Part shown: in pieces, positions 1 to 64,000 of the stretch | How positions within the stretch are numbered: the first letter of the stretch is position 1 | Layout of the letters: every line of letters begins with the position of its first letter | From: Planctomycetaceae bacterium | GTDB taxonomy: Bacteria; Planctomycetota; Planctomycetia; Pirellulales; Pirellulaceae | Assembly (NCBI GenBank): GCA_002862205.1 | Contig: PKCN01000199.1 | Span: 1-64,000, forward strand | Direction: 5' to 3' | DNA: 64,000 nucleotides | The notes under the pieces: model-generated | Seen by the model: only the letters and a program-made list of their open reading frames with translations | Told to the model about the DNA's origin: nothing | Database searches by the model: none | Made by a program: the position numbers and the translations under genes

Positions 1-557
1 GCCTTTCGGTCCAGAGATGAGATCATTTGCTGCCAACCCGGCATGCTTGGCTCTGGGGCGACAATGGTGACTGAATTGCTGCGTCGATCGACCTCGACAG
101 TCGTCCCCTGAAGCGGCGCTGCAGTCAGTTGGAACGCGGCACGCTCGCCATTGCGGGTCGTTGTTACAGGAGTGCTGCCTCCGGCAAGAGACTGCAGGCT
201 GTCCTCGAATTCACGCCACGTGATATTGGCCAAAGCGATCCGCATCGGGCCAGTCGACTTTGCTGATGCCATCCGGATCTGGGATGTCAGCAAATTCTTG
301 ACCTTCGTGGCGATCGCCGCTTGAGCCGCCTTGGGTGCCATCACCACAAGTTGCTCGTTGGGAACGTCAGGTGCGATTCGGACTCCCGGGACGTCACGGT
401 ACTGAAGGCTCAGCGTCGTCGCGATGCCACGCGCCTGAGCCGCAGGTACTTTTAAAGTCTGCAAACTTGGTGAGATACCGTCCTGAGCCAAAGCTTGGAT
501 CGTTGTTGCGCTCAACAAAGCAACAACCAGCATATAATTAGTCGTGAAGCGTCGCAT
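1..557 (-). CDS. Secretin-like protein, N-terminal part (cut by window edge)
   Basis: An open leftward frame runs from an ATG at 557 to the window edge without a stop, giving about 185 residues. The N-terminus has a basic start (MRRF), a hydrophobic stretch and a likely signal-peptidase site at ALAQ-DG, so the product is exported. The visible part then alternates short strand-like and helical segments, including phrases such as RSNSVTIVAPEPSM. This resembles the N-terminal ring domains of type II/IV secretins (GspD/PilQ), which planctomycetes often carry in large proteins. The pore-forming domain would lie outside the window. That the frame is coding is well supported. The secretin assignment is inference from overall character, not from a diagnostic motif. 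It diverges from the lipoprotein at 830. Confidence 0.6.
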   Translation of the reverse strand, partial: MRRFTTNYMLVVALLSATTIQALAQDGISPSLQTLKVPAAQARGIATTLSLQYRDVPGVRIAPDVPNEQLVVMAPKAAQAAIATKVKNLLTSQIRMASAKSTGPMRIALANITWREFEDSLQSLAGGSTPVTTTRNGERAAFQLTAAPLQGTTVEVDRRSNSVTIVAPEPSMPGWQQMISSLDRK

Positions 558-829
558 CAGCGAGCACCCTCTCTTGCACGGGAATTCGTTAGTGACTTGA
601 GCGGGCTCCCTGCGAACGCTCCCCACTCAATGAGGAACATCGGACTTATAGCTTCAATTGCTACAGAGAAAAATATCGTTAGATACAGAACGAACCTCGT
701 AAGAGTTATTTGCAAGCAATATGCGAGAAGGAAAAATGACTGCCCTTTCCGAAAGTTATTAATTTTTGTTAAAGGACGATCTCGTTTACTCCGACAACCT
801 TTCCGATTTTGCCAGTCAGGTACTAGGTC
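558..829. other. Divergent intergenic region
   Basis: This spacer of about 270 bp separates the leftward secretin-like gene from the rightward lipoprotein. It is visibly A+T-richer than its surroundings between about 650 and 780 and presumably holds promoters for both genes. I could not pick out a convincing -35/-10 pair or a repeat. Confidence 0.4.
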
Positions 830-1729
830 ATGCGCAGGCTATCTTTCGCCACGCTCATTTTTGCCGTCACGACAACCTTTTTCATGGGCTGCAGGCAAAC
901 TGCCGGGCCATCCATGGGCGGCACGATGTCGTCGGGAAGTATGTCCCCGGCAATGCAGTCGCCATCCTTCAACCCGTTTGGAGGCTCGACCCGAGTGTCG
1001 CCTCCACCCCCAAATGCATCGGCGACACAGAATCCTTACATCGGGGGCCCACCGGGCCAAACGAACACCGCCCACTCAGCAACGGGTGGTTTCGTTTCTG
1101 CCGCGCCCAGTGCTGCTGTTGCACCTGTCTCGGGACAGGTTGTCGGTTCGGGAGTCCAGCCAGTCGGGTTCGTGGGAAACACGGGTAACCCCACAATGCA
1201 AGCAGGATTTACCAACAATAATGCTGCCCCAATCGCCCCTGCTGGCGCTGGCACCACAGCTGGCTATGGCAACAGCACGCCAGCCATTGTGAACCAATTT
1301 CGTGCGGGTGGAATGCAGGTCAACGATCTCACGGCCGCTCCATCGCCACCCGGCTATCGGGCACCTGGGCAAACCAACGCTGTACCAATCGGAACCGCTG
1401 CACCCTCGGGAATGTCCACGGCACAACCTGTATTCGCGCCTGCATCAGCACCCCTGATTCCAGCCAACGGAGTCCCCGCGGTAGGCGTCTCGCCGGTCAG
1501 CAGCATGACTCCGATCCAGCCAACACAGTATCAGCAACCACAAGCATGGCAGGGCTCAAATCCGAGTCCTGCTCAGGATGCGGAGATTGCCAGTCGAATG
1601 GTTCCCGTCACCCCTAACCCATTGGACACCACGGCGCCTGTTACCCAAACGGGAACCCCTTCTGCTGCAACTCAAAGTAGCAGCAACGCAGCCGGCTCTG
1701 ATTTGATGTGGCGTCGTCCTGGCAGTTGA
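830..1729 (+). CDS. Low-complexity Pro/Ala/Gly/Ser-rich lipoprotein
   Basis: The 299-residue product begins MRRLSFATLIFAVTTTFFMGC, a basic start, a hydrophobic core and a lipobox ending in Cys21, so it should be a lipid-anchored envelope protein. The rest is rich in Pro, Ala, Gly, Ser, Gln and Asn, with repeated short phrases (for example APSAAVAPVSG), and has no recognisable fold. It is probably a disordered surface or periplasmic linker protein. Other frames here are also open (766-1188, 495-1292), a usual effect of this composition, but only this frame has a lipoprotein signal. No family was recognised. The neighbouring secretin-like gene is divergent, so a functional link is only a guess. 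Confidence 0.75.
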   Translation: MRRLSFATLIFAVTTTFFMGCRQTAGPSMGGTMSSGSMSPAMQSPSFNPFGGSTRVSPPPPNASATQNPYIGGPPGQTNTAHSATGGFVSAAPSAAVAPVSGQVVGSGVQPVGFVGNTGNPTMQAGFTNNNAAPIAPAGAGTTAGYGNSTPAIVNQFRAGGMQVNDLTAAPSPPGYRAPGQTNAVPIGTAAPSGMSTAQPVFAPASAPLIPANGVPAVGVSPVSSMTPIQPTQYQQPQAWQGSNPSPAQDAEIASRMVPVTPNPLDTTAPVTQTGTPSAATQSSSNAAGSDLMWRRPGS

Positions 1730-1911
1730 ATGACCTGAGTTGATTTTTGGGTGCCAAGGAGAAGCAGGTTCTCAAAGTCACCACGACTGATCAGTGAATC
1801 CGATACACAAAATGGGTCAATTCCCTGTCAAGCTAGCTATGGCTGGGGGATACGCTTGCCTTGCGTGCACCACACAAACAGCAGATTCATGCGTACGCTG
1901 TATGAATGGTG

Positions 1912-2066
1912 AGAGCTCACAGCAACAGAGCTCACAGCAACAGAGCTCACAGCAACAGAGCTCGCAGCAACAGAGCTCACAGCAACAGAGCTCACCGTAA
2001 CAGAGCTCGCAGTAACAGAGCTCGCAGCAACAGAGCTCACCGTAACAGAGATCACAGGAACAGAGC
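1912..2066. repeat. Tandem array, 15-bp unit, about 10 copies
   Basis: The unit is AGAGCTCACAGCAAC with small variants (GCTCGC, ACCGTAA, ATCACAGGA). About ten copies run head to tail from 1912 and stop directly at the GTG/ATG start of the M20 peptidase at 2067/2070, so the array occupies its 5' leader. Each intact unit carries the palindrome GAGCTC. One frame reads as SSQQQ repeats, but it has no gene-like context. Confidence 0.9.
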
Positions 2067-2069
2067 GTG

Positions 2070-3251
2070 ATGACAGTTCCACCGCCGGCGGTTCTTCAAA
2101 CCTTGGCTGATTTGATCCGCATCAACAGTGTGAACCCCCATTATGCGTCGGGAGTGCCTGAGTCTGAGGTGATGGATTACATCGAGGCTTTTTTTGGGCG
2201 TCGATCCATCAACACTTGGCGTCAGCCGGTTCAGCCCCAACGCGATAATCTGATCGCTTCCATTGCTGGCCGTGATCGCACTCGGAAAATGATTTTCGAA
2301 GCCCACGTGGATACTGTGTCAGTCGAGGGAATGACCATTGCTCCCTTCGACCCGGTGCTCAAAAACGGCCGTATGTATGGTCGGGGTGCTTGCGATACCA
2401 AGAGTGGTTTGGCCGGTATGATGCACGCTTTGGCCGATGTTGCTCAATCCGCAACCAGACCTCCGTGTGATGTCTGGTTTGTTGCCACGGTGGATGAAGA
2501 ATTTGCTTATCGGGGTGTGGCAGAGTTTTGTCGGGATCTCGAGGCTGCTACCTGTGCAGTGGCTGTGGTTGCAGAGCCAACCGAAATGCAACCGATCATC
2601 GCTAGTAAAGGGTTGATTCGTTGGGTCATTGAAACAACGGGTGTCGCAGCCCATTCCGCCAAACCACAACTTGGTGTTAACGCCATTACCAGCATGGTTC
2701 ATGTGCTGGCAGCACTGGATCATGACAACACGCAACTCTCACGCAGGTCGCATCCGTTGTTGGGATCGGCAACCTGTAGTGTGGGTGTGATTCGAGGGGG
2801 AATTCAAGTGAATTTGGTGCCAGCATCGTGTCAGGTCGAAGTCGACCGACGTTTGCTGCCAGGCGAAACCAGTGACGGTGTTTTCCAGCATTATCAAGCG
2901 ATGATTGATCAGGTCATGCAGGAACACCCACAGGTCAAGGCAATCATGCACCCTCCGATGCTGACAGACTTGCCATTGGAAACACCTGTGGATTGTGCAC
3001 CAGTCCACGAACTGGTTCGAGTGCTGAGCGACCTGGGTTATCAGGCAAAGCCTGCTGGGATGCCATTTGGTAGCGATGCCAGCAAGTTTGGCGCGATGGG
3101 AATTCCCAGTTTGATCTTCGGGCCGGGAAGTATTGATCAGGCGCACACGGCCGATGAGTTCGTTGACTGTGAGCAGGTTTTGCATTGCTGTGAGGTCTAT
3201 CGTCGTTACATGCTTGCCGACGGTGTGCTGGCGGACTGCCCTCAGGTTTGA
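2070..3251 (+). CDS. M20-family metallopeptidase (ArgE/DapE/CPG2-like)
   Basis: The product has about 393 residues, the usual size for di-zinc aminoacylases and deacylases of family M20. Motifs appear in the expected order: EAHVDTV near residue 80 (first metal ligand His and Asp), GRGACDTKSG (bridging Asp), VDEEF (catalytic Glu followed by a metal-ligand Glu), AEPTEM and, near the C-terminus, QAHTADEF (last metal-ligand His). The GVAAHSAKP segment marks the dimerisation lid domain. No signal peptide is seen, so it is cytoplasmic. Substrate cannot be decided between N-acetylornithine, succinyl-diaminopimelate and other N-acyl amino acids or peptides. An ATG at 2070 and a GTG at 2067 both fit as starts. 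The gene is flanked by a tandem array on each side. Confidence 0.9.
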   Translation: MTVPPPAVLQTLADLIRINSVNPHYASGVPESEVMDYIEAFFGRRSINTWRQPVQPQRDNLIASIAGRDRTRKMIFEAHVDTVSVEGMTIAPFDPVLKNGRMYGRGACDTKSGLAGMMHALADVAQSATRPPCDVWFVATVDEEFAYRGVAEFCRDLEAATCAVAVVAEPTEMQPIIASKGLIRWVIETTGVAAHSAKPQLGVNAITSMVHVLAALDHDNTQLSRRSHPLLGSATCSVGVIRGGIQVNLVPASCQVEVDRRLLPGETSDGVFQHYQAMIDQVMQEHPQVKAIMHPPMLTDLPLETPVDCAPVHELVRVLSDLGYQAKPAGMPFGSDASKFGAMGIPSLIFGPGSIDQAHTADEFVDCEQVLHCCEVYRRYMLADGVLADCPQV

Positions 3252-3638
3252 AAAGTTTGAATTGGAAATCAGGGCTGCCGGAAATCAGGGCTGCCGGAAA
3301 TCAGGGCTGCCGGAAATCAGGGCTGCCGGAAATCAGGGATTGGGTGGGAATGAACCTACCAGCCATTGCTCACTTGGCAGCAGTTGAGGTCGATGGCGAA
3401 GCCACTCCACTGCATTGAGGCAGTTCAACACTGGTTTGCAGCCCAGGTTGGTCACCTGCATTTTTTGCACTCTTCTCACTTTCCCGTGTCATGTGGTTCA
3501 AGTGGCTATAACATAGGGAGTGATCATGTTGGCAATGAGCGTTTCTGCGGTAGTAATGCAGTTCGTCGTCTGACATGGTTTTGACTTGCGGCTCAGAAGC
3601 ATGCCGTTGTCAGGATTGATCGCTTTTGTGATGGCGAA
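3252..3638. other. Intergenic region with tandem array
   Basis: This gap of 387 bp lies between the M20 peptidase and P1. It holds the 16-bp array at 3264-3338. The remainder (3339-3638) shows no plausible gene, and any P1 promoter would lie there. Confidence 0.6.
3264..3338. repeat. Tandem array, 16-bp unit, 4.7 copies
   Basis: The unit is GGAAATCAGGGCTGCC, repeated almost perfectly and beginning 12 bp after the M20 peptidase stop codon. It is unrelated in sequence to the array upstream of that gene. Confidence 0.9.
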
Positions 3639-6600
3639 TTGAAATTAGAGAAATATTCTGTTTCGGATACCGATGTGTTGCTTGTTTCTACTCGTCTTAT
3701 CGTTGCTGTGCTTGTTGGCTGTTTGGTCGTACAAGTGCTGGGGTGTCACTCTGGTGAGGAGAGTGGGGCATCGAAGGTTGATTCAAAGCCGACAATTGAA
3801 CAGCAACAGGCTTCTGCCAGGGCAGAAGCGCAGCGACAACTTGTGGATGCTCAGACACTGCTTGAGCAGGGAAATGCGGATCAGGCCTGGGACTTGGTCA
3901 ACCAGATTCTGTTGATGACGCCCACCGATGTGAATGCCTTGAGACTGGCTGTCGGAATCAAACAGCAGCAGGGTGAATTACGGGAGGCGGCAGAGCTGGC
4001 TCTCCAGGTCGCCGATTTGGATCCAGCGGGTGCTGTCCAAATGTTGTTGGTGGCATTTCAGTGCCACCTGCAATGCCAGCAGTTTGCTTTGGCGGAGGCA
4101 GATCTTTTGCGGGCGCAGAAAATCAGTCCGAAAAATCCCCGGATCCTGCGCGTGTTGGCTCAGTTTCTCAATGCACAGGGCAGACGGATCGAAGCGAGCA
4201 AGCACGTGCGACAATTGATTCGCATGAAAAATATTCAACACCCGGAAGTGCTGAGTCTGATCGATTTGCGAGGTCCATTCCCGCTCTCGTCCTTTGACGA
4301 ATATACCCGTGATGCTCCACTCTCGCTTTTCAGTCTCGGGGACTTGCGGTATCAGTACTCCACGACCAAATCAGAGCCAAAGGAGTTACTGAATCGCGCC
4401 AAGGAACTTACCAGCACGTTCCCAGATTCGGCCGCTGCGATGGCATTCCGTTGTCGAATGTTGGCTGATTTCGGGCGACATGAGGAATTAAGAAGGCTGC
4501 TGGGGGAAGTGCCGGATGGTATTCAGGAATTTGACGAGTTCTGGTTTGCCGTGGGCACGCTACTTTCGAGTGATAACGAGGATCGTCTTGCGATTGGGGC
4601 GTTCGCTCAGGCAATGGCGTGTAATCCAACAGACCGGGAATCGCTCCGTTCCATGATTGCGTGTTTCACCAGGTTGGGAGAGTCTGAGTCTGCACTGTTA
4701 CTCGGAAAACGATTGGCAGATCTCGATAAGGTGTTTCGGATTGTAAAAGATGCGGACGCCGAAAATGCCCGTTGGATTTCACAGACATTGCAACAGCAGG
4801 TGCGTCCCTGGGAAGCCGCAGCCTGGCTGATGCATGCAGCAAAAATCGATGGCACGTTGCGACAGCTGATTCCAGAATTGAATCGCCGTGAACAGGCAAT
4901 TTTGAAATGGGAACAGGGGGCAAGTGACGCACAGATGCAAACAGCACGCGTGGAAACCCTTCTTGGATTTTCGCGGCAGCAATGGCCCACGCCGCAAATG
5001 GCTTCCCTGGTAAAAACACGCCGTGTTGAAATGGGAGTTGATACGCCAGCCGATTTTGTATTTCAGGATGTGGCTGGGGATGTTGGCATTGAAGCCACGT
5101 TTGTCAGTGGATTTCCGCTCGATGGAAGTCCCTATGCGATTCACGAAGTCAACGGCGGTGGACTTGCGGCATTTGACTATGATCTCGATGGACGTTGTGA
5201 TATTTACATTGTGCAGTCAGGTGGGGATCCTCGTGTGATGGATGATGCGACTGCCAATCAACTGTTCCGCCTGCTGCCGGAGCAGCATTTTCGCGACGTC
5301 ACCAATGTGGCACATGTCGGAGACCGCAAGTTTGGTCAGGGAGTGTGCGCGGGCGACCTCAATCAGGATGGTTTTCCTGATCTGCTGATTGCCAACATCG
5401 GGTCAAACTCGGTTTACCTCAATCAGGGTGATGGGACGTTTCGTGAGGCAAGCGAGATTCTGGGTGACAATCCCTTTCAATGGACATCCAGCATTGGTTT
5501 GGGGGATTTGAATGGCGATCACCTGCCAGATCTTGTGGAAATCAACTACATCGATGATGTCGATGCCTTTGACTTGCGTTGCACCGACAATTATCTGGAT
5601 TGCCAGCCTCAGGAATTTCGCAAGAGTCAAGATCGGGTTCTGATGGCGGACGCGCAAGGGCGTCTGGTGCCCAGTCAAGCGTTTGCCAAAGGAAGTCCTA
5701 CTGCCAAGCTGGGGTTTGGTCTGGTGATGGCGAATTTTGACGGCCAACACGGCAACGATTTCTTCATTTCAAATGATGGTGATTTCAATCACTTTTGGCA
5801 GAGTCAGCCAGCCAACCCCTCCGTCGCTGAAATATTTGGTTTGGTCGAGTCGGGCAATCTTCGGGGGTGCAGTGTTGGGCGTGCGGGAAAGAGCCAAGCC
5901 TGCATGGGAATCGCATCCGGTGATTTTGACCGCAACGGCACGCTTGATCTGCATGTGACCAATTTTGAAAACGAACCGGTCAATTTGTTCCTGCAGTCAA
6001 CCGAGGGAATCTTTATCGATGAGGTCAATCGCAAAGGGTTGGGCCAGACCTCGTTTGGCGTGCTAGGGTTTGGAACCCAAGCTGCTGATTTTGATAATGA
6101 CGGCTGGCTTGATCTGGCCGTGTTGAATGGTCACGTGTATGACGGTCGCGTTGATGAGATTCCGTTTCGTATGCTGCCGCAGCTTTTTGAAGGAAATCGT
6201 GACGGATTTTTATTGCATACCGAAGCGATGGCCGGCGAGTATTGGAGCGAAAAAAAGTTGGGGCGAACTCTCGCGACTCTCGACTGGAATCAGGATGGTC
6301 GTGTCGATCTGATTGCCAGCCATCTCGATCAACCGATTGCACTGTTGCAGAACAATGCACCAGCAGAAAACTGGATCGAATTTGAATTGGTCGGAACCGT
6401 CAGCGAACGAGAGGCCATTGGTGCCGAAATTCAACTGGTCGCAGGCGAGGAGCGTTGGACAGGATGGCAAATCGGAGGCGATGGGTTGATGTGCAGCAAT
6501 GAGGCTGTTATCCACTTTGGAATCGGCGATGTGAAGCAGCCTGCAAGCGTTGAGATTCAATGGCCAAGTGGGATGAAAACCGTGCTCAAAGATTTGCCTG

Positions 6601-6653
6601 TCAATCAACGCTACTTGATGGTCGAAGGGCAAGACAAGCCCACGCAACGTTGA
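3639..6653 (+). CDS. CRTAC1-like lipoprotein P1 (TPR, FG-GAP, ASPIC/UnbV)
   Basis: This protein of about 1004 residues is the first of five paralogues in the window. A hydrophobic N-terminus ends in the lipobox VLGC (about Cys36), predicting a lipid-anchored envelope protein. Residues of about 60-450 form TPR-type helical repeats, including the signature AQGRRIEASKH shared with P2 and P4. Residues of about 490-890 carry FG-GAP/VCBS repeats with calcium-loop motifs (FDYDLDGRCD, DLNQDGFPD, DFDRNGTLD, DFDNDGWLD), typical of integrin-type beta-propellers. The C-terminus (about 910-1000) is an ASPIC/UnbV domain (GGDGLMCSNEAVIHFG, VEIQWPSG). Cysteines RCTDNYLDC and GCSVGRAGKSQAC are shared with P2. 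The frame starts at a TTG (3639). No better upstream ATG exists, so the start is uncertain. Function is unknown; a binding or scaffold role is plausible. Confidence 0.88.
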   Translation: MKLEKYSVSDTDVLLVSTRLIVAVLVGCLVVQVLGCHSGEESGASKVDSKPTIEQQQASARAEAQRQLVDAQTLLEQGNADQAWDLVNQILLMTPTDVNALRLAVGIKQQQGELREAAELALQVADLDPAGAVQMLLVAFQCHLQCQQFALAEADLLRAQKISPKNPRILRVLAQFLNAQGRRIEASKHVRQLIRMKNIQHPEVLSLIDLRGPFPLSSFDEYTRDAPLSLFSLGDLRYQYSTTKSEPKELLNRAKELTSTFPDSAAAMAFRCRMLADFGRHEELRRLLGEVPDGIQEFDEFWFAVGTLLSSDNEDRLAIGAFAQAMACNPTDRESLRSMIACFTRLGESESALLLGKRLADLDKVFRIVKDADAENARWISQTLQQQVRPWEAAAWLMHAAKIDGTLRQLIPELNRREQAILKWEQGASDAQMQTARVETLLGFSRQQWPTPQMASLVKTRRVEMGVDTPADFVFQDVAGDVGIEATFVSGFPLDGSPYAIHEVNGGGLAAFDYDLDGRCDIYIVQSGGDPRVMDDATANQLFRLLPEQHFRDVTNVAHVGDRKFGQGVCAGDLNQDGFPDLLIANIGSNSVYLNQGDGTFREASEILGDNPFQWTSSIGLGDLNGDHLPDLVEINYIDDVDAFDLRCTDNYLDCQPQEFRKSQDRVLMADAQGRLVPSQAFAKGSPTAKLGFGLVMANFDGQHGNDFFISNDGDFNHFWQSQPANPSVAEIFGLVESGNLRGCSVGRAGKSQACMGIASGDFDRNGTLDLHVTNFENEPVNLFLQSTEGIFIDEVNRKGLGQTSFGVLGFGTQAADFDNDGWLDLAVLNGHVYDGRVDEIPFRMLPQLFEGNRDGFLLHTEAMAGEYWSEKKLGRTLATLDWNQDGRVDLIASHLDQPIALLQNNAPAENWIEFELVGTVSEREAIGAEIQLVAGEERWTGWQIGGDGLMCSNEAVIHFGIGDVKQPASVEIQWPSGMKTVLKDLPVNQRYLMVEGQDKPTQR

Positions 6654-6762
6654 AGTGAACCAGGGGCAGCGGGTGGCTTGTCTGCCCTGCAATCATGTTG
6701 GCACGGTGCGCAATGTCCTCTGATCAACCCCTTGTCATTCAGTCTGCTGGCAAGTGCTGTGA

Positions 6763-9700
6763 TTAATCACGGGCGTACGCTTTGGTCATTCCTTCGATCA
6801 TCAAGTAGCGTTGATTGATTTGCAGATTTGTGAAGCTTTGCAGATTTCCCGAGGGCCATTGCACATCAACACGGTCGATCGATTTTGCATCGGCAAGACC
6901 AAAGTCCAGAACAGCCTCATTGCTGCATAGAAAACCGTCGCCTCCGGCTTGCCATTGGGTCCACGTTTGCTGACCACAGGTCACGGTGATTCTTGCTCCG
7001 GTTGCATCCCGCTCGCTGCGGGTGCCCTTGAGCTCGATCTGCACGCTTTGACCGCCAACAGTGTTGTTGGTGAGCAATGCCACCGGACCATCGAGGTGAT
7101 TGGTCACCAGGTCAGGCCGTGAATCACGATTCCAGTCCAAGACAGCCATGGTGCGGCCAAGTTGATTTTTCGTCCAATAACCGGAATCGGGGGTCACTGA
7201 AACTCTTGTTGATGATCCATCGGAAAGCGTTTGGAAGAGTTGTGGTTTCATTTTGTAAGGTTCCTGACTGCCGGGTTTGTCGACCACGTGGCCATTGAGC
7301 ACAGCAAGGTCGAGCCAGCCATTACGGTCAAAGTCGACCGCTTGTGTTCCCCAGCCAACGGTATTCTGGCTGGCAGAGAACGTTCCAAAGTCAAAGTTGG
7401 CAGGTACAAACAGGCCAGTTTTTCTTTGCAGATAGATGTCGGAGGCTTCGTTCCAGTAATTGGTGACCTGCAGATCAAGTGTGCCATTGTGGTCCAGATC
7501 ACCATGGGCAATCCCCATGCAACCACGCGGTCGTCCGATTGGATCCGAGCCGCAGCCAAACAATTTTGCATTCTCTCGGAGTTGGCGTTCTACTTCAGAA
7601 GAGTTTTGGCTTCCGGTCCAAAAATGATTGGGGCGAGTGTCGTTGGCAATGAACAACTCGTTGCCCGGTTTGCCGTCAAAATCGGTCAACACCACTGCGA
7701 AGCCAAAGCTGGGTCTGTTAGCGATATCCAGGCACCCATTGAAAGCAGTGATGTTGCCGTTGGCCTCTACCTGCCACACGCGATCAGTTGCAGGTTGAAA
7801 GACCCGGGGGCTGCAATGTGTCGAATTCGGGGTGCAAGGGGTGGTCAGAGCTTGCGGATCGTCGATGTAATTCACCGCTACAATTTCCGGCAGATGATCA
7901 CCTCCCAAATCACCACACGCGATGCTGGTTGTCCATCCGCCCTGTTGGTTTCCATCCGGGATGGGTTCGGCTGCAAACGTTCCATCGCCGTTGTTAATGT
8001 AGACAAGGTTCGGGCCAATGTTGGCAACAACGAGATCGGGAAATCCGTCCTGATTGAGGTCGGCGACTGCAACTCCCTGTCCATAACCCCGGTCACCCGT
8101 TTCTGACTGCTTGCTGACACTCTGAAACCGTTCGCCATTGAGATTGGCAAACAGTTGGTTAGGTTGTGATCCCTCTGTGTCAAACGCGGCCCCACCTCCT
8201 TGAGTGAAGTAAAGATCCATCCAGCCGTCGAGGTTGTAATCAATGACACCGATGCCTCCCCCGGTTAGTTGGTAAATGAAAATAGCATCATCGCCACGAT
8301 CCTGGTGACCGTTGTCGTACGAAAAATCGAGTCCGGCAGTAGCGGCAGTATCAGCCATTTGAATCTGCACATTTTCGGCAGAGTTTGCCGGGTTCGTGGT
8401 GGTTTCACTTTTCATGGCGAGGTCATCGCTCGTGGGTAGCGGCCATGATTCGAGATCAATATTGCACGCTAGAAATTGGTCAGTGGCAGGATTCTCACTT
8501 TCCTGCAGTGTCTGCCTCAACTTGGTCAGATCGTTTTTTTCCTGTTCCGTTGTTGTGTAGTATTTGGCAGCAGTTTCTCTCCAGGCTACCGATTCCCACG
8601 GCCGACCAAGGTTCCACAGGATATCTGCCATTCGGCTCATTTCCTGCCTGGTTCCTCTTTTCCGACCAAACTGTATCGCCAGTCGGGATGCTTCGGTGAG
8701 TTGCTGTTCCCGACCAGCAGCCGTGTCGGCTTTGTCGTCTTCTCCCGCGAAACGCAACGAGCGTTCCAACGCCTGGTACGCGTACCGATCCGTCGGATCA
8801 CGTAAAACTGCTTCACACAGGCAACGCACTGCTTCTCGATGGCGGTCATGGCGTTGCATCCAGATTCCCGTGCTGGACCAGTACTCGGGTTCACGCTCAA
8901 TTTCTGCTGGCAAGCTCGAGAACCAGCTCTGCAGTGCATCCTCGTCTTGCAATTCGGTGTACAACCGACCGAGAAATGCAGCGATGGGGGTCGAGTCAGG
9001 GAATGCCTTGCGCAATTGTCGTGTTAACGCAACCGCTTCCCGCATTTCTCCTTCGCTACGAGATACCTTTGCCTGTGCCAGCATCGCTGGTGTCATCACA
9101 CCATCGTATTGCGGCTTGGGGAGTGTCGTGTCGATGAATGGATTGCCATAGGTCGTCATGGCAAATAGTTCTTTTTCCCTGATTTTTCCCAGTTTGGCCA
9201 ACGCCAGAAGATGTGGGGCGGCTTCAATGCGGCGTCCCTGATTGTTAAGGATGACCGCGAGTTTGCGATGTGCCTTGGCGGGGTTCTGATCGACGCTTAA
9301 AACTTGCTTGAGTTTTTGTTCAGCAGTCGAGTAGTCTCCTGCTTGAGTCGACCAGTCCACCGCCATCCATAGCTTCTCGAGTTCCAGGTCCGAGTTGACG
9401 TTTTCAATTGAATCAAGAATTTGCAAGGCCGCAGATTCATTGCCCTGCGCCGCTTCTACTCGGGCTGACAAAATCAGCGCATCCCGGTTCGCTGGGTCAG
9501 CAATCAGGATTCGACTCAATTCCTCGCCAGCCCCAACGAAGTTCTCATCATCGAAGAAATCCTGAGCAGTATCCAATCGCTGTTGCGGTGTTTGCGAGGC
9601 TGATGCCTGTTGACTCGCTCGCAGTTGCTGTTGACGCAGTAATTGCTGAGCAGTGGGGCCGGATTTTTCTTTTCCACAACCCGTAAAAGCCAGAACGAGA

Positions 9701-9813
9701 CAGATCACGGCGGTCGTCATCGTGCAGGCGACTCTGGAGAGTCGACCGGTGATGTTTCGGTGTTGTGGTCTGGCAGTCTTGCAGGAGAAATTTTGGATGG
9801 TTTGTTCACTCAC
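6763..9813 (-). CDS. CRTAC1-like lipoprotein P2 (TPR, FG-GAP, ASPIC/UnbV)
   Basis: The 1016-residue product closely resembles P1 in layout and sequence. It has an N-terminal membrane segment with a lipobox-like FTGC (about Cys46), TPR repeats to about residue 420 (NNQGRRIEAAPHL), a propeller region from about 470 to 900 with DLDGWMDLY, DLNQDGFPD, DHNGTLD and DRNGWLD loops, and a C-terminal ASPIC/UnbV domain (GGDGFLCSNEAVLDFG, VDVQWPSGN). Cysteine pairs PCTPNSTHC and GCGSDPIGRPRGC match P1. The GTG start at 9813 lies inside the end of P3 (GTGAGTGA, 8-bp overlap), so P3 and P2 should be translationally coupled in a leftward operon. It converges on P1 across a gap of about 110 bp. Confidence 0.88.
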   Translation of the reverse strand: MSEQTIQNFSCKTARPQHRNITGRLSRVACTMTTAVICLVLAFTGCGKEKSGPTAQQLLRQQQLRASQQASASQTPQQRLDTAQDFFDDENFVGAGEELSRILIADPANRDALILSARVEAAQGNESAALQILDSIENVNSDLELEKLWMAVDWSTQAGDYSTAEQKLKQVLSVDQNPAKAHRKLAVILNNQGRRIEAAPHLLALAKLGKIREKELFAMTTYGNPFIDTTLPKPQYDGVMTPAMLAQAKVSRSEGEMREAVALTRQLRKAFPDSTPIAAFLGRLYTELQDEDALQSWFSSLPAEIEREPEYWSSTGIWMQRHDRHREAVRCLCEAVLRDPTDRYAYQALERSLRFAGEDDKADTAAGREQQLTEASRLAIQFGRKRGTRQEMSRMADILWNLGRPWESVAWRETAAKYYTTTEQEKNDLTKLRQTLQESENPATDQFLACNIDLESWPLPTSDDLAMKSETTTNPANSAENVQIQMADTAATAGLDFSYDNGHQDRGDDAIFIYQLTGGGIGVIDYNLDGWMDLYFTQGGGAAFDTEGSQPNQLFANLNGERFQSVSKQSETGDRGYGQGVAVADLNQDGFPDLVVANIGPNLVYINNGDGTFAAEPIPDGNQQGGWTTSIACGDLGGDHLPEIVAVNYIDDPQALTTPCTPNSTHCSPRVFQPATDRVWQVEANGNITAFNGCLDIANRPSFGFAVVLTDFDGKPGNELFIANDTRPNHFWTGSQNSSEVERQLRENAKLFGCGSDPIGRPRGCMGIAHGDLDHNGTLDLQVTNYWNEASDIYLQRKTGLFVPANFDFGTFSASQNTVGWGTQAVDFDRNGWLDLAVLNGHVVDKPGSQEPYKMKPQLFQTLSDGSSTRVSVTPDSGYWTKNQLGRTMAVLDWNRDSRPDLVTNHLDGPVALLTNNTVGGQSVQIELKGTRSERDATGARITVTCGQQTWTQWQAGGDGFLCSNEAVLDFGLADAKSIDRVDVQWPSGNLQSFTNLQINQRYLMIEGMTKAYARD

Positions 9814-12800
9814 GTCCAGGCTCCGATTCTTTCGCTGCCGGACGGGTTGGGTTGTTGTCGGGTGCTGTTAGAGCCACCGCTGGGCTCTCTTGAATGGCTG
9901 CAATATTGGGTTTGGCCAGTTCGAAGGCTGAACCCGAACCCTCGACCATCAGGTACTCTGCACCACAGGGAATCGAGGTGAATTGTTCCGTTTGACCTGA
10001 TGGCCAGCGTACCTCAATGTCACCGGTTTCAGTCAGTTGGCCAGTTCCAATGACCAGTTTGCGTTCACTGCTGCACATGTAGCCATCGCCAGCAGTGAGT
10101 TGCGTGGTGACTTGTTGGTCACCCAGCGACAGAGTGACAGATGTTCCGATGCCGTCTCGTTGGCCCGTGGTCGACTTGAGATGCAAAACGATTTCGTTTC
10201 CGGCTTGATTGGTCTGGTTGACCAGTAAAGAAAGTGGCTCATACAAGTGTGAGATGGCAACATCGACAAGCCCATCGCGATTCGCATCGAGGGTTACCAA
10301 CGCTCGCCCCAGGTGGTTTTGAGTGAAGTAGTCACCGACGGTGGAACCATCGATCTGCTGCCACTTTCCTGCCGCACCAAGTTCAAACAGTTGTGCGGGC
10401 ATTTTGTAGGGGACATCCTTGGCATCCACATCATCAACATGGCCGTTGGTGATCAGCAGTTCAACCACTCCGTTGTTATCCAGGTCGATCCACTCTGTGC
10501 CAAATCCAAGCAGATCCATGGATGGTTTTGCAAGGCCTCGTTGTACCGTTCGATCAACCCACAAGCCTGGAGCTGCCTGTTCGTAGAATGTGTTGTGGTC
10601 TCCGGCAAAGTGTGTCAGGAAAAAATCAATGTCGCCATCCCGGTCGGGATCTCCAACAGCCATTCCCATGGATGCCTGTGATAGTGACCGCCCACTGAGT
10701 CCCAGACCCCGGATTGCGCCCAGGTCGACCATGCCAAATTCACCGGCTTTGGTTTCACCTGACCAGAATTGATTGACGGTCATGTCATTGGCGACATAAA
10801 GATCGAGCCCCGGTCGCTCATCAAACATGCCGGCGACCACTCCGAGTCCACGGCCGGGTGACGTCTGGCCAGCCCATTGCGTTGTGATGTCAGTAAAGTT
10901 TCCCAGTTCGGAGCCACGCCAGAAATGGTCGGTGTCTGCGTCAAAGTCCAACGGAGGACAGGTGGCAAGTCCACGGGAATTGCGGCAAGCTTGTTGGTAG
11001 GGTTTTTCGCCTCCGCAATAGGTCACCTCGTACAAGTCTGTCAGACCATCGCCATTGATGTCCGCGATCAGACCACAGGTGGTCCATGATTCACCACGCA
11101 GACCGACGCTGTCAGAGACGTCGGAGAACGTTCCATCACCGTTATTTCGGTAGAGGCGATTGCGACCGATGTTGGCATCAAACAAATCAGGGAAACCATC
11201 CGAGTTGTAGTCGCCCACCGCAATCCCCTGCCCAAAACCACGATCAGAATAATCCGACTGTGATGTGACCTCTTCAAATTGTCCTTCAAGATTTCGCAGC
11301 AAGCGGTTGGGCGATGAGTCGTCCTGTTTGGGCTGCCCGTCCAAAACGGCCAGTGCCAAATCGGGCCAGCCGTCGAGATCAAAGTCAATCACGCCCATGC
11401 CACCGCCTACGCTTTGGTAGATCCAGTGACCGGTTTCATTGGCCGCGGTGGCAAGCTTGCAAAGGTGGTTCAATCCACGCGCCGAAGCTTCATCTCGCAA
11501 ATGAATTTTCCCCTTGGCAAGGCTGGCGGACGAGTTTGGCCTGAGAGAACCTGGACCCCAAGTCACAGGCGGCAAATCACTGAGGTCGATGAGTTTTGCC
11601 AATTGTAAATCGGGTGCCTGCCACGGACTCTGTGCCGTCATCCCGGAGCGAATGCGGACGTATCGTTCCCTGGCGTCCGAGACCTTGTCCTCGTGAAGCG
11701 AGATTGCCAACCTCGCCCAGCCTTCGGCTTCCCATGACCTTCCCATCGCAAGCATGGCATCAGACACGTCAAATGCTGCTGATTGCGATAAACCACCCCG
11801 TTCCAGATGCGTCTTGACGCTGTCACGCAACAAGGTGGCACGATTGATTTGGATTGCGACCCGGCTCGCTTCGTCGTCACGCTTGATCTGCTTCAAAGCA
11901 AACAGCAGGTTGGGCAGAGCTTCCGGGTAGCCAGATGAATCCAGACGCACGGCCTCCCAGAAAGCTCTCGCCGCTTCGCCGAATTTCTGCTCGTGCTCGG
12001 CCCAGCAGCCAGCAATCATCCAGTAATCAGGGAAATCATGAGCCGACTCGGGAACGGATTGATGCCATTGAGGAAGTTCGGTGAATTCCCCCAGCTGCAC
12101 CAACGCCAGACCGTACAGCATTTGTCCGGGTAGAAAATCCGGATGCTGTTGCACTACCGGTTGAAGTCTTGCTTTCACTTTCGACCATGACAGTTGATTT
12201 GCCTCTGCCCGCGCCAAACCAAATTGTGGTCTGAGGTCACTTGGATTTTTGGTCAAAAGCCTTTCGCACATCTCGCCATCCGGTTCAACACGACGCGGGT
12301 CAGCGAGAACTTGAAGTATCTCCGGATCTGCACCACCACGTTTCGCAAACTCGCGAAGTGCATCGACACCTTGTTCAGCGACCCCCAACATCGCGGCCAG
12401 TCCCGCCATCTCGGGACCTGCTTCGGGGTGGCTGGGATACGCGTCGGCTCGCTGCTGAAGTACGCGTAAGCAATCAAATGCCCGCGAAGATGCCATCAAA
12501 CGCATTGCATATTTTGAGAGGAATGGTTCGGTGGGCGAATTCGTCTGCCGTAAAACTTCTTCATAGCTCTCATTGGCAAGGCCGTTATCACCGCTGCCTG
12601 CCGCGATGTCACCCAGCATCTCCAAACCACGCAAATCATCCGGGGCAATCGTCAAGTGTCCACGAATCGCCTGATCAGCCGCTTTGAAATCTTGACGCCG
12701 ATAAGCGATGACCGCTTGACGAAATAAATGCTCCATTTGCTGCGGTTGGGATACTGATGAATCGGCTGCTGTGCCGTTGTTCACCGCTTGGGAGGATGAT

Positions 12801-12916
12801 TGGTCAGAGCCTCCACAGCCACTCCAGATTCCCAGACCCGGTACCAGTAAAATCGCTACCGTCAGCAGATTCCGCAATGTGGTGGGGGGCTTGTTGTGCG
12901 GGCTTGCAGTTTTCAA
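9806..12916 (-). CDS. CRTAC1-like lipoprotein P3 (TPR, FG-GAP, ASPIC/UnbV)
   Basis: The 1036-residue product is the first gene of the P3-P2 operon. It has an N-terminal hydrophobic segment and lipobox-like WSGC (about Cys34), a long TPR region (residues of about 60-430), a propeller region with FDLDGWPDLALA, YNSDGFPD, DINGDGLTD and DRDGDIDFF calcium-loop motifs, and a C-terminal ASPIC/UnbV domain (AGDGYMCSSERKLVIG, EVRWPSGQ). It pairs with P5 rather than with P1, P2 or P4: both share LRPxxxLAR, WxKVxxxLxPVV and HPDFxPGQxLYGxAL in the TPR part and SLSQASMG in the propeller. A proline-rich tail of about 45 residues follows the ASPIC domain and is absent in P5. The start is a TTG at 12916, since no in-frame ATG is available nearby. 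Confidence 0.87.
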   Translation of the reverse strand: MKTASPHNKPPTTLRNLLTVAILLVPGLGIWSGCGGSDQSSSQAVNNGTAADSSVSQPQQMEHLFRQAVIAYRRQDFKAADQAIRGHLTIAPDDLRGLEMLGDIAAGSGDNGLANESYEEVLRQTNSPTEPFLSKYAMRLMASSRAFDCLRVLQQRADAYPSHPEAGPEMAGLAAMLGVAEQGVDALREFAKRGGADPEILQVLADPRRVEPDGEMCERLLTKNPSDLRPQFGLARAEANQLSWSKVKARLQPVVQQHPDFLPGQMLYGLALVQLGEFTELPQWHQSVPESAHDFPDYWMIAGCWAEHEQKFGEAARAFWEAVRLDSSGYPEALPNLLFALKQIKRDDEASRVAIQINRATLLRDSVKTHLERGGLSQSAAFDVSDAMLAMGRSWEAEGWARLAISLHEDKVSDARERYVRIRSGMTAQSPWQAPDLQLAKLIDLSDLPPVTWGPGSLRPNSSASLAKGKIHLRDEASARGLNHLCKLATAANETGHWIYQSVGGGMGVIDFDLDGWPDLALAVLDGQPKQDDSSPNRLLRNLEGQFEEVTSQSDYSDRGFGQGIAVGDYNSDGFPDLFDANIGRNRLYRNNGDGTFSDVSDSVGLRGESWTTCGLIADINGDGLTDLYEVTYCGGEKPYQQACRNSRGLATCPPLDFDADTDHFWRGSELGNFTDITTQWAGQTSPGRGLGVVAGMFDERPGLDLYVANDMTVNQFWSGETKAGEFGMVDLGAIRGLGLSGRSLSQASMGMAVGDPDRDGDIDFFLTHFAGDHNTFYEQAAPGLWVDRTVQRGLAKPSMDLLGFGTEWIDLDNNGVVELLITNGHVDDVDAKDVPYKMPAQLFELGAAGKWQQIDGSTVGDYFTQNHLGRALVTLDANRDGLVDVAISHLYEPLSLLVNQTNQAGNEIVLHLKSTTGQRDGIGTSVTLSLGDQQVTTQLTAGDGYMCSSERKLVIGTGQLTETGDIEVRWPSGQTEQFTSIPCGAEYLMVEGSGSAFELAKPNIAAIQESPAVALTAPDNNPTRPAAKESEPGRE

Positions 12917-13076
12917 CGCTCAAAATCCGGACGGTCATGGAGGGGAAATTTGGAATCGTCATGCCGAGACATTGACGCCGGCAACGCAGTAAACGAACAT
13001 TGAGGGATTGCGTGCTTGCGCAAAGTCGCTCTCAGCAGCAATTTTTCGACCTTACTTCAACATTGTAGGCAATAAT
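12917..13076. other. Divergent intergenic region between P3 and a small lipoprotein
   Basis: About 160 bp separate the leftward P3 start from the rightward small lipoprotein start. Promoters for both must lie here or overlap the coding ends. No repeat or clear promoter pair was recognised. An upstream GTG at 13008 is in frame with the small gene, but it would place untypical sequence before a clean signal peptide. Confidence 0.4.
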
Positions 13077-13280
13077 ATGACCCGTCAATTTTCGTTTCTG
13101 TTCTCATCCGTACTTCTTGTTTCCATGTTCACTTTCGTCGGATGTGGTGGGACTGGCGGCGAAGCTACGTTCACTCCCCCATCAGATGAAATCAGTGCCG
13201 AAGAGCAGGCAGAAGATGAGGCCTACGAGCAGCAAATGCAGGACGACATGCAACGTCAGCAAAGCGAAGGTACCAAATAA
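13077..13280 (+). CDS. Small lipoprotein, 67 residues
   Basis: The product starts MTRQFSFLFSSVLLVSMFTF and then VGCGG, a textbook lipoprotein signal with the lipidated Cys near residue 23. The mature part is about 45 residues, acidic and rich in Glu, Gln and Asp (EEQAEDEAYEQQMQDD), probably a single helix. I chose the ATG at 13077 because the signal peptide begins there, although the frame is open upstream to 13008. It is followed by a strong terminator at 13320-13343, so it is a separate transcription unit inside the CRTAC1-like cluster. Small lipoproteins of this kind are frequent in planctomycetes. No function can be assigned. Confidence 0.75.
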   Translation: MTRQFSFLFSSVLLVSMFTFVGCGGTGGEATFTPPSDEISAEEQAEDEAYEQQMQDDMQRQQSEGTK

Positions 13281-13319
13281 CTCGAATTCTTTTTCGGTTC
13301 ATCTTGGGTGTTTTTGAGC

Positions 13320-13343
13320 CACCCCCGCAGGGGGGTGTTTTTT
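13320..13343 (+). terminator. Rho-independent terminator after the small lipoprotein
   Basis: CACCCCC (13320-13326) pairs with GGGGGTG (13331-13337) around a 4-nt loop, followed by six T residues at 13338-13343. Confidence 0.85.
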
Positions 13344-13546
13344 CATGGGGTCGTTACAGATCTCCGTGAGCACCGGTTCGGACGCTCTGATGCATAATTC
13401 GTGCAGGATTTCAGTTGCATTTATTCCTGTGCGTCTTTACATTCTGTTACCGGACGTCAAAGGCGCTAATCATGCCCATACGGGGATGCGCTATCTTTGG
13501 GTCTGAACGTTTTCATCAATTTTTGTCTTAGTTTCCGGAGTTTTCT

Positions 13547-14776
13547 ATGTACTCGAATCGTACTCGGCGACAGGGTTTCACCTTGGTCGAGTTGTTGGTG
13601 GTCATCGCGATCATCGGTGTGCTGGTGGGGCTTTTGCTTCCAGCAGTACAGGCTGCCCGCGAGGCGGCAAGGCGCATGAGCTGCAGTAACAATTTCAAGC
13701 AAATTGGACTCGGCTTGCACAACTATCATTCGGCCTACAAAAACCTGCCCATGAATGCTGGTGGAACAACGTTCCAAGGCTCCAACGGCAACCAGAGCAA
13801 CCGCCTGTGGTTGAGTTGGATGGTCGGTACGCTTCCTTTCATTGAGCAGCAAGCATTGTGGGAGCAAGTCGCCAACCCGCTGGCGTTCAACCGTACAGGA
13901 GCAACTCGCAACCCACCGTGGCCAGCGATGGGACCGAACCCATGGAGCCAGGACTACCAGCCTTGGTTGACTCAAGTTCCAACCTTCCGTTGCCCAAGTG
14001 ATCCGACGCAACCGGTCAACTATCGCGTCGCCTTCAACAACTACTCGGCATGTGCTGGCGATGCATTTTTCGAGCAGGCACACGGTGGTATCGATGATAA
14101 TGGTAATGCTTCCGGCAGTGGTGGCTGGGGTGAAGAGAGCAGCGAGCGTTGGGCTCGTGGTGTTTTCCGAGCACGTCACTTCACCAAGTTCCGTGACATC
14201 ACCGACGGCCTTGCCAACACCATCATGTGTGGCGAAAACGTTGTTGGTGCACGTGACCTGCGTGCTTCGGCAACTATCATTGCTGCCGACAACGTGTCAT
14301 GGGATCAACCGCCAGCGTACTGGAAGCAGTACCTGGATCCTGAGCGACCTGGATACATCAATAGCAACACTGGTACGGGTGGTTTGAATCGTTGTGGTGG
14401 CAAGCCTTGTTATGAAGGCAATGCAAACCATCAGCGTGGTCGTCGTTGGTCTGATGGTCGTCCAGAATTCAGTACATTCCAAACCATCACTCCACCCAAC
14501 AGCTACAACGTTCAGCGTTGGCACGGACGTAGTGGTGCTTACTGTGCATCGAGTTATCACCAAGGTGGTGCTCATATCCTGATGGCAGACGGTGCGGTTG
14601 TCTTCATCACTGATTCGATCGAATCTGGTGATCAGCAGCATGTCGCCTATGGTCGTGACAACGGCGATGGACGTGGCTGGGAAGGTGGCGCCGGCCGTGA
14701 AAGTCCATACGGACTTTGGGGAGCCTTGGGCACCAAGAACGGCAAGGAAACTATCGAAGAGCAGTTGAATCAGTAA
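13547..14776 (+). CDS. DUF1559 pseudopilin-like protein
   Basis: The 409-residue product begins with a type IV prepilin/pseudopilin signature: [18 protein letters not shown], with the prepilin-peptidase site between Gly and Phe and Glu at +5, followed directly by the DUF1559 region ([18 protein letters not shown], then IGLGLHNYH). The C-terminal [17 protein letters not shown] is the typical DUF1559 end. This family is greatly expanded in planctomycetes, and its members are thought to be exported, membrane-anchored surface proteins; their exact role is unknown. A Shine-Dalgarno-like GGAG lies about 7 nt before the ATG, and a strong terminator follows at 14814, so it is monocistronic. It sits between P3 and P4. 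Confidence 0.93.
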
Positions 14777-14813
14777 TCGATTCCAGATCTTCATTTCCTG
14801 AATTACATCTGAA

Positions 14814-14849
14814 ACGGGTGTGGCTAAATCAGCCACGCCCGTTTTTTTT
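14814..14849 (+). terminator. Rho-independent terminator after the DUF1559 gene
   Basis: ACGGGTGTGGCT (14814-14825) pairs with AGCCACGCCCGT (14831-14842), 12 bp with one G-U pair and a 5-nt loop. It is followed by a run of T residues to 14849. Confidence 0.92.
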
Positions 14850-14986
14850 GTGTTCGATAACCCAGTTCCGGCAAACCATCCTGTTCGCAGGTTCGTCATC
14901 ACTTGAGTAGCTGCCGCGGGGAAATCTTAAAAGAACTGCCCAGCAGCAAAAGGGAATCTGCTGAAAATCAAACCCATTGGGCCATG

Positions 14987-15054
14987 TGCGGTAGGCCTAT
15001 GGTGCGGTAAGCCTATGGTGCGGTAAGCCTATGGTGCGGTAAGCCTACGGTGCG
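14987..15054. repeat. Tandem array, 16-bp unit, about 4 copies
   Basis: The unit is TGCGGTAAGCCTATGG with single-base variants in the first and fourth copies. It lies in the leader region between the DUF1559 terminator and P4, about 95 bp before the P4 start. Confidence 0.88.
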
Positions 15055-15148
15055 TCGGACCGTTAAGAACCATGTTTGGGCATTACCAGTACAATAAAAC
15101 CTGATCGCTCAGTCACCCACACGAGCACCTCTTCATCCACTCAAGCGA

Positions 15149-18100
15149 ATGTCCCAACCACGCAAATGTTTCTGCCCCCTGAATCGATGGCTGTGGATGT
15201 GCCTTTACGGGGGGGTATTGTGGATTGCCTGTGGCTGCGATTCCGATTCCACATCCAATCAAAATTCTGCGAAACAGGCTCCTGCAATCCCGGATGGCAC
15301 CGTTGTGGATGCGGGTGACCGTACTGACAATGACCCAGCGAGTGCTAGCCAGCCTGAATTCAATCGTGAAAGTTCTTTGTCGAAAGCGGAGCGTTTGATG
15401 CGTTCGGGGCAAACGCAGGAAGCGATTGTTGAACTGCAGCGAGTCTTGCTTTCTGATCCTGAGGACGCCGAAGTTCTGTTTCGGTTGGCAAATGCTCAGG
15501 CGAGTCTGGGCGACTTGGCGAGTGCGGTTGAGTTGCTGGGGGCGATTCCAGAGGACCACCCTCAGGCAGGGTTGGCCGCTTTAGGGCAGGCCGCTGATTG
15601 GTCCATGCAGTTGAAGCGTTTTGACGAGGCGGAGCGGCTTTACCTTAAGGTTTTGGGTCGGGCGTCTGAGGCTGCAGTGGTCCATCGGCAATTGGCATTT
15701 CTATACAACCGACAGGGGAGACGACATGAGGCTTTTGCGCATTTGCAGCAACTTTGTCGACTGGGAAATGTTCAGCAGGATGAATTGCATGCGATGATGG
15801 TGTTGGGGCACGCCATTTTTGATGATCCAAACAGCACAGTGTTGCGCAAGAAAGCTTACTTACCGATTGGTCCAGCTGCAGAAGCGAGAATGCTGTACAC
15901 GGCCAGTCGATATCAGGACGCTCTGGCCGTGCTTGACCCGGCGGTAAGGGCAGGTGAAGTGCCACCGTCGATCCTTGCGTTTTATGGATTGCTTTCGATT
16001 GAGTCCCAGGATGAGCAACGTTTTCAATGGTGGCTGGCGCGCGCGGATGCATCGGTGCAGCAGTACGCTGAGTACTGGGCGGCGATTGGTACTCACCTGT
16101 TGAATCAACGCAAGTTCTCGGAAGCGATTCGAGCTTTTGCTGAGTCCTTGAACCGTGATCCGACAGATATTGCTTCGATGCGTCGCATCAATCAGTCGTT
16201 GACGGCTTTGGGAGAATTGGAAGCGGCTGAAAAGTGGATTGACCGGTATGTTGTGCAACGTGATGTGACGCTCGCCAGCAATGCCATTGGTGAGTCGGCT
16301 ACACCTTCGGTTGAATCCTATCGAACAGTGGCCGAAGGGCTGGATAAGTTGAATCGTCCGTTGGAAGCGATGACTTGGCGACTGTTTGAGGCGTTCCAAA
16401 GAAAGGCCAGTCGCGAAGAGGTTGAAATACTCAACCAGCAACGCATGAAAATGGCAAGCTCAGAGCAGGCGTTTCCAGATGAGTCCGAGCGGATGTGCGG
16501 AATCTCTCGCGAGAAATATCCGCTCCCTGAGCTTGAAATTCCGGAACTCTCTGATGTGTCACTGCCCGCTGCTGGTGATGTTTCCGCCGAGACGTTTGCA
16601 GTGCCTGTGTTCAAGAATGTCGCAAACGAAACAGGCCTTGCCCACCAGTATCAGATTGCCAGTGGACCGCAGTTGTATCGATTTGCACTCTATCAATCAC
16701 TTGGAGGTGGCGCAGCGGCACTCGATTATGACCTCGATGGCGCAATCGATTTGTATTTGGCCCAAGGCAGCGGTGATCCGCCAGGTCTTGTTGGGAAGCT
16801 GTCGAATCTGCTTTACCGGAATATCGCTGGCCAATTCAAAGAGATGACCACGGCTTCAGGAACGGAAGAGAAACGCTATTCCATTGGCGTCACCGCTGGT
16901 GACTGGAATCAGGATGGTTTTGATGATCTTGTGATTGCCAACATCGGTAACAAAGTCTTGTTGCTCAATAATGGTGACGGCACCTTTGGGCGGCGGGAAT
17001 TTGATTCAGATCCAGCTCTGGATGTTTTGACCAGTTCGGTTGCGTTAGGCGATGTGACAGGCGATGCGTTACCTGACATCGTTTCATTGCACTATGTGGA
17101 AGACAACACGATGCTGAAGCGGCCAGAATTGAGTGAGAATGGAGATGTGTTGACGGTGTCGCCAGCTTCTTTCGTCCCCGGTGTTGACCGTATTGCCGTG
17201 AATGATGGCAAGGGTGGTTTTGAAACTGAAAAGGTCAGTGAGTCAGCGCAGGCCCCAAGTACTGGGCTGGGAGTTGTGATCGCTGATTGGGACGGGCAGC
17301 CAGGAAACGAAATATTTGTTGGAAATGATGTCCGTCCAAATCATCTCTGGTCGCGTGTTTCGAGTCCGCTTGCGGAAGCCACGGAATCCAACGGCACAGA
17401 TTCAGGCACCACAAACGTTTGGCAGGATGTTGCAGCCCTGACTGGCTGCGCTCACGGTTCGGGTGGGGTTTCGACGGCTTCGATGGGAATCGCGGTTGCG
17501 GACTTTGATGGCAACGGCCAGCGCGATATCCACATCACCAACTTTTATCAGGAACCCGTCAGTCTGTTCATGAATCGCGGAGGTTCCTTTGAGGATCGGT
17601 GTGTTCAGTATCGACTGCATCGAGACAGTTCGTCGGTGTTGGGATTTGGTTGCCAGGCCATGGACTACAACAACGATGGCCGTCCTGATGTTGCCGTCAC
17701 CAATGGCAACATTGAAAAAGCACCTGGTGAACCACTGCAGCAGTCTCCGCAATTGTTCGTCAATCTGGGGTCAAGGTTCCAGTTGACCGAAGTGCAGGAT
17801 GCCTCGGGGTATTGGCAGGGCGCTTACCTTGGGCGGGGCATGACCCGACTTGATTTTAATCATGATGGCAAGCAGGACTTCCTGATAACGCATTTGGACT
17901 CGCCATCTGCGCTGATGATGAATCAGACGGAAACTCCCAACCATTGGTTGGCGGTGCAGTTGGTCGGCACCGCTTCGGAGCGTAATGCGATCGGCGCCCA
18001 AGTCGATGTTCACTTGGGTGACAGGGTCCTCAGTCATTGGATTGTGGGTGGTGATGGTTATCTCTCACGGAATCAACCTACCGTCAATTTTGGTTTGGGG

Positions 18101-18244
18101 GCTGCCGACAAAGTCAGCCAACTGGTTGTCACATGGCCCTCAGGTGAGAAACAGTCCTATTCAAAGCCCGAAATCGACCAGTACCTGCTGTTGGTCGAAA
18201 ACGAAGCGGAACCCTACACGCAAAGCTCCGTCGACCAGAATTGA
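15149..18244 (+). CDS. CRTAC1-like lipoprotein P4 (TPR, FG-GAP, ASPIC/UnbV)
   Basis: The 1031-residue product starts at an ATG with a hydrophobic segment ending WIACGC, a lipobox-like export signal (about Cys29). TPR repeats fill about residues 75-440, including NRQGRRHEAFAHL, which groups it with P1 and P2. The propeller has LDYDLDGAIDLY, DWNQDGFDD, DFDGNGQRD and DYNNDGRPD loops, and the C-terminus is an ASPIC/UnbV domain (GGDGYLSRNQPTVNFGLG, VVTWPSGE). Unlike the other four paralogues it has no cysteines at the conserved propeller positions (ELSENGDVLTVSP) or in the ASPIC loop (YLSRNQ instead of xCSNE), so any disulfide is missing here. A 13-bp array separates its 3' end from the convergent cytochrome gene. 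Confidence 0.88.
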   Translation: MSQPRKCFCPLNRWLWMCLYGGVLWIACGCDSDSTSNQNSAKQAPAIPDGTVVDAGDRTDNDPASASQPEFNRESSLSKAERLMRSGQTQEAIVELQRVLLSDPEDAEVLFRLANAQASLGDLASAVELLGAIPEDHPQAGLAALGQAADWSMQLKRFDEAERLYLKVLGRASEAAVVHRQLAFLYNRQGRRHEAFAHLQQLCRLGNVQQDELHAMMVLGHAIFDDPNSTVLRKKAYLPIGPAAEARMLYTASRYQDALAVLDPAVRAGEVPPSILAFYGLLSIESQDEQRFQWWLARADASVQQYAEYWAAIGTHLLNQRKFSEAIRAFAESLNRDPTDIASMRRINQSLTALGELEAAEKWIDRYVVQRDVTLASNAIGESATPSVESYRTVAEGLDKLNRPLEAMTWRLFEAFQRKASREEVEILNQQRMKMASSEQAFPDESERMCGISREKYPLPELEIPELSDVSLPAAGDVSAETFAVPVFKNVANETGLAHQYQIASGPQLYRFALYQSLGGGAAALDYDLDGAIDLYLAQGSGDPPGLVGKLSNLLYRNIAGQFKEMTTASGTEEKRYSIGVTAGDWNQDGFDDLVIANIGNKVLLLNNGDGTFGRREFDSDPALDVLTSSVALGDVTGDALPDIVSLHYVEDNTMLKRPELSENGDVLTVSPASFVPGVDRIAVNDGKGGFETEKVSESAQAPSTGLGVVIADWDGQPGNEIFVGNDVRPNHLWSRVSSPLAEATESNGTDSGTTNVWQDVAALTGCAHGSGGVSTASMGIAVADFDGNGQRDIHITNFYQEPVSLFMNRGGSFEDRCVQYRLHRDSSSVLGFGCQAMDYNNDGRPDVAVTNGNIEKAPGEPLQQSPQLFVNLGSRFQLTEVQDASGYWQGAYLGRGMTRLDFNHDGKQDFLITHLDSPSALMMNQTETPNHWLAVQLVGTASERNAIGAQVDVHLGDRVLSHWIVGGDGYLSRNQPTVNFGLGAADKVSQLVVTWPSGEKQSYSKPEIDQYLLLVENEAEPYTQSSVDQN

Positions 18245-18344
18245 TCCAGTCCCGGTCTTCCATTGGAAGCGGTTCCTGAGAAGGCAATACAGCCAAGCGT
18301 CGGGTGGCTCGGGTAGCGTTGAAAAGAACGCCATTTCAGGTTGC

Positions 18345-18493
18345 TGATCAAGTTGGCTGATCAAGTTGCCTGATCAAGGCTTCTGATCAAGTTGCCTGAT
18401 CAAGTTGCCTGATCAACGCTTCTGATCAAGTTGCCTGATCAACGCTTCTGATCAAGTTGCCTGATCAACGCTTCTGATCAAGGCTTCTGATCA
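18345..18493. repeat. Tandem array, 13-bp unit, 11 copies plus a partial one
   Basis: Units alternate between TGATCAAGTTGCC and TGATCAACGCTTC (a few read TGATCAAGGCTTC), each starting with the palindrome TGATCA. The last, partial unit contains the TCA at 18491-18493 that is the stop codon of the leftward cytochrome gene. The array fills most of the space between the convergent P4 and cytochrome genes. Confidence 0.93.
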
Positions 18494-20344
18494 CTCGGGG
18501 AGTGTCGATTGCCACAGTCGCTGCATCCGCTGTTCATGCTGCAGTGCAAGTTGTTGATGTTTGTTCGACTCGTCCGTTTTGCCTTGTGAGCCGAGGATAG
18601 CGGCAAGGACACGGTGTGCCTCAACATAATTGGGTGCGAGTTCAACTGCCATCTTCAAAGCGGTGATAGCTCGCTCTGTTTGCCCAGAATTCTGTTCGGA
18701 TATTCCAAGCTGGAAATAGTCATAAGCTTCGGATTGGTGCTGTGTCACCTGCCGATACAATTTGGCTGCATCTGCATGTTTTCGACCTTGGTAGGCGAGT
18801 TGCGCGAGTAACCGTAATGCTTCGACCTTGGCACGGGTCGGCCGTTTTTCCATTGCCACGACTTCTGTCGCGAGGTCCCCGGCGATCGCAGACTGGCCTT
18901 GGGAACGAGCCAGCAATGCCAAGATGGTATTGGCATCAGCATCGGCTTTCCCACTGTTCTTCAGCTGAATCAACGCCTTGGCCGATTCCAGACCGTAGTC
19001 CTTGAAGTTTGGATTGTCCGGCTCTTCCTGGCCCACCTGGAACTTCGCCAACGCCTCGCAACGAGCACGCTCCAATGGCGTCAACCCGCTGATGTCTAAA
19101 ATTGGGCTCAGCCCCACCGCGACTTCGGGAGTGCCACTTGCTGTATCGTGGATCCCGATGCGATGATGATGAAATGCCGTGTGGGGTATCTCAGTGTCCA
19201 GTTTGGGCATGTGGCATTTCGCACAATCGTTTTGAGCCGTGCTGACTCGCTTTGGCAGGGGTTCACCACACGCGTCATTGTCGTGACAGTCAAGGCAGAT
19301 CGACCGATAGTGTGCGACCATGTTTTCACGTGATGGCGTATCGTGTGGATTGTGGCATGTGATGCATGTCAATGTCCCAGCTTGCTGGTAGCACTTGCTT
19401 TGGTGCAACTGTTCAACGTGCCCAACAATTTTCATTTTGTCATCGCCAAGCCGATACTGATAATCGAGACGAATATCTGTCAACGGTGTACCCGGGCGAA
19501 AATCCCATTCGTCTTTGCCTGCACGCAAGGCTTTGCCTGCTGCTTGTAAATGGCATTGTTGGCAGATCGCTTCGGAAAGGTCACGGTTCAGCCTCGCCGG
19601 GTTCACAATGGTGTTGTCAGGGGTATCCTCGGTCGAGTTGGCGAGTTCTATCTGTGGCGAAGTGGCTGGTTTCCTGTTGCGATATTTTTTGGCATGCAAC
19701 TCACCCGGCCCATGGCAACGTTCACAGCCGACTGTTTCTTCCAGAATTGTAAAGTCGTTGGGGTTTCCTTCTTTTCGATCAATGCTGCCCACGTGGCAGA
19801 AAAAACACTCGGAGCTCAGCTTTCGGGAAAATCCAGGATGGTTCGGAAGATCGTAACCGGGCGACATTGCCCACTTTTTTGATTCGACGTACCAGGACAG
19901 CGGTGATTGTCCAAAAAACTCGCCCTTGCGGTACACGTAGCTTTTGCCGTGACTTCCTGATCCCATCGTGTACAGAATCGGGTTTTCGGTGGTGGCCAGC
20001 ACTTCATCATTCGAACCCCGGATGATCTCACGATGGAACAGTTGGTCACCACGCAGGAACACTTCATAGTCGTTGCCGGACAACGCATGCCGAAAGGATC
20101 CTGTGGTCGTTTCTTTTGAAGGGTCGACTCGCTCCATCGTCTTGCTGTGACTTGTCGCCAGATAGCTCTTGTGTTGGTTGGGATGGCAGGCCACACATGC
20201 CTGCGATCCGATGTACTTGACGGAGGGATCTGCATTGAGTGGAGGAGAGCCCTGACTTTGCGCAGTGTGCACGATGTGGAACGCCGCAATGCACAGCAGA
20301 AAATGCAGGGTGGTGCTGAACCGGTTCGCGAAAGGTTGATTCAC
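18491..20344 (-). CDS. Seven-haem c-type cytochrome with TPR tail
   Basis: The product of about 617 residues has a signal peptide (MNQPFANRFSTTLHFLLC, ending near TAQSQG) and seven CXXCH haem-binding motifs in order: CVACH, CFFCH, CERCH, CQQCH, CITCH, CLDCH, CAKCH. The first and later motifs sit in a cytochrome c554/c552-like arrangement. The C-terminal third has TPR-like helices (QLGISEQNSGQTERAITALK, then APNYVEAHRVLA). The frame is open upstream to 20572, but I chose the GTG at 20344 because the signal peptide starts there. The product should be periplasmic or envelope-bound and carry electrons; no catalytic site was recognised. It lies between P4 and P5, diverges from P5, and its stop codon lies in a 13-bp array. 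Confidence 0.88.
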   Translation of the reverse strand: MNQPFANRFSTTLHFLLCIAAFHIVHTAQSQGSPPLNADPSVKYIGSQACVACHPNQHKSYLATSHSKTMERVDPSKETTTGSFRHALSGNDYEVFLRGDQLFHREIIRGSNDEVLATTENPILYTMGSGSHGKSYVYRKGEFFGQSPLSWYVESKKWAMSPGYDLPNHPGFSRKLSSECFFCHVGSIDRKEGNPNDFTILEETVGCERCHGPGELHAKKYRNRKPATSPQIELANSTEDTPDNTIVNPARLNRDLSEAICQQCHLQAAGKALRAGKDEWDFRPGTPLTDIRLDYQYRLGDDKMKIVGHVEQLHQSKCYQQAGTLTCITCHNPHDTPSRENMVAHYRSICLDCHDNDACGEPLPKRVSTAQNDCAKCHMPKLDTEIPHTAFHHHRIGIHDTASGTPEVAVGLSPILDISGLTPLERARCEALAKFQVGQEEPDNPNFKDYGLESAKALIQLKNSGKADADANTILALLARSQGQSAIAGDLATEVVAMEKRPTRAKVEALRLLAQLAYQGRKHADAAKLYRQVTQHQSEAYDYFQLGISEQNSGQTERAITALKMAVELAPNYVEAHRVLAAILGSQGKTDESNKHQQLALQHEQRMQRLWQSTLPE

Positions 20345-20902
20345 GGAATTGTCTGGGTAATGACTGCGGGACTGACTGGGTCTTGAATCGGCATTTGTCC
20401 CCAGTTTACAGTCAGGAAACAAAGTTGAGGCGGCAAATCCAGTTGGGAGCAGCTGGTTTGCTGATGCTTTGGTTGCAAAATACCTGAAGCGAGAGGTCTG
20501 AGGTGTGCTGCAGATTCGCTGGGATACGATTTGTAGCTGATCTTGACCGAGAAATTGACGATGTCCACGCATTGAAGCTTTGAATATTTGTCTGGGCCTG
20601 CATCGTGAGAAAACACGATGAATGGCTCACGCCTTGAATTAGCCGTGAGAGTTGCGGGAGTGCAACTCAAACCATGCTGAAATGGCCTGATTCCTTGATG
20701 TTGCTGCATTGTCGACATTGGCGTGTTCATTCCGCCTTCACGGTAGCGTCGGCTAGGATAAGATGGGGAGAGCGAGTGTTTTGCGATGGAAACAGCATTT
20801 CTGTTGTGTCCATTCCAGCCATGCTGACCCATGTCTTCGCAACCGCGTATTGACCGATGACCGATGACCGATGACCGATGACCGATGATTGGTGTGAATT
20901 GA
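20345..20902. other. Divergent intergenic region between the cytochrome and P5
   Basis: This region of about 560 bp between divergent starts should hold promoters for both genes. It is partly open in the cytochrome frame (an N-terminal extension to 20572 without signal-peptide character). A 7-bp tandem repeat lies at 20851-20887, next to P5. No other element was recognised. Confidence 0.5.
20851..20887. repeat. Tandem heptamer TGACCGA, 5 copies
   Basis: Five copies of a 7-bp unit lie 16 bp upstream of the P5 GTG start, so they probably overlap or adjoin its ribosome-binding region or leader. Confidence 0.88.
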
Positions 20903-23900
20903 GTGAACGATTGTATTCCTGTTTCTTTGCGTATTTCGCTGATGGCAATTTTGTTGCTCATCGTGTGCGGCTGCAATCGCGATGATCCTGTTGCCACAGT
21001 GCCTCCTGAGAATCAGGTGCTTCTTGAGAATCAGGTGCCTGGAGAGACTGCTACTCCAGCACAGAACCCCGTCACGGCTGTGCGGATTTTATTGAGACGT
21101 GGCAGGCTCGCGGCAGCAGCGCAACAAGTGGATGCGGCCTTGTTGATAAGTCCAGAAGATCCCGACTTGCTGTCGATCGCGGGGGATGTGGCTGTTGCAC
21201 AGGGGGATCCAGACCGGGCAGTCGAATTGTTTGAGTTGGCTCTTTCTGCGGCGGAGCAACCCAATGCCGAGGTGCAGCTGAAACTGGGACAGGAGTACAT
21301 GAATCTGGGGCGACCATTCGATTCAATTCGGGTCATGGAAGCTGCGGTACAGGCCTATCCAGAAGTGGTTGATTACCGAATGAAGCTGGTCGGTCTGCAG
21401 TTGGCCGTTGGTCTGGAGTTCGAAAGTCAGAAGCATCTGCAGTGGTTGGTACAACGTGGGCATGGTGGATTGAATTTACTCATCGTGCTTTCGGACCTGT
21501 CCCGTCCACAGACGGTTGAGTCAACCTGCAAGTATGCATTGAAAACATACCAGAATGACCTCAGGCCAAATTACTCTTTGGCCAGGCTGCCAGCGTATCA
21601 TTCCGAGTGGAATAAGGTCCAAGAGCTGCTGAAGCCGGTTGTCAAACGCCATCCCGATTTTGTGCCGGGGCAAGCTTTGTATGGGCGCGCCCTGCATGAA
21701 TTGCAACGGACTTCTGAACTTTCTCAGTGGTACAGGACATTGCCGGCGGGTATCGAGAACCAACCACAGTATTGGTTGACGATGGGAGGACTTGCGGAGC
21801 AAAACGGAAACCTTCCGATGGCGTCCAGAGCCTACTGGAATGCAGTGCGACTTGATGAGAACAGTGGTGAAGCATTGCTGAAATTGTCTGTCAGCCTGTC
21901 GCAGCTGGACAAGCCTGAGGATGCTCGTGTTCTTGCGGAACGCGCTGCTGGGATCACGGCACTGCGTGACGCAGTGGATTCTCTGTTGTCATGGAAAAGT
22001 AATTCCCAGTCAGACGCGGTTGGCATTGCCCGTGGTCTGGAGGCCTTGGGGCGACGTTGGGAAGCTACCGCCTGGTTGCAGGCCGCCTATCGCATGAACC
22101 AGAATTTGCAGCAGGATCTCAATGATGTTTACAAGTCGGTTCGGTCCAGCTTGACGGGGACGACACCTTGGCAAATTCCGGAGTTTGCCGTCGCCAAAAA
22201 AATTGATCTTTCAGAATATCCCAAGCCCATCTGGCTGGAGTCGGGTAGCGTTGACACGACGGTGTCTGAGCTTTCCAGTGATCTGGAACTGCAATTTTCT
22301 GATCAGGCTGCTCAGAGACAGCTGGTTCATACGTGCCGTTTGAATAAGTTGGTACCCGAGGGAGGTGGCTTGACGATTTATCAGTCCGGGGCTGGCGGTG
22401 TTGGGGTGCTGGATTTTGATTTGGATGGTTGGCCTGATCTGTGTCTGACATCCATTGACGGAAATCCCATGAAAAATGATTCCAGTCCGAATCGTCTGTT
22501 TCGCAATCGTGAAGGCATGTTTTTGGATGTGACCGGGGCGTCGGCTTCGGGGGGGCGGGGATTCACGCAAGGAATTGCGGTGGGAGACTACGATGCAGAC
22601 GGATTTCCCGATCTATTCATTGCGAACATCGGTCGAAATCAGTTGTTGCGCAATAACGGCGATGGAACTTTCCGCGATGTCACAGACGAATCAGCCTTGG
22701 TCGATGGAGTTTGGACCAGTTCTGCAGCCTTGGCTGACCTCGATGGTGATGGACTGACGGATCTGTTTCAGCTCGGCTATTGCGAAACCGGCAAAGCGTT
22801 GGAACAGCTTTGTGTTGACGCAGAGTTGAAGGAGCCCAGGTCCTGTGCCCCATTGGCGTTTGCTGCCCAGCAGGATCGTGTCTGGCGGGGGACAGCTGAG
22901 GGAGCTTACGAGGATGTGACTGCCAAATGGTTGACTCAGCATGAAGCTGGGCGGGGTCTTGGAATCGTTGTCGGCGCGCTTGATAACCGACCAGGCGTGG
23001 ATGTTTACGTCGCTAACGATATGACCGCCAATCATTACTGGTCGTTAAGTGACAGTGCCACCAGTGGCAAAAGCCCTGATGGGGCACAACCGCTTGTCCC
23101 GGATCACCTTGAGCAGGAATTTAAACTTTCGGAACAGGCAAGTATCCGAGGTCTCGCAGTGAATGAACGATCTTTGTCACAGGCTTCGATGGGCGTCGCT
23201 GCGGGAGATGTTGATCAGGATGGGGATCTCGATTTCCTGCTCACTCATTTTTCGGGTGATTACAACACTTACTATGAGCAGGTCGCCTCCGGCATGTGGG
23301 CTGATCGATCCAAACGGGTGGGTCTGATCGAGCCATCGCAACAGATGTTGGGCTACGGCACACAGTGGATTGATGCAGATAATGATGGCGCTCTCGAACT
23401 CGTCGTTGCCAATGGTGACATTGATGACTTCACTCATCAAGACAGACTGTTCCGGCAACCGGCACAGTTGTTTCGACGTCAAACCAATGGCAGTTGGTTG
23501 CAGGCGCAAAGCAAGCCCTTGGGTGAGTACTTTGAACGCCAGCATCTGGGACGTGCGGTTGCCAAGTTGGACGCCAATCGGGATCAGAAACCAGACCTTG
23601 TTATCACCCACCTGTTTGAACCGGTTGCGCTGCTGGTCAACGAGTCAAAAACAGACAATCGTCAATGCCGCTTTTTCTGTGTTGGGACGGAATCCGGTCG
23701 GGATGCGATTGGGACGCGCATCACGCTGCATCGATCAGACGAGTCTCGCGTGGGGCATGTGCTGGCCGGTGATGGGTTTCAATGCTCCAACGAACGGTGT
23801 GTCAGCTTTGGCTTGGGTCAACAGCAGGCAAGCAGTGACGTGGTCGTGGACTGGCCCAATGGGACCCGTGAATCATTTGGTAAACATCAGTTGTCTGGTG

Positions 23901-23944
23901 ATTATCTCGTGATTCAGGGAAGTGGGCAGCTTTACGCACGCTAG
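20903..23944 (+). CDS. CRTAC1-like lipoprotein P5 (TPR, FG-GAP, ASPIC/UnbV)
   Basis: The 1013-residue product starts at a GTG (20903) with a clean lipoprotein signal (SLMAILLLIVCGC, lipid Cys near residue 24). TPR repeats cover about residues 60-420. The propeller carries FDLDGWPDLCL, YDADGFPD, DLDGDGLTD and DQDGDLDFL loops, and the ASPIC/UnbV end has AGDGFQCSNERCVSFG and VDWPNG. It is the partner of P3, sharing HPDFVPGQALYGRAL and SLSQASMG, so the cluster contains two subtypes. Conserved cysteines are present (QLCVDAELKEPRSC). A short internal direct repeat at about 21004-21030 encodes two ENQV units just after the signal peptide. A 14-bp array follows the stop codon. Confidence 0.88.
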   Translation: MNDCIPVSLRISLMAILLLIVCGCNRDDPVATVPPENQVLLENQVPGETATPAQNPVTAVRILLRRGRLAAAAQQVDAALLISPEDPDLLSIAGDVAVAQGDPDRAVELFELALSAAEQPNAEVQLKLGQEYMNLGRPFDSIRVMEAAVQAYPEVVDYRMKLVGLQLAVGLEFESQKHLQWLVQRGHGGLNLLIVLSDLSRPQTVESTCKYALKTYQNDLRPNYSLARLPAYHSEWNKVQELLKPVVKRHPDFVPGQALYGRALHELQRTSELSQWYRTLPAGIENQPQYWLTMGGLAEQNGNLPMASRAYWNAVRLDENSGEALLKLSVSLSQLDKPEDARVLAERAAGITALRDAVDSLLSWKSNSQSDAVGIARGLEALGRRWEATAWLQAAYRMNQNLQQDLNDVYKSVRSSLTGTTPWQIPEFAVAKKIDLSEYPKPIWLESGSVDTTVSELSSDLELQFSDQAAQRQLVHTCRLNKLVPEGGGLTIYQSGAGGVGVLDFDLDGWPDLCLTSIDGNPMKNDSSPNRLFRNREGMFLDVTGASASGGRGFTQGIAVGDYDADGFPDLFIANIGRNQLLRNNGDGTFRDVTDESALVDGVWTSSAALADLDGDGLTDLFQLGYCETGKALEQLCVDAELKEPRSCAPLAFAAQQDRVWRGTAEGAYEDVTAKWLTQHEAGRGLGIVVGALDNRPGVDVYVANDMTANHYWSLSDSATSGKSPDGAQPLVPDHLEQEFKLSEQASIRGLAVNERSLSQASMGVAAGDVDQDGDLDFLLTHFSGDYNTYYEQVASGMWADRSKRVGLIEPSQQMLGYGTQWIDADNDGALELVVANGDIDDFTHQDRLFRQPAQLFRRQTNGSWLQAQSKPLGEYFERQHLGRAVAKLDANRDQKPDLVITHLFEPVALLVNESKTDNRQCRFFCVGTESGRDAIGTRITLHRSDESRVGHVLAGDGFQCSNERCVSFGLGQQQASSDVVVDWPNGTRESFGKHQLSGDYLVIQGSGQLYAR

Positions 23945-23976
23945 TGCGGTGGGACTCGCTGGGACGTCGGGAAATA

Positions 23977-24066
23977 CTTGCCAGTACCTGATTGCCAGTA
24001 CCTGATTGCCAGTACCTGATTGCCAGTACCTGATTGCCAGTACCTGATTGCCAGTACCTGATTGCC
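23977..24066. repeat. Tandem array, 14-bp unit, 6 copies
   Basis: The unit is ATTGCCAGTACCTG, nearly perfect, beginning about 33 bp after the P5 stop and ending about 55 bp before the dipeptidase start. Confidence 0.92.
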
Positions 24067-24122
24067 CCGAGGAACGGATGGATCGTTTAGGATGATGGCC
24101 CCCCTAGCCCACGGAGTATCCC

Positions 24123-25520
24123 ATGCCACTGTGTGACCCTTTGAACCGTCGACGTTTTCTTGGAACAGCAAGTGCTCTTGCGACGGTTGCCGTCAACCAG
24201 AGCCTGCAACAACCTTCCGTGGCTCAGGAGCCGTTGGCCAGTGCGGCGGATTCAGGGGTGCGATTTATTGCGTCAAAGGGGCAGCTTGCCGCGTTGACGG
24301 AACGGCTGAACCCCAAAATTACTGCCTCACGACAGGCGGCATTGCAAATTCTGAAACCGACACCATCGCAACTTGATCGAGGGTTACGATTGCACGCTGA
24401 ATCGGTCGTGTTTGACTCCTATGGGTTTTCTCCTCGCGCAGCAGTCGATGGTGAGGCACTAGCTAAACTCGTGCAGGACGGTGCTTCGACGATTGAATTG
24501 GATGATGTTCGTGAAGACATGATGATGACCCGTGTGGCCACTGATCCTGTTCAGCAACAGGAATATCGGGATGCGTGGCGAGCATCAGGAGTCACCTGCA
24601 TCTTTCAGAATGCAGGAGAGGAAGGGCAGGATCCAATGCGGTTGCTCAAACGACTGGCACGTTTTACCTATGTCACAGACATGATGCGGGGATTTGTTGC
24701 CAAGGCTTCTTCACCACAGGATGTGTTGACGGCCAAGAAAGAGGGTCGGCATTGCCTGTACATGACAGGCAATGGTGTGCCGTTAACCCAGCAGTGGGTT
24801 TCCGTCCCGGATGAACTGAGGTACGTGCGGATCTTTTTCCAGCTTGGTATTCGCATGATGCATTTGACTTACCAGAGACGTAACATGATCGGTGATGGTT
24901 GTGGCGAAAAAACGGATGCCGGCTTGAGTGATTTTGGCGAGGCGGCAATCGCTGAAATGAATCGAGTTGGTGTCATTCCGGACTGTGCTCACAGCGGTTG
25001 GCAAACAAGTTTGGAATCGGCACGTGTCTCAACGAAGCCGGTCGTTGCAAGTCACTCTGTTTGTGGGGCAATTCACCCTCACATTCGTAGCAAGCCTGAT
25101 GAGGTGATCAAAGCGATTGCCGATTCGGGTGGTTACATCGGCATCTGTTGTATCCCGAGATTTCTGCGCGGCGCTGGTGACGTCAATGCGCTACTGAATC
25201 ATGTGGATCATGTGATTCGCAAATTTGGACCTGATCATGTAGCGATTGGGACAGACGTTGCCTATCAACCCCAAGACGCAGGTCGCGAGAGAGCAAAAGT
25301 CCCCGGTCGAGGAAAGCGGCGGCCTGAGTTTCGCTCGTTATGGCCAACAGATGATTACCAGACCACCAAACAGGCCAACGAAAGTGTCGCGTGGACCAAC
25401 TGGCCTCTGTTTACCGTAGGCCTTGTTCAGCGGGGGCATGATGACGATGTCATTCGCAAAGTCATCGGTGGCAACGTCATGCGTGTTGCCAATGCCACCT
25501 TGGGCCAGACGCAGAACTAG
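24123..25520 (+). CDS. M19 (renal dipeptidase-like) protein with Tat signal
   Basis: The 465-residue product starts with a twin-arginine signal (NRRRFLGTASALATVA), so it is folded and then exported. The body matches the membrane dipeptidase (M19) TIM barrel: RMMHLTYQRRN, then GLSDFGEAAIAEMNRVGVIPD with CAHSG (normally D-x-S-H), VASHS, GGYIGI, and HVAIGTDVAY (normally GSDFDG). The N-terminal metal motif, usually D-G-H-N-D, reads VFDSYGFSP here and lacks the His-x-Asp pair. The protein may therefore bind metal differently or not be a classical dipeptidase. The family assignment is firm; the activity is not. The ATG at 24123 directly precedes the Tat motif. Confidence 0.82.
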   Translation: MPLCDPLNRRRFLGTASALATVAVNQSLQQPSVAQEPLASAADSGVRFIASKGQLAALTERLNPKITASRQAALQILKPTPSQLDRGLRLHAESVVFDSYGFSPRAAVDGEALAKLVQDGASTIELDDVREDMMMTRVATDPVQQQEYRDAWRASGVTCIFQNAGEEGQDPMRLLKRLARFTYVTDMMRGFVAKASSPQDVLTAKKEGRHCLYMTGNGVPLTQQWVSVPDELRYVRIFFQLGIRMMHLTYQRRNMIGDGCGEKTDAGLSDFGEAAIAEMNRVGVIPDCAHSGWQTSLESARVSTKPVVASHSVCGAIHPHIRSKPDEVIKAIADSGGYIGICCIPRFLRGAGDVNALLNHVDHVIRKFGPDHVAIGTDVAYQPQDAGRERAKVPGRGKRRPEFRSLWPTDDYQTTKQANESVAWTNWPLFTVGLVQRGHDDDVIRKVIGGNVMRVANATLGQTQN

Positions 25521-25627
25521 CGAGATGCTTGTTCAGTGACTTGCACGCGGTTTTCGAGCCAACCTGCAGGAATCAATCTGTAACCTGCGGATCGTGCTGT
25601 GCTGGACGGTGGTTTTTTTCGTCGCAA

Positions 25628-28600
25628 TCAGGCGGCACGAAGTTCACGATTGTACTGGGCGAAATTGACCCAGTCGCTGACTTCCTCAAGGTCAGGCAAG
25701 TTGCCGCCACGGAGGATGCGTTTCCCTTCTTTGCTGCGAGCAATGGGGTCAATGATTTCAAACAGCTCTTCGGCATCACAGGCAGCAAGGTCTGCTGGTG
25801 TGATAATGTCTGCCGCAACGAGCAGTTGGGCGTCATGACCTCGTAGCATTGGGATGCAGCAGACCAGAGTCGTTTGCTGTTGCCATTGCAACACGGTGTC
25901 GGCGTCCACGCGTCGGTGATCCAGTTGCTCAGCGACTTGCTCAGGGTCTGCATCCAGCAGGTCCTGAATGGTAGAGACACCGATTGCCTGCAGACGTTCC
26001 TCCATTCGTTCGCCGATTGACGGTGCATCCACGACCGGAGCATCCTGCTGCAGGTAGAAGCGTAATTCGCGGATTTCGGTTTCGTCTTGGGTTGCTGCAC
26101 CAGAGGCATGGCTATTGCCAGTGGTATTCTGATCGAACTGAACAACGTTCGTTCGGTTGGTTTCAGGCTTGTGGTTGGCACGAGCGTGTTTGCGTTTTTC
26201 GCGGCGTGTGTGCTCGCTGCGGCGACTTGGTTTCAAAGCGGGTACGAAATCTGTATTGTGGCTGGTTGCGGAACTTCTGCGTCCATCATCTTGGACGCTC
26301 TTCCCCTCGGACTGATTGCCCTGCCTTGTTCTGTTTGTGATTTGCTCAGACTGCTTGCTCAAACCCTGGCTGTTGGCGGTTGCAATCCAGCCGGTGATGC
26401 GGGCAAGCTCATGACTGCTACCGCTTAGCAACAGTTGTTGGCCCCGGTCCGTCGCAAGGAATATTTCGACTTTGTGAAGCAGGCGGGTGGGGGCGGTTGC
26501 TGCCAACGCCGCTGGCGTCGTGATCCCACACGCGACCAGGATTCTCGCATCAAAGCCTCGCAGGTTGGGAACGCGGCAAACCAATCGGCATTCTGCTTGC
26601 CAACGACGAATCGTATTGGCTTCCACATTTGCCAAGCCCAAAGCATCGGCCAAGCGGCAGGGGTCCTGTTGCATCAGGTGCACAACATGGCTGACTTGCA
26701 AACCTCGTAAACGAGCGGCTGCGACCGCATCGATGGACGGACCCTGGTCAATTGGGCTGTCTACCGAAAGAAAGAATGGTGAGGCATGAGCCGCAGTTGA
26801 AACGTGACGGTTGTTGGACATCCGGGTGTCTTCCTTGGCAGTCGAGGGATGTTGTTCGTTGCCCGCTGCCGGATTCCCAAGGTCAACGCTGTTTGGCGTT
26901 GAGGGGGCAACGGTGCTGTAAGTATCCGTGTAGTAATAGCCATCGCGATAAACGGATCCATCACTGGCCCAGTCGGTGGAATCGCTGGGAACGGAATCGC
27001 CGGAGTGGTTGATGGCGTTAACGCCCCTGCCTTGAGGATCCTGCCACGCCATGTCAAAGTGTTGATTTGCGTTCACGTTTGGCATGTAGTTGCTGCCTTT
27101 TATGGAAATGGCCTCGTCTGGGATGTCCCGAAGGCCATAGGTATGAGGATGGGGACCAACATAGTTTTCATTTGCATGGTTCGATTTCCACAGAGGTCTG
27201 TGGGGATGAACGATGCGTTCGGCGTGGATTCGCTCGATGCGTGAACCCACCCGTTCGAGTTGTTCTGTCAGACGGGTGCTGCTCGTCAGTACCAGCACTT
27301 GACGCCCTTCGCTGGCGTAGTCATCAAGGGCGGCAGTGAATGCACCATTCACGCTGGGACGAGTTCCGGCGTGAGCCTGGGCAACGCATCTGTCATGCAA
27401 CTTTTGATCAACTTCAGCGATCGTTTCAATGACCAGTGGGACATGGCGACCGGAGCGGGCAAGCACGTCACCAGCGGCCATCCGAACAGCAAGAGCGGCA
27501 CATGCCCTGTCAAAGTCCGGGTAGTTTGCTTCATTCTGACCGTCAATTTTTACAACTTCAGTTTCAGCAACCCGGGGGCGATTGAGCCCGGCTTGCTTTG
27601 AAGTGAAATTTTCGGTTGACCATTCAAGCCGTTGCAGACGTCCGCCTGTTAAACGTACCAGCCACCGACTGGCGTCGTGAGCCAGTGGTGAGGATGTGAT
27701 TTTTGGGCATGGTAGCCCAAGTTGGTTCAGCATCTGGGTGCGACGGGTCCGAAGCCATTGGGCACGGGACAAAGAACTGATGCGGCTGTCAACTTCTTTC
27801 AACTCCTTGACCAGCAATTCGCGGTTGCTCCTGGCTGACTCCTCATATTCATCAGGCCAGTCAATTTTGACATCTGATGACTTACTTGTACTCACGCTTT
27901 TGCGTCGCATGTCACGTCGTACTTCAGCAGCTTCACTCAAGCAGATGTCCAAGCTCAGGGTCACACTTTCAAGCTCGGCAAGACGGTCTTTCCGTTCAAG
28001 ATTCCATGTCTCCATCTGGCGGTTTTCGGAACTCGACCATTCGCGGTCAGCCACATCGCGAGATGCGTGAGTTTGACGGAGTACTTCATTTCGATGACGT
28101 TTTAGCTGCTTGATGGCAGACAGCAGCCATTGTTCACATCGGCGAGCAAGTGAGAGTTGGTGCGTGGGAGGATGATCGCCAATCTCGGGGCCCTGTTGGT
28201 TACAGGTATGAATCTGTCTCAGGATGCCCCGAATTGTCCTCAGCGTTGAACCCAAAGTGGTTGTCGTGCCCGGGATGCTGTGGTCCTGTTCATACCACGA
28301 TCGAGTGACACGGTCTGGTCCAGCGTATCGATCTACAAGCCAGTCAATTTGTCGTGTTGCAAGCAGGATGTGGTGAGCAATGGAACCACGTCCCCGGCTG
28401 AATGTTCTGCCTTCAGCAGCACGCTGCCGATCGGTGGGCTGGGGTTTGTCCAGCGTGTGTAGGAAACGATCCAGACGCATGCGCCTCAAGGATCTTTCGT
28501 CGACAGGCGATGGTGTTGGAACTTGAGCACTCTTGCCAGTGAACAGGCATTGCTGCAGGGCAGCAATCTCCATCTGTGCGCGCTGCCAATGAACCACTTG

Positions 28601-29725
28601 GGCGTCGATGTCTTCCAGATGGCGTTGGGCTTGTGCTCGGTCAGTGGTTGTCGCGTTCTCTGCATGCTTGCTGGAACGGGACAGCGATGGGTGCTTCCCA
28701 AGATCACTGATTCGGTTTCTCAGCTGGTTTCGTTTTGATCGAAGAGTTCTCGCACGATCGTGCAGTTCTCGCAGCCGTGATTGAAGATGAGACTGCCGTC
28801 CCGGTTCGGAGTCATCGTTTTGGTGAGCGTGCGTGCCTGCGTGCGCACCAGAGACCTGGGCCTCTGCGAACTGCCCATCGATAGCAACCTTCGATTCATC
28901 ACTCAGGCACTGAGTTAACCATGATCGCCGCGAAAGCAGTGATTTATGTTCTGCTTCTTCAAGCGGGCCCGCAACAGCCTGCAAACTTGCAAGCTCAGCT
29001 TCGATGTCCGCAATGCCGGCACGAATCTGTTTGACGGTGCGTGGGTGATCTTCGGTAGGGAGAGAGGGGCCCGTTGGCGTGTGCCGGAATCGCTTGGCGT
29101 GCGGTCTCTGTCCAGCAGCAAACGATTTGGATGGGGAATGATCCTCGTACGCCGAGGCTGTTTCGTTACCATCAGCCGTCAAGTTTGTGAAATCAATGCG
29201 GTGGGCGGGGTTTTGTTGCCCTGCATTTTTCTGTCCGTCGAACAGAGGGCTGTCCAATCCACTACGCACGCAAGCGGAAACAATACGCGCAACATGGGTA
29301 ACTGCCGAATCGGTGATGACGCAGTCGGCAATCGCTTCGGGAATTTTTAATGAGGCAAGGGCTCGGTCAGCATCGTTGCTCTCGCCGATGTTGTGCAACC
29401 AGCCGGCATGTTCCACGCCAAAATTGACAGTCTCCGCACCACGCGCTTCGTATTGAACTGTTTGCCGACCCTGGGCAGTGCCGTCCTGTTCACGGTAGTA
29501 GTGAACAAGTCCATGACGACCTGCAAACACTACACGTCCAGTCGAGGAACTCAGCATACCACGCGGATATTCCCGATCGACCAATGCGTCCCTGAGAAAA
29601 CGGGTCAAAGCTGTCTTGCCGCTGCCTTGGGGCGCGTTGACGACATTCATCTGTTCTGAAAATGGCCCCAGTTCGACACGCTGTAGCGGTCCGTGGGTGT
29701 CAATGTCGATGCGATCCAACAACAT
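25628..29725 (-). CDS. Large Rad50/SMC-like ATPase with two C-terminal DUF4332 domains
   Basis: The 1365-residue product starts MLLDRIDIDTHGPLQRVELG with a Walker A motif APQGSGKTAL at residues 31-40, as in RecF/Rad50/YhaN-type P-loop proteins. Long charged, helical stretches between about residues 220 and 640 look like coiled coil. Near 760-790 a Walker B-like HVPLVIETI is followed by a D-loop/H-loop-like segment (VLVLTSSTRL), but the usual acidic pair is not clear. The C-terminal 340 residues hold two copies of a DUF4332 helix-hairpin-helix-like domain (LQVSHVVHLMQQDPCRLADA and LQAIGVSTIQDLLDADPEQV), each followed by LVCRVPNLRGFDA or LVCCIPMLRGHDA. A disordered linker separates head and tail. 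A role in DNA binding or repair is plausible but unproven. Confidence 0.82.
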   Translation of the reverse strand: MLLDRIDIDTHGPLQRVELGPFSEQMNVVNAPQGSGKTALTRFLRDALVDREYPRGMLSSSTGRVVFAGRHGLVHYYREQDGTAQGRQTVQYEARGAETVNFGVEHAGWLHNIGESNDADRALASLKIPEAIADCVITDSAVTHVARIVSACVRSGLDSPLFDGQKNAGQQNPAHRIDFTNLTADGNETASAYEDHSPSKSFAAGQRPHAKRFRHTPTGPSLPTEDHPRTVKQIRAGIADIEAELASLQAVAGPLEEAEHKSLLSRRSWLTQCLSDESKVAIDGQFAEAQVSGAHAGTHAHQNDDSEPGRQSHLQSRLRELHDRARTLRSKRNQLRNRISDLGKHPSLSRSSKHAENATTTDRAQAQRHLEDIDAQVVHWQRAQMEIAALQQCLFTGKSAQVPTPSPVDERSLRRMRLDRFLHTLDKPQPTDRQRAAEGRTFSRGRGSIAHHILLATRQIDWLVDRYAGPDRVTRSWYEQDHSIPGTTTTLGSTLRTIRGILRQIHTCNQQGPEIGDHPPTHQLSLARRCEQWLLSAIKQLKRHRNEVLRQTHASRDVADREWSSSENRQMETWNLERKDRLAELESVTLSLDICLSEAAEVRRDMRRKSVSTSKSSDVKIDWPDEYEESARSNRELLVKELKEVDSRISSLSRAQWLRTRRTQMLNQLGLPCPKITSSPLAHDASRWLVRLTGGRLQRLEWSTENFTSKQAGLNRPRVAETEVVKIDGQNEANYPDFDRACAALAVRMAAGDVLARSGRHVPLVIETIAEVDQKLHDRCVAQAHAGTRPSVNGAFTAALDDYASEGRQVLVLTSSTRLTEQLERVGSRIERIHAERIVHPHRPLWKSNHANENYVGPHPHTYGLRDIPDEAISIKGSNYMPNVNANQHFDMAWQDPQGRGVNAINHSGDSVPSDSTDWASDGSVYRDGYYYTDTYSTVAPSTPNSVDLGNPAAGNEQHPSTAKEDTRMSNNRHVSTAAHASPFFLSVDSPIDQGPSIDAVAAARLRGLQVSHVVHLMQQDPCRLADALGLANVEANTIRRWQAECRLVCRVPNLRGFDARILVACGITTPAALAATAPTRLLHKVEIFLATDRGQQLLLSGSSHELARITGWIATANSQGLSKQSEQITNRTRQGNQSEGKSVQDDGRRSSATSHNTDFVPALKPSRRSEHTRREKRKHARANHKPETNRTNVVQFDQNTTGNSHASGAATQDETEIRELRFYLQQDAPVVDAPSIGERMEERLQAIGVSTIQDLLDADPEQVAEQLDHRRVDADTVLQWQQQTTLVCCIPMLRGHDAQLLVAADIITPADLAACDAEELFEIIDPIARSKEGKRILRGGNLPDLEEVSDWVNFAQYNRELRAA

Positions 29726-30215
29726 ACCGTGGCTCCTCCGTGGCCATTCAGGGACTCCGTACGCCTTTGCGTTTCAGGGAGTTCCTGCCAATGTGACTTC
29801 AGCGACTTCCTTGCCGATGCGACCTCCTCATGTCCGGGCGACCTGAGGGTGTGTTGAGGCGGAACCTGTGACGGCACGCCAGTTTCGACTGTAGCGAATA
29901 GTGCTGTTTCACGGAAAGGGCGAATTTCAGATCCAGCCTTTGGATCGGTTCATGCGGTGAATCGCTAGCAATTGCATGGTGTCGCTAGCAAACACAGGAT
30001 GCAACGGCAGGATATCGCCGAGTTGTGCGAAAGTGGTCTTGGCGATGCTGGTTGGCCTTTGTTACATGGCTTATCAGGTGCCGGTTTCGCGTTCGGGCGG
30101 CGGGCACGCGGAGTACCCGTCTGGAAAAATTTCGATACGTTGCGGTCACTGGGCGATGTCGGAATCTGTTACTGGCGGCGTGGGATGTTTGGGCCAGACC
30201 TATTTGGAATTCAGG
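29726..30215. other. Intergenic region before the HEAT-repeat lipoprotein
   Basis: About 490 bp separate the divergent ATPase and HEAT genes. The frame of the downstream gene is open back to 29976, but that stretch does not look like protein and precedes a clean lipoprotein signal, so I treat it as non-coding. No repeat or RNA gene was recognised. Confidence 0.5.
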
Positions 30216-30953
30216 ATGTCGATTAAGACTCAGTTGCTTTTCTGTTCACGATCATTCATGACTGCCTTGGTGGCAACCCTGGTCGTTGCTGCTTGTGGTT
30301 CTATCACGGGTTGTCAGGATGGACCTATGTACGCAATGAAAACGGTCAATCCCTACTACCAGTTGCACGAGTGGAAGTCGGATGAAGCCTTTGGTGTTAC
30401 TGAACATGAGCGTCGATCGCAGTTGGGGGAGCTGGCCGAGAACATTGCAGGCTACGACAATGCTGGTCAAATCAAGTGGTTGAATGTACTGAGTCAGATC
30501 ATGGATACGGATGAGAGTCCGGAAATGCGGCGTTTGGCGGTTATGGCAGCGGGTAATAGTACCGATCCGGCTGCATTGCAGATTCTTGAAAAGGGGATGG
30601 ATGATGATAGCGTCAAAGTTCGCATGCAAGCCTGTCGTGGCCTTGGCAATCAAGCGACGGACGAGAACGTTCTTCTTTTGGCCAGCGCTGTTGGTTCCGA
30701 AACCAGTACAGATGTAAAGCATGCTGCGATGCGGGCTTTGCAGGATCAATCCAGCCCCAAGGCTGTTGAAGCACTACGTTTAGCACTCTCCGATCGAGAT
30801 CCCTCTACACAAAATTTGGCAATCACTTCGTTGCGAGGTGTGACTGGCAAAGACTATGGCGACGACCCTGAGACCTGGATTGCAGCGTTGGATGGGCAGT
30901 CCGTGGAAGAACGCCCAACTCGATTTGCGGATCGCCTGCGAGAGTTGTTCTAG
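30216..30953 (+). CDS. HEAT-repeat lipoprotein
   Basis: From the ATG at 30216 the product has 245 residues: MSIKTQLLFCSRSFMTALVA, then LVVAACGSITGC, a lipoprotein-type signal ending in Cys near residue 33. The remainder contains HEAT-like helical repeats (ESPEMRRLAVMAAGNSTDPA, DDSVKVRMQACRGLGNQATD, STDVKHAAMRALQDQSSPKA, DPSTQNLAITSLRGVTG), with the typical spacing of about 32 residues. Such proteins act as scaffolds in the envelope. An 80-codon upstream extension is possible but unlikely. It is divergent from the large ATPase and alone in its transcription unit. Confidence 0.8.
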   Translation: MSIKTQLLFCSRSFMTALVATLVVAACGSITGCQDGPMYAMKTVNPYYQLHEWKSDEAFGVTEHERRSQLGELAENIAGYDNAGQIKWLNVLSQIMDTDESPEMRRLAVMAAGNSTDPAALQILEKGMDDDSVKVRMQACRGLGNQATDENVLLLASAVGSETSTDVKHAAMRALQDQSSPKAVEALRLALSDRDPSTQNLAITSLRGVTGKDYGDDPETWIAALDGQSVEERPTRFADRLRELF

Positions 30954-31265
30954 GTCGATTCTCGGCGTTTGACGTCATCGCCTTGGCCTTGGGATTGCAC
31001 GGTGATGATCATGCGTGTTGATGCCCATGATCTGCACCATGCTCACTGCGAGGCGATGGATGAGGGGTTGCTCGATGTTTCCCCCATGAGGCATTGCCTG
31101 TCTGGGCAGAATTAATTGTCTCACGGCCCCAAATGCTGCATTGTGGCAGGTTTTGGTCATCAGGGGGCAGGATGTCTGGCTCAACCCCCTTCCGTCCGCC
31201 TGCAACCTGAAGGAAACTAACCGTTTTCTGATTGGTAGATGAAATACAGAGGCGTTGTCATCGCG
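30954..31265. other. Intergenic region
   Basis: This gap of about 310 bp lies between the HEAT lipoprotein and the ApgM-type gene. No gene, repeat array or clear hairpin terminator is seen. Confidence 0.5.
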
Positions 31266-32489
31266 ATGAAATATGTAATTGTGATTCCGGATGGTTGTGC
31301 CGATGAACCGATCGACGCGCTTGATGGAAAGACACCTCTGGAAACTGCGCGGATGCCAGCCACCGATGCTCTTGCCAAAGCAGGGGCTTTGGCTTTGGCA
31401 AATAACACACCCCGGCATTTACCGGCGGGCAGTGAGGTCGCAAATCTGTGTCTGCTTGGCTACGACCCTGATGTTTACTTCACTGGGCGGGCTCCGTTGG
31501 AAGCTGCTGCCCAGGGAATCACACTGGGCCCCAATGACTGGGCTGTGCGCTGCAATCTGGTGACCGTGGAAGATCAGGTAATGGTCGATTTCACTGCGGA
31601 TCACATCACGACGGATGAGGCGAAGGAATTACTGGAATCGGCGCAGGCAGGTTTATTGGCAGATGATCCTGATGGAGGTCGTTTTGAATTTGTTCCTGGT
31701 GTGAGTTACCGGAACCTGTTGGTTTACCGAGGTAAACCGGGGACGCCTCCACCATTTTCACGTGACACCCGAACACGGGCACCACATGATTTAACCGATC
31801 TTTCGGTAACCGATGAGTTTCCGCGTGGTCCCGGCAGTGATTTACTGGTGCGACTGATGAGTGGTTCGGTGGAATTGTTTGCCAGCCATCCGATCAATCA
31901 GGCTCGTGTTGCCGCCGGTAAGAAACCAGCCACCAACCTTTGGCTGTGGGGATTGGGCGGCGCTCCAAATTTGCCATCGTTCCATGAACGTTATGCGGTC
32001 AACGGTGTCATGATCACTGCGGTCGATTTATTGCGGGGAATTGCGGCTCTGGCCGGTTGGCCAAGAATCGAGGTAGAGGGTGCGACCGGGTATCTTGATA
32101 CTGACTACGCAGCCAAGGGTAGAGCAGCGGTATTGGCTTTGAATGAGTACGACGTGGTCTGTGTTCATATTGAAGCGCCCGACGAAGCATCCCATGAGGG
32201 ACGTCATGATGCAAAAATCGAGGCTTTGGAGCAGATTGACCAGCACATCGTTGCCCCGTTGGCAGAAGCGCTTGAGCAGCACGGTGACTATCGCATCCTG
32301 ATTACACCGGATCATCCGACACCATGTGGCACCAAAAAACATAGTCATGGCATGGTTCCACTGGTAATAGCCGGTGCTGGCGTACAAGCTGATGAGCAGA
32401 CCCGTTACGACGAAGTGGCCGCCGAGGCGAGTGGCCGCAGGTTCGATCGGGGCTGGGACTTGATGGACGAGTTTATCCAGACGAGTTGA
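31266..32489 (+). CDS. ApgM-type cofactor-independent phosphoglycerate mutase / proposed homoserine kinase
   Basis: The 407-residue product begins MKYVIVIPDGCADEPIDALD, the N-terminal metal-binding motif of the archaeal-type (ApgM) alkaline-phosphatase superfamily mutases. Further family features are GRAPLEAAAQGI, AVRCNLV, GLGGAPNLPSF, HIEAPDEASHEGR and ITPDHPTPCGTKKHSHGMVP, which contain the C-terminal metal ligands. One branch (TIGR02535) has been proposed to act as homoserine kinase in organisms lacking ThrB. The gene lies directly upstream of aspartate kinase, the first enzyme of the homoserine/threonine pathway, which favours that role. The alternative is 3-phosphoglycerate/2-phosphoglycerate interconversion. 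I chose the ATG at 31266 because it starts the conserved motif; 31239 is in frame but adds nine untypical residues. Confidence 0.85.
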   Translation: MKYVIVIPDGCADEPIDALDGKTPLETARMPATDALAKAGALALANNTPRHLPAGSEVANLCLLGYDPDVYFTGRAPLEAAAQGITLGPNDWAVRCNLVTVEDQVMVDFTADHITTDEAKELLESAQAGLLADDPDGGRFEFVPGVSYRNLLVYRGKPGTPPPFSRDTRTRAPHDLTDLSVTDEFPRGPGSDLLVRLMSGSVELFASHPINQARVAAGKKPATNLWLWGLGGAPNLPSFHERYAVNGVMITAVDLLRGIAALAGWPRIEVEGATGYLDTDYAAKGRAAVLALNEYDVVCVHIEAPDEASHEGRHDAKIEALEQIDQHIVAPLAEALEQHGDYRILITPDHPTPCGTKKHSHGMVPLVIAGAGVQADEQTRYDEVAAEASGRRFDRGWDLMDEFIQTS

Positions 32490-32685
32490 TTTCATTGATG
32501 GTGTCACCAGCCTAGTGTGGGGGACACCAGATAACTTGACAGTTGCCAGGATTCAAGTGACTGCACTGTTGAGAACGCTGAACTGCTGTCCGGCATTTGG
32601 GTGGCATTGAGGAATGATTCGGCACCACGCACTTGATCGTTGTTCCTTTTCCGATTTACCACTGGATTACAGTAGCTGAAGTCTC

Positions 32686-34473
32686 ATGTCTTTGATCGTT
32701 CAAAAGTTTGGTGGCACAAGTGTTGCGGACGTCGAGAAGATTCAGGCCGCGGCCCGAAAGGCGATTCGCGCCCAAAGGCAGGGGCACCGTGTCGTCATGG
32801 TGGTTAGCGCCATGGGAAAAAACACCGATGCCCTCCTTGGACTGGCGGGTGAAATCAGCGAGCAACCACCCGCTCGGGAAATGGACATGTTGCTCAGTAC
32901 AGGCGAGCAGGTCAGTGTCGCGTTGGTTGCCATGGCCATTCACTCGCTCGGAGCCAAAGCGGTCAGTCTGACCGGTGGGCAGATTGGAATGAAGACTGAC
33001 AACAGTTTCAGCAAGGCCCGAATCCAGTCGATTTCAACGGAGCGGATTGAGGGACTGTTGGATGGTGGCAATATTGTCGTCGCTGCAGGTTTTCAAGGGA
33101 TTGATGACGACTTGAATATCACCACGCTTGGTCGCGGTGGCAGTGATACCACTGCTGTCGCACTTGCTGCCGTGTTGGGAGCGGATGCCTGTGAGATCTA
33201 CACGGATGTCGATGGTGTCTATACCACCGACCCCCGGTTGTTGCCGGAAGCCCGGCGAGTCGATGTGATCAGCTACGACGAAATGCTGGAACTTGCGAGC
33301 CTGGGTGCAGGCGTGATGCACAGTCGATCCATCGAGTTTGCCAAGAAGTTTGGTGTGCCGATCCATGTGAGGAGCAGTTTTTCGGATACCGAGGGCACCA
33401 TGATTGTTGCCGAGGCGGAATCACAAACGCAGCCCGTGAGCGGAGCGGCAATGACTCCTGATGAGGCTCGGGTGACTGTGCTTGGTGTTCCTGATGTACC
33501 CGGAAAAAGTCAGCAAATTTTCTCTGCCATTGCTGCGTGTAAAATCGCTGTCGATATGGTTGTCCAGAATGTTGGAAAAAAAGGACGCGCGAACGTCTCG
33601 TTTACCGTTCCCAGCGAGGAATTGGGGGCGACGCTTGCCGCGGTCGAGTCTGTCATGAAGGCGGTCGGGGCAGATGCGATCACGCATGATGATCAAGTCT
33701 CGAAAGTTTCGGTGGTTGGTTCCAATATGGCAACGCAAACCAGCGTCGCTTCTCGAATGTTCCGTGCACTCGCCAATGCAGGGGTTAACATTTACATGAT
33801 CACGACCAGTGAAATCAAAATCTCAACGCTTGTCCCAAAATCACAGGCAGCTCTGGCTTTGAGGGCCGTCCATGAGGTGTTCGATCTGCACCAACGTCCG
33901 CAGGATTCCCAGTCTTGGAGTGAAATCAAGGAAGTTCGCGGTGATAAAGCTGATGTCGATGCGCTGGTCAGCCGGCTCAGAGATGATGCTCTGGAAGCAC
34001 TCACGCTGACGGGGATTTCCATCACTGAAAAACAGGCTCGTGTGACGTTGCATGGCGTGCCAGACGAGCCCGGAGTCGCTGCCGATATGTTTGAGACGAT
34101 TGGTAAAGCAGGGATCTTTATCGATATGATCGTGCAGGGTTACGATGGAGATGATGGGTCAACAAGCGTCAGTTTTACCGTCGACGACACTGCCTTGCAG
34201 GCCAGTTTGGATGTCGCTCGGGCCATCCTTGCAAAACACGGGATGCGAGATGTTCAAGGTGGCAGCGAGATTGCAAAGGTTACCGTCAGCGGCATTGGAC
34301 TGCGAAGCCATACCCACGTGGCAACAATGTTGTTTCAACAGTTGGCTGAGGATGCGATCAACGTCGAAATGATCAATACCAGTGAGTTGCAAGTGAACGC
34401 TGTCATCGATGCGAAACGTGCGGTTGATGCAGCGGAAGACTTGAAAAGGGCATTCGCCGAGTCGTTGCTTTGA
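32686..34473 (+). CDS. lysC: Aspartate kinase with four ACT domains
   Basis: The 595-residue product starts MSLIVQKFGGTSVADVEKI, the aspartokinase signature. It continues with GRGGSDTTAVALAAVLGADACEIYTDVDGVYTTDPR, which binds aspartate and ATP. After the kinase domain (about residues 1-240) come two copies of an ACT pair: VTVLGVPDVPGKSQQIF with SVVGSNMATQTSVASRMF, then VTLHGVPDEPGVAADMF with TVSGIGLRSHTHVATMLF. Ordinary aspartokinases have one pair (about 400 residues); the duplicated form is known from cyanobacteria. It phosphorylates L-aspartate in lysine, threonine and methionine synthesis, with feedback control through the ACT domains. It follows the ApgM-type gene by about 200 bp. Confidence 0.96.
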   Translation: MSLIVQKFGGTSVADVEKIQAAARKAIRAQRQGHRVVMVVSAMGKNTDALLGLAGEISEQPPAREMDMLLSTGEQVSVALVAMAIHSLGAKAVSLTGGQIGMKTDNSFSKARIQSISTERIEGLLDGGNIVVAAGFQGIDDDLNITTLGRGGSDTTAVALAAVLGADACEIYTDVDGVYTTDPRLLPEARRVDVISYDEMLELASLGAGVMHSRSIEFAKKFGVPIHVRSSFSDTEGTMIVAEAESQTQPVSGAAMTPDEARVTVLGVPDVPGKSQQIFSAIAACKIAVDMVVQNVGKKGRANVSFTVPSEELGATLAAVESVMKAVGADAITHDDQVSKVSVVGSNMATQTSVASRMFRALANAGVNIYMITTSEIKISTLVPKSQAALALRAVHEVFDLHQRPQDSQSWSEIKEVRGDKADVDALVSRLRDDALEALTLTGISITEKQARVTLHGVPDEPGVAADMFETIGKAGIFIDMIVQGYDGDDGSTSVSFTVDDTALQASLDVARAILAKHGMRDVQGGSEIAKVTVSGIGLRSHTHVATMLFQQLAEDAINVEMINTSELQVNAVIDAKRAVDAAEDLKRAFAESLL

Positions 34474-34542
34474 AGCAGCCCGCCGGATAACTGATTTTTG
34501 GTTAAGATGTGGAAATCAAATTCCACTCCCGATCATGAGTTA

Positions 34543-36042
34543 ATGATGCCAATTTTGATTCGCCCCGCCGCACTCACGCTGATTCTCTGTCTGGGTGCGT
34601 TTCTTTTTGGTACCAATCTGTCCCTGGGAAACCAGAAATCCGATTCAGGTGCGGACCAGCAAACACTCAATGTGCTGTTCATTATCTCTGATGATCTGAC
34701 AGCGAACGCGCTTTCCTGTTACGGAAACAAGGTCTGCAAAACTCCAAATATCGATGCCTTGGCAGCACGAGGGACACGTTTCACTCGTGCCTATTGCCAA
34801 GGAACTTATTGTGGCCCCAGTCGCGCATCGTTCATGTCTGGTTATTACCCTCATGCCACTGGGGTCCTCGGTTACAAAAATCCACGTCCACAAATTGGCG
34901 ATCGAGCGATGTGGTCCGAGCATTTTAAAAACAACGGGTACTATGCGGCGAGAGTCAGCAAGATTTTTCACATGGGAGTGCCCGGCGGTGTGCTACAAGG
35001 TGGGGATGGTCGTGACCATGACCGCGGGAACGGAGCCGACGATGCGCGTTCATGGACGGAAAGGTTCAACAGTTTGGGCCCTGAATGGAAGGCGCCTGGT
35101 GATGGCGAGACACTCGAAGGAAATCCGGATGGAAAACGCCCCGTGGTTGGAGGCAATACGTTTGTGGTGGTTGAGGCGGAGGGTGATGATCTGGTTCATT
35201 CCGATGGGATGACGTCAGCAAAAGCTGTGGAACTGTTACAGCAACGCGGCAACAAGCCGTTTTGGTTGGGGGTGGGCTTTGTGCGTCCGCATGTTCCGTT
35301 CGTCTCACCACGAAAGTACTACAAACCGTTTTTGCCCTACTCGTCGATGACGCTACCTGAAAAGCGTTCTGGTGACTGGGAGGACATTCCCAAAGCAGGC
35401 ATCAATTACAAAACCAGCGTCAATATGAAGATGGATATCCGGAGGCAAAAGAAAGCTGTTGGTGGCTATTATGCCTCGGTTGCATTCATGGATGCCCAAG
35501 TCGGTAAGGTGCTTCACAAACTTGATCAACAGGGTCTCAGGGATAACACCATTGTCATTTTTACCAGCGACCATGGTTATCATCTGGGAGAGCATGATTT
35601 CTGGGCCAAGGTATCACTCAGGGATGAGTCTGCTGGTGTGCCGCTGATCATTTCGGTGCCCGGGAAAAAACCGGCGGTTTGTGATAGCCTTGTAGAACTT
35701 TTGGATCTTTACCCGACCATTTCCAAACTGTGCGGTTTACCCGTTCAGGAACGACTCCAGGGCAAGGATATTTCAGCCATGCTCGATGATCCGACTGTTG
35801 AGGTTCGTGATGCCGCCTTCAGCGTTGCGCCAATGAGAAAAGGATTCCTGTTACGGGAAGAACGTTGGGCTTTCATTCAGTATGGTGAAGACGCTTCTCG
35901 TGGGATTGAGTTGTTTGATACCGTGGCTGATCCATTGCAATTTGAAAATCTTGCTGAGTCGAAAAAACATCAAGCGGTGGTAGACAGGATGCGGACGAAA
36001 ATGGCGGCGAAACTTGCGGAAGTTCGAGCGAATGATTTGTAG
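34543..36042 (+). CDS. Exported sulfatase (iduronate-2-sulfatase-like)
   Basis: The product of about 499 residues has a signal peptide (MMPILIRPAALTLILCLGAF) and a type I sulfatase body. LNVLFIISDDL gives the N-terminal calcium-binding Asp pair. TYCGPSRASFMSG is the C-x-P-S-R sequence whose Cys is converted to formylglycine. TPNIDALAARGTRFTRAY, FTSDHGYHLGEHDFWAK and VPLIISVPG complete the fold and resemble the iduronate-2-sulfatase group. It should be periplasmic and remove sulfate esters from polysaccharides, a typical planctomycete trait. Starts at 34498 (TTG) and 34507 (ATG) are also in frame; I prefer 34543 because the signal peptide begins there. A formylglycine-generating enzyme must be encoded elsewhere. 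Confidence 0.92.
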   Translation: MMPILIRPAALTLILCLGAFLFGTNLSLGNQKSDSGADQQTLNVLFIISDDLTANALSCYGNKVCKTPNIDALAARGTRFTRAYCQGTYCGPSRASFMSGYYPHATGVLGYKNPRPQIGDRAMWSEHFKNNGYYAARVSKIFHMGVPGGVLQGGDGRDHDRGNGADDARSWTERFNSLGPEWKAPGDGETLEGNPDGKRPVVGGNTFVVVEAEGDDLVHSDGMTSAKAVELLQQRGNKPFWLGVGFVRPHVPFVSPRKYYKPFLPYSSMTLPEKRSGDWEDIPKAGINYKTSVNMKMDIRRQKKAVGGYYASVAFMDAQVGKVLHKLDQQGLRDNTIVIFTSDHGYHLGEHDFWAKVSLRDESAGVPLIISVPGKKPAVCDSLVELLDLYPTISKLCGLPVQERLQGKDISAMLDDPTVEVRDAAFSVAPMRKGFLLREERWAFIQYGEDASRGIELFDTVADPLQFENLAESKKHQAVVDRMRTKMAAKLAEVRANDL

Positions 36043-36162
36043 AAGCTGAGCAATGACTGGGGTTTGCAGTAATCATTGTCGAGTCGACTCGAGGTTACTT
36101 TCTTGTTTGCCAACCATCCAAACGTGGGCATGTTGAGTTGGGTGGGTAGGGCACTTGTTGGG

Positions 36163-36206
36163 GAGGCGGTCTGCTTGTCTTCATGAGGCGGTCTGCTTGT
36201 CTTCAT
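36163..36206. repeat. Direct repeat, 22-bp unit, 2 copies
   Basis: Two perfect head-to-tail copies of a 22-bp unit (GAGGCGGTCTGC followed by TTGTCTTCAT) lie between the sulfatase and ftr. A second short duplication (TACCTCCTGCCAATT type, about 17 bp) lies at about 36277-36310, just before the ftr start. Confidence 0.85.
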
Positions 36207-36325
36207 GAGCTTTTGAGTGACTTGGGGTCATCCTTGTCGAAGGACTTTGCTAAAGTGACCGTGTGACGTTCATTCACCTCCTGCCAATTGTTTACCTCCT
36301 GCCAATTTACCGATCAGAGCATTTC

Positions 36326-37237
36326 ATGACGGATCAAGTTACGATTGATGATACGTTTGCTGAAGCATTTCCGATGCGCGGCACGCGTTTGATCATCACT
36401 GCGGCGGATGCCGAGTTGGCGGAGATTGCTGCGGGAGAATTTTGCGGCAATGCATCCAGCGTGATTGGATGTGACGCAGAGGCGGGGGTTGAGTGTGTGG
36501 TGCCCAGCGATAAAACCATCGATGGTCGGCCCGGAGTTGCGGTGCTGGCTTTTGCTTTTGATCGGGAATCATTGGAAAAAGCAGTCACTGCCCGCGTCGG
36601 TCAAAATGTGCTGACCTGTCCCACCACTGCTTGTTACGCTGGGTTGCAAAGTGATTTGAAGAAAGATCGAATCAAGGTCGGATCGCAGTTGCGTTTCTTT
36701 GGCGACGGTTATCAGTTCTCAAAGAAACTGGAGAATCGGCGATTCTGGCGGGTCCCCGTGATGGACGGTGAATTTCTGTGTGAAGATGTGGTTGGCACGG
36801 TCAAAGGCATTGGAGGAGGCAACTTGCTCGTGTGCGGGCAGTCACAGCGAGAGACATTGGCAGCCGTCCGGGCAGCCGTCGCTGCCATCCAGAGGCTGCC
36901 TGACGTGATCATGCCTTTTCCTTCTGGGATTGTTCGCAGCGGTTCCAAAGTCGGGTCCAAGTACAAACCGCTCAAAGCAAGTACGAATGACAAATGGTGC
37001 CCATCATTGCGAGGCCAAACCGAAACAGCACTGCGGGATGGAGAGCAAGCCGTCTATGAAATTGTGATCGATGGCTTGTCCGAGCAGGCGGTTACTGACG
37101 CGATGGCTGCCGGGCTTCAAGCTGCCGCTAAAGCACCGGGAGTGATGCGGATCTCCGCCGGAAATTATGGCGGCAAACTCGGACCACATCATTTTCATTT
37201 GCATCGGTTGGAAACGGGATCCCTTGCGTCCCGTTGA
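36326..37237 (+). CDS. ftr: Formylmethanofuran-tetrahydromethanopterin formyltransferase
   Basis: The 303-residue product has the length and motifs of Ftr/FhcD: DTFAEAFPMRGTRLIITA at the start, CPTTACYAGL, RFFGDGYQFSK, RFWRVPVMDGEFLCED, GGGNLLVCGQS, MPFPSGIVRSGSKVGSKY near the C-terminal half and GGKLGPHHFHLH at the end. It transfers the formyl group between methanofuran (or its bacterial analogue) and tetrahydromethanopterin in the cytoplasm. It opens the C1 cluster that continues with fwdD-like, a small ORF, fwdB, fwdA and fwdC genes. The frame is open to 36263, but that part is made of a short DNA duplication and is not conserved-looking, so the ATG at 36326 is preferred. Confidence 0.95.
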   Translation: MTDQVTIDDTFAEAFPMRGTRLIITAADAELAEIAAGEFCGNASSVIGCDAEAGVECVVPSDKTIDGRPGVAVLAFAFDRESLEKAVTARVGQNVLTCPTTACYAGLQSDLKKDRIKVGSQLRFFGDGYQFSKKLENRRFWRVPVMDGEFLCEDVVGTVKGIGGGNLLVCGQSQRETLAAVRAAVAAIQRLPDVIMPFPSGIVRSGSKVGSKYKPLKASTNDKWCPSLRGQTETALRDGEQAVYEIVIDGLSEQAVTDAMAAGLQAAAKAPGVMRISAGNYGGKLGPHHFHLHRLETGSLASR

Positions 37238-37522
37238 CTGGTAGATCCCGTTGGCTGGGACAGCTCATGCCTGTGGAACCACTCAACCCGCTGGGTGAGG
37301 GATGCCGGTGAGGGATTCTGGTGAGTGATCAGGGGCAGGGAGGGTTCCTGGCAGCGACCAGCGTGCGGCATACGTGCAAAAAATCGCGTCTTTTCTACAA
37401 GACGAGTAGGTGCGGTCAGATCATACTGGGATACAACAGGGACGGGTTAGATTGAATGGGGCACGATTAGCATTGCGGCAAAATCAGCCCCTTCTTTAAA
37501 CTGACTTGCCCCGACCATCACC

Positions 37523-37903
37523 GTGAACGAGCCTGAAATGTCTGCAAAACGCTACCTGTTGAACCCCATGCGTACGGCCAAACAGGGCGTCCAGGTGAAT
37601 GTGGGCAAAGAAGGTGATGAGTACATTGAAATCACGACCACTTTGTCGATTCATCCAGATGATATGGCCGAAATTGGTGTATCTGATGGAGATCGGGTTC
37701 TGGTCAAAACCGAGTTTGGTGAGGCTGAATTCGGGTGTCAGACCGCAAAGGTTCCTGAGGGCATGATTTTTGTTCCCTACGGTCCGCCCACTTGCCAGCT
37801 GATGGATGGCGGGACGGATGGCACGGGGATGCCAACGAGCAAGGGTTGGGAAGTCGAAGTGACGCCGGTTGGCGGATCAAAATTTGAAGAGAAAGCAGAG
37901 TGA
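37523..37903 (+). CDS. FwdD/FmdD-like molybdopterin dinucleotide-binding protein
   Basis: The 126-residue product (GTG at 37523, or ATG at 37538) resembles the C-terminal molybdopterin dinucleotide-binding domain of the DMSO-reductase family, as found in subunit D of archaeal formylmethanofuran dehydrogenase: LSIHPDDMAEIGVSDGDRV, then VLVKTEFGEAEFGC, VPEGMIFVPYGPPTCQLMDG and GTGMPTSKGWEVEV. In that complex FwdB and FwdD together bind the Mo/W-pterin. The redox-inactive Fhc complex of methylotrophic bacteria does not need it. Here it is in the same operon as a FwdB with an intact active-site position, 10 bp upstream of the small ORF, which supports a redox-active enzyme. Confidence 0.82.
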   Translation: MNEPEMSAKRYLLNPMRTAKQGVQVNVGKEGDEYIEITTTLSIHPDDMAEIGVSDGDRVLVKTEFGEAEFGCQTAKVPEGMIFVPYGPPTCQLMDGGTDGTGMPTSKGWEVEVTPVGGSKFEEKAE

Positions 37904-37913
37904 GGCTGGAAAC

Positions 37914-38066
37914 ATGAGTAACAATAGCAATGTCGGCGGTGAGGATTCACCCCATTTTCAAGTACCTCAAAGTGGGGATGAAGTGGTCGCTTGGCAGGAG
38001 GTTGAGGAGGGTCGTTTCATGCCGCAACGTATTCGAGGCAGCTGTAAGGGACGTGCGCTTGGCTGA
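37914..38066 (+). CDS. Small conserved-looking ORF in the C1 operon (possible second recoded TGA)
   Basis: The 50-residue product starts 10 bp after the fwdD-like stop, with GAGG as a ribosome-binding site. It ends VAWQEVEEGRFMPQRIRGSC and KGRALG at a TGA (38064-38066). No family was recognised with confidence. In the same frame beyond the TGA, 35 more codons are open to a TGA at 38172, encoding a very hydrophilic Ser/Asp/Glu-rich tail. A perfect 6-bp hairpin with loop AGTTC lies 16 nt after the first TGA and resembles the hairpin after the fwdB TGA. If read through, the product has 85 residues with Cys and Sec in the order C-x6-U, and the gap to fwdB shrinks from 162 to 54 bp. The plain stop reading remains the default. 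Confidence 0.6.
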   Translation: MSNNSNVGGEDSPHFQVPQSGDEVVAWQEVEEGRFMPQRIRGSCKGRALG

Positions 38067-38081
38067 ACGTTTACCGTTAAA

Positions 38082-38098
38082 TCGTCCAGTTCGGACGA
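38082..38098 (+). promoter_or_regulatory. Hairpin after the small-ORF TGA (SECIS-like)
   Basis: TCGTCC (38082-38087) pairs perfectly with GGACGA (38093-38098), leaving a 5-nt loop AGTTC. The loop begins 22 nt after the TGA, within the distance range known for bacterial SECIS elements, and has a G in its first two positions. It shares CC-AGTT and a following GG with the element at 38595-38612. Confidence 0.4.
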
Positions 38099-38228
38099 CA
38101 ATCAATCAAGTGTCAACGATGACACGCATGGCAGCAGCCCCAGTGAGCCCTCCCAAGATGAAACTCAATCCTGACACTGTGGTGTCGGTGGTCTGTCTGA
38201 AACCTTCATTCACTTTGCGGATAATCTG

Positions 38229-39563
38229 ATGGATTTGAAAGTCATTGATAATGCAACGTGTACTTTCTGTGGATGCGTGTGTGATGACATTCAGTTACAC
38301 GCAGATGAAAACCGTATTCACCAGGCCAAGAAAGCGTGCGTGCTTGGCAAGGCATGGTTCTTGAACCATACGGCTGAGCGAAAGTATCCCGATGCTTTGA
38401 TCGACGGCAAGGAAGCAACGCTTGATGAGGCGATCGAGGCGGCCGCTGAGCACCTGTATCAAGCTGATATGCCGTTGGTGTATGGCATGAGCAACACAAC
38501 CTGCGAAGCCCAACGCGAGTGCGTGGAAATGGCCGATCACTTGGGGGCTTTGCTGGATAGCCATACTTCCTTGTGACATGGTCCAACTGAAATCGCCGCC
38601 CAGTTGGGTGGCAAGGTGACATGCACTCTGGGAGAAGTCAAAAACCGCGCTGACTTCATTGTGTATTGGGGTGGGAATCCGGCGGAATGTCACCCACGAC
38701 ATTTCACCAAGTACGCCCTGATGCCGAAGAGCCAGTTTCTGCCTCGTGGTCGTAAAGATCGTACGATGGTGCTGGTTGATATTCGCGAAACCAAAAGTGT
38801 GAAAGCATCCGATGTCTTTTTGCAGGTTCGCCCAGGGAAAGATTTTGAATTGATCACCGTGTTGAGGGCGATGATCAAAGATCAGCCGATCAGTGAAGCA
38901 CAGATTGCCGAGACAGGGCTGAGCGTGGAGCAGTTGCAGGATTTTGTGGCTCGAATGAAAGCCGCCAGATTTGGTGTCTTTTTCTTTGGCATGGGATTGT
39001 CGATGACACGCGGCAAGCACATGAACTCCGCTGCTTTATTGACACTTGCTGCCGAAATGAACGCGTTCACCAAGTTTGTCGCCATGCCTATGCGCGGGCA
39101 TGGCAATGTCACAGGGGCTGACGTGATCATGCGTTGGCAAACGGGATACCCGTTTGGAATCTCGTTCAACCGAGGCTACCCCCGCTACAACCCGGGTGAG
39201 TTCTCGACCGTCGATGTGCTGGTTCGAGGAGATACCGACTGTGCGTTCATCATTGGCGCTGATCCGGGGGCGACGATGCCAAAGCCGGCCATTGAGCATT
39301 TGAAGCGTGTGCCCACCATCGTGCTCGATCCGCATGTGACACACACCAGCAAGATGGCACGAGTGCACATCACGACCGCTCCAGCCGGTATCTCGGCACC
39401 GGGAACAGCGTACCGAATGGACGAGATACCGCTGCCATTGCGTCCCGCACTTGAGTCGCCCTATCCTAGTGATGAAGAAGTGGTGAGAAGGATCAAAGAG
39501 ACCATTCTGAAAAAACCTGACTGGATGGGTGAGCGACCTCAAATGCTCACAACACAGGTTTGA
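38229..39563 (+). CDS. fwdB: Formylmethanofuran dehydrogenase subunit B, apparent selenoprotein (in-frame TGA at 38574-38576)
   Basis: Read through one TGA, this frame gives a 444-residue FwdB/FhcB-type protein, the family's usual length. The N-terminus has CTFCGCVCDD, a CxxCxxxC motif for the [4Fe-4S] cluster. Codon 116 is TGA in the context SHTSL-TGA-HGPTE; archaeal FwdB/FmdB has its Mo/W-ligating Cys or selenocysteine in the same C/U-H-G-P sequence, at about residue 118. The protein continues without frame change: VYWGGNPAECHPRHF, VDIRET, PMRGHGNVTGAD, FIIGADPGA and HITTAPAGI. A SECIS-like hairpin follows the TGA. Without recoding, the gene would be split at its active site. Frame, context and hairpin together favour selenocysteine. 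It lies between the small ORF and fwdA/fhcA. Confidence 0.9.
38595..38612 (+). promoter_or_regulatory. SECIS-like hairpin in fwdB
   Basis: GCCGCCC (38595-38601) pairs with GGGTGGC (38606-38612), 7 bp including one G-U, with apical loop AGTT starting 26 nt after the in-frame TGA. An alternative pairing of CCAACTG (38583-38589) with CAGTTGG (38601-38607) is mutually exclusive. Bacterial SECIS elements lie inside the coding sequence just after the UGA and bind SelB through G and U in the loop, as here. Confidence 0.65.
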
Positions 39564-39686
39564 TCACGGTGTGATTTGTAACTTCATTTGGAAGTGAAGA
39601 TCCAATTTGTGACTCATCATGTAATGCGTCCCCGTGGATGTGTTCCACGTGGTTGGCAGTCGGAGAACTTGAAAGGTCCAGATCGA

Positions 39687-41027
39687 ATGCTCCGAATCAC
39701 TGGTGGAACTGTTTACGATCCAGCCAATGGAATCAACGGCGAAGTACGCGACCTTGATGTGGAAGATGGCAAGTTTGTGTCGTCTGTCACGGGCGGGCGT
39801 ACGATCGACGCTACAGGTTTGGTGATCTTTCCCGAAGGTGTCGATGTCCACACTCACGTTGCGGGAGGGTCGATCAATTTCGCCCGCGCGATGACTCCCG
39901 AGGATCATCGTCGCACGCAGGCTTTCATTCGCAGTCAGACCCGTCGCAGTGGGCTGGGGGGAATGGCACCGACGACCTTTGCAACCGGTTACCTGTATGC
40001 AGGAATGGGGTTCACTACCGTCAACGAAGCCGCCGTGCCAGTGTTGTCGGCCCCGCATACCCATGAAGAAATAGCTGATATTCCGATCGTTGACAAAAGC
40101 TGTTTGGTGCTGATGGCCAACAACGAGATCATGCTTGATCTGCTGGAAGCTGGAGAATATGAGCGGGCCAAACGTATGGTTGCCTGGCACGTCTGGGCCG
40201 CCAAGGCGTATGGAGTCAAGGCAGTCAACCCCGGAGGTGTTGCGGCCTGGAAATGGGGTAAAGATGCAAAGCAGCGGTCAGAACCTGTGGAGGGTTACAA
40301 AAATACAACTCCAGGATCCATTGCGGCCAGTCTGGCCAAGATCATCGATGAATTGGGCTTACCGCATCCCATTCATTTGCATTGCAATAACTTGGGAGCA
40401 CCAGGCAATGTCAGCACAACGCTCGAGACGATGAAGCATCTTGAGGGGCATCGAGCCCATTTGGCTCATCTTCAGTATCACGCTTGCGGAGGTGACGACT
40501 GGCATGCGATGAAATTCGAGGCGGCGCAGCTTGCTGAGTATTTCAATGCTCATCCCAACATGACCACCGATGCCGGCGCCGTTCTTTTTGGTGACACCGT
40601 CACGATCACCGCCGATGGACCCTGGCAGCATTTGCTCTACAAATTGACGGGTCGCAAATGGGGGAATCTTGACGTTGAGAATGAGACTGGTTGTGGAATC
40701 GTTCCGTCTTCGTACCGCCCCAGCAATCTGGTCAATGCGGTGCAATGGGCAACCGGGCTCGAACTCCTGTTGCTGATTGATGATGCGTGGCGGGTTTTTC
40801 TGTCAACCGATCATCCCAATGGAGCCTGTTTTTGGCGGTATCCGGAAATCATTCAATTGCTGATGTGTGCTGACTATCGCAAGGAATGCATGGCCCAACT
40901 GCCACCTGAAATCAAAAATCGGATTACCTTGCCGGAAATCGATCGCGAATGCATGTCGTTTGAAAACTGTCCGGTCGAAATGGAACGAATTGAACGTGCC
41001 GAAATTCAGCAATGCATTGCTGCCTAG
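39687..41027 (+). CDS. fwdA: Formylmethanofuran dehydrogenase subunit A (amidohydrolase)
   Basis: The 446-residue product from the ATG at 39687 is a metal-dependent amidohydrolase of the FwdA/FhcA type. It begins MLRITGGTVYDPANGINGEV, with DVHTHVAGG (His55 and His57, zinc ligands), APHTHEE, AYGVKAVNPGGVAAWKWGKD, IHLHCNNLGAPGN, HLAHLQYHAC and FLSTDHPNGACFWRYPEI, where the Asp should be the catalytic/metal residue. In archaea this subunit condenses formate and methanofuran or hydrolyses formylmethanofuran, exchanging formate with FwdB through a tunnel. The frame is open to 39588, but the extra 33 residues are not typical. It sits between fwdB and fwdC in the same operon and could equally be called fhcA. 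Confidence 0.95.
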   Translation: MLRITGGTVYDPANGINGEVRDLDVEDGKFVSSVTGGRTIDATGLVIFPEGVDVHTHVAGGSINFARAMTPEDHRRTQAFIRSQTRRSGLGGMAPTTFATGYLYAGMGFTTVNEAAVPVLSAPHTHEEIADIPIVDKSCLVLMANNEIMLDLLEAGEYERAKRMVAWHVWAAKAYGVKAVNPGGVAAWKWGKDAKQRSEPVEGYKNTTPGSIAASLAKIIDELGLPHPIHLHCNNLGAPGNVSTTLETMKHLEGHRAHLAHLQYHACGGDDWHAMKFEAAQLAEYFNAHPNMTTDAGAVLFGDTVTITADGPWQHLLYKLTGRKWGNLDVENETGCGIVPSSYRPSNLVNAVQWATGLELLLLIDDAWRVFLSTDHPNGACFWRYPEIIQLLMCADYRKECMAQLPPEIKNRITLPEIDRECMSFENCPVEMERIERAEIQQCIAA

Positions 41028-41083
41028 TGAGAAAGGGGCAATACCTTTCTTGACGTTACTGCTGTATCAGAGAATTGATTTGA

Positions 41084-41902
41084 ATGAATAAAATTAAACT
41101 CACTCTCAGGGAAAAGCCGGTCGTTGTTTTGGAGGCTGAAGTGATCTCACCTGATCTCTTTGTCGAACAATCCAATGAAGAGATCCGGGCCAGTGTGGTG
41201 TATCACGGAAAACGGCAAAAAAGAATCGATGACTTTTTTGATGTTGAGGGTGAACGTAGTGACTGCATTGAGATTCATGGGGATCTGAATCGTGTGCGGC
41301 ATGTGGGACGGGCGATGACCCGTGGAGAAGTGACCATCCACGGTGATGTCGGAATGCACCTTGGGGCTCTCATGAAGGGAGGCACCATTGAAGTTCACGG
41401 CAACGCAGGCGACTGGGTTGGCGGCGAAATGAAAAAAGGCAAGATTCATATCCACGGGGATGCCGGGCAACAGGTGGGTGCCGCCTACCGTGGTAGCATT
41501 CTCGGGATGCAGGGCGGAACCATTGTGGTTGATGGAAATGCTGGCATCGAAGTTGGGATGAGGATGCGGCGAGGCATCATTGTGATTGGTGGAACCGCCC
41601 GAGATTTTGTAGGATTGCAAATGAAAGGTGGTACCATCCTCCTTTGCGGTGGTGCTGAAATTCGCACAGGAGCCTGGATGCAACGTGGCACTATCATCTC
41701 GTTGAAAGAACTTGCGTTGATGCCAACGTTTGCGGAAAGTGGTGCGTACAATCCGACATTCCTGAATGTCTACTCCCAACATCTGCAGGCACTTGGGGTG
41801 CAGTTGCCATACGCTGAGGCGGACGGCCGGTATCGGCGTTATAGCGGTGATCGGGGAGTTCCAGGAAAAGGCGAAATCCTGATCTGGGAACCCGCTGTCT
41901 GA
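41084..41902 (+). CDS. fwdC: Formylmethanofuran dehydrogenase subunit C
   Basis: The 272-residue product is built of glycine-rich beta-helix repeats like the C-terminal domain of glutamate synthase, the hallmark of FwdC/FhcC: EIHGDLNRVRHVG, VTIHGDVGMHLG, IEVHGNAGDWVGGEMKKG, IHIHGDAGQQVGAAYRG, IVVDGNAGIEVGMRMRRG and IVIGGTARDFVGLQMKGG. This subunit is structural and holds FwdA and FwdB together; in M. extorquens the equivalent FhcC lies next to the formyltransferase. The gene starts 56 bp after fwdA and ends the operon; an 18-bp array follows. Confidence 0.95.
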   Translation: MNKIKLTLREKPVVVLEAEVISPDLFVEQSNEEIRASVVYHGKRQKRIDDFFDVEGERSDCIEIHGDLNRVRHVGRAMTRGEVTIHGDVGMHLGALMKGGTIEVHGNAGDWVGGEMKKGKIHIHGDAGQQVGAAYRGSILGMQGGTIVVDGNAGIEVGMRMRRGIIVIGGTARDFVGLQMKGGTILLCGGAEIRTGAWMQRGTIISLKELALMPTFAESGAYNPTFLNVYSQHLQALGVQLPYAEADGRYRRYSGDRGVPGKGEILIWEPAV

Positions 41903-41913
41903 ATGTCATGGTT

Positions 41914-41969
41914 CCTGCTGTAAGCACGGAACCTGCTGTAAGCACGGAACCTGCTGTAAGCACGGAACC
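41914..41969. repeat. Tandem array, 18-bp unit, 3 copies
   Basis: Three copies of CCTGCTGTAAGCACGGAA lie between the convergent fwdC and FKBP genes, about 12 bp after the fwdC stop and 19 bp from the FKBP stop. Confidence 0.92.
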
Positions 41970-41988
41970 GAGTGAAGTTCAGTGCACA

Positions 41989-42441
41989 TCAGTTGACGAT
42001 GCGTAGCAGTTCGACTTTGAAGTGCAGGGTTGCATTGGGGGGAATCGTGGGCGGGTTGCCAGCTTCACCGTACCCCAATTCTGGTGGTATTTCCAATTCC
42101 ATCATCCCACCCTCGCCCAGTAACTGCAGTCCTTCGGTCCAGCCAGGAACGACTTTGGACAGCACAAAGCTGGCTGGTTTTCGCTGATTGTACGAACTAT
42201 CGAAAGTGCTACCGTCATCTAGCCAGCCCCGATAATCAACTTCCACGGTGTTGCTTGGTATCGGTTTGCGACTCTTCGATTTACGCAGAATCCGGTATTT
42301 CAGTCCTGAGTCAGTTGTCGTGAATTCCGAGGGAGCGTCTTCATCAATCACCATTGGGCCGGTGGGTGGTGAGCATCCCATTGCCATGATTGAGATAAAT
42401 GAAGTCAGCATCAGGCTGGCGAGAGTCGTCGTTTGTTTCAT
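41989..42441 (-). CDS. FKBP-type peptidyl-prolyl isomerase, lipoprotein
   Basis: The 150-residue product has a lipoprotein signal (MKQTTTLASLMLTSFISIMA, then MGC, lipid Cys near 23) and a single FKBP domain: GLKYRIL, VEVDYRGWLDDGSTFDSS, PASFVLSKVVPGWTEGLQLL, GEGGMMELEIPPELGYGE and IPPNATLHFKVELL. The residues lining the active site (Tyr, Phe, Asp, Val, Trp, Tyr, Phe) are in place, so it should catalyse proline isomerisation in the envelope and help fold exported proteins. It is convergent with fwdC and lies just downstream, on the same strand, of the sulfatase at 42486, with which it may be cotranscribed. Confidence 0.95.
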   Translation of the reverse strand: MKQTTTLASLMLTSFISIMAMGCSPPTGPMVIDEDAPSEFTTTDSGLKYRILRKSKSRKPIPSNTVEVDYRGWLDDGSTFDSSYNQRKPASFVLSKVVPGWTEGLQLLGEGGMMELEIPPELGYGEAGNPPTIPPNATLHFKVELLRIVN

Positions 42442-42485
42442 TTCGATTCTTTGGATTCGTTTTCGAAAGTATGAGCGGAGCCGAA

Positions 42486-44426
42486 TCAGGGTACCTGATT
42501 ATTAGTATCTTCAAGTTCATTGATGGCTCGATTCGCAACACGGACAATGTACTTATTGGGTTGGTTTTTGAGTGCCTTTTTCAAGGCTGGCAACGCGGGC
42601 CGGGCTTGTTCATCCATTTCGTCCAGAACAATGGCTGCTGCAAGGCGTCCCCATTGGTGCTCGCTGGCAAGCTCCTGTTTCAGGACACGAATGGCTGCTG
42701 CTGAATCACCGAGCTTGGCGATCGCACGTGCGGCTGCGATTCGCACACTGGGCGATCTGTCAGTCAGTGCTTTTTTAATGGCTGGCTTTGTTGCTGCTGC
42801 AGTCCCACCAATATTGCCAATGCCAGTGGCGGCCCAGTATCGGACAGATGGGTCAGGGTCGTTCAAGCCCGCCGCGAGTTTTTGCAATGCATTGGGGCCG
42901 TTTGATGCTTCGGTTGCCATGTCCACCAGCCTGCCAAGGGTCTGGCGGTTTCCTTTGCCCCCATTAAGGATTTCAAAACGTGAGCCGTTGGACTGTTCCT
43001 GGATTTCAATCTCGGCCTCTGGAATCAAGCCGATATCCCCGACTTCGTTTTGCCAATCGGCAAGGGCTGTCCGCATTCGCGTCAACCTTTTTTGCTGTTC
43101 ACGGTCGCCGGCAAGGTTGTGGATTTCCTGCGGATCATTATTCAGGTCATACAATTCTTCGACAGGTTTTCGTGATGCCGAAAATAAGGCCATCGCCGGG
43201 GACAATTCACCTGCTGCCTCGGCTTTGCGTATCTCTCTCATCGTCGCACCCTTTTCCGGGGTGTTCATGTACTGGTAGTACGGCTTGAGGGGTTCGAAAT
43301 TGCGGATGTACCGATAGCGTTGATCACGGACGCTGCGGATGATGTCGTAACGCTCATCCATGCGGTCCCGTGCACCGTAGATGTAGGCGCGTGAATCTGT
43401 CAGGTTCTTGCCCAGGAAAGCACGCCCCTGGGTGTATTTTGGTACTGGTAAACCTGCCAGGTTCAGGACGGTGGGGCCGAAGTCCACTGAACTGACCAGC
43501 TCAGGGTCAACCCGGCCGGGTTCACCCTGACCGTTGACACGCATGGCTTGGGGGATTCGGACAATCATCGGTATGTGGGTGCCCGAGTCGTAGAGCCAAC
43601 GTTTGGCACGGGGCAGGCCGACGCCGTGGTCTGACCAAAAGAAGATGATTGTGTCTTCGTAAAGACCAGCATCTTTGATTTCCTGAATCAGTTCACCTGC
43701 CCACGCATCCATCGCCGTGATCAGCTCATAATTCCGTTTCCAGTCTTCCCGTGTGACAGCGGTATCAGGGTAATAGTCGGGCAGGGTTGTCAGTTTGTTG
43801 GGATCCTGGCGTTGATCAGCCGAAAGCTTTTCGGTCACTGATTTGTATTTGGATGCACTGGTAATCCCTGACTCGTGGCAGCCAGTGAAATTGAACACCG
43901 CGAAAAACGGCTGGTCTTTTTTCTTTCGATTTTTCCAGTGTCCTTTTCGGCCGGACAGATCCCAGATTTCCGAGCCAGAAGGATTCTTGAATTGATAGTC
44001 GGTCTTACTGTTGTTGGTGCAGTAATAGCCAGCCTGTTTGAGATACATGGGGAATGGCTTCAGCCAATTCGGCAGTTTGGCATTGCAACGCATGTGATGG
44101 GTGCCAATGCTGTTCTGGTACATGCCGGTGATGATCGTCGAGCGGCAGGGGGCACACACGCCAGCGGCAGTGAATGCATTTGAGTACCTCACGCCCTCGG
44201 TGGCCATTTGATCCAGGTTCGGAGTGATGGCGTGGGGGTCACCGTAGCACCCCAGATGTGCGCTGATGTCTTCGCACGAAATCCACAGGATATTGGGTTG
44301 TGCCTGTGACGAATCGGCGGCGACTGCCAGCAAGGGACTCGTTAGTAAAAACGCTGCCAATAATACCGGCCGTAGAAATGGATGAAATGCAGCTCGCGTT
44401 GGTTTGAGTGATGTATTCATTCGCAT
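42486..44426 (-). CDS. Exported sulfatase with C-terminal HEAT repeats
   Basis: The product of about 646 residues has a signal peptide (RPVLLAAFLLTSPLLAVAAD), then an N-terminal sulfatase domain: NILWISCEDISAHLGCYGD (metal-binding), GVCAPCRSTIITGMY (C-x-P-C-R, the Cys becoming formylglycine, the second Cys replacing the common Ser), FFWSDHGVGLPRAKRW and HIPMIVRIPQ. Residues of about 530-640 are HEAT-like repeats (DPDPSVRYWAATGIGNIGG, DRSPSVRIAAARAIAKLGD), probably for protein contact. It should desulfate polysaccharides in the periplasm. The frame is open to 44471, but the signal peptide starts near the ATG at 44426. Confidence 0.93.
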   Translation of the reverse strand: MRMNTSLKPTRAAFHPFLRPVLLAAFLLTSPLLAVAADSSQAQPNILWISCEDISAHLGCYGDPHAITPNLDQMATEGVRYSNAFTAAGVCAPCRSTIITGMYQNSIGTHHMRCNAKLPNWLKPFPMYLKQAGYYCTNNSKTDYQFKNPSGSEIWDLSGRKGHWKNRKKKDQPFFAVFNFTGCHESGITSASKYKSVTEKLSADQRQDPNKLTTLPDYYPDTAVTREDWKRNYELITAMDAWAGELIQEIKDAGLYEDTIIFFWSDHGVGLPRAKRWLYDSGTHIPMIVRIPQAMRVNGQGEPGRVDPELVSSVDFGPTVLNLAGLPVPKYTQGRAFLGKNLTDSRAYIYGARDRMDERYDIIRSVRDQRYRYIRNFEPLKPYYQYMNTPEKGATMREIRKAEAAGELSPAMALFSASRKPVEELYDLNNDPQEIHNLAGDREQQKRLTRMRTALADWQNEVGDIGLIPEAEIEIQEQSNGSRFEILNGGKGNRQTLGRLVDMATEASNGPNALQKLAAGLNDPDPSVRYWAATGIGNIGGTAAATKPAIKKALTDRSPSVRIAAARAIAKLGDSAAAIRVLKQELASEHQWGRLAAAIVLDEMDEQARPALPALKKALKNQPNKYIVRVANRAINELEDTNNQVP

Positions 44427-44829
44427 GTCGCACCGTTTTCTGAAAGTGAGTGAGCTGTAGGCTTGCATCAACCAACGGATCGATTGTGTTACCTGAGGAA
44501 AAAAACGGCCTCACTGGAGAGAGCGAAGTCCACATGCTTTGGGGCATCGTCCCCACCGTGGTTTCGCGTTTGTCCGTCTTTCCGCGTCAGTATAACAGCA
44601 GGTAGCCATTTTGTTCCTGCTGAGTGGATGTTCTGTTCAGGAATATGGATTCGAGAAACCCGGTTTTAACTGTCAAGGTTGGGAGCCAGTGCAAGGTGAC
44701 CGACGATTGGGTTTCAAGTATAAAATGGGGCTGGTGCTTTTTCGATGCTTGACGTGTGTTTGAGTTGTGCGTTCAGTTTCGTGAGTGATTTTTTATGCCC
44801 ATTAACCACAGATAGACCGGTTGATCATC
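44427..44829. other. Divergent intergenic region between sulfatase and GDPD
   Basis: About 400 bp lie between divergent starts. The leftward ORF at 44239-44556 is a shadow of the sulfatase region. No repeat array or terminator was recognised; promoters for both genes should lie here. Confidence 0.5.
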
Positions 44830-45657
44830 ATGCGTTTATGGATTCCATGGATTTTGCTGTTCGTTCTTTGGGCGTCTCCCGGCACAGGTCAGGAAATTGT
44901 GGCTCATCGTGGCGCTTCGTTTGACGCACCCGAAAATACACTTGCTGCATTCAGACTTGCGTGGGAACAAGGCAGTGATGGGGTGGAGGGTGACTTTTAT
45001 TTGACCCGTGATCATCAGATTGTCTGCATTCACGATCGGAGCACATCACGGACGACAGGTGTTGGCAAAACCGTTGAGGATTCGACTCTGGCGGAGCTTC
45101 GCGAATTGGAGTACGGCAGTTGGAAAGACAGGAAATGGGAAGGTGAAAAAATACCAACCTTCGGAGAGGTATACAGGTCTGTTCCTGAGGGCGGGCTGTT
45201 TGTGATCGAGTTGAAATCCAAAGCGAAGATTGTTCCCTTTCTTGCTTCGCAGCTGAAAGTTCTGGATCGAGGTAAAATCAGACTTTTGATTATCAGTTTC
45301 GATGCGGCGACCGTGGCTGCCTGCCGCCAACAAATTCCCAATGTGCGCGCTCACTGGCTGACCAGTTTCAGTAAGGCCAAGAACGCCCAGAACTTAAAGC
45401 CCTCTGCTGCTGACATCGCCCGTATTGTGAAAGAAACCGGAGCCGCTGGTGTGGGCATGAAAGGGAACCGCGATGTCATCGATGAGCAGTTCATCAAAGA
45501 ACTCAATGACAAGGGTTGCAAAGAATTTCACGTCTGGACGATCGACAAACCAGAGGATGCCGCTTATTTCAAAAAGCTTGGTGCCTACGGAATCACAACC
45601 AACAGGCCTGCCCTGATTGGCAAGGTCCGTGATTCAGAAAAAACGGGATCACAATGA
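44830..45657 (+). CDS. Exported glycerophosphodiester phosphodiesterase
   Basis: The 275-residue product has a signal peptide (MRLWIPWILLFVLWASPGTG) and a GDPD TIM barrel: EIVAHRGASFDAPENTLAAF (catalytic His near 26 and the conserved PENT), GVEGDFYLTRDHQIVCIHD (Glu, Asp and the second catalytic His), FVIELKSKAK and FHVWTIDKPEDA with GITTNRP at the end. It hydrolyses glycerophosphodiesters to glycerol-3-phosphate plus alcohol, in the periplasm. The frame is open to a TTG at 44821; the ATG at 44830 is preferred. It is a single-gene unit with no neighbour in the same pathway. Confidence 0.93.
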   Translation: MRLWIPWILLFVLWASPGTGQEIVAHRGASFDAPENTLAAFRLAWEQGSDGVEGDFYLTRDHQIVCIHDRSTSRTTGVGKTVEDSTLAELRELEYGSWKDRKWEGEKIPTFGEVYRSVPEGGLFVIELKSKAKIVPFLASQLKVLDRGKIRLLIISFDAATVAACRQQIPNVRAHWLTSFSKAKNAQNLKPSAADIARIVKETGAAGVGMKGNRDVIDEQFIKELNDKGCKEFHVWTIDKPEDAAYFKKLGAYGITTNRPALIGKVRDSEKTGSQ

Positions 45658-45705
45658 AGGTGATGATTTGCAGGTGCTGATCGTCGCCTTTTTCAAATGC
45701 GAGTC

Positions 45706-46908
45706 TCATGGATTCGCATTGGCACCGACAATGGATGCAATTTCACCAGCAAGGCGGTTCACACTGCCTTTGCCATCAGGGTGCAGGCGATTGCTTAGAA
45801 AAATAAAAACACGATCGCTGTCAGGATCAATCCACATCACAGTTCCCGTGAATCCACCGTGACCAAAAGCGGAATCAGAAAGTTGGTCGCCGCGATTGCT
45901 TGAGTAGGGTGAACGGTGGTCCCAGCCATAGGTCCTTGTGCCAATGGTTTGGGAGGCGCGATGCACATCGCGGGGGCGAGTCATCATTTTGAATGTTGAT
46001 TTGGGGAATGGAATGGATTCCTCGTTTCCCGCAATGCTCAACATCTGTTGACCATATCGCGTCAGGTCATCAGCGGTTGAAAAAAGGCCAGCGTGTCCTG
46101 CGACTCCCTGTAGCAAGTGGGCACGTGGGTCGTGGACTTCACCCTTGATCCACTGGCCGTCGCGTTGTTCCGTCGGGGCGGTTCGTTTCTTCAGATCTGC
46201 CGATGGGTTGAAGGTCGTTTCCGACATTCCCAATGGGGTGAAAATGTGCTGTTGAGCATATTGGTCCAATGGTTGTTTACTGACACGCTCAACGACTTTG
46301 CCCAGAACAATGAAACCGACATCGGTGTAGGCAAATTTTTCTCTCGGAACTGCGATGGGTTTCAGTTCACAGATGTTTTTCCATGAGTTCTGGATCCCGT
46401 CACGGTAGTCCCTCAGCGAATTGTCGGGGATCAGCCCACCCACATGCAGCAGCAGGTCCCCAATTGTGATCTCATCTTTGCCGTGTTTTCCAAACTCGGG
46501 CAGAACATCGGAGACCTTCTGCTCAGGGGAGAGCAATCCCTCAGCAATCAGTTTCATCACCGATGTGGCGGTAGCGACTGGCTTGGTTAGAGACGCGAGG
46601 TCGAAAACGGTGTCCACCGTCATCGGCTCGGTGGTTGGTTTTACCTGTCGTTGCCCGAAAGCACGACGGTAAAGTACACGGTTCCGGTCCGCAATCACCA
46701 CCACGGCACCCGGCATTTTTCCGTCTTTGATGCCCTGCTTGACAATTGACTCAATCGCTTCGAAGTCTGTCGGCTCAGAACTCGCCCCTGGATTGTCCGG
46801 TCGCTCGGGGGTTGCGGCGAGGGATGATGCAAGGAGGCAACCTTGCAAAAGAAATGCGAACAAGAGAATCCGTAAGGGCTGGGTGTGATTCGAAACAAAG
46901 CTTGGCAT
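45706..46908 (-). CDS. Exported beta-lactamase-family serine hydrolase
   Basis: The 400-residue product has a signal peptide (RILLFAFLLQGCLLASSLAA) and a class C beta-lactamase/DD-peptidase-like domain. FDLASLTKPVATATS holds the S-x-x-K motif, KFAYTDVGFIVLG occupies the Y-x-N position (Tyr present, Asp in place of Asn) and GHGGFTGTVMWID replaces the K-T-G motif. This pattern is common in esterases and peptidases of the family rather than true beta-lactamases. The start at 46908 is supported by a strong GGGAGGGAT ribosome-binding site; the open frame continues to 46965. The substrate is unknown. Confidence 0.88.
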   Translation of the reverse strand: MPSFVSNHTQPLRILLFAFLLQGCLLASSLAATPERPDNPGASSEPTDFEAIESIVKQGIKDGKMPGAVVVIADRNRVLYRRAFGQRQVKPTTEPMTVDTVFDLASLTKPVATATSVMKLIAEGLLSPEQKVSDVLPEFGKHGKDEITIGDLLLHVGGLIPDNSLRDYRDGIQNSWKNICELKPIAVPREKFAYTDVGFIVLGKVVERVSKQPLDQYAQQHIFTPLGMSETTFNPSADLKKRTAPTEQRDGQWIKGEVHDPRAHLLQGVAGHAGLFSTADDLTRYGQQMLSIAGNEESIPFPKSTFKMMTRPRDVHRASQTIGTRTYGWDHRSPYSSNRGDQLSDSAFGHGGFTGTVMWIDPDSDRVFIFLSNRLHPDGKGSVNRLAGEIASIVGANANP

Positions 46909-47054
46909 GGTGGATCCCTCCCAGTGAATTGGGTACCCGGGCAAGAGCTTGAATGAGAGCTGCATGGAAATTCAGTGATCGCCAGACCCCCAAGATAGAG
47001 GATCAATCGGAGTGATGTGAGGTTGCGAGTCTGGCTTGATCGTATTTCCGTGAT

Positions 47055-47960
47055 TCAGGTCTCTTTGGTTGGGAAAACACGATAGGGGCACCATTGCCCT
47101 TGCTTGAGACGAACGATCGCGCGCAGTTGCCCGTTCTGGGTCATTGCAGCAGCTTCTGTGATGTCTTGATCTTTGCCCGCATCTGTTTCGCTGAAATCCA
47201 GTTCATTCGGGCACAATCCATGCCCCAAACGGGTTGCATCCTCGTTGGTAACTTGCACGCGAGGAAGGTGCCCTACTGCCAGAGATACTGGCAACAAATG
47301 TGGCTCAAGTTCATCCTTTCTGAGCGTCTCGATGGAAACCGAATTTTGCAACAGAAAGGGGCCGACTCCAATTCTTGAAAGGAACGACATGACAGCTGTG
47401 GATCCTGCGTTGACAGCTAAGTCGATTCCCAGTGTGCGAATGTAGGTGCCCGAACCACAAATGATGTTGAGATCGACTTCTGGAGAGTCATATCGCGTGA
47501 TCTCCAGAACATCGATTTGAACTTTTCTCGAAGGCATCTCAAATTCTTCACCTGCACGAATGCGACGATAGGCGCGCTGCCCGTCGACCCATATGGCTGA
47601 GTGGGCTGGGGGAACCTGCTCGATCTCACCGGTCAAGGTTTGGGCCGCATTTTCAAGTTGATCGCGTGTGGGAACCGGTAGATCCGGGAAGTCAGTGATC
47701 TCCCCCTCCAAGTCTCCTGAAATGCTCGACGAGCCGATGCGAAATGTTGCTTGATAATGCTTGGGTTGCTGTTGCACATAAGGTACAAGACGTACAGCAG
47801 GGCCAACACCCAAAACGAGCACACCCTCTGCCAGCGGGTCGAGTGTGCCTGCGTGCCCCACCTTGGTCTTGCGAGGAAGACGACGCTGAACAACATTGAC
47901 GACATCTCGCGAGGTCATTCCAGGGGGTTTGTTGCAGCAGAGAAATCCAAAGGGCGTCAC
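47055..47960 (-). CDS. truB: tRNA pseudouridine-55 synthase TruB
   Basis: The 301-residue product begins MTPFGFLCCNKPPGMTSRDV and has VGHAGTLDPLAEGVLVLGVG, with the catalytic Asp41. It continues KHYQATFRIGSSSISGD, PPAHSAIWVDGQRAYRRIRAGEE and CGSGTYIRTLGIDLA, all typical of TruB, and has the usual length. It makes pseudouridine at position 55 of the T loop of tRNAs. Bacterial truB often lies near infB, rbfA or rpsO; none is present here. It is divergent from the NUDIX gene at 48214. Confidence 0.97.
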   Translation of the reverse strand: MTPFGFLCCNKPPGMTSRDVVNVVQRRLPRKTKVGHAGTLDPLAEGVLVLGVGPAVRLVPYVQQQPKHYQATFRIGSSSISGDLEGEITDFPDLPVPTRDQLENAAQTLTGEIEQVPPAHSAIWVDGQRAYRRIRAGEEFEMPSRKVQIDVLEITRYDSPEVDLNIICGSGTYIRTLGIDLAVNAGSTAVMSFLSRIGVGPFLLQNSVSIETLRKDELEPHLLPVSLAVGHLPRVQVTNEDATRLGHGLCPNELDFSETDAGKDQDITEAAAMTQNGQLRAIVRLKQGQWCPYRVFPTKET

Positions 47961-48213
47961 GGTCAGATCAATTCAAGGTGGAATGGCAAAATGGGCATGT
48001 CGGGGGTGCTGTTGTCGGCACAGCATTTTCGATAGCTTTACATGGGAACGACAGAGATACAATCATGGATATAATCATGGTGTGTTTCGCTGCCGGCTAC
48101 TGATACGCAAGGAAACGTTTCGAAGCGGCGTTGACGTAGCAGCAACGGCGGTTGAATCTGACCTTGATTTTTCCTTCACCATGCCGTGAATCAACATTTG
48201 GAAGCGAGCGGAA

Positions 48214-48744
48214 TTGATGGCAAATAATGAACGACTCGTTTTGGAAGGTGAGCGGTTCAACGTTTACCAGATGGAGTTGAATGGCAGTGATGGCAGGATT
48301 TATCATCGTGAAGTGATTCGTCATCCTGGCGCAGTGGTTCTGTTGCCTTTGGTCGATCCCGATACCGTGGTGCTGATTCGAAATCACCGTGTAACCGTGG
48401 GTGAGACCTTGCTGGAATTGCCTGCTGGAACCCGTGAACCTGATGAGTCACCCGAGCAGACCGCGGCCCGTGAGTTGATCGAAGAGACAGGATATCGTGC
48501 GGGAACCTTGCATTCACGAGGCGAGTTCTATTCTGCACCGGGAATTTGTGATGAATTGATGCACCTTTTCGTGGCCACTGATCTGACGGCCGGGCAACAT
48601 GCCCGGGAGGCCGTCGAGCAGATTGAGAACCAGCTGGTTCACCGAGATGAAGTTCGTGAACTGATCGCTGATGGTGCGATTCGAGATGCGAAAACACTGG
48701 TGGGTTTGTATGGCTTTCTGTTCGCAGATCGATTGAGTGATTAA
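48214..48744 (+). CDS. NUDIX hydrolase (ADP-ribose pyrophosphatase-like)
   Basis: The 176-residue product has the full NUDIX box in GTREPDESPEQTAARELIEE followed by TGY, preceded by VVLLPLVDPDTVVLIRNHRV and ELPAGT, as in ADP-ribose/GDP-mannose pyrophosphatases of the NudF type. It should hydrolyse nucleoside diphosphate sugars with a divalent metal ion in the cytoplasm. It has no secretion signal and sits 60 bp upstream of the aquaporin gene on the same strand, so they may be cotranscribed. The specific substrate cannot be read from sequence. Confidence 0.92.
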   Translation: MMANNERLVLEGERFNVYQMELNGSDGRIYHREVIRHPGAVVLLPLVDPDTVVLIRNHRVTVGETLLELPAGTREPDESPEQTAARELIEETGYRAGTLHSRGEFYSAPGICDELMHLFVATDLTAGQHAREAVEQIENQLVHRDEVRELIADGAIRDAKTLVGLYGFLFADRLSD

Positions 48745-48803
48745 AACTAGTATCGCTGTGGCCCTTTTTTCTGTTTTCTGATCTTTGTTCGACCCGAATC
48801 ACG

Positions 48804-49490
48804 ATGAATGAATCACTTACCCGCCGCTGTATTGCTGAGTTCTTGAGCACATTCTGCCTTGTGTTGTTGGGGTGTGGAGCAATGGCCGTGGATTCGCGGA
48901 CTCAGGCCTTGACTAATGTTGGCGTGGCGATTGCGTGGGGGCTTGTCGTGATGGTGATGATTTACGCCGTCGGCGGTATCAGTGGTGCGCACATGAATCC
49001 AGCGGTGACCATTGGGTTTACCACTCTGGGACGCTTGCCTTTGAAAGATGCTTTGGCCTATATACCCGCTCAGTGTTTGGGAGCTCTGGCCGGGGCCTTG
49101 GCGATTCGGGCGGTGCTGGGAGTTGATCAATCCATGTTGGGCAGCACGAATGTTCAGTTGGACCTGGGGCTGACAGCTGGGCTTGTGATTGAATTTGGTT
49201 TGACCTTCATTTTGATGTTTGTGGTGATTGGAGTTTCCACCGGGGCCAAAGAAGAAACGATCACGGCTGCACTGGCTGTCGGCTCGACCATCGCCCTGGC
49301 AGCCATGGTTGCGGGACCATTGACAAAAGCATCCATGAATCCGGCTCGTAGTCTGGGGCCAGCAGTGATTGCTGGAGACATTAGCGAATTGTGGCTTTAC
49401 TGCGTTGGGCCGATTGCCGGGGCCATTGCTGGTGGTATCACGGCACAGGTGTTGCATGCAGGGCGAAACCAGACGATTGACGATACCTGA
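48804..49490 (+). CDS. MIP-family aquaporin
   Basis: The 228-residue product has six predicted membrane helices and two half-helices carrying NPA motifs: GAHMNPAVT (residues 65-67) and KASMNPARSLGP (about 179-181). Ser rather than Asp follows the second NPA-Arg, as in water-specific AqpZ-type channels rather than glycerol facilitators. The start MNESLTRRCIAEFLSTFCLV is typical for the family. It forms a tetrameric inner-membrane pore. The gene is convergent with rlmKL (49524), only 33 bp away. Confidence 0.95.
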   Translation: MNESLTRRCIAEFLSTFCLVLLGCGAMAVDSRTQALTNVGVAIAWGLVVMVMIYAVGGISGAHMNPAVTIGFTTLGRLPLKDALAYIPAQCLGALAGALAIRAVLGVDQSMLGSTNVQLDLGLTAGLVIEFGLTFILMFVVIGVSTGAKEETITAALAVGSTIALAAMVAGPLTKASMNPARSLGPAVIAGDISELWLYCVGPIAGAIAGGITAQVLHAGRNQTIDDT

Positions 49491-49523
49491 TTCGCCCGTT
49501 TCTTTGCCAATCGACCGTTGCCC

Positions 49524-51872
49524 TCATTTGACCAGTCGCCAGCAGCGATGGATTCTGCGGTTTCGGTAATCTTCGGGAACGGTTTGCTTGGAAATCTCGT
49601 GGATTTCCTTCAATGGCAACGCCGTTTCATCAAATTTGAAACGGCGAAAATTCGTCGAGAAGTAGATCACTCCATCAGGTTTCACGAGTGGGAGTAGCTC
49701 CGCGATCAGCGGGATCGCGTCCTTCTGAACATTCCAGTCGTTTTCTGTTCGCTTGCTATTGGAAAAGGTAGGTGGATCCAGCACGACGAGGTCGTAAGTT
49801 TCCACTTTCGGCTGTTCGCGGATGAATTGCCCGACATCGTTGGCCACAAACCGGTGTTGGTTGCCCTTGAAACCATTGAGCCGCATGTTTTCCCATGCCC
49901 AGTCGAGGTACGCCTTGGACAGGTCAACGGTGGTGGTTTCTTGGGCACCGCCGGCAGCCGCATAGACACTGAAGGAACCGGTGTAGGCAAACAGATTCAA
50001 AAAGTTGGTGCCGCTTGCGATGTCCTTGACCATTTGCCGGGTCACCCGATGATCCAGGAATAATCCCGTGTCCACGTAGTCCTGAAGGTTGACCAGGAAC
50101 TTGAGACCTCCCTCATGGACTTCAATCCGTGCGTTTGTCTCGGCAATTTTTTGGTGTTGTGTCTTGCCTCGTTGGCGCAAACGACTTTTGAAGTGCACGT
50201 GTGAGGGTGGGACTTCTAGAGTCGCCCCCGCCGTTTGAACCATCAGGTCCAGCCAGTTGGCGTGTTGGGCAGGATCGCGGTCATGCGGCCGTTCGTATTC
50301 AGTGATGTGAAGCTGATCTTCATATCGATCAACGATGAGGGGGATTTCGGGTACGTCACGTTCGTAAAGACGAAAACAGGTGATCCCGCGTTTCGTTGGC
50401 CATCGACGTAAATGTTTCACACGCTTTTTCAGGCGTGCCGCAAACAACTCCGCTTGCACATAGGCTTTGTCTCCCAGATGCCCAAATGCAGCATCACCTG
50501 CAGCGTGAATGTAGGGTTTGGGAGCGGGCGTGCTGTTGTCAGGACTTGTCTGGGGAGCCGCCTCTTGGCTTGTGTTTTCTGCTGATGGAGCTTCATCGAC
50601 ACGTTCGCTCTCTTCGACTGCCGTTTCTGTTGTCGCATTGTCGGTTGGCCAAATGTTGGCACCATTGGCAGGCAGTTTTGATGCCGGCTTCGCTGTCGTT
50701 TCTGCTGGCTGACTTTTCTGCTCGGGACCTTTGCCAACGACTGGCTTGGGACCATGGTATTGGAAATAGGTGCACTCAATTCGACCGTTGTACAGCTTTC
50801 GCCGGCGATCCGCTTGCCGGCCCATGGTGTGTTCAAATTCAGGAAAGGCAGTGAGAAAATAATGCGACCAAGTGGGTAACTTTCGCAGTACATTGGGGAT
50901 GGTTTGATATAAAAACTCCAAATCATAATCCCGACCAACACGCTGTCCGTAAGGTGGATTTGTGATCAGGCACCCGAAACGTCGCTTGCTGGTAACCGAT
51001 TCCATCGGTGTGGCTTGAAAGTGAATGTCGGAGGCGACGCCAGCCCGCTCGGCATTTTCGCGAGCAGCTCGCAGCACCCTTGAGTCGATGTCGCTGCCCT
51101 GAAGTTTTTCTTCCAGTGGATCGAGGATCGCAGCATCGGCAGTCTCTCGCGCGGCTTGCCATGTTTCCGTGGGAAAGTCTGTCCATTCTTCACAGGCGAA
51201 GTCGCGGTTCAGGCCGGGGGCCATGTTGCGGCCGATTCGTGCTGCTTCGATGGGAATGGTGCCGCTTCCACAAAAAGGATCCAGTAAAGGACGCCCACTG
51301 CGCCAGTAGCTCAGTAGCACCATTGCAGCAGCCAGTGTTTCTTTTAGTGGAGCTTTGGAAATATGGGTGCGATAGCCACGACGGTGCAAGCTGCGCCCGG
51401 TCGTGTCGAGGGTTAACGTAGCAACGTCTTTTAAAATCGCGATGTCGACTTTGTATTCAGCACCTGTTTCTGGCAACTCATTGGTCTGATGATCTCGACG
51501 CAAAGCGTCAACCATGGCCCGCTTTACCGCTCGCTGACACGCAGGCACGCTTGTCAGTGTTGACTTGATTGATCGACCGGTGACGGGAAAAGCAGCATCG
51601 CTGGGAAGCAGTTCCCCCCATGTGATCTGTTTGGTTGTTTCAAATAATGCATCAAAATCTGCCGCTGGGAACTCAGACACACGAATCAGAATCCGGTCGG
51701 CTGTGCGAAGCCAAAGGTTGGCTTGGCAAATGGTCGCTACGTCCCCCTTGAAGTGGATGCGTCCCGACTCGCCAATTGTCGAAGCAATCCCCATCTCCTC
51801 AAGCTCCCGACGTACCACGGCTTCAAGGCCGAAGGCGCAGGCCGCGATCAAATCAAACGTCTGGTTTTTCAA
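49524..51872 (-). CDS. rlmL: Bifunctional 23S rRNA methyltransferase RlmKL
   Basis: From a TTG at 51872 the product has 782 residues: NQTFDLIAACAFGLEAVVRR (THUMP-proximal start), THUMP region, then DPFCGSGTIPIEAA and CLITNPPYGQRVGRD (RlmL catalytic N-P-P-Y, makes m2G2445) and, after a linker, NLFAYTGSFSVYAAAGGA and LVVLDPPTFSNSKRTENDW (RlmK catalytic site, makes m7G2069). Between the two enzymes lies a low-complexity linker of about 90 residues rich in Ala, Glu, Pro, Ser and Thr, which most homologues lack. An upstream GTG at 51992 is in frame and would add 40 untypical residues; the TTG is closer to the family start. It is convergent with the aquaporin gene. Confidence 0.94.
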   Translation of the reverse strand: MKNQTFDLIAACAFGLEAVVRRELEEMGIASTIGESGRIHFKGDVATICQANLWLRTADRILIRVSEFPAADFDALFETTKQITWGELLPSDAAFPVTGRSIKSTLTSVPACQRAVKRAMVDALRRDHQTNELPETGAEYKVDIAILKDVATLTLDTTGRSLHRRGYRTHISKAPLKETLAAAMVLLSYWRSGRPLLDPFCGSGTIPIEAARIGRNMAPGLNRDFACEEWTDFPTETWQAARETADAAILDPLEEKLQGSDIDSRVLRAARENAERAGVASDIHFQATPMESVTSKRRFGCLITNPPYGQRVGRDYDLEFLYQTIPNVLRKLPTWSHYFLTAFPEFEHTMGRQADRRRKLYNGRIECTYFQYHGPKPVVGKGPEQKSQPAETTAKPASKLPANGANIWPTDNATTETAVEESERVDEAPSAENTSQEAAPQTSPDNSTPAPKPYIHAAGDAAFGHLGDKAYVQAELFAARLKKRVKHLRRWPTKRGITCFRLYERDVPEIPLIVDRYEDQLHITEYERPHDRDPAQHANWLDLMVQTAGATLEVPPSHVHFKSRLRQRGKTQHQKIAETNARIEVHEGGLKFLVNLQDYVDTGLFLDHRVTRQMVKDIASGTNFLNLFAYTGSFSVYAAAGGAQETTTVDLSKAYLDWAWENMRLNGFKGNQHRFVANDVGQFIREQPKVETYDLVVLDPPTFSNSKRTENDWNVQKDAIPLIAELLPLVKPDGVIYFSTNFRRFKFDETALPLKEIHEISKQTVPEDYRNRRIHRCWRLVK

Positions 51873-52622
51873 CGGATTGCCTGCCCTGCACAAGGTGGAA
51901 GCGTCACCAACGACAGGTGACTTGGGTGGATCATTTGATTCAGCCGGATTTCGACTGCAATGGATTTGATGTTTGGACCAGCTCGCGAGCACAGCATCAC
52001 AGCGTCACGGCATCACAGCGTCACTGCATCACAGCGTCAGCTTCTGTCATCAACCCCAGTCGCATGACAATCCAAACGTCAAGCCTAGTCGATCTTGCTC
52101 GTTTTCGAGAGGGGATGGAACCGCTGCCGGAGTTGATGATGTAGACAGGCAATTTGATCTCTCAGGCTCCCAGTGCAGCCTGCGCCACACGGTAAGCCTT
52201 GTGTGAGCGGAATATGGGAACGGTAAATCGGGTTGAATTTTTTGGCCGTACTTTGGCGGGAATCCAAGCTTGGGGTCGATAGTTCCACCGCTTCTGTCTC
52301 TCCATGTCTGGCGACATAGGACCAGAAATGACAGCTTTCAGGACTCGCTTGCTCAGGCTTCGGCACACCGATGAGAATGTCACCCACCTTCAATGCTCTT
52401 GTGCGTTGACTCTCTTGTCCAAAACACAGTCGAGTCGACCACCGGTGTGTTCCTCTTCTCTTCCGAGATGAAGCGGAGTCGACCTGTGACTCATTTTTGC
52501 CGATGCATTCTTCCGTGCTTTGAACCGTTCTGCACGAGGAACTCTTTCAATGAACTCTGTGGATCACGCGAGAGGTGATTGGATTTTTCTGGTCACCGGC
52601 TGGTCCATGATGCAGTCGCGAA
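51873..52622. other. Intergenic region with tandem repeat and doubtful ORFs
   Basis: About 750 bp lie between the rlmKL start and the membrane-protein stop, on the same strand. It holds the repeat at 51994-52041. Short leftward frames (52085-52393 and 52162-52383) overlap each other and match nothing I recognise. A rightward frame at 52393-52578 is no better. I see no RNA gene. Confidence 0.5.
51994..52041. repeat. Tandem array, 16-bp unit, 3 copies
   Basis: Three copies of GCATCACAGCGTCACG with last-base variants lie just upstream of the possible rlmKL starts. Confidence 0.88.
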
Positions 52623-53924
52623 TTAGCCGAATTCCAACGCCCGTTCCGCATTGTCACGTTCAACCACATCAGTGGTCAGCGTGATTCCCAGTTTCCCAGC
52701 GAGTATTTGCAATGTTTCTGTGTTGTAACGTCGGCTGAACGTCAGGCATTCCTGCTTGTCATTGTTTGTGAATTCCACGGAATGCATGATCCAGCCCAGG
52801 TGGATTTCCAAGCTGGTGTCGGGTTCAAGGAGATGTTCTCTTTGGGGCAGCCACCAACGTGATTCCTGCAGAACCCATCCTGCAGATTGATCGTCACGGC
52901 GTTTCAGCCGGAGTCGACTTTTCGCGGGGAATTCTGCCAGTTCACTGCGGTTGAACACAACCAGTTCTACGCCTCGCGGTTTTGCGTGAGGTGGCCATAG
53001 CCGAGCAAGCACCGGGTCAAGAATCATGGTGCGATAGAACAATGTACGCCGATAGATCCAACGAAATATGATCAGTGCAGCGATAAAGAATGCCAGATTG
53101 ATCAAGGTTGCCAATGTCGGGCTGAATGCGTAAATCGCCATCAGACCAAGGCATAGAGTTTTGTTGCACAGTTCAAAGACGGCGTCCATGAAAGGAATGG
53201 GCGTCAGCCATGCCAGGAATTCAAAGAAGAATTTTACACTGTTGATGATCAGGATATTGATGACCATCGCGATCGCCAGAAACGTGTCAAAACTTAGGCT
53301 GAGGACACCCATCTGTACCATAGCAACAGGCGCGTCGCCGGGGGCCTCCATGGCGGCAGTGATTTTAATCACCAGCAGCATGATGATCACCGCGTATGCT
53401 TCCAGTCGATCCACGGCTTGAGCAAACGGTTTGCTGACTTTGGTGAAGCGAGGAATGCTACTTAGGATCGTCAGTAACAGAAAGCTGATGAAAATGGTTT
53501 CACTTCGGAGGGCTCCGTTAGCCCCAAGCATCGGGCTGCTACTTGCCCATTCGGGCCCCCATAGCGAAATTGCCGAAAGGCATGTCACGCCGAAAAAGGG
53601 TGACAGGGCGAGAGGCGTCAAAGGACCCAGTAATTCAGTGAGACCGCTTGCTTGAATCCAGCCCGTCGTGGTTGCAATGGCTTCAGCATCAACGCCCTTG
53701 GTATCAAGTGGGCCGACCAGATTCTCAAGCAGGGCTTGGGGGTCTGCTTCCTGTGTTTTTTCTGTTGGGATGGACGACCCGTCAGCACTCGGGGCCTGAG
53801 CTGAACTTTTTGCTTCGCCAATTTTTCCGCGCGTTGTTTCGTTGTCCTGCGCATAGCCATCACTCTGGTATGACGGAGGTGAAATGACCAGAAGAAAAAT
53901 CAGCAGGCACAGGAGTCGATTCAT
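52623..53924 (-). CDS. Membrane protein of unknown function
   Basis: From the ATG at 53924 the product has about 433 residues. It has a signal peptide (MNRLLCLLIFLLVISPPSYQ), a disordered Ser/Thr/Glu-rich stretch of about 60 residues and then about five hydrophobic membrane segments between about residues 110 and 300 (for example SETIFISFLLLTILSSIP, ILIINSVKFFFEFLAW, LINLAFFIAALIIFRWIYRR). The C-terminal 130 residues are soluble. No family was recognised; the organisation suggests a planctomycete-specific membrane protein. It lies 110 bp downstream of the SGNH hydrolase on the same strand, so the two may form an operon. The frame extends to 53990, outside the signal peptide. Confidence 0.75.
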   Translation of the reverse strand: MNRLLCLLIFLLVISPPSYQSDGYAQDNETTRGKIGEAKSSAQAPSADGSSIPTEKTQEADPQALLENLVGPLDTKGVDAEAIATTTGWIQASGLTELLGPLTPLALSPFFGVTCLSAISLWGPEWASSSPMLGANGALRSETIFISFLLLTILSSIPRFTKVSKPFAQAVDRLEAYAVIIMLLVIKITAAMEAPGDAPVAMVQMGVLSLSFDTFLAIAMVINILIINSVKFFFEFLAWLTPIPFMDAVFELCNKTLCLGLMAIYAFSPTLATLINLAFFIAALIIFRWIYRRTLFYRTMILDPVLARLWPPHAKPRGVELVVFNRSELAEFPAKSRLRLKRRDDQSAGWVLQESRWWLPQREHLLEPDTSLEIHLGWIMHSVEFTNNDKQECLTFSRRYNTETLQILAGKLGITLTTDVVERDNAERALEFG

Positions 53925-54034
53925 TTTTTTGATGCCAGAAAAATGTTCGTTGGCGACGACGAAAGAAGCCGGGAATGGTACGGGATTCAATGTGAATGGG
54001 ATGGGGATGAGTGTAGAACATTTGTCGGGTGTTA

Positions 54035-55624
54035 TCAGTCTTCTTCACTTTCCATGTCTGGTGCTTGCCCGACTCGACCCGCCGCCCAACGACGTAACCC
54101 TTCCAGACGCTGTCTGCCTCGCACATAGTACGCCTCGCCAAGCCCAGCAAGGTGTTGTTGTGCCAAGGCTTCGAAACGCTGTTCTGCCAACAGGGCGTCT
54201 TGCGGAAGTGGCAGACCAGAGAATAGACCATTTTGAATCATGTTATCCGCAATGGCTTTGCCGAGAACTTGATGCCCTCTTATCGAAGGATGCAGGTGGT
54301 CAACAAAAAACTCGGGATCAACAATGCCATCGGGAAGTTGATTCCCATGAATGTCGCGTTGATCGAACAGGTCAGGAGTCGGGATGATCGGAATGTTTTC
54401 CTGCATGGCAATCTGGACGACTGATTGTTCGATGGCCGTGGTTGCTCTTAATGGGCAGACGTCAAAATCTTTCGCCAAAATCAAGTGCTCCTGTGCCTCC
54501 TCAACGTTCCCCTGCTCGTAGAACAGTCTTCCGGCAACATAATGTGCACCCGCGTCGAGTGGGTCCATTGCCAGGCAATCCTTGCATGCCGCAAGACGTT
54601 GTTGGGACGGTAATTGATCGTTGTTGGCAATCTCCCACCATGCTTGCCATTGGTTACGTTGACTTTTCGAAAGTTCCTTTGCCAACTCAACTTTGAATGG
54701 CGGTGTGTTGACCAGTTCGCAAGTCGGTATGCAAACCCACAAAGGAACCTCGGCATCTTTGATCTGACGAACCATGCCCAGAAACGTCGCGTCAAAATGC
54801 TGCTCGACCCCGTTCCGCCAACCGGGATCGCGATGGTACTTTTCAAGTCCACCCCTATGGTCCAATCTGGCATTCACTTCAGTCGGCATCGTGGCGGTGG
54901 ATGTTGTGGTGGTGGTTTTGAAACGTTCCTGTAGCCACGAAACCATGCGGATTTTTCCCGCCATGCTGGAAAGCCATGTCTGCACCGGACCGGCATCCAA
55001 CAGGGCTCCGTATTCGCGATCCTCAAGAAACTCATTGTGTCCGGTATACAACACAAGGGCGTCCGGTTCGTACTCCATCACCTCGCTGACAAGTTTCGAA
55101 ACGCGGTAGCTGGCATAGGAGATTCCACCCACATTGATGACCTCAAAGTCGACTTGCGGAAATACAGCGCGAAGTCGTAGCTCCAGCCAGATTGGAAAAG
55201 CCGTTTCCGTCGAAAAGGGTCTTCCCTGTACCGTCGAACCACCGAGGATGAAGATCCGTTGAGTCCCGTCATCCTTGCTGGCTGAAAATGCAGCCGGTCG
55301 GAAGAAATTCATCCGCTGTTCGGGGATTCGCCGCTCGTTGGATGAGGTATCCAACTCAAACAGAGGTTGCAGTTGCTGTAAATCAACGTAGGGGTCAACG
55401 GCTAGCTCGTCGATCGATTGTGGCACAGCGATTCGCAAGACCGTTTCCAGAATTGCAAACGGCAGCAGTGCCAGGACGATGGCTGCCAAACGCATCCAGC
55501 ATCCGCGATGCCGCCGAGAAGCGGATGCGAGAGAGATATCAGATTCAGACGCTGAATCACCACCCACGTCTTCGGCTTGGTTGTGCGGCGATGCGGATCC
55601 ATCAGGTTTGGGTTGCGTGTCCAA
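54035..55624 (-). CDS. SGNH/GDSL-type hydrolase, membrane-anchored, with TPR-like insert
   Basis: The 529-residue product has a membrane segment near residues 45-65 (MRLAAIVLALLPFAILETVL) after a charged, disordered N-terminus. It has SGNH blocks: FILGGSTVQG (Ser130 nucleophile), VGGISYASYR (Gly), YTGHNEF (Asn197) and FVDHLHPSIRGH (Asp and His). Between blocks III and V lies a TPR-like stretch (LDAGAHYVAGRLFYEQGNVE then EAQEHLI). Members of this fold include acyl- and acetylesterases of the AlgX/AlgJ type. The catalytic triad is intact, so hydrolase activity is likely, but the substrate is unknown. It probably leads a two-gene unit with the membrane protein. Confidence 0.85.
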   Translation of the reverse strand: MDTQPKPDGSASPHNQAEDVGGDSASESDISLASASRRHRGCWMRLAAIVLALLPFAILETVLRIAVPQSIDELAVDPYVDLQQLQPLFELDTSSNERRIPEQRMNFFRPAAFSASKDDGTQRIFILGGSTVQGRPFSTETAFPIWLELRLRAVFPQVDFEVINVGGISYASYRVSKLVSEVMEYEPDALVLYTGHNEFLEDREYGALLDAGPVQTWLSSMAGKIRMVSWLQERFKTTTTTSTATMPTEVNARLDHRGGLEKYHRDPGWRNGVEQHFDATFLGMVRQIKDAEVPLWVCIPTCELVNTPPFKVELAKELSKSQRNQWQAWWEIANNDQLPSQQRLAACKDCLAMDPLDAGAHYVAGRLFYEQGNVEEAQEHLILAKDFDVCPLRATTAIEQSVVQIAMQENIPIIPTPDLFDQRDIHGNQLPDGIVDPEFFVDHLHPSIRGHQVLGKAIADNMIQNGLFSGLPLPQDALLAEQRFEALAQQHLAGLGEAYYVRGRQRLEGLRRWAAGRVGQAPDMESEED

Positions 55625-56062
55625 AGTGCTGTTTTCCAGAACTTCATGATCGAAATTTGCAGTTAAACGGATTCACTGCTTGCCTGCGCTGACTCATGTT
55701 CCGGCGGAAGCTTCGTTGGCGGCTATCCTTGGGAGATGGGGTTTCAGCATAGCTTGGTTTACTTTCCCGTGGGGCGGAACCTCTCGGTCATAACCCCACC
55801 CGATCACCCGGTTCAGGCTGACCGGTGAAGTGATCACCCCATGACGAATCGCCGCTGTTTTGGCCTTCGTGAGTCGGCGGATCGCTATGATGACCGGTTG
55901 CCAGACTGGAATCGTCTCGGCGTTTGGATGCGGCTGATCAAGTCGGTGGGAGAGGCGGAGATGTCATGCCTCGCCTGTGCCGAGGCTGCGGAGCTGAATC
56001 TCGTTACTGAATCTCGTTACTGGGCCTCGCTCTTTTGCCGGCTGTTTCACAGAATGGTGTCC
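55625..56062. other. Divergent intergenic region before aroK
   Basis: About 440 bp lie between the SGNH gene start and aroK. The aroK frame is open back to 55841 but is not conserved-looking there. A short direct duplication (CTGAATCTCGTTA type, 14 bp) lies at about 55995-56022. No other element was recognised. Confidence 0.5.
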
Positions 56063-56620
56063 ATGGGCAATACAGAACACATTTACCTGACCGGTTTTCG
56101 TGGTACGGGCAAGACGTCAGTCGGCACTTTGCTTGCACGGTCACTGGGCCGCACCGTGGTTGATTTGGATGGCGTGGTGTCGGCTAACGCGGGCAAGTCA
56201 ATCCGTGAAATCTTTCAGGATGGCGGGGAAGCCGCCTTTCGGGAGCTCGAAAGCAGTGCTTTGGAGTCGGTGGCTCAGGCGGAAAATACCGTAATTTCGC
56301 TTGGTGGTGGAGCGATTTTACGGGACGTCAATCGAACCGTCATTCGTTCCACGGGGACGTGTTTTTGGCTCGACTGTGATGCGGAGACCATCGCCCAACG
56401 ACTACAGCAGGACGAGGGCAGTGCCGAGCAGCGGCCCGCGTTGACCCCGCTGGATGAATTGGAGGAAATTCGCGAGCTGCTCAAGGCTCGCCATGCCTTG
56501 TACCAAGAGGCGGCCGATCATCGTATTGATACTACGGGCAAGACGATTGTTCAGGTCACTCAGCAGATCATCGAGTGCTTGCAAGCTAGTGAGCCCCTGC
56601 AAGGTAATGGGGGGGCTTGA
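56063..56620 (+). CDS. aroK: Shikimate kinase
   Basis: From the ATG at 56063 the product has 185 residues, the normal length. It begins MGNTEHIYLTGFRGTGKTSV (Walker A G-F-R-G-T-G-K-T), followed by VVDLDGVV (shikimate-binding Asp), EAAFRELESSAL, ISLGGGAIL (shikimate-binding glycine triplet), TCFWLDCD, RPALT and the Arg-containing lid, and ARHALYQEAADH. It phosphorylates shikimate with ATP in aromatic amino acid synthesis. Upstream starts at 56054 and 55841 are open but add residues outside the family pattern. No other aro gene is nearby. Confidence 0.95.
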   Translation: MGNTEHIYLTGFRGTGKTSVGTLLARSLGRTVVDLDGVVSANAGKSIREIFQDGGEAAFRELESSALESVAQAENTVISLGGGAILRDVNRTVIRSTGTCFWLDCDAETIAQRLQQDEGSAEQRPALTPLDELEEIRELLKARHALYQEAADHRIDTTGKTIVQVTQQIIECLQASEPLQGNGGA

Positions 56621-56928
56621 TCTCGACCTGAGTACCAGAAAGGTCTTGGGATGCAGAATGCTGAAAAGTCTTGCCGAAAATTGGAAACAAGCCGTTCATG
56701 GTCCGGATCGGTCTGTTGCGACAGGGGGTGAAATCGGTAAGCTGTCACGAGCAAGCAATTTAGCCCCTTTGGGCGAAATTGTGGCAGCCCCGATCATGAC
56801 GCCCGTCTGATCAACAATGATATCATTCGGTATCGATATCATTCGGTACAACCCGATGGCCCGACTGTAAGGGCGATTGGCCGTTGTCAGGGTCTGATGG
56901 ATTCAAGGTAGTTAGGAAGGATTGCAAC
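56621..56928. other. Intergenic region with short duplication
   Basis: About 310 bp lie between aroK and the TIM-barrel gene. A 16-bp direct duplication (GATATCATTCGGTATC, second copy one base different at its end) lies at 56819-56850. Nothing else is recognised. Confidence 0.5.
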
Positions 56929-57675
56929 GTGTTTGTAGCAGCGTCGACTGAGTGCTGGCCCGAGATGGAATTTGAAGAGGCCATCGAGGTGCTCACTGAT
57001 CTTGAATTTTCGGCCGTTGAAATAGCGGTTCACGAATCCGGTACGCTCAAGCCAAGTCTGCTTTTGGCGGACCCCGATCGAGCGGTCCAGATTTTGAGGC
57101 ATACTCATCGTCTGGATATCTCCAGTTACAGCTTGGAACTGGAGACCAAGGGGGATCAACATTATGAGGATTTCAAAGAGTTTTGTCGCATCGCCAAAAC
57201 AACCAAAGTGGTCAATGTGACTGTTCCTTCGGGAGAGCATGGTACTCCTTTCAACGAAGAAGTTGAGCATCTGCAGCAACTCGTAACGATCGCTGAAGGC
57301 GAGGGGGTACGCGTTGCAGTGCGAAGCCAGTTGGGGTGCCTCAGCGAGGATCCGGACACGTTGATGGTTTTGTGCAACAACATTGATGGTTTGGGTCTCA
57401 CGCTCGACCCGAGTGTTTACATCTGCGGCAGTGCAAACGGTAAAAACCTCGACAAAATCCTCAAGTTTGTCTGCAATGTGCAACTCCGTGATTCCCGGCC
57501 TGATGCATTCCAGGTCAGTGTGGGTCAGGGCGAGGTTGATTACGGAAAATTGGTCACGCAGCTTGAGCGAGACAAATACGATCGCGGGCTGGTCGTTCAC
57601 ATGACTCCTTGCGATGAGATGGATCAACGCGTTGAGTTAAGAAAGCTGCGACGTTTGCTTGAGACATTGATGTAA
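56929..57675 (+). CDS. Sugar phosphate isomerase/epimerase-like TIM-barrel protein
   Basis: From the GTG at 56929 (GGAAGG ribosome-binding site nearby) the product has 248 residues with the xylose-isomerase-like TIM-barrel pattern: FVAASTECWPEMEFEEAIEV, AVEIAVHESG, ISSYSLELET, VVNVTVPSGEHGTPFNEEVE, GVRVAVRSQLGCLSEDPDT, LGLTLDPSVYI, VQLRDSRPDAFQVSVGQGEV (metal-side His/Arg/Glu region). In this superfamily a metal is bound by Glu, Asp, His and Glu; the set here is not clearly complete, so activity is uncertain. It is followed by the NUDIX gene at 57729, with which it may be cotranscribed. Confidence 0.82.
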   Translation: MFVAASTECWPEMEFEEAIEVLTDLEFSAVEIAVHESGTLKPSLLLADPDRAVQILRHTHRLDISSYSLELETKGDQHYEDFKEFCRIAKTTKVVNVTVPSGEHGTPFNEEVEHLQQLVTIAEGEGVRVAVRSQLGCLSEDPDTLMVLCNNIDGLGLTLDPSVYICGSANGKNLDKILKFVCNVQLRDSRPDAFQVSVGQGEVDYGKLVTQLERDKYDRGLVVHMTPCDEMDQRVELRKLRRLLETLM

Positions 57676-57728
57676 GCGTTCTGTGAATCATGGAAATATG
57701 CTCCATCGGCAAATGACGTGGCAGGTGC

Positions 57729-58469
57729 ATGTCGGTTTCTCGTACTGCAATTGATCGAATGGGTGCCCGCCTGAATGATGGCACGCCATTGCCGCGGCCC
57801 AAATTGGTGCCGGAACTTTCCTATGGACGGCATCGAGGGCCAGCGAGACCGCAATCACGGATCGCTGCTGTCGCGGTGACGTTGTATTGCTGCCCGGCAC
57901 AGGGTTGGGTGATTCCTTTGACACTGCGTCCTCAGAGTCTGCAGCATCATGCAGGCCAGGTGTGTTTCCCCGGCGGACGTGTCGAAGCTGGCGAGACGAT
58001 GTCGGAAGCTGCTTTCCGCGAGTTTCGAGAAGAATTGGGGGTCGAGGCAAATATCACCACCCACTGTGGTCTGCTCTCGCCGCAGTATGTTTACGCAAGC
58101 GACAATTTGGTGCATCCCGTTGTGGCCATCATCGAGCATCCTGAGCCTTGGAATCCAGACCCTGTCGAGGTTGCTGAGGTGATCACGCTGCCATTGGAAC
58201 GGCTGAGCCAAGTGATGGCAGGTGGTCAGGCAAAGCATTTGCAGGCCCGGCAAAATTCGGATGGAAAGGAAGATTTCAAGTCCGCCGAGTCAAATGATCG
58301 GCCGGATGGTTCGCCCCACTACGTGATCAAGCAACGTGGGGTGGTGGCGGATACCGGCGAGATTGATCAGCTGCGATTTCGTGCTCCCGCTGTCACCCAT
58401 CAAGGACATCAGATTTGGGGAGCCACGGCCTTGATTCTGGACCAATTGGCCCAAGTCTTGCATGAGTAG
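57729..58469 (+). CDS. NUDIX hydrolase, CoA-pyrophosphatase (NudL)-like
   Basis: The 246-residue product carries the extended motif LQHHAGQVCFPGGRVEAGET, which runs into MSEAAFREFREELGV. This joins the CoA-pyrophosphatase signature (L-x3-A-G-Q-x-x-F-P-G-G) to the NUDIX box. The remainder (VHPVVAIIEHPEPWNPDPVE, VAEVITLPLERL) also fits NudL, which cleaves CoA and its derivatives to 3',5'-ADP and phosphopantetheine. It is cytoplasmic. The N-terminal 40 residues and the C-terminal 60 differ from the canonical enzyme. It lies 53 bp downstream of the TIM-barrel gene. Confidence 0.9.
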   Translation: MSVSRTAIDRMGARLNDGTPLPRPKLVPELSYGRHRGPARPQSRIAAVAVTLYCCPAQGWVIPLTLRPQSLQHHAGQVCFPGGRVEAGETMSEAAFREFREELGVEANITTHCGLLSPQYVYASDNLVHPVVAIIEHPEPWNPDPVEVAEVITLPLERLSQVMAGGQAKHLQARQNSDGKEDFKSAESNDRPDGSPHYVIKQRGVVADTGEIDQLRFRAPAVTHQGHQIWGATALILDQLAQVLHE

Positions 58470-58747
58470 GGTTGAGACCAAGGGAATCGCTGCCAACGCG
58501 TCAGTTGCACTCGATTTTGGGCTGCGACGTCAGCCACGGCTTGCGAATCCCATCATGGATCGAAAAAAATGCCGTTTGACAGACGGTTTTTGCTGCCCAA
58601 GCGGTTTTACATCAAATTGACACCGACGCCGCGGTTCCTACAATCTTGCAGACAGTACGAGTGATGGCTGTCGCTGCCACTTGAGGCGTTGGCAGGTAGG
58701 AAAACGACCTGAACGACGATTTACCAGTAAACGAAGGAAAGCAGACG

Positions 58748-59077
58748 ATGGCTTCTGATGCCGTAAAAGAATTCACTGATGACAATTTTGACGCTGATGT
58801 GCTGAAGGCCGATGGGGCAGTCCTCGTTGATTTTTGGGCACCCTGGTGCGGACCCTGCCGTCAAATCGCTCCCATGATCGATGAACTGGCCAGCGAGAAT
58901 CCGACTGTCAGTATCGGCAAAGTGAATATTGACGATAACCCAGGCGTTGCACAACGCTTTGGTATCACCAGTATCCCCACCTTGCTGCTCTTCAAAGGGG
59001 GCGAGCCCGTTGAGAGTTTCGTGGGTGTTCGACCCAAAACTGCTCTGCAGGAAGCACTCGACTCGGCGTCTGCCTGA
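58748..59077 (+). CDS. trxA: Thioredoxin
   Basis: The 109-residue product has the thioredoxin fold sequence: VLVDFWAPWCGPCRQIAPMI (redox pair Cys34 and Cys37 in WCGPC), KVNIDDNPGVAQRFGITSIP (cis-Pro loop) and TLLLFKGGEPVESFVGVRPK. It reduces protein disulfides in the cytoplasm, taking electrons from thioredoxin reductase. Length and start match the family. AAAGCAG lies upstream of the ATG. A hairpin at 59315-59342, beyond a short repeat, is a possible terminator. Confidence 0.97.
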   Translation: MASDAVKEFTDDNFDADVLKADGAVLVDFWAPWCGPCRQIAPMIDELASENPTVSIGKVNIDDNPGVAQRFGITSIPTLLLFKGGEPVESFVGVRPKTALQEALDSASA

Positions 59078-59468
59078 GAGACCTGGCCTTGGTCTGAGAT
59101 CCGAACGTGACACGCCAGTGGGGCCAGCGATGACCACAAGGGACGTCGTTGGCTTGGTTACCACGGCAGGACGAGCGGTTGATGCCAGAGAAGTGATGCC
59201 AGAGAAGCGATGCCAGACGTTGAAGTGCCAGCAACCCCTGCTCACGGTACTGCATGGGCACATCGGTCTGCTCATCAGACGGACCACCGAACCCAAATTT
59301 TGGGAAGTTTGTCGACGGGCTGCCTGATGGCAGCCTGTTTTCATACCTGCCTGTCATCCGGTTCACCTTGTGGCGGGTGCGAATTGCCAACTTTCTCTTT
59401 ACCCGTGGTCAAAGCCACATTTGAGGCTGTACGGGATAATCTGTGATTCATTTTCGAGCGAGGCCAAT
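59078..59468. other. Intergenic region with repeat and terminator
   Basis: About 390 bp lie between trxA and hemL. It holds a 14-bp unit (GATGCCAGAGAAGT) repeated about 2.6 times at 59181-59217, and a hairpin at 59315-59342. The frame of hemL is open to 59370, but only untypical residues precede the TTG start. Confidence 0.55.
59315..59342 (+). terminator. Probable rho-independent terminator between trxA and hemL
   Basis: ACGGGCTGCC (59315-59324) pairs with GGCAGCCTGT (59329-59338), 10 bp with one G-U pair and a 4-nt loop TGAT. A short T run follows. The weak T tract lowers confidence. Confidence 0.5.
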
Positions 59469-60776
59469 TTGAGTACGACAACGGTTCACAATATCGGCGA
59501 CCGCAGTGCGGCTGCTTTCGAGCGAGCTCGAAAACTGATGCCCGGTGGCGTTAACAGTCCGGCACGAGCTTTTGGAGCGGTCGGCGGTACGCCTCTATTT
59601 ATCGATCATGCCAAAGGTCCCTACCTGTACGACATCGATGGTCGGAGGTATCTCGATTACATCGGCTCGTGGGGGCCCATGATTCTGGGGCATGCCCATC
59701 CGGAGGTGATCGAAGCGATTACACAGGCCGCGCAACGTGGCACCAGTTACGGGGCTCCGACTGAGGCTGAATCAGGCTTGGCAGAGCAAATCATCGAAGC
59801 GGTCGATAGTGTTGAAAAGGTTCGTCTGGTCAACAGTGGTACTGAAGCCACCATGAGTGCAATTCGTGTGGCTCGTGGGGCGACAGGGCGAGATAAGATC
59901 ATCAAGTTCGCAGGCAACTACCATGGCCACGTCGACAGTCTGCTGGTTGCCGCGGGGAGTGCAGCAGCAACGTTGGGGGTGCCTGATTCACCCGGCGTCA
60001 CGGCGGGTGCGGGCCAGGATACAATCGTGCTGTCCTACAACAGTTGCGAACAGGTAGCCGCTACTTTTGCTGAATTCCCAGGGCAGATTGCAGCGGTCAT
60101 CCTTGAACCTGTTGTGGGAAATATGGGGTGTGTCCCGGCGACTGCTGAGTTCATGGCCTGTTTGAGAAGTGAAACTGAGAAAGATGGCGCGATCCTGATT
60201 TTTGATGAGGTCATGACGGGTTTCCGATTGGCTTTGGGCGGAGCACAAGAGCGTTATGGGATTCGCCCTGACATGACCACACTCGGAAAAATTGTCGGTG
60301 GTGGCATGCCCTTGGGAGCCTACGGTGGCCGCGCGGACATCATGAACCAGGTCTTGCCTGCTGGCAAGGTTTTTCAGGCCGGAACGTTGAGTGGAAATCC
60401 CGTTGCTGTCGCTGCGGGCAGCGCTACGCTGCGTCTGTTGCGTGAGGATCCTCCCTATGAGCAGTTGGAAACACGTGGCAAACAGTTGGCTCAAGGTCTG
60501 GATCGTGCGGCGACCGAAGCCGGTATCCCACACCAGGTGCAGCAGGTCGGAAGCATGGTCACCCTGTTCTTTAATCCTGATCCCGTTCATGACTGGCAAG
60601 GCGCGGATCGTTGCGATCGAGAGGCATTTGGTCGCTACTTCTGGGGATTGATCAACGAAGGCATCTACATGCCGTGCAGCCAGTTCGAATCTCTCTTCTT
60701 CAGTCGACTTCACACCGAGGCGATGATCGAGGAGACGATTGATGCTGCTGCAAAGGTGCTAAAAACGATCGCCTGA
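59469..60776 (+). CDS. hemL: Glutamate-1-semialdehyde 2,1-aminomutase
   Basis: From the TTG at 59469 the product has 435 residues with all family marks: FERARKLMPGGVNSPARAFG, RYLDYIGSWGPMILGHAHP, LVNSGTEATMSAIRVARG, YHGHVDSLLVAAGS, IFDEVMTGFRLALGGAQERY and MTTLGKIVGGGMPLGAYGG, with the PLP-binding Lys274. It converts glutamate-1-semialdehyde to 5-aminolevulinate in the C5 pathway of haem synthesis. The frame is open to 59370, but the conserved part begins after the TTG. A GAGCGAGG stretch lies about 10 nt upstream. Confidence 0.96.
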   Translation: MSTTTVHNIGDRSAAAFERARKLMPGGVNSPARAFGAVGGTPLFIDHAKGPYLYDIDGRRYLDYIGSWGPMILGHAHPEVIEAITQAAQRGTSYGAPTEAESGLAEQIIEAVDSVEKVRLVNSGTEATMSAIRVARGATGRDKIIKFAGNYHGHVDSLLVAAGSAAATLGVPDSPGVTAGAGQDTIVLSYNSCEQVAATFAEFPGQIAAVILEPVVGNMGCVPATAEFMACLRSETEKDGAILIFDEVMTGFRLALGGAQERYGIRPDMTTLGKIVGGGMPLGAYGGRADIMNQVLPAGKVFQAGTLSGNPVAVAAGSATLRLLREDPPYEQLETRGKQLAQGLDRAATEAGIPHQVQQVGSMVTLFFNPDPVHDWQGADRCDREAFGRYFWGLINEGIYMPCSQFESLFFSRLHTEAMIEETIDAAAKVLKTIA

Positions 60777-60800
60777 TTCCAGCGACCATCGCCCACTTAC

Positions 60801-60836
60801 GTTCCGGCATGCAAGTTCGTTCCAGCATGCAAGACG
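60801..60836. repeat. Direct repeat, 18-bp unit, 2 copies
   Basis: GTTCCGGCATGCAAGTTC is followed by GTTCCAGCATGCAAGACG, just after hemL and before the convergent ALDH gene. Confidence 0.8.
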
Positions 60837-60928
60837 CCTGCTGGATCAGGCTGACCTGCGAGTACTGTTGCCGAAGCGTTTCATGCTGACTGCTCGGGAG
60901 TCGAAACCGACAGCCATCTCAACGGGCC

Positions 60929-62365
<1,437 letters not shown>

Positions 62366-62760
62366 GGCTGTGACTCCAAGGAGGCGGCTTACGATGATTT
62401 TGATCCATGGTGTCCAACGATGAGCCGCCGGTGATCAATTGATTCCCTGTCATCCTAAGCATGGTTGACGTTTGTTCAATGCCTGCGATCCCGTGCACCA
62501 GCGGCAACATTCGATGGCTCCATCAAACACGCGTCTTGCAATCCAAACATCCGCAACGCAAACAATCTCGGTGAACCTGCCTTGGGATCCAGTGGTATTT
62601 CCAACCCGCGGTCCTGCCTGCATTGACGCGGCTAACAGAGAGCCGATTTGAGAACCTCGAGTGGCTCTTGGCGGCGGGCATCACAGTGAGCTGGCGGGCA
62701 TCACAGTGAGCTAGCAGGCATCACAGTGAGCTGGCAGGCATCACAGTGAGCTGGCAGGCA
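62366..62760. other. Intergenic region with tandem array
   Basis: About 395 bp lie between the ALDH start and the SpoA-protein stop, both leftward genes. It holds the 20-bp array at 62677-62763. The part before it shows no gene or hairpin. Confidence 0.5.
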
Positions 62761-62763
62761 TCA
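62677..62763. repeat. Tandem array, 20-bp unit, 4 copies plus a partial one
   Basis: The unit begins GGCATCACAGTGAGCT. The fifth, partial copy reads GGCATCA, and its TCA is the stop codon of the leftward SpoA gene (62761-62763). The same arrangement, a repeat running into a stop codon, occurs at the cytochrome gene. Confidence 0.92.
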
Positions 62764-63027
62764 TTGGGATGACGGTGGCGCGAATACTTCGCGAACCCGG
62801 ATTCCAAACTTGTCACCAATCTTGACGGTTTCACCTGTCGCAATCGGGGATCCGCCTGCTTCCAGAGTGAGCGGTTCGTCGCAGTGCACGTCAAAAGTCA
62901 GCATCGCACCGGGAACCAGATTCACGATGTCTTCCAACGAGACGCTTTTTCGAGCCAACGTCACACAAACGGGGGTTTGGATCGAAAGAACGGCGCGAGT
63001 GTAGTTTGGGTTTGAATCGACACTCAT
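62761..63027 (-). CDS. FliN/SpoA-domain protein (flagellar motor switch-like)
   Basis: The 88-residue product is essentially one SpoA (FliN/FliM C-terminal) domain: LSIQTPVCVTLARKSVSLED, IVNLVPGAMLTFDVHCDEPL, TLEAGGSPIATGETVKIGDK and FGIRVREV. Intact FliN is usually longer (about 100-140 residues), so this is a minimal form. It would form the lower C-ring of the flagellar motor or a type III-related structure; no flagellar gene is nearby. The start at 63027 gives a typical beginning. Its stop codon lies at the edge of a 20-bp array. Confidence 0.88.
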   Translation of the reverse strand: MSVDSNPNYTRAVLSIQTPVCVTLARKSVSLEDIVNLVPGAMLTFDVHCDEPLTLEAGGSPIATGETVKIGDKFGIRVREVFAPPSSQ

Positions 63028-63314
63028 AAGGGCGTCTTACTTTTCCTAGCGGCGATGGTGGTCTGGGTAGTTTGAGATGAACCCTAATCGCTATTATCGG
63101 CATGCTGATGCTCAAAGCTTGCCCAGACTCCTCTAATCGGTACCAAAAACACTGGGAAAGCAAGCATTTAATCAACTTACCCCCCAGCAGAGGGTATGGA
63201 GAGGCCAGTCGCGGGGATACATTATGCCCTGCCTGAAGTGTGGGTTCATTTTTCACACACACCTCAGCAACGCATTTTGATTATCACTGTTCTTTTGAAA
63301 TAGAAAGCTGCGAG

Positions 63315-64000
63315 ATGTGCCTACTGGCTGTTCAGTACCGCTTGGTCCCCGAAAGTCCCATTCTTGTCGCAGCGAACCGCGAGGAGTACGTCGACCGGCC
63401 GAGCCTTCCTCCGTCCATTCAATCCGGCAAACCACGTGTCCTTTGTGGCATCGATCAGAAAGCGGGAGGCTCCTGGTTGGGGGTCAATCAAAACGGTTTG
63501 TTTGTCGGACTCTGTAACCGTGCAACCGCAACGCCGCTGTTCGGGCAACGTTCTCGCGGTTTGCTAGCTTTGGACCTGCTTCGCTGTACTTCGGCGAGTC
63601 GTGCTCTGGAAAAGGCTGAAACGGAATTTGCCAAGACTCGTTACGACGGTTGCAATATCCTGATTGCGGATGCCAAGAACGGATATGCGATCCATGCTGA
63701 TGAGCGTCAGGAAGTCGTGGAGCTCCAAGATGGATTGAACATCATTGGTGCCCGCAACCTGAACGATCCCGATGATCAGCGTGTGCAGATGGCGAAACGG
63801 TTGTTGACGCTTCAGACATTGGATTCACCCGTCAAGTTTCTCGCTGTCGCCAGTAAAGTATTCGCCAGATCACCAGTTGGGCCAGGGCGTCCAAGCATGG
63901 TTGTTCGAAATGGTGATTATGGAACTGTCAGCAGCACGCTGATCGCTCTGGGAGTCAAGCCCCGTGATGCGATTTATCAGTTCAGCAATGGAGCACCTGA
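63315..64000 (+). CDS. TANGO2/NRDE-family protein, N-terminal part (cut by window edge)
   Basis: The open frame starts at the ATG of 63315 and runs to the window end (228 codons visible). It begins MCLLAVQYRLVPESPILVAA and NREEY, the family signature, with Cys at position 2, followed by GGSWLGVNQNGLFVGLCNRA, ILIADAKNGYAIHAD and IIGARNLNDPDDQRV. NRDE proteins are cytoplasmic with debated function (haem handling has been reported for TANGO2). The last part is missing. It is divergent from the SpoA gene, and an upstream region of about 290 bp shows no recognised element. Confidence 0.9.
   Translation, partial: MCLLAVQYRLVPESPILVAANREEYVDRPSLPPSIQSGKPRVLCGIDQKAGGSWLGVNQNGLFVGLCNRATATPLFGQRSRGLLALDLLRCTSASRALEKAETEFAKTRYDGCNILIADAKNGYAIHADERQEVVELQDGLNIIGARNLNDPDDQRVQMAKRLLTLQTLDSPVKFLAVASKVFARSPVGPGRPSMVVRNGDYGTVSSTLIALGVKPRDAIYQFSNGAP

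Follow-up and report, generated by a model that had tools for sequence, protein, structure and literature searches.

Variants of FwdB, the catalytic subunit of formylmethanofuran dehydrogenase, that carry selenocysteine (Sec) have long been known from archaea, and the literature names Methanopyrus kandleri and Methanococcus maripaludis among the methanogens possessing Sec- or Cys-type FwdB proteins. The Cys or Sec residue at the site concerned serves as a ligand of molybdenum or tungsten (PMC7331816; PMC11656701). For planctomycetes, a study of Rhodopirellula sp. P2, a strain from Porphyra, predicted in 2016 that fmdB encodes a selenoprotein, placed it in an operon of the order fmdD-fmdB-fmdA-fmdC, and described a complete Sec machinery; Sec was also noted there in two unclassified bacterial sequences and glycine forms in three other planctomycetes, alongside a tree of the U- and C-type proteins (PMC4807772). 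Hence, a planctomycete Sec-FwdB, predicted in that study and known in its archaeal form, is not new in kind, and the preliminary description of the locus studied here, which was unsure whether such a protein had been reported from planctomycetes, can be answered in the affirmative. A further relative is bacterial Fhc, which makes formate and whose FhcB is described as a scaffold without a Mo/W-bisPGD cofactor (PMC10100899).

The window that we analyzed is a stretch of 64,000 nucleotides from Planctomycetaceae bacterium (contig PKCN01000199.1 of assembly GCA_002862205.1); its source genome, to which we refer as G000, is a 7.77-Mb draft in 451 contigs with a completeness of 98.7%. Read with TGA as Sec, the frame at 38229-39563 yields a protein of 444 residues with one internal TGA (38574..38576, +), which specifies residue 116 in the context SHTSL-U-HGPTE. 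Retranslation thus agrees with the preliminary description as to the lone in-frame TGA and the open frame on both of its sides. The assignment as FwdB proved correct as well, with 501.2 bits to TIGR03129 against a cut-off of 327.8. With the bacterial Sec-containing formate dehydrogenases (cf. PMC13188914), the protein shares membership in the molybdopterin oxidoreductase family, the predicted Sec ligand and a bacterial SECIS element; unlike them, however, it stays far below the cut-off of the formate dehydrogenase model TIGR01591 (55.6 vs. 666 bits). It aligns over nearly its full length with five FwdB chains of solved structures, and residue 116 coincides, as had been proposed from the archaeal proteins, with the Cys of 5T5I_B (VCHGPS), a chain identical in sequence to that of 5T5M, the Methanothermobacter wolfei enzyme, and with the X of 9SFI_Q (VXHGPS). 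Like archaeal FwdB (5T5I), the planctomycete protein hence displays a (U/C)HGP motif at the expected Mo/W ligand and is one of a set of homologous A, B, C and D subunits; the ligand position, Cys or Sec in FwdB, would here be filled by a Sec predicted from the TGA. Four further cysteines (C11, C14, C18 and C37), which we take to be the ligands of the N-terminal [4Fe-4S] cluster, are invariant in all 17 aligned FwdB rows. The search of the source genome gave only one FwdB match, which is of the Sec form; strain P2 differs in this respect, being described as having fmdB in a Sec and in a Cys version (PMC4807772).

The TGA at codon 116 is a conserved property of this protein. A scan of species-genome contigs returned 433 stretches encoding a relative, the best 80 of which, with identities of 73-95%, were kept; in all 80, as in the window, TGA at codon 116 is the only internal stop. 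The nearest relatives stem from Rhodopirellula and Rubripirellula assemblies (top identity 95% among these best 80 of 433), which places the host as a planctomycete near these two genera, and the record titles further name Pirellulales, Gemmatales and others. Strain K23_9, whose genome is complete, likewise has a TGA-containing FwdB (L087). The identical TGA in 80/80 kept relatives rules out an error of sequencing or assembly, the refutation that had been envisaged. General recoding of UGA, judged improbable from the outset, is excluded by fwdB itself, which terminates with TGA at 39561-39563 and consequently uses this triplet in both ways. Among the further loci retrieved by a class-wide search, which overlap in part with the 80 in origin, the motif contains TGA in 25/25; genomes with a TGA-containing fwdB beyond these 25 fetched loci were classed by the stop count of the search alone. 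In a draw of 392 genomes across the phylum, 10 FwdB proteins at 72-100% identity each have one TGA. Stops are absent from the group that comes next, L031-L037, at 55-61% identity. Matches of lower significance (E > 1e-9) that also contain one TGA are segments of other, longer family members, which we take as formate dehydrogenases. The residue at the site is U in 10/10 members of the Sec group and Cys in 7/7 of the next clade, to which 14 further loci added Cys in 14/14, making 21/21 read in all; the homolog comparison suggested for this site thereby gave the pattern expected of a selenoprotein. Twelve distant FhcB proteins have G (5), C (2), S (1) or a deletion (4) at the same place. One genome, G663, was considered as the bearer of a second, divergent TGA-containing FwdB, a candidate that was dropped when its locus was found to encode Cys (TGC) at the site.

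The fwdB gene is embedded in a set of genes that all lie on the same strand. It is preceded by ftr (FhcD; 36263..37237, +), encoding formylmethanofuran:H4MPT formyltransferase (TIGR03119, 414 bits; PF02741 and PF01913), whose true start is probably located about 60 nt inside this frame, and by fwdD (37523..37903, +), encoding the molybdopterin-dinucleotide-binding subunit, which scores 48.7 bits with PF01568, above the cut-off, and 77.8 bits with the FwdD model NF042908, under its cut-off of 175. Read through its TGA, fwdB (38229..39563, +) is followed by fwdA (39588..41027, +; true start probably near 39687) for the amidohydrolase subunit (TIGR03121, 553 bits; 401 bits to 8RJA_A) and by fwdC (41084..41902, +) for the beta-helix subunit (TIGR03122, 258 bits). 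This D-B-A-C operon, together with the Sec-type FwdB and the Sec machinery, is shared with strain P2 (PMC4807772). At the loci of the best 80 of the 433 relatives, many of them truncated by contig ends, homologs were found of fwdD in 72 (on the same strand), of fwdC in 58 and of ftr in 26. When the 3882 open reading frames of at least 100 amino acids from these 80 loci were clustered, the widely shared clusters corresponded to fwdD, fwdA, fwdC and ftr; we read the remaining large clusters, judged from their positions and sequences, as other frames over these same genes, and the smaller ones (at most 10 loci) represent neighbors in close relatives. No conserved electron-transfer gene adjoining the operon emerged from this clustering across the 80 loci. 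Likewise, the ferredoxin motif CxxCxxCxxxCP occurs in no frame of the window and gave two stray matches among the 80 related loci, each scanned for up to 9 kb per side where the contigs allow. Unlike the methanogen systems, the planctomycete operon has no FwdF or FwdG found in its vicinity. Fae and Mch are encoded in the source genome; in addition to the clear Fae on contig C6, there is a second Fae homolog (C25:13784-14278) that falls under the cut-off.

The codon, the hairpin with its conservation, the Sec machinery, the operon and the equivalence of the ligand site can be seen in the sequence, whereas we infer the insertion of Sec as such, the identity of the metal, the direction of the reaction and the carrier. 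FwdB, FwdD, FwdA and FwdC would assemble into a redox-active formylmethanofuran (or methylofuran) dehydrogenase, in which Sec116 would stand in for the tungsten- or molybdenum-binding Cys of the archaeal FwdB proteins. This complex would act after Fae, Mch and Ftr, most likely in the oxidative direction: the formyl group would be passed to the furan carrier, hydrolysis by FwdA would release formate, and the Sec-bound metal of FwdB would be the site at which formate is oxidized to CO2. This last step is to be expected from the retention of FwdD, of the codon for the ligand and of the four cysteines near the N-terminus. Most likely, the predicted complex is therefore a true Mo/W redox enzyme that ends H4MPT-linked formaldehyde oxidation, and we consider it probable that it is redox-active and runs oxidatively. 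The homologous archaeal enzymes fix CO2 (PMC11656701), and one might thus envision that the planctomycete complex operates reductively, as in methanogens. We regard this as unlikely, given that the presence of Fae and Mch in the genome points to formaldehyde oxidation and that the ferredoxin-motif scan showed no subunit for a low-potential electron donor near the operon.

That no electron-transfer subunit was found nearby can also be accommodated by a different proposal, namely a Sec-bearing formyltransferase/hydrolase of the Fhc type that yields formate only and in which the metal site of FwdB is inactive. The locus does resemble methylotroph Fhc in its A, B and C subunits, in Ftr and in the H4MPT pathway, and bacterial Fhc with its scaffold-type FhcB provides a precedent. 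What sets it apart from this scaffold (PMC10100899) is that the ligand, the N-terminal cysteines and FwdD are kept. The distribution of FwdD across 77 genomes is instructive in this respect: it is encoded in 25/25 genomes with Sec-FwdB and in 25/25 Cys-clade genomes, 21 of them with the site read, as opposed to 0/26 genomes that possess a distant FhcB only (site read in 12), where the ligand is mostly absent as well (10/12 read), and 0/1 for a genome designated G683. According to an opinion article from 2016, planctomycetes lack fwdD (PMC5020050); this claim is contradicted by FwdD in the window and in 50/77 genomes, and also by the fmdD reported for strain P2 (PMC4807772). Two of the 12 distant FhcB proteins still have Cys at the ligand position (L039 and L041, in genomes G369 and G152), and no FwdD was found in these two genomes; the ligand alone consequently does not mark the enzyme class. 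This persistence of Cys, and that of the N-terminal cysteines, which are largely kept in G683 and the other distant FhcB proteins read, lend some weight to the formate-only proposal. An Fhc would, however, be recognized by an FhcB devoid of the ligand and by the lack of FwdD, and the window contains both the ligand codon and fwdD; moreover, an inactive site would scarcely be expected to retain Sec. Collectively, these considerations make a formate-only complex rather improbable, and a redox-active dehydrogenase remains the reading that we prefer.

Genome G683, a member of the same family that is 99% complete, appears to have departed from this state. Its FwdB groups inside the Sec clade, with L063 as sister (support 100/98), on a branch of length 0.52 as compared to 0.036 in L063. 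It has no stop, and DSHTSLUHGPT has become DSD---RHDLT; G683 had been considered as a possible Cys form, a candidacy that ended when the reading of the locus revealed that the SHTSLUHGP motif is gone. The fwdA and fwdC genes still adjoin the FwdB gene (L156/L175), with identities of 78% and 63%, and no fwdD was detected in the 13 kb around it or genome-wide at E 1e-6. The sole SelA-like protein of this genome scores 259.9 bits against a cut-off of 267.9 and is 29% identical to SelA of the source genome; SelB or SelD homologs were not found within 18 kb around its gene.

As to the decoding of the TGA, the preliminary description had pointed to a 7-bp hairpin with the loop AGTT, 18 nt past the TGA and within the range of bacterial SECIS elements. 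We found this hairpin, GCCGCCC-AGTT-GGGTGGC, at 38595..38612 (+), inside the coding sequence. Its loop, AGUU in the transcript, occupies 38602-38605, 25 nt from the UGA, and on its own it reaches -13.1 kcal/mol. The bacterial SECIS model allows a loop of 3-9 nt on a stem of 4-16 bp, with a G in the first two loop positions, a spacing of 16-37 nt and an energy of at most -7.5 kcal/mol; the window hairpin, in which G is second and U third in the loop, agrees with every property quoted there (PMC13188914), and 81/81 genes (the best 80 of 433 and the window) stay within the energy limit. Location of the SECIS inside the coding region is the bacterial arrangement and distinguishes the planctomycete gene from archaeal Sec-FwdB. 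Taken alone, the hairpin is weak evidence: when we screened all 2786 TGA trinucleotides on both strands of the window for hairpins with at least seven contiguous stem pairs, a G as first or second loop nucleotide and the spacing of the model, 15 were followed by one reaching -13.0 kcal/mol or lower, and 105 by one at or below -7.5 kcal/mol, and the chance rate of the published model itself would exceed that of our screen since it admits stems from 4 bp. Nor is the 50-nt fold from the window TGA unusual when compared with shuffles (z -1.36). The weight of the argument therefore rests on conservation.

Conservation of the hairpin is evident at the level of codon choice. Synonymous variability, calculated per codon and scaled by the amino-acid usage in the gene, averages 0.90 in the Sec clade but drops to 0.47 over codons 121-128, which rank first for low variability among 264 windows of codons. 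CAG TTG is identical in 81/81 genes (the best 80 of 433 and the window), despite the six codons available for Leu. The equivalent codons of the Cys clade (21 genes) score 1.01 and rank 189 of 209, whereas in three random draws of 21 Sec genes the hairpin codons ranked 1, 1 and 3. This contrast between the Sec and the Cys clade is the strongest single piece of evidence in our analysis, and the SECIS is under selection in the Sec clade. All 80 distinct Sec sequences have AGTT as their loop; each of the seven pairs is of a standard type in 76-80 of them, and the hairpin is part of the minimum-energy fold of the 48-nt segment in 72. There are no compensatory double changes in the stem among these 80 sequences, because the encoded peptide hardly varies.

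The machinery required for Sec insertion, for which a search had been advised, is present in the source genome in full. The genes selB (648 aa), selA (469 aa) and selD (717 aa) are consecutive on contig C86, and tRNA-Sec with the anticodon UCA is encoded on C282 (70.3 bits). In the long SelD frame (L177 2112-4262), the TIGR00476 match spans the C-terminal part alone (C86:10222-11103); the N-terminal part may be a fused oxidoreductase domain. SelA scores above its cut-off in 82/86 genomes with a TGA-containing fwdB and in 42/69 Cys-form genomes (Fisher p 9e-8, a value that overstates independence, since the genomes are related by descent, and is indicative only). The first count combines 10/10 from the phylum draw, 8 of them directly above the cut-off and G344 and G343 judged by E-values of 5e-146 and 1e-117, with 72/76 further genomes; the second combines 39/61, 2/7 and G663, with G130 judged by its E-value of 2e-144, the site having been read in 21 of these 69 and the others classed by similarity and by a frame free of stops. 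Among the TGA genomes, four have no SelA above the cut-off: G682 (69% complete), G688 (65%), G497 (95%) and G611 (92%). The presence of SelA alone does not predict the Sec form, as so many Cys-form genomes also possess it.

Taken together, the conservation of the TGA, the constraint on the hairpin and the Sec machinery support the selenoprotein reading put forward at the outset, and we consider it very probable that Sec is inserted at codon 116 of a FwdB. The UGA would be decoded by SelB and Sec-tRNA(UCA), guided by the bacterial SECIS in the codons that follow. The identity of an inserted residue is not deducible from sequence alone, and readthrough by a near-cognate or suppressor tRNA, inserting for instance Trp, would also produce a full-length protein. 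Yet the site is that of a Sec/Cys metal ligand, the nearest other clade has Cys there, constraint on the hairpin is seen in the Sec clade but is lacking from the Cys clade, and tRNA-Sec and selABD are all in the genome, which renders such readthrough very improbable. A genuine stop at codon 116, with FwdB reduced to a truncated pseudogene product, has next to no chance of being right: TGA does serve this genome as an ordinary stop, including at the end of fwdB, but the same TGA without any other stop in the best 80 of 433 relatives, a hairpin constraint confined to the Sec clade and the retained operon genes all speak against decay.

We calculated a tree of 53 rows, including 15 Sec rows of the planctomycete type (two of them labeled Acidobacteria) and 21 Cys rows; its four outgroup rows are presumably archaeal. 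The 15 Sec rows and G683 form one clade (support 100/100), which adjoins or nests in the bacterial Cys clade (support 88/87 and 83/97); a tree in which the 21 Cys rows are kept together is not rejected (p 0.36). Joining the planctomycete Sec rows with 9SFI, the sole Sec-type row from outside, whose X we take as an archaeal Sec, is rejected (p 2e-72). Planctomycete Sec thus looks separate from archaeal Sec, so far as one outside row shows, and a gain of Sec from Cys in FwdB is likely from the topology. The two Sec-FwdB contigs labeled Acidobacteria (L125, L127) group with Gemmataceae and other planctomycete rows and represent either a transfer or mislabeled bins; L100 and L126, labeled Kuenenia, may be mislabeled too.

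These data lend themselves to a joint reading that we advance tentatively, with its chances somewhat short of even when taken as a whole. In planctomycetes, the ligand motif of FwdB and the FwdD subunit may act jointly as a single switch that decides which of two enzymes is formed on a common A-B-C core: a dehydrogenase that depends on Sec or Cys and oxidizes the C1 unit to CO2, or a hydrolase that ends at formate. Sec would have arisen once in the clade, apart from archaeal Sec, along with a new SECIS in the coding sequence. The G683 lineage would have lost the motif and FwdD together, with no reversion to Cys, leaving a fast-evolving scaffold. Seen next to the main text of the P2 report (PMC4807772), the wide survey and the test of SECIS constraint come from the present analysis. 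Among the literature matches listed, mostly non-subscription texts without supplements, we saw no mention of how FwdD is linked to the ligand in genome comparisons, of constraint on the SECIS or of a loss like that in G683; these three are what our study adds as comparative results.

Sec-type FwdB is hence a conserved bacterial clade and no one-off prediction, and annotation software that treats this UGA as a stop would break up the gene for a core C1 enzyme in the genomes of many planctomycetes. We suggest the Sec/Cys ligand in combination with FwdD as a sequence marker by which planctomycetes that form CO2 might be told from those that form formate. Selenium supply is predicted to limit formaldehyde oxidation in some planctomycetes, and if the joint reading is true, genomes with a single FwdB of the Sec form, such as that studied here, would be strictly selenium-dependent in their C1 oxidation.
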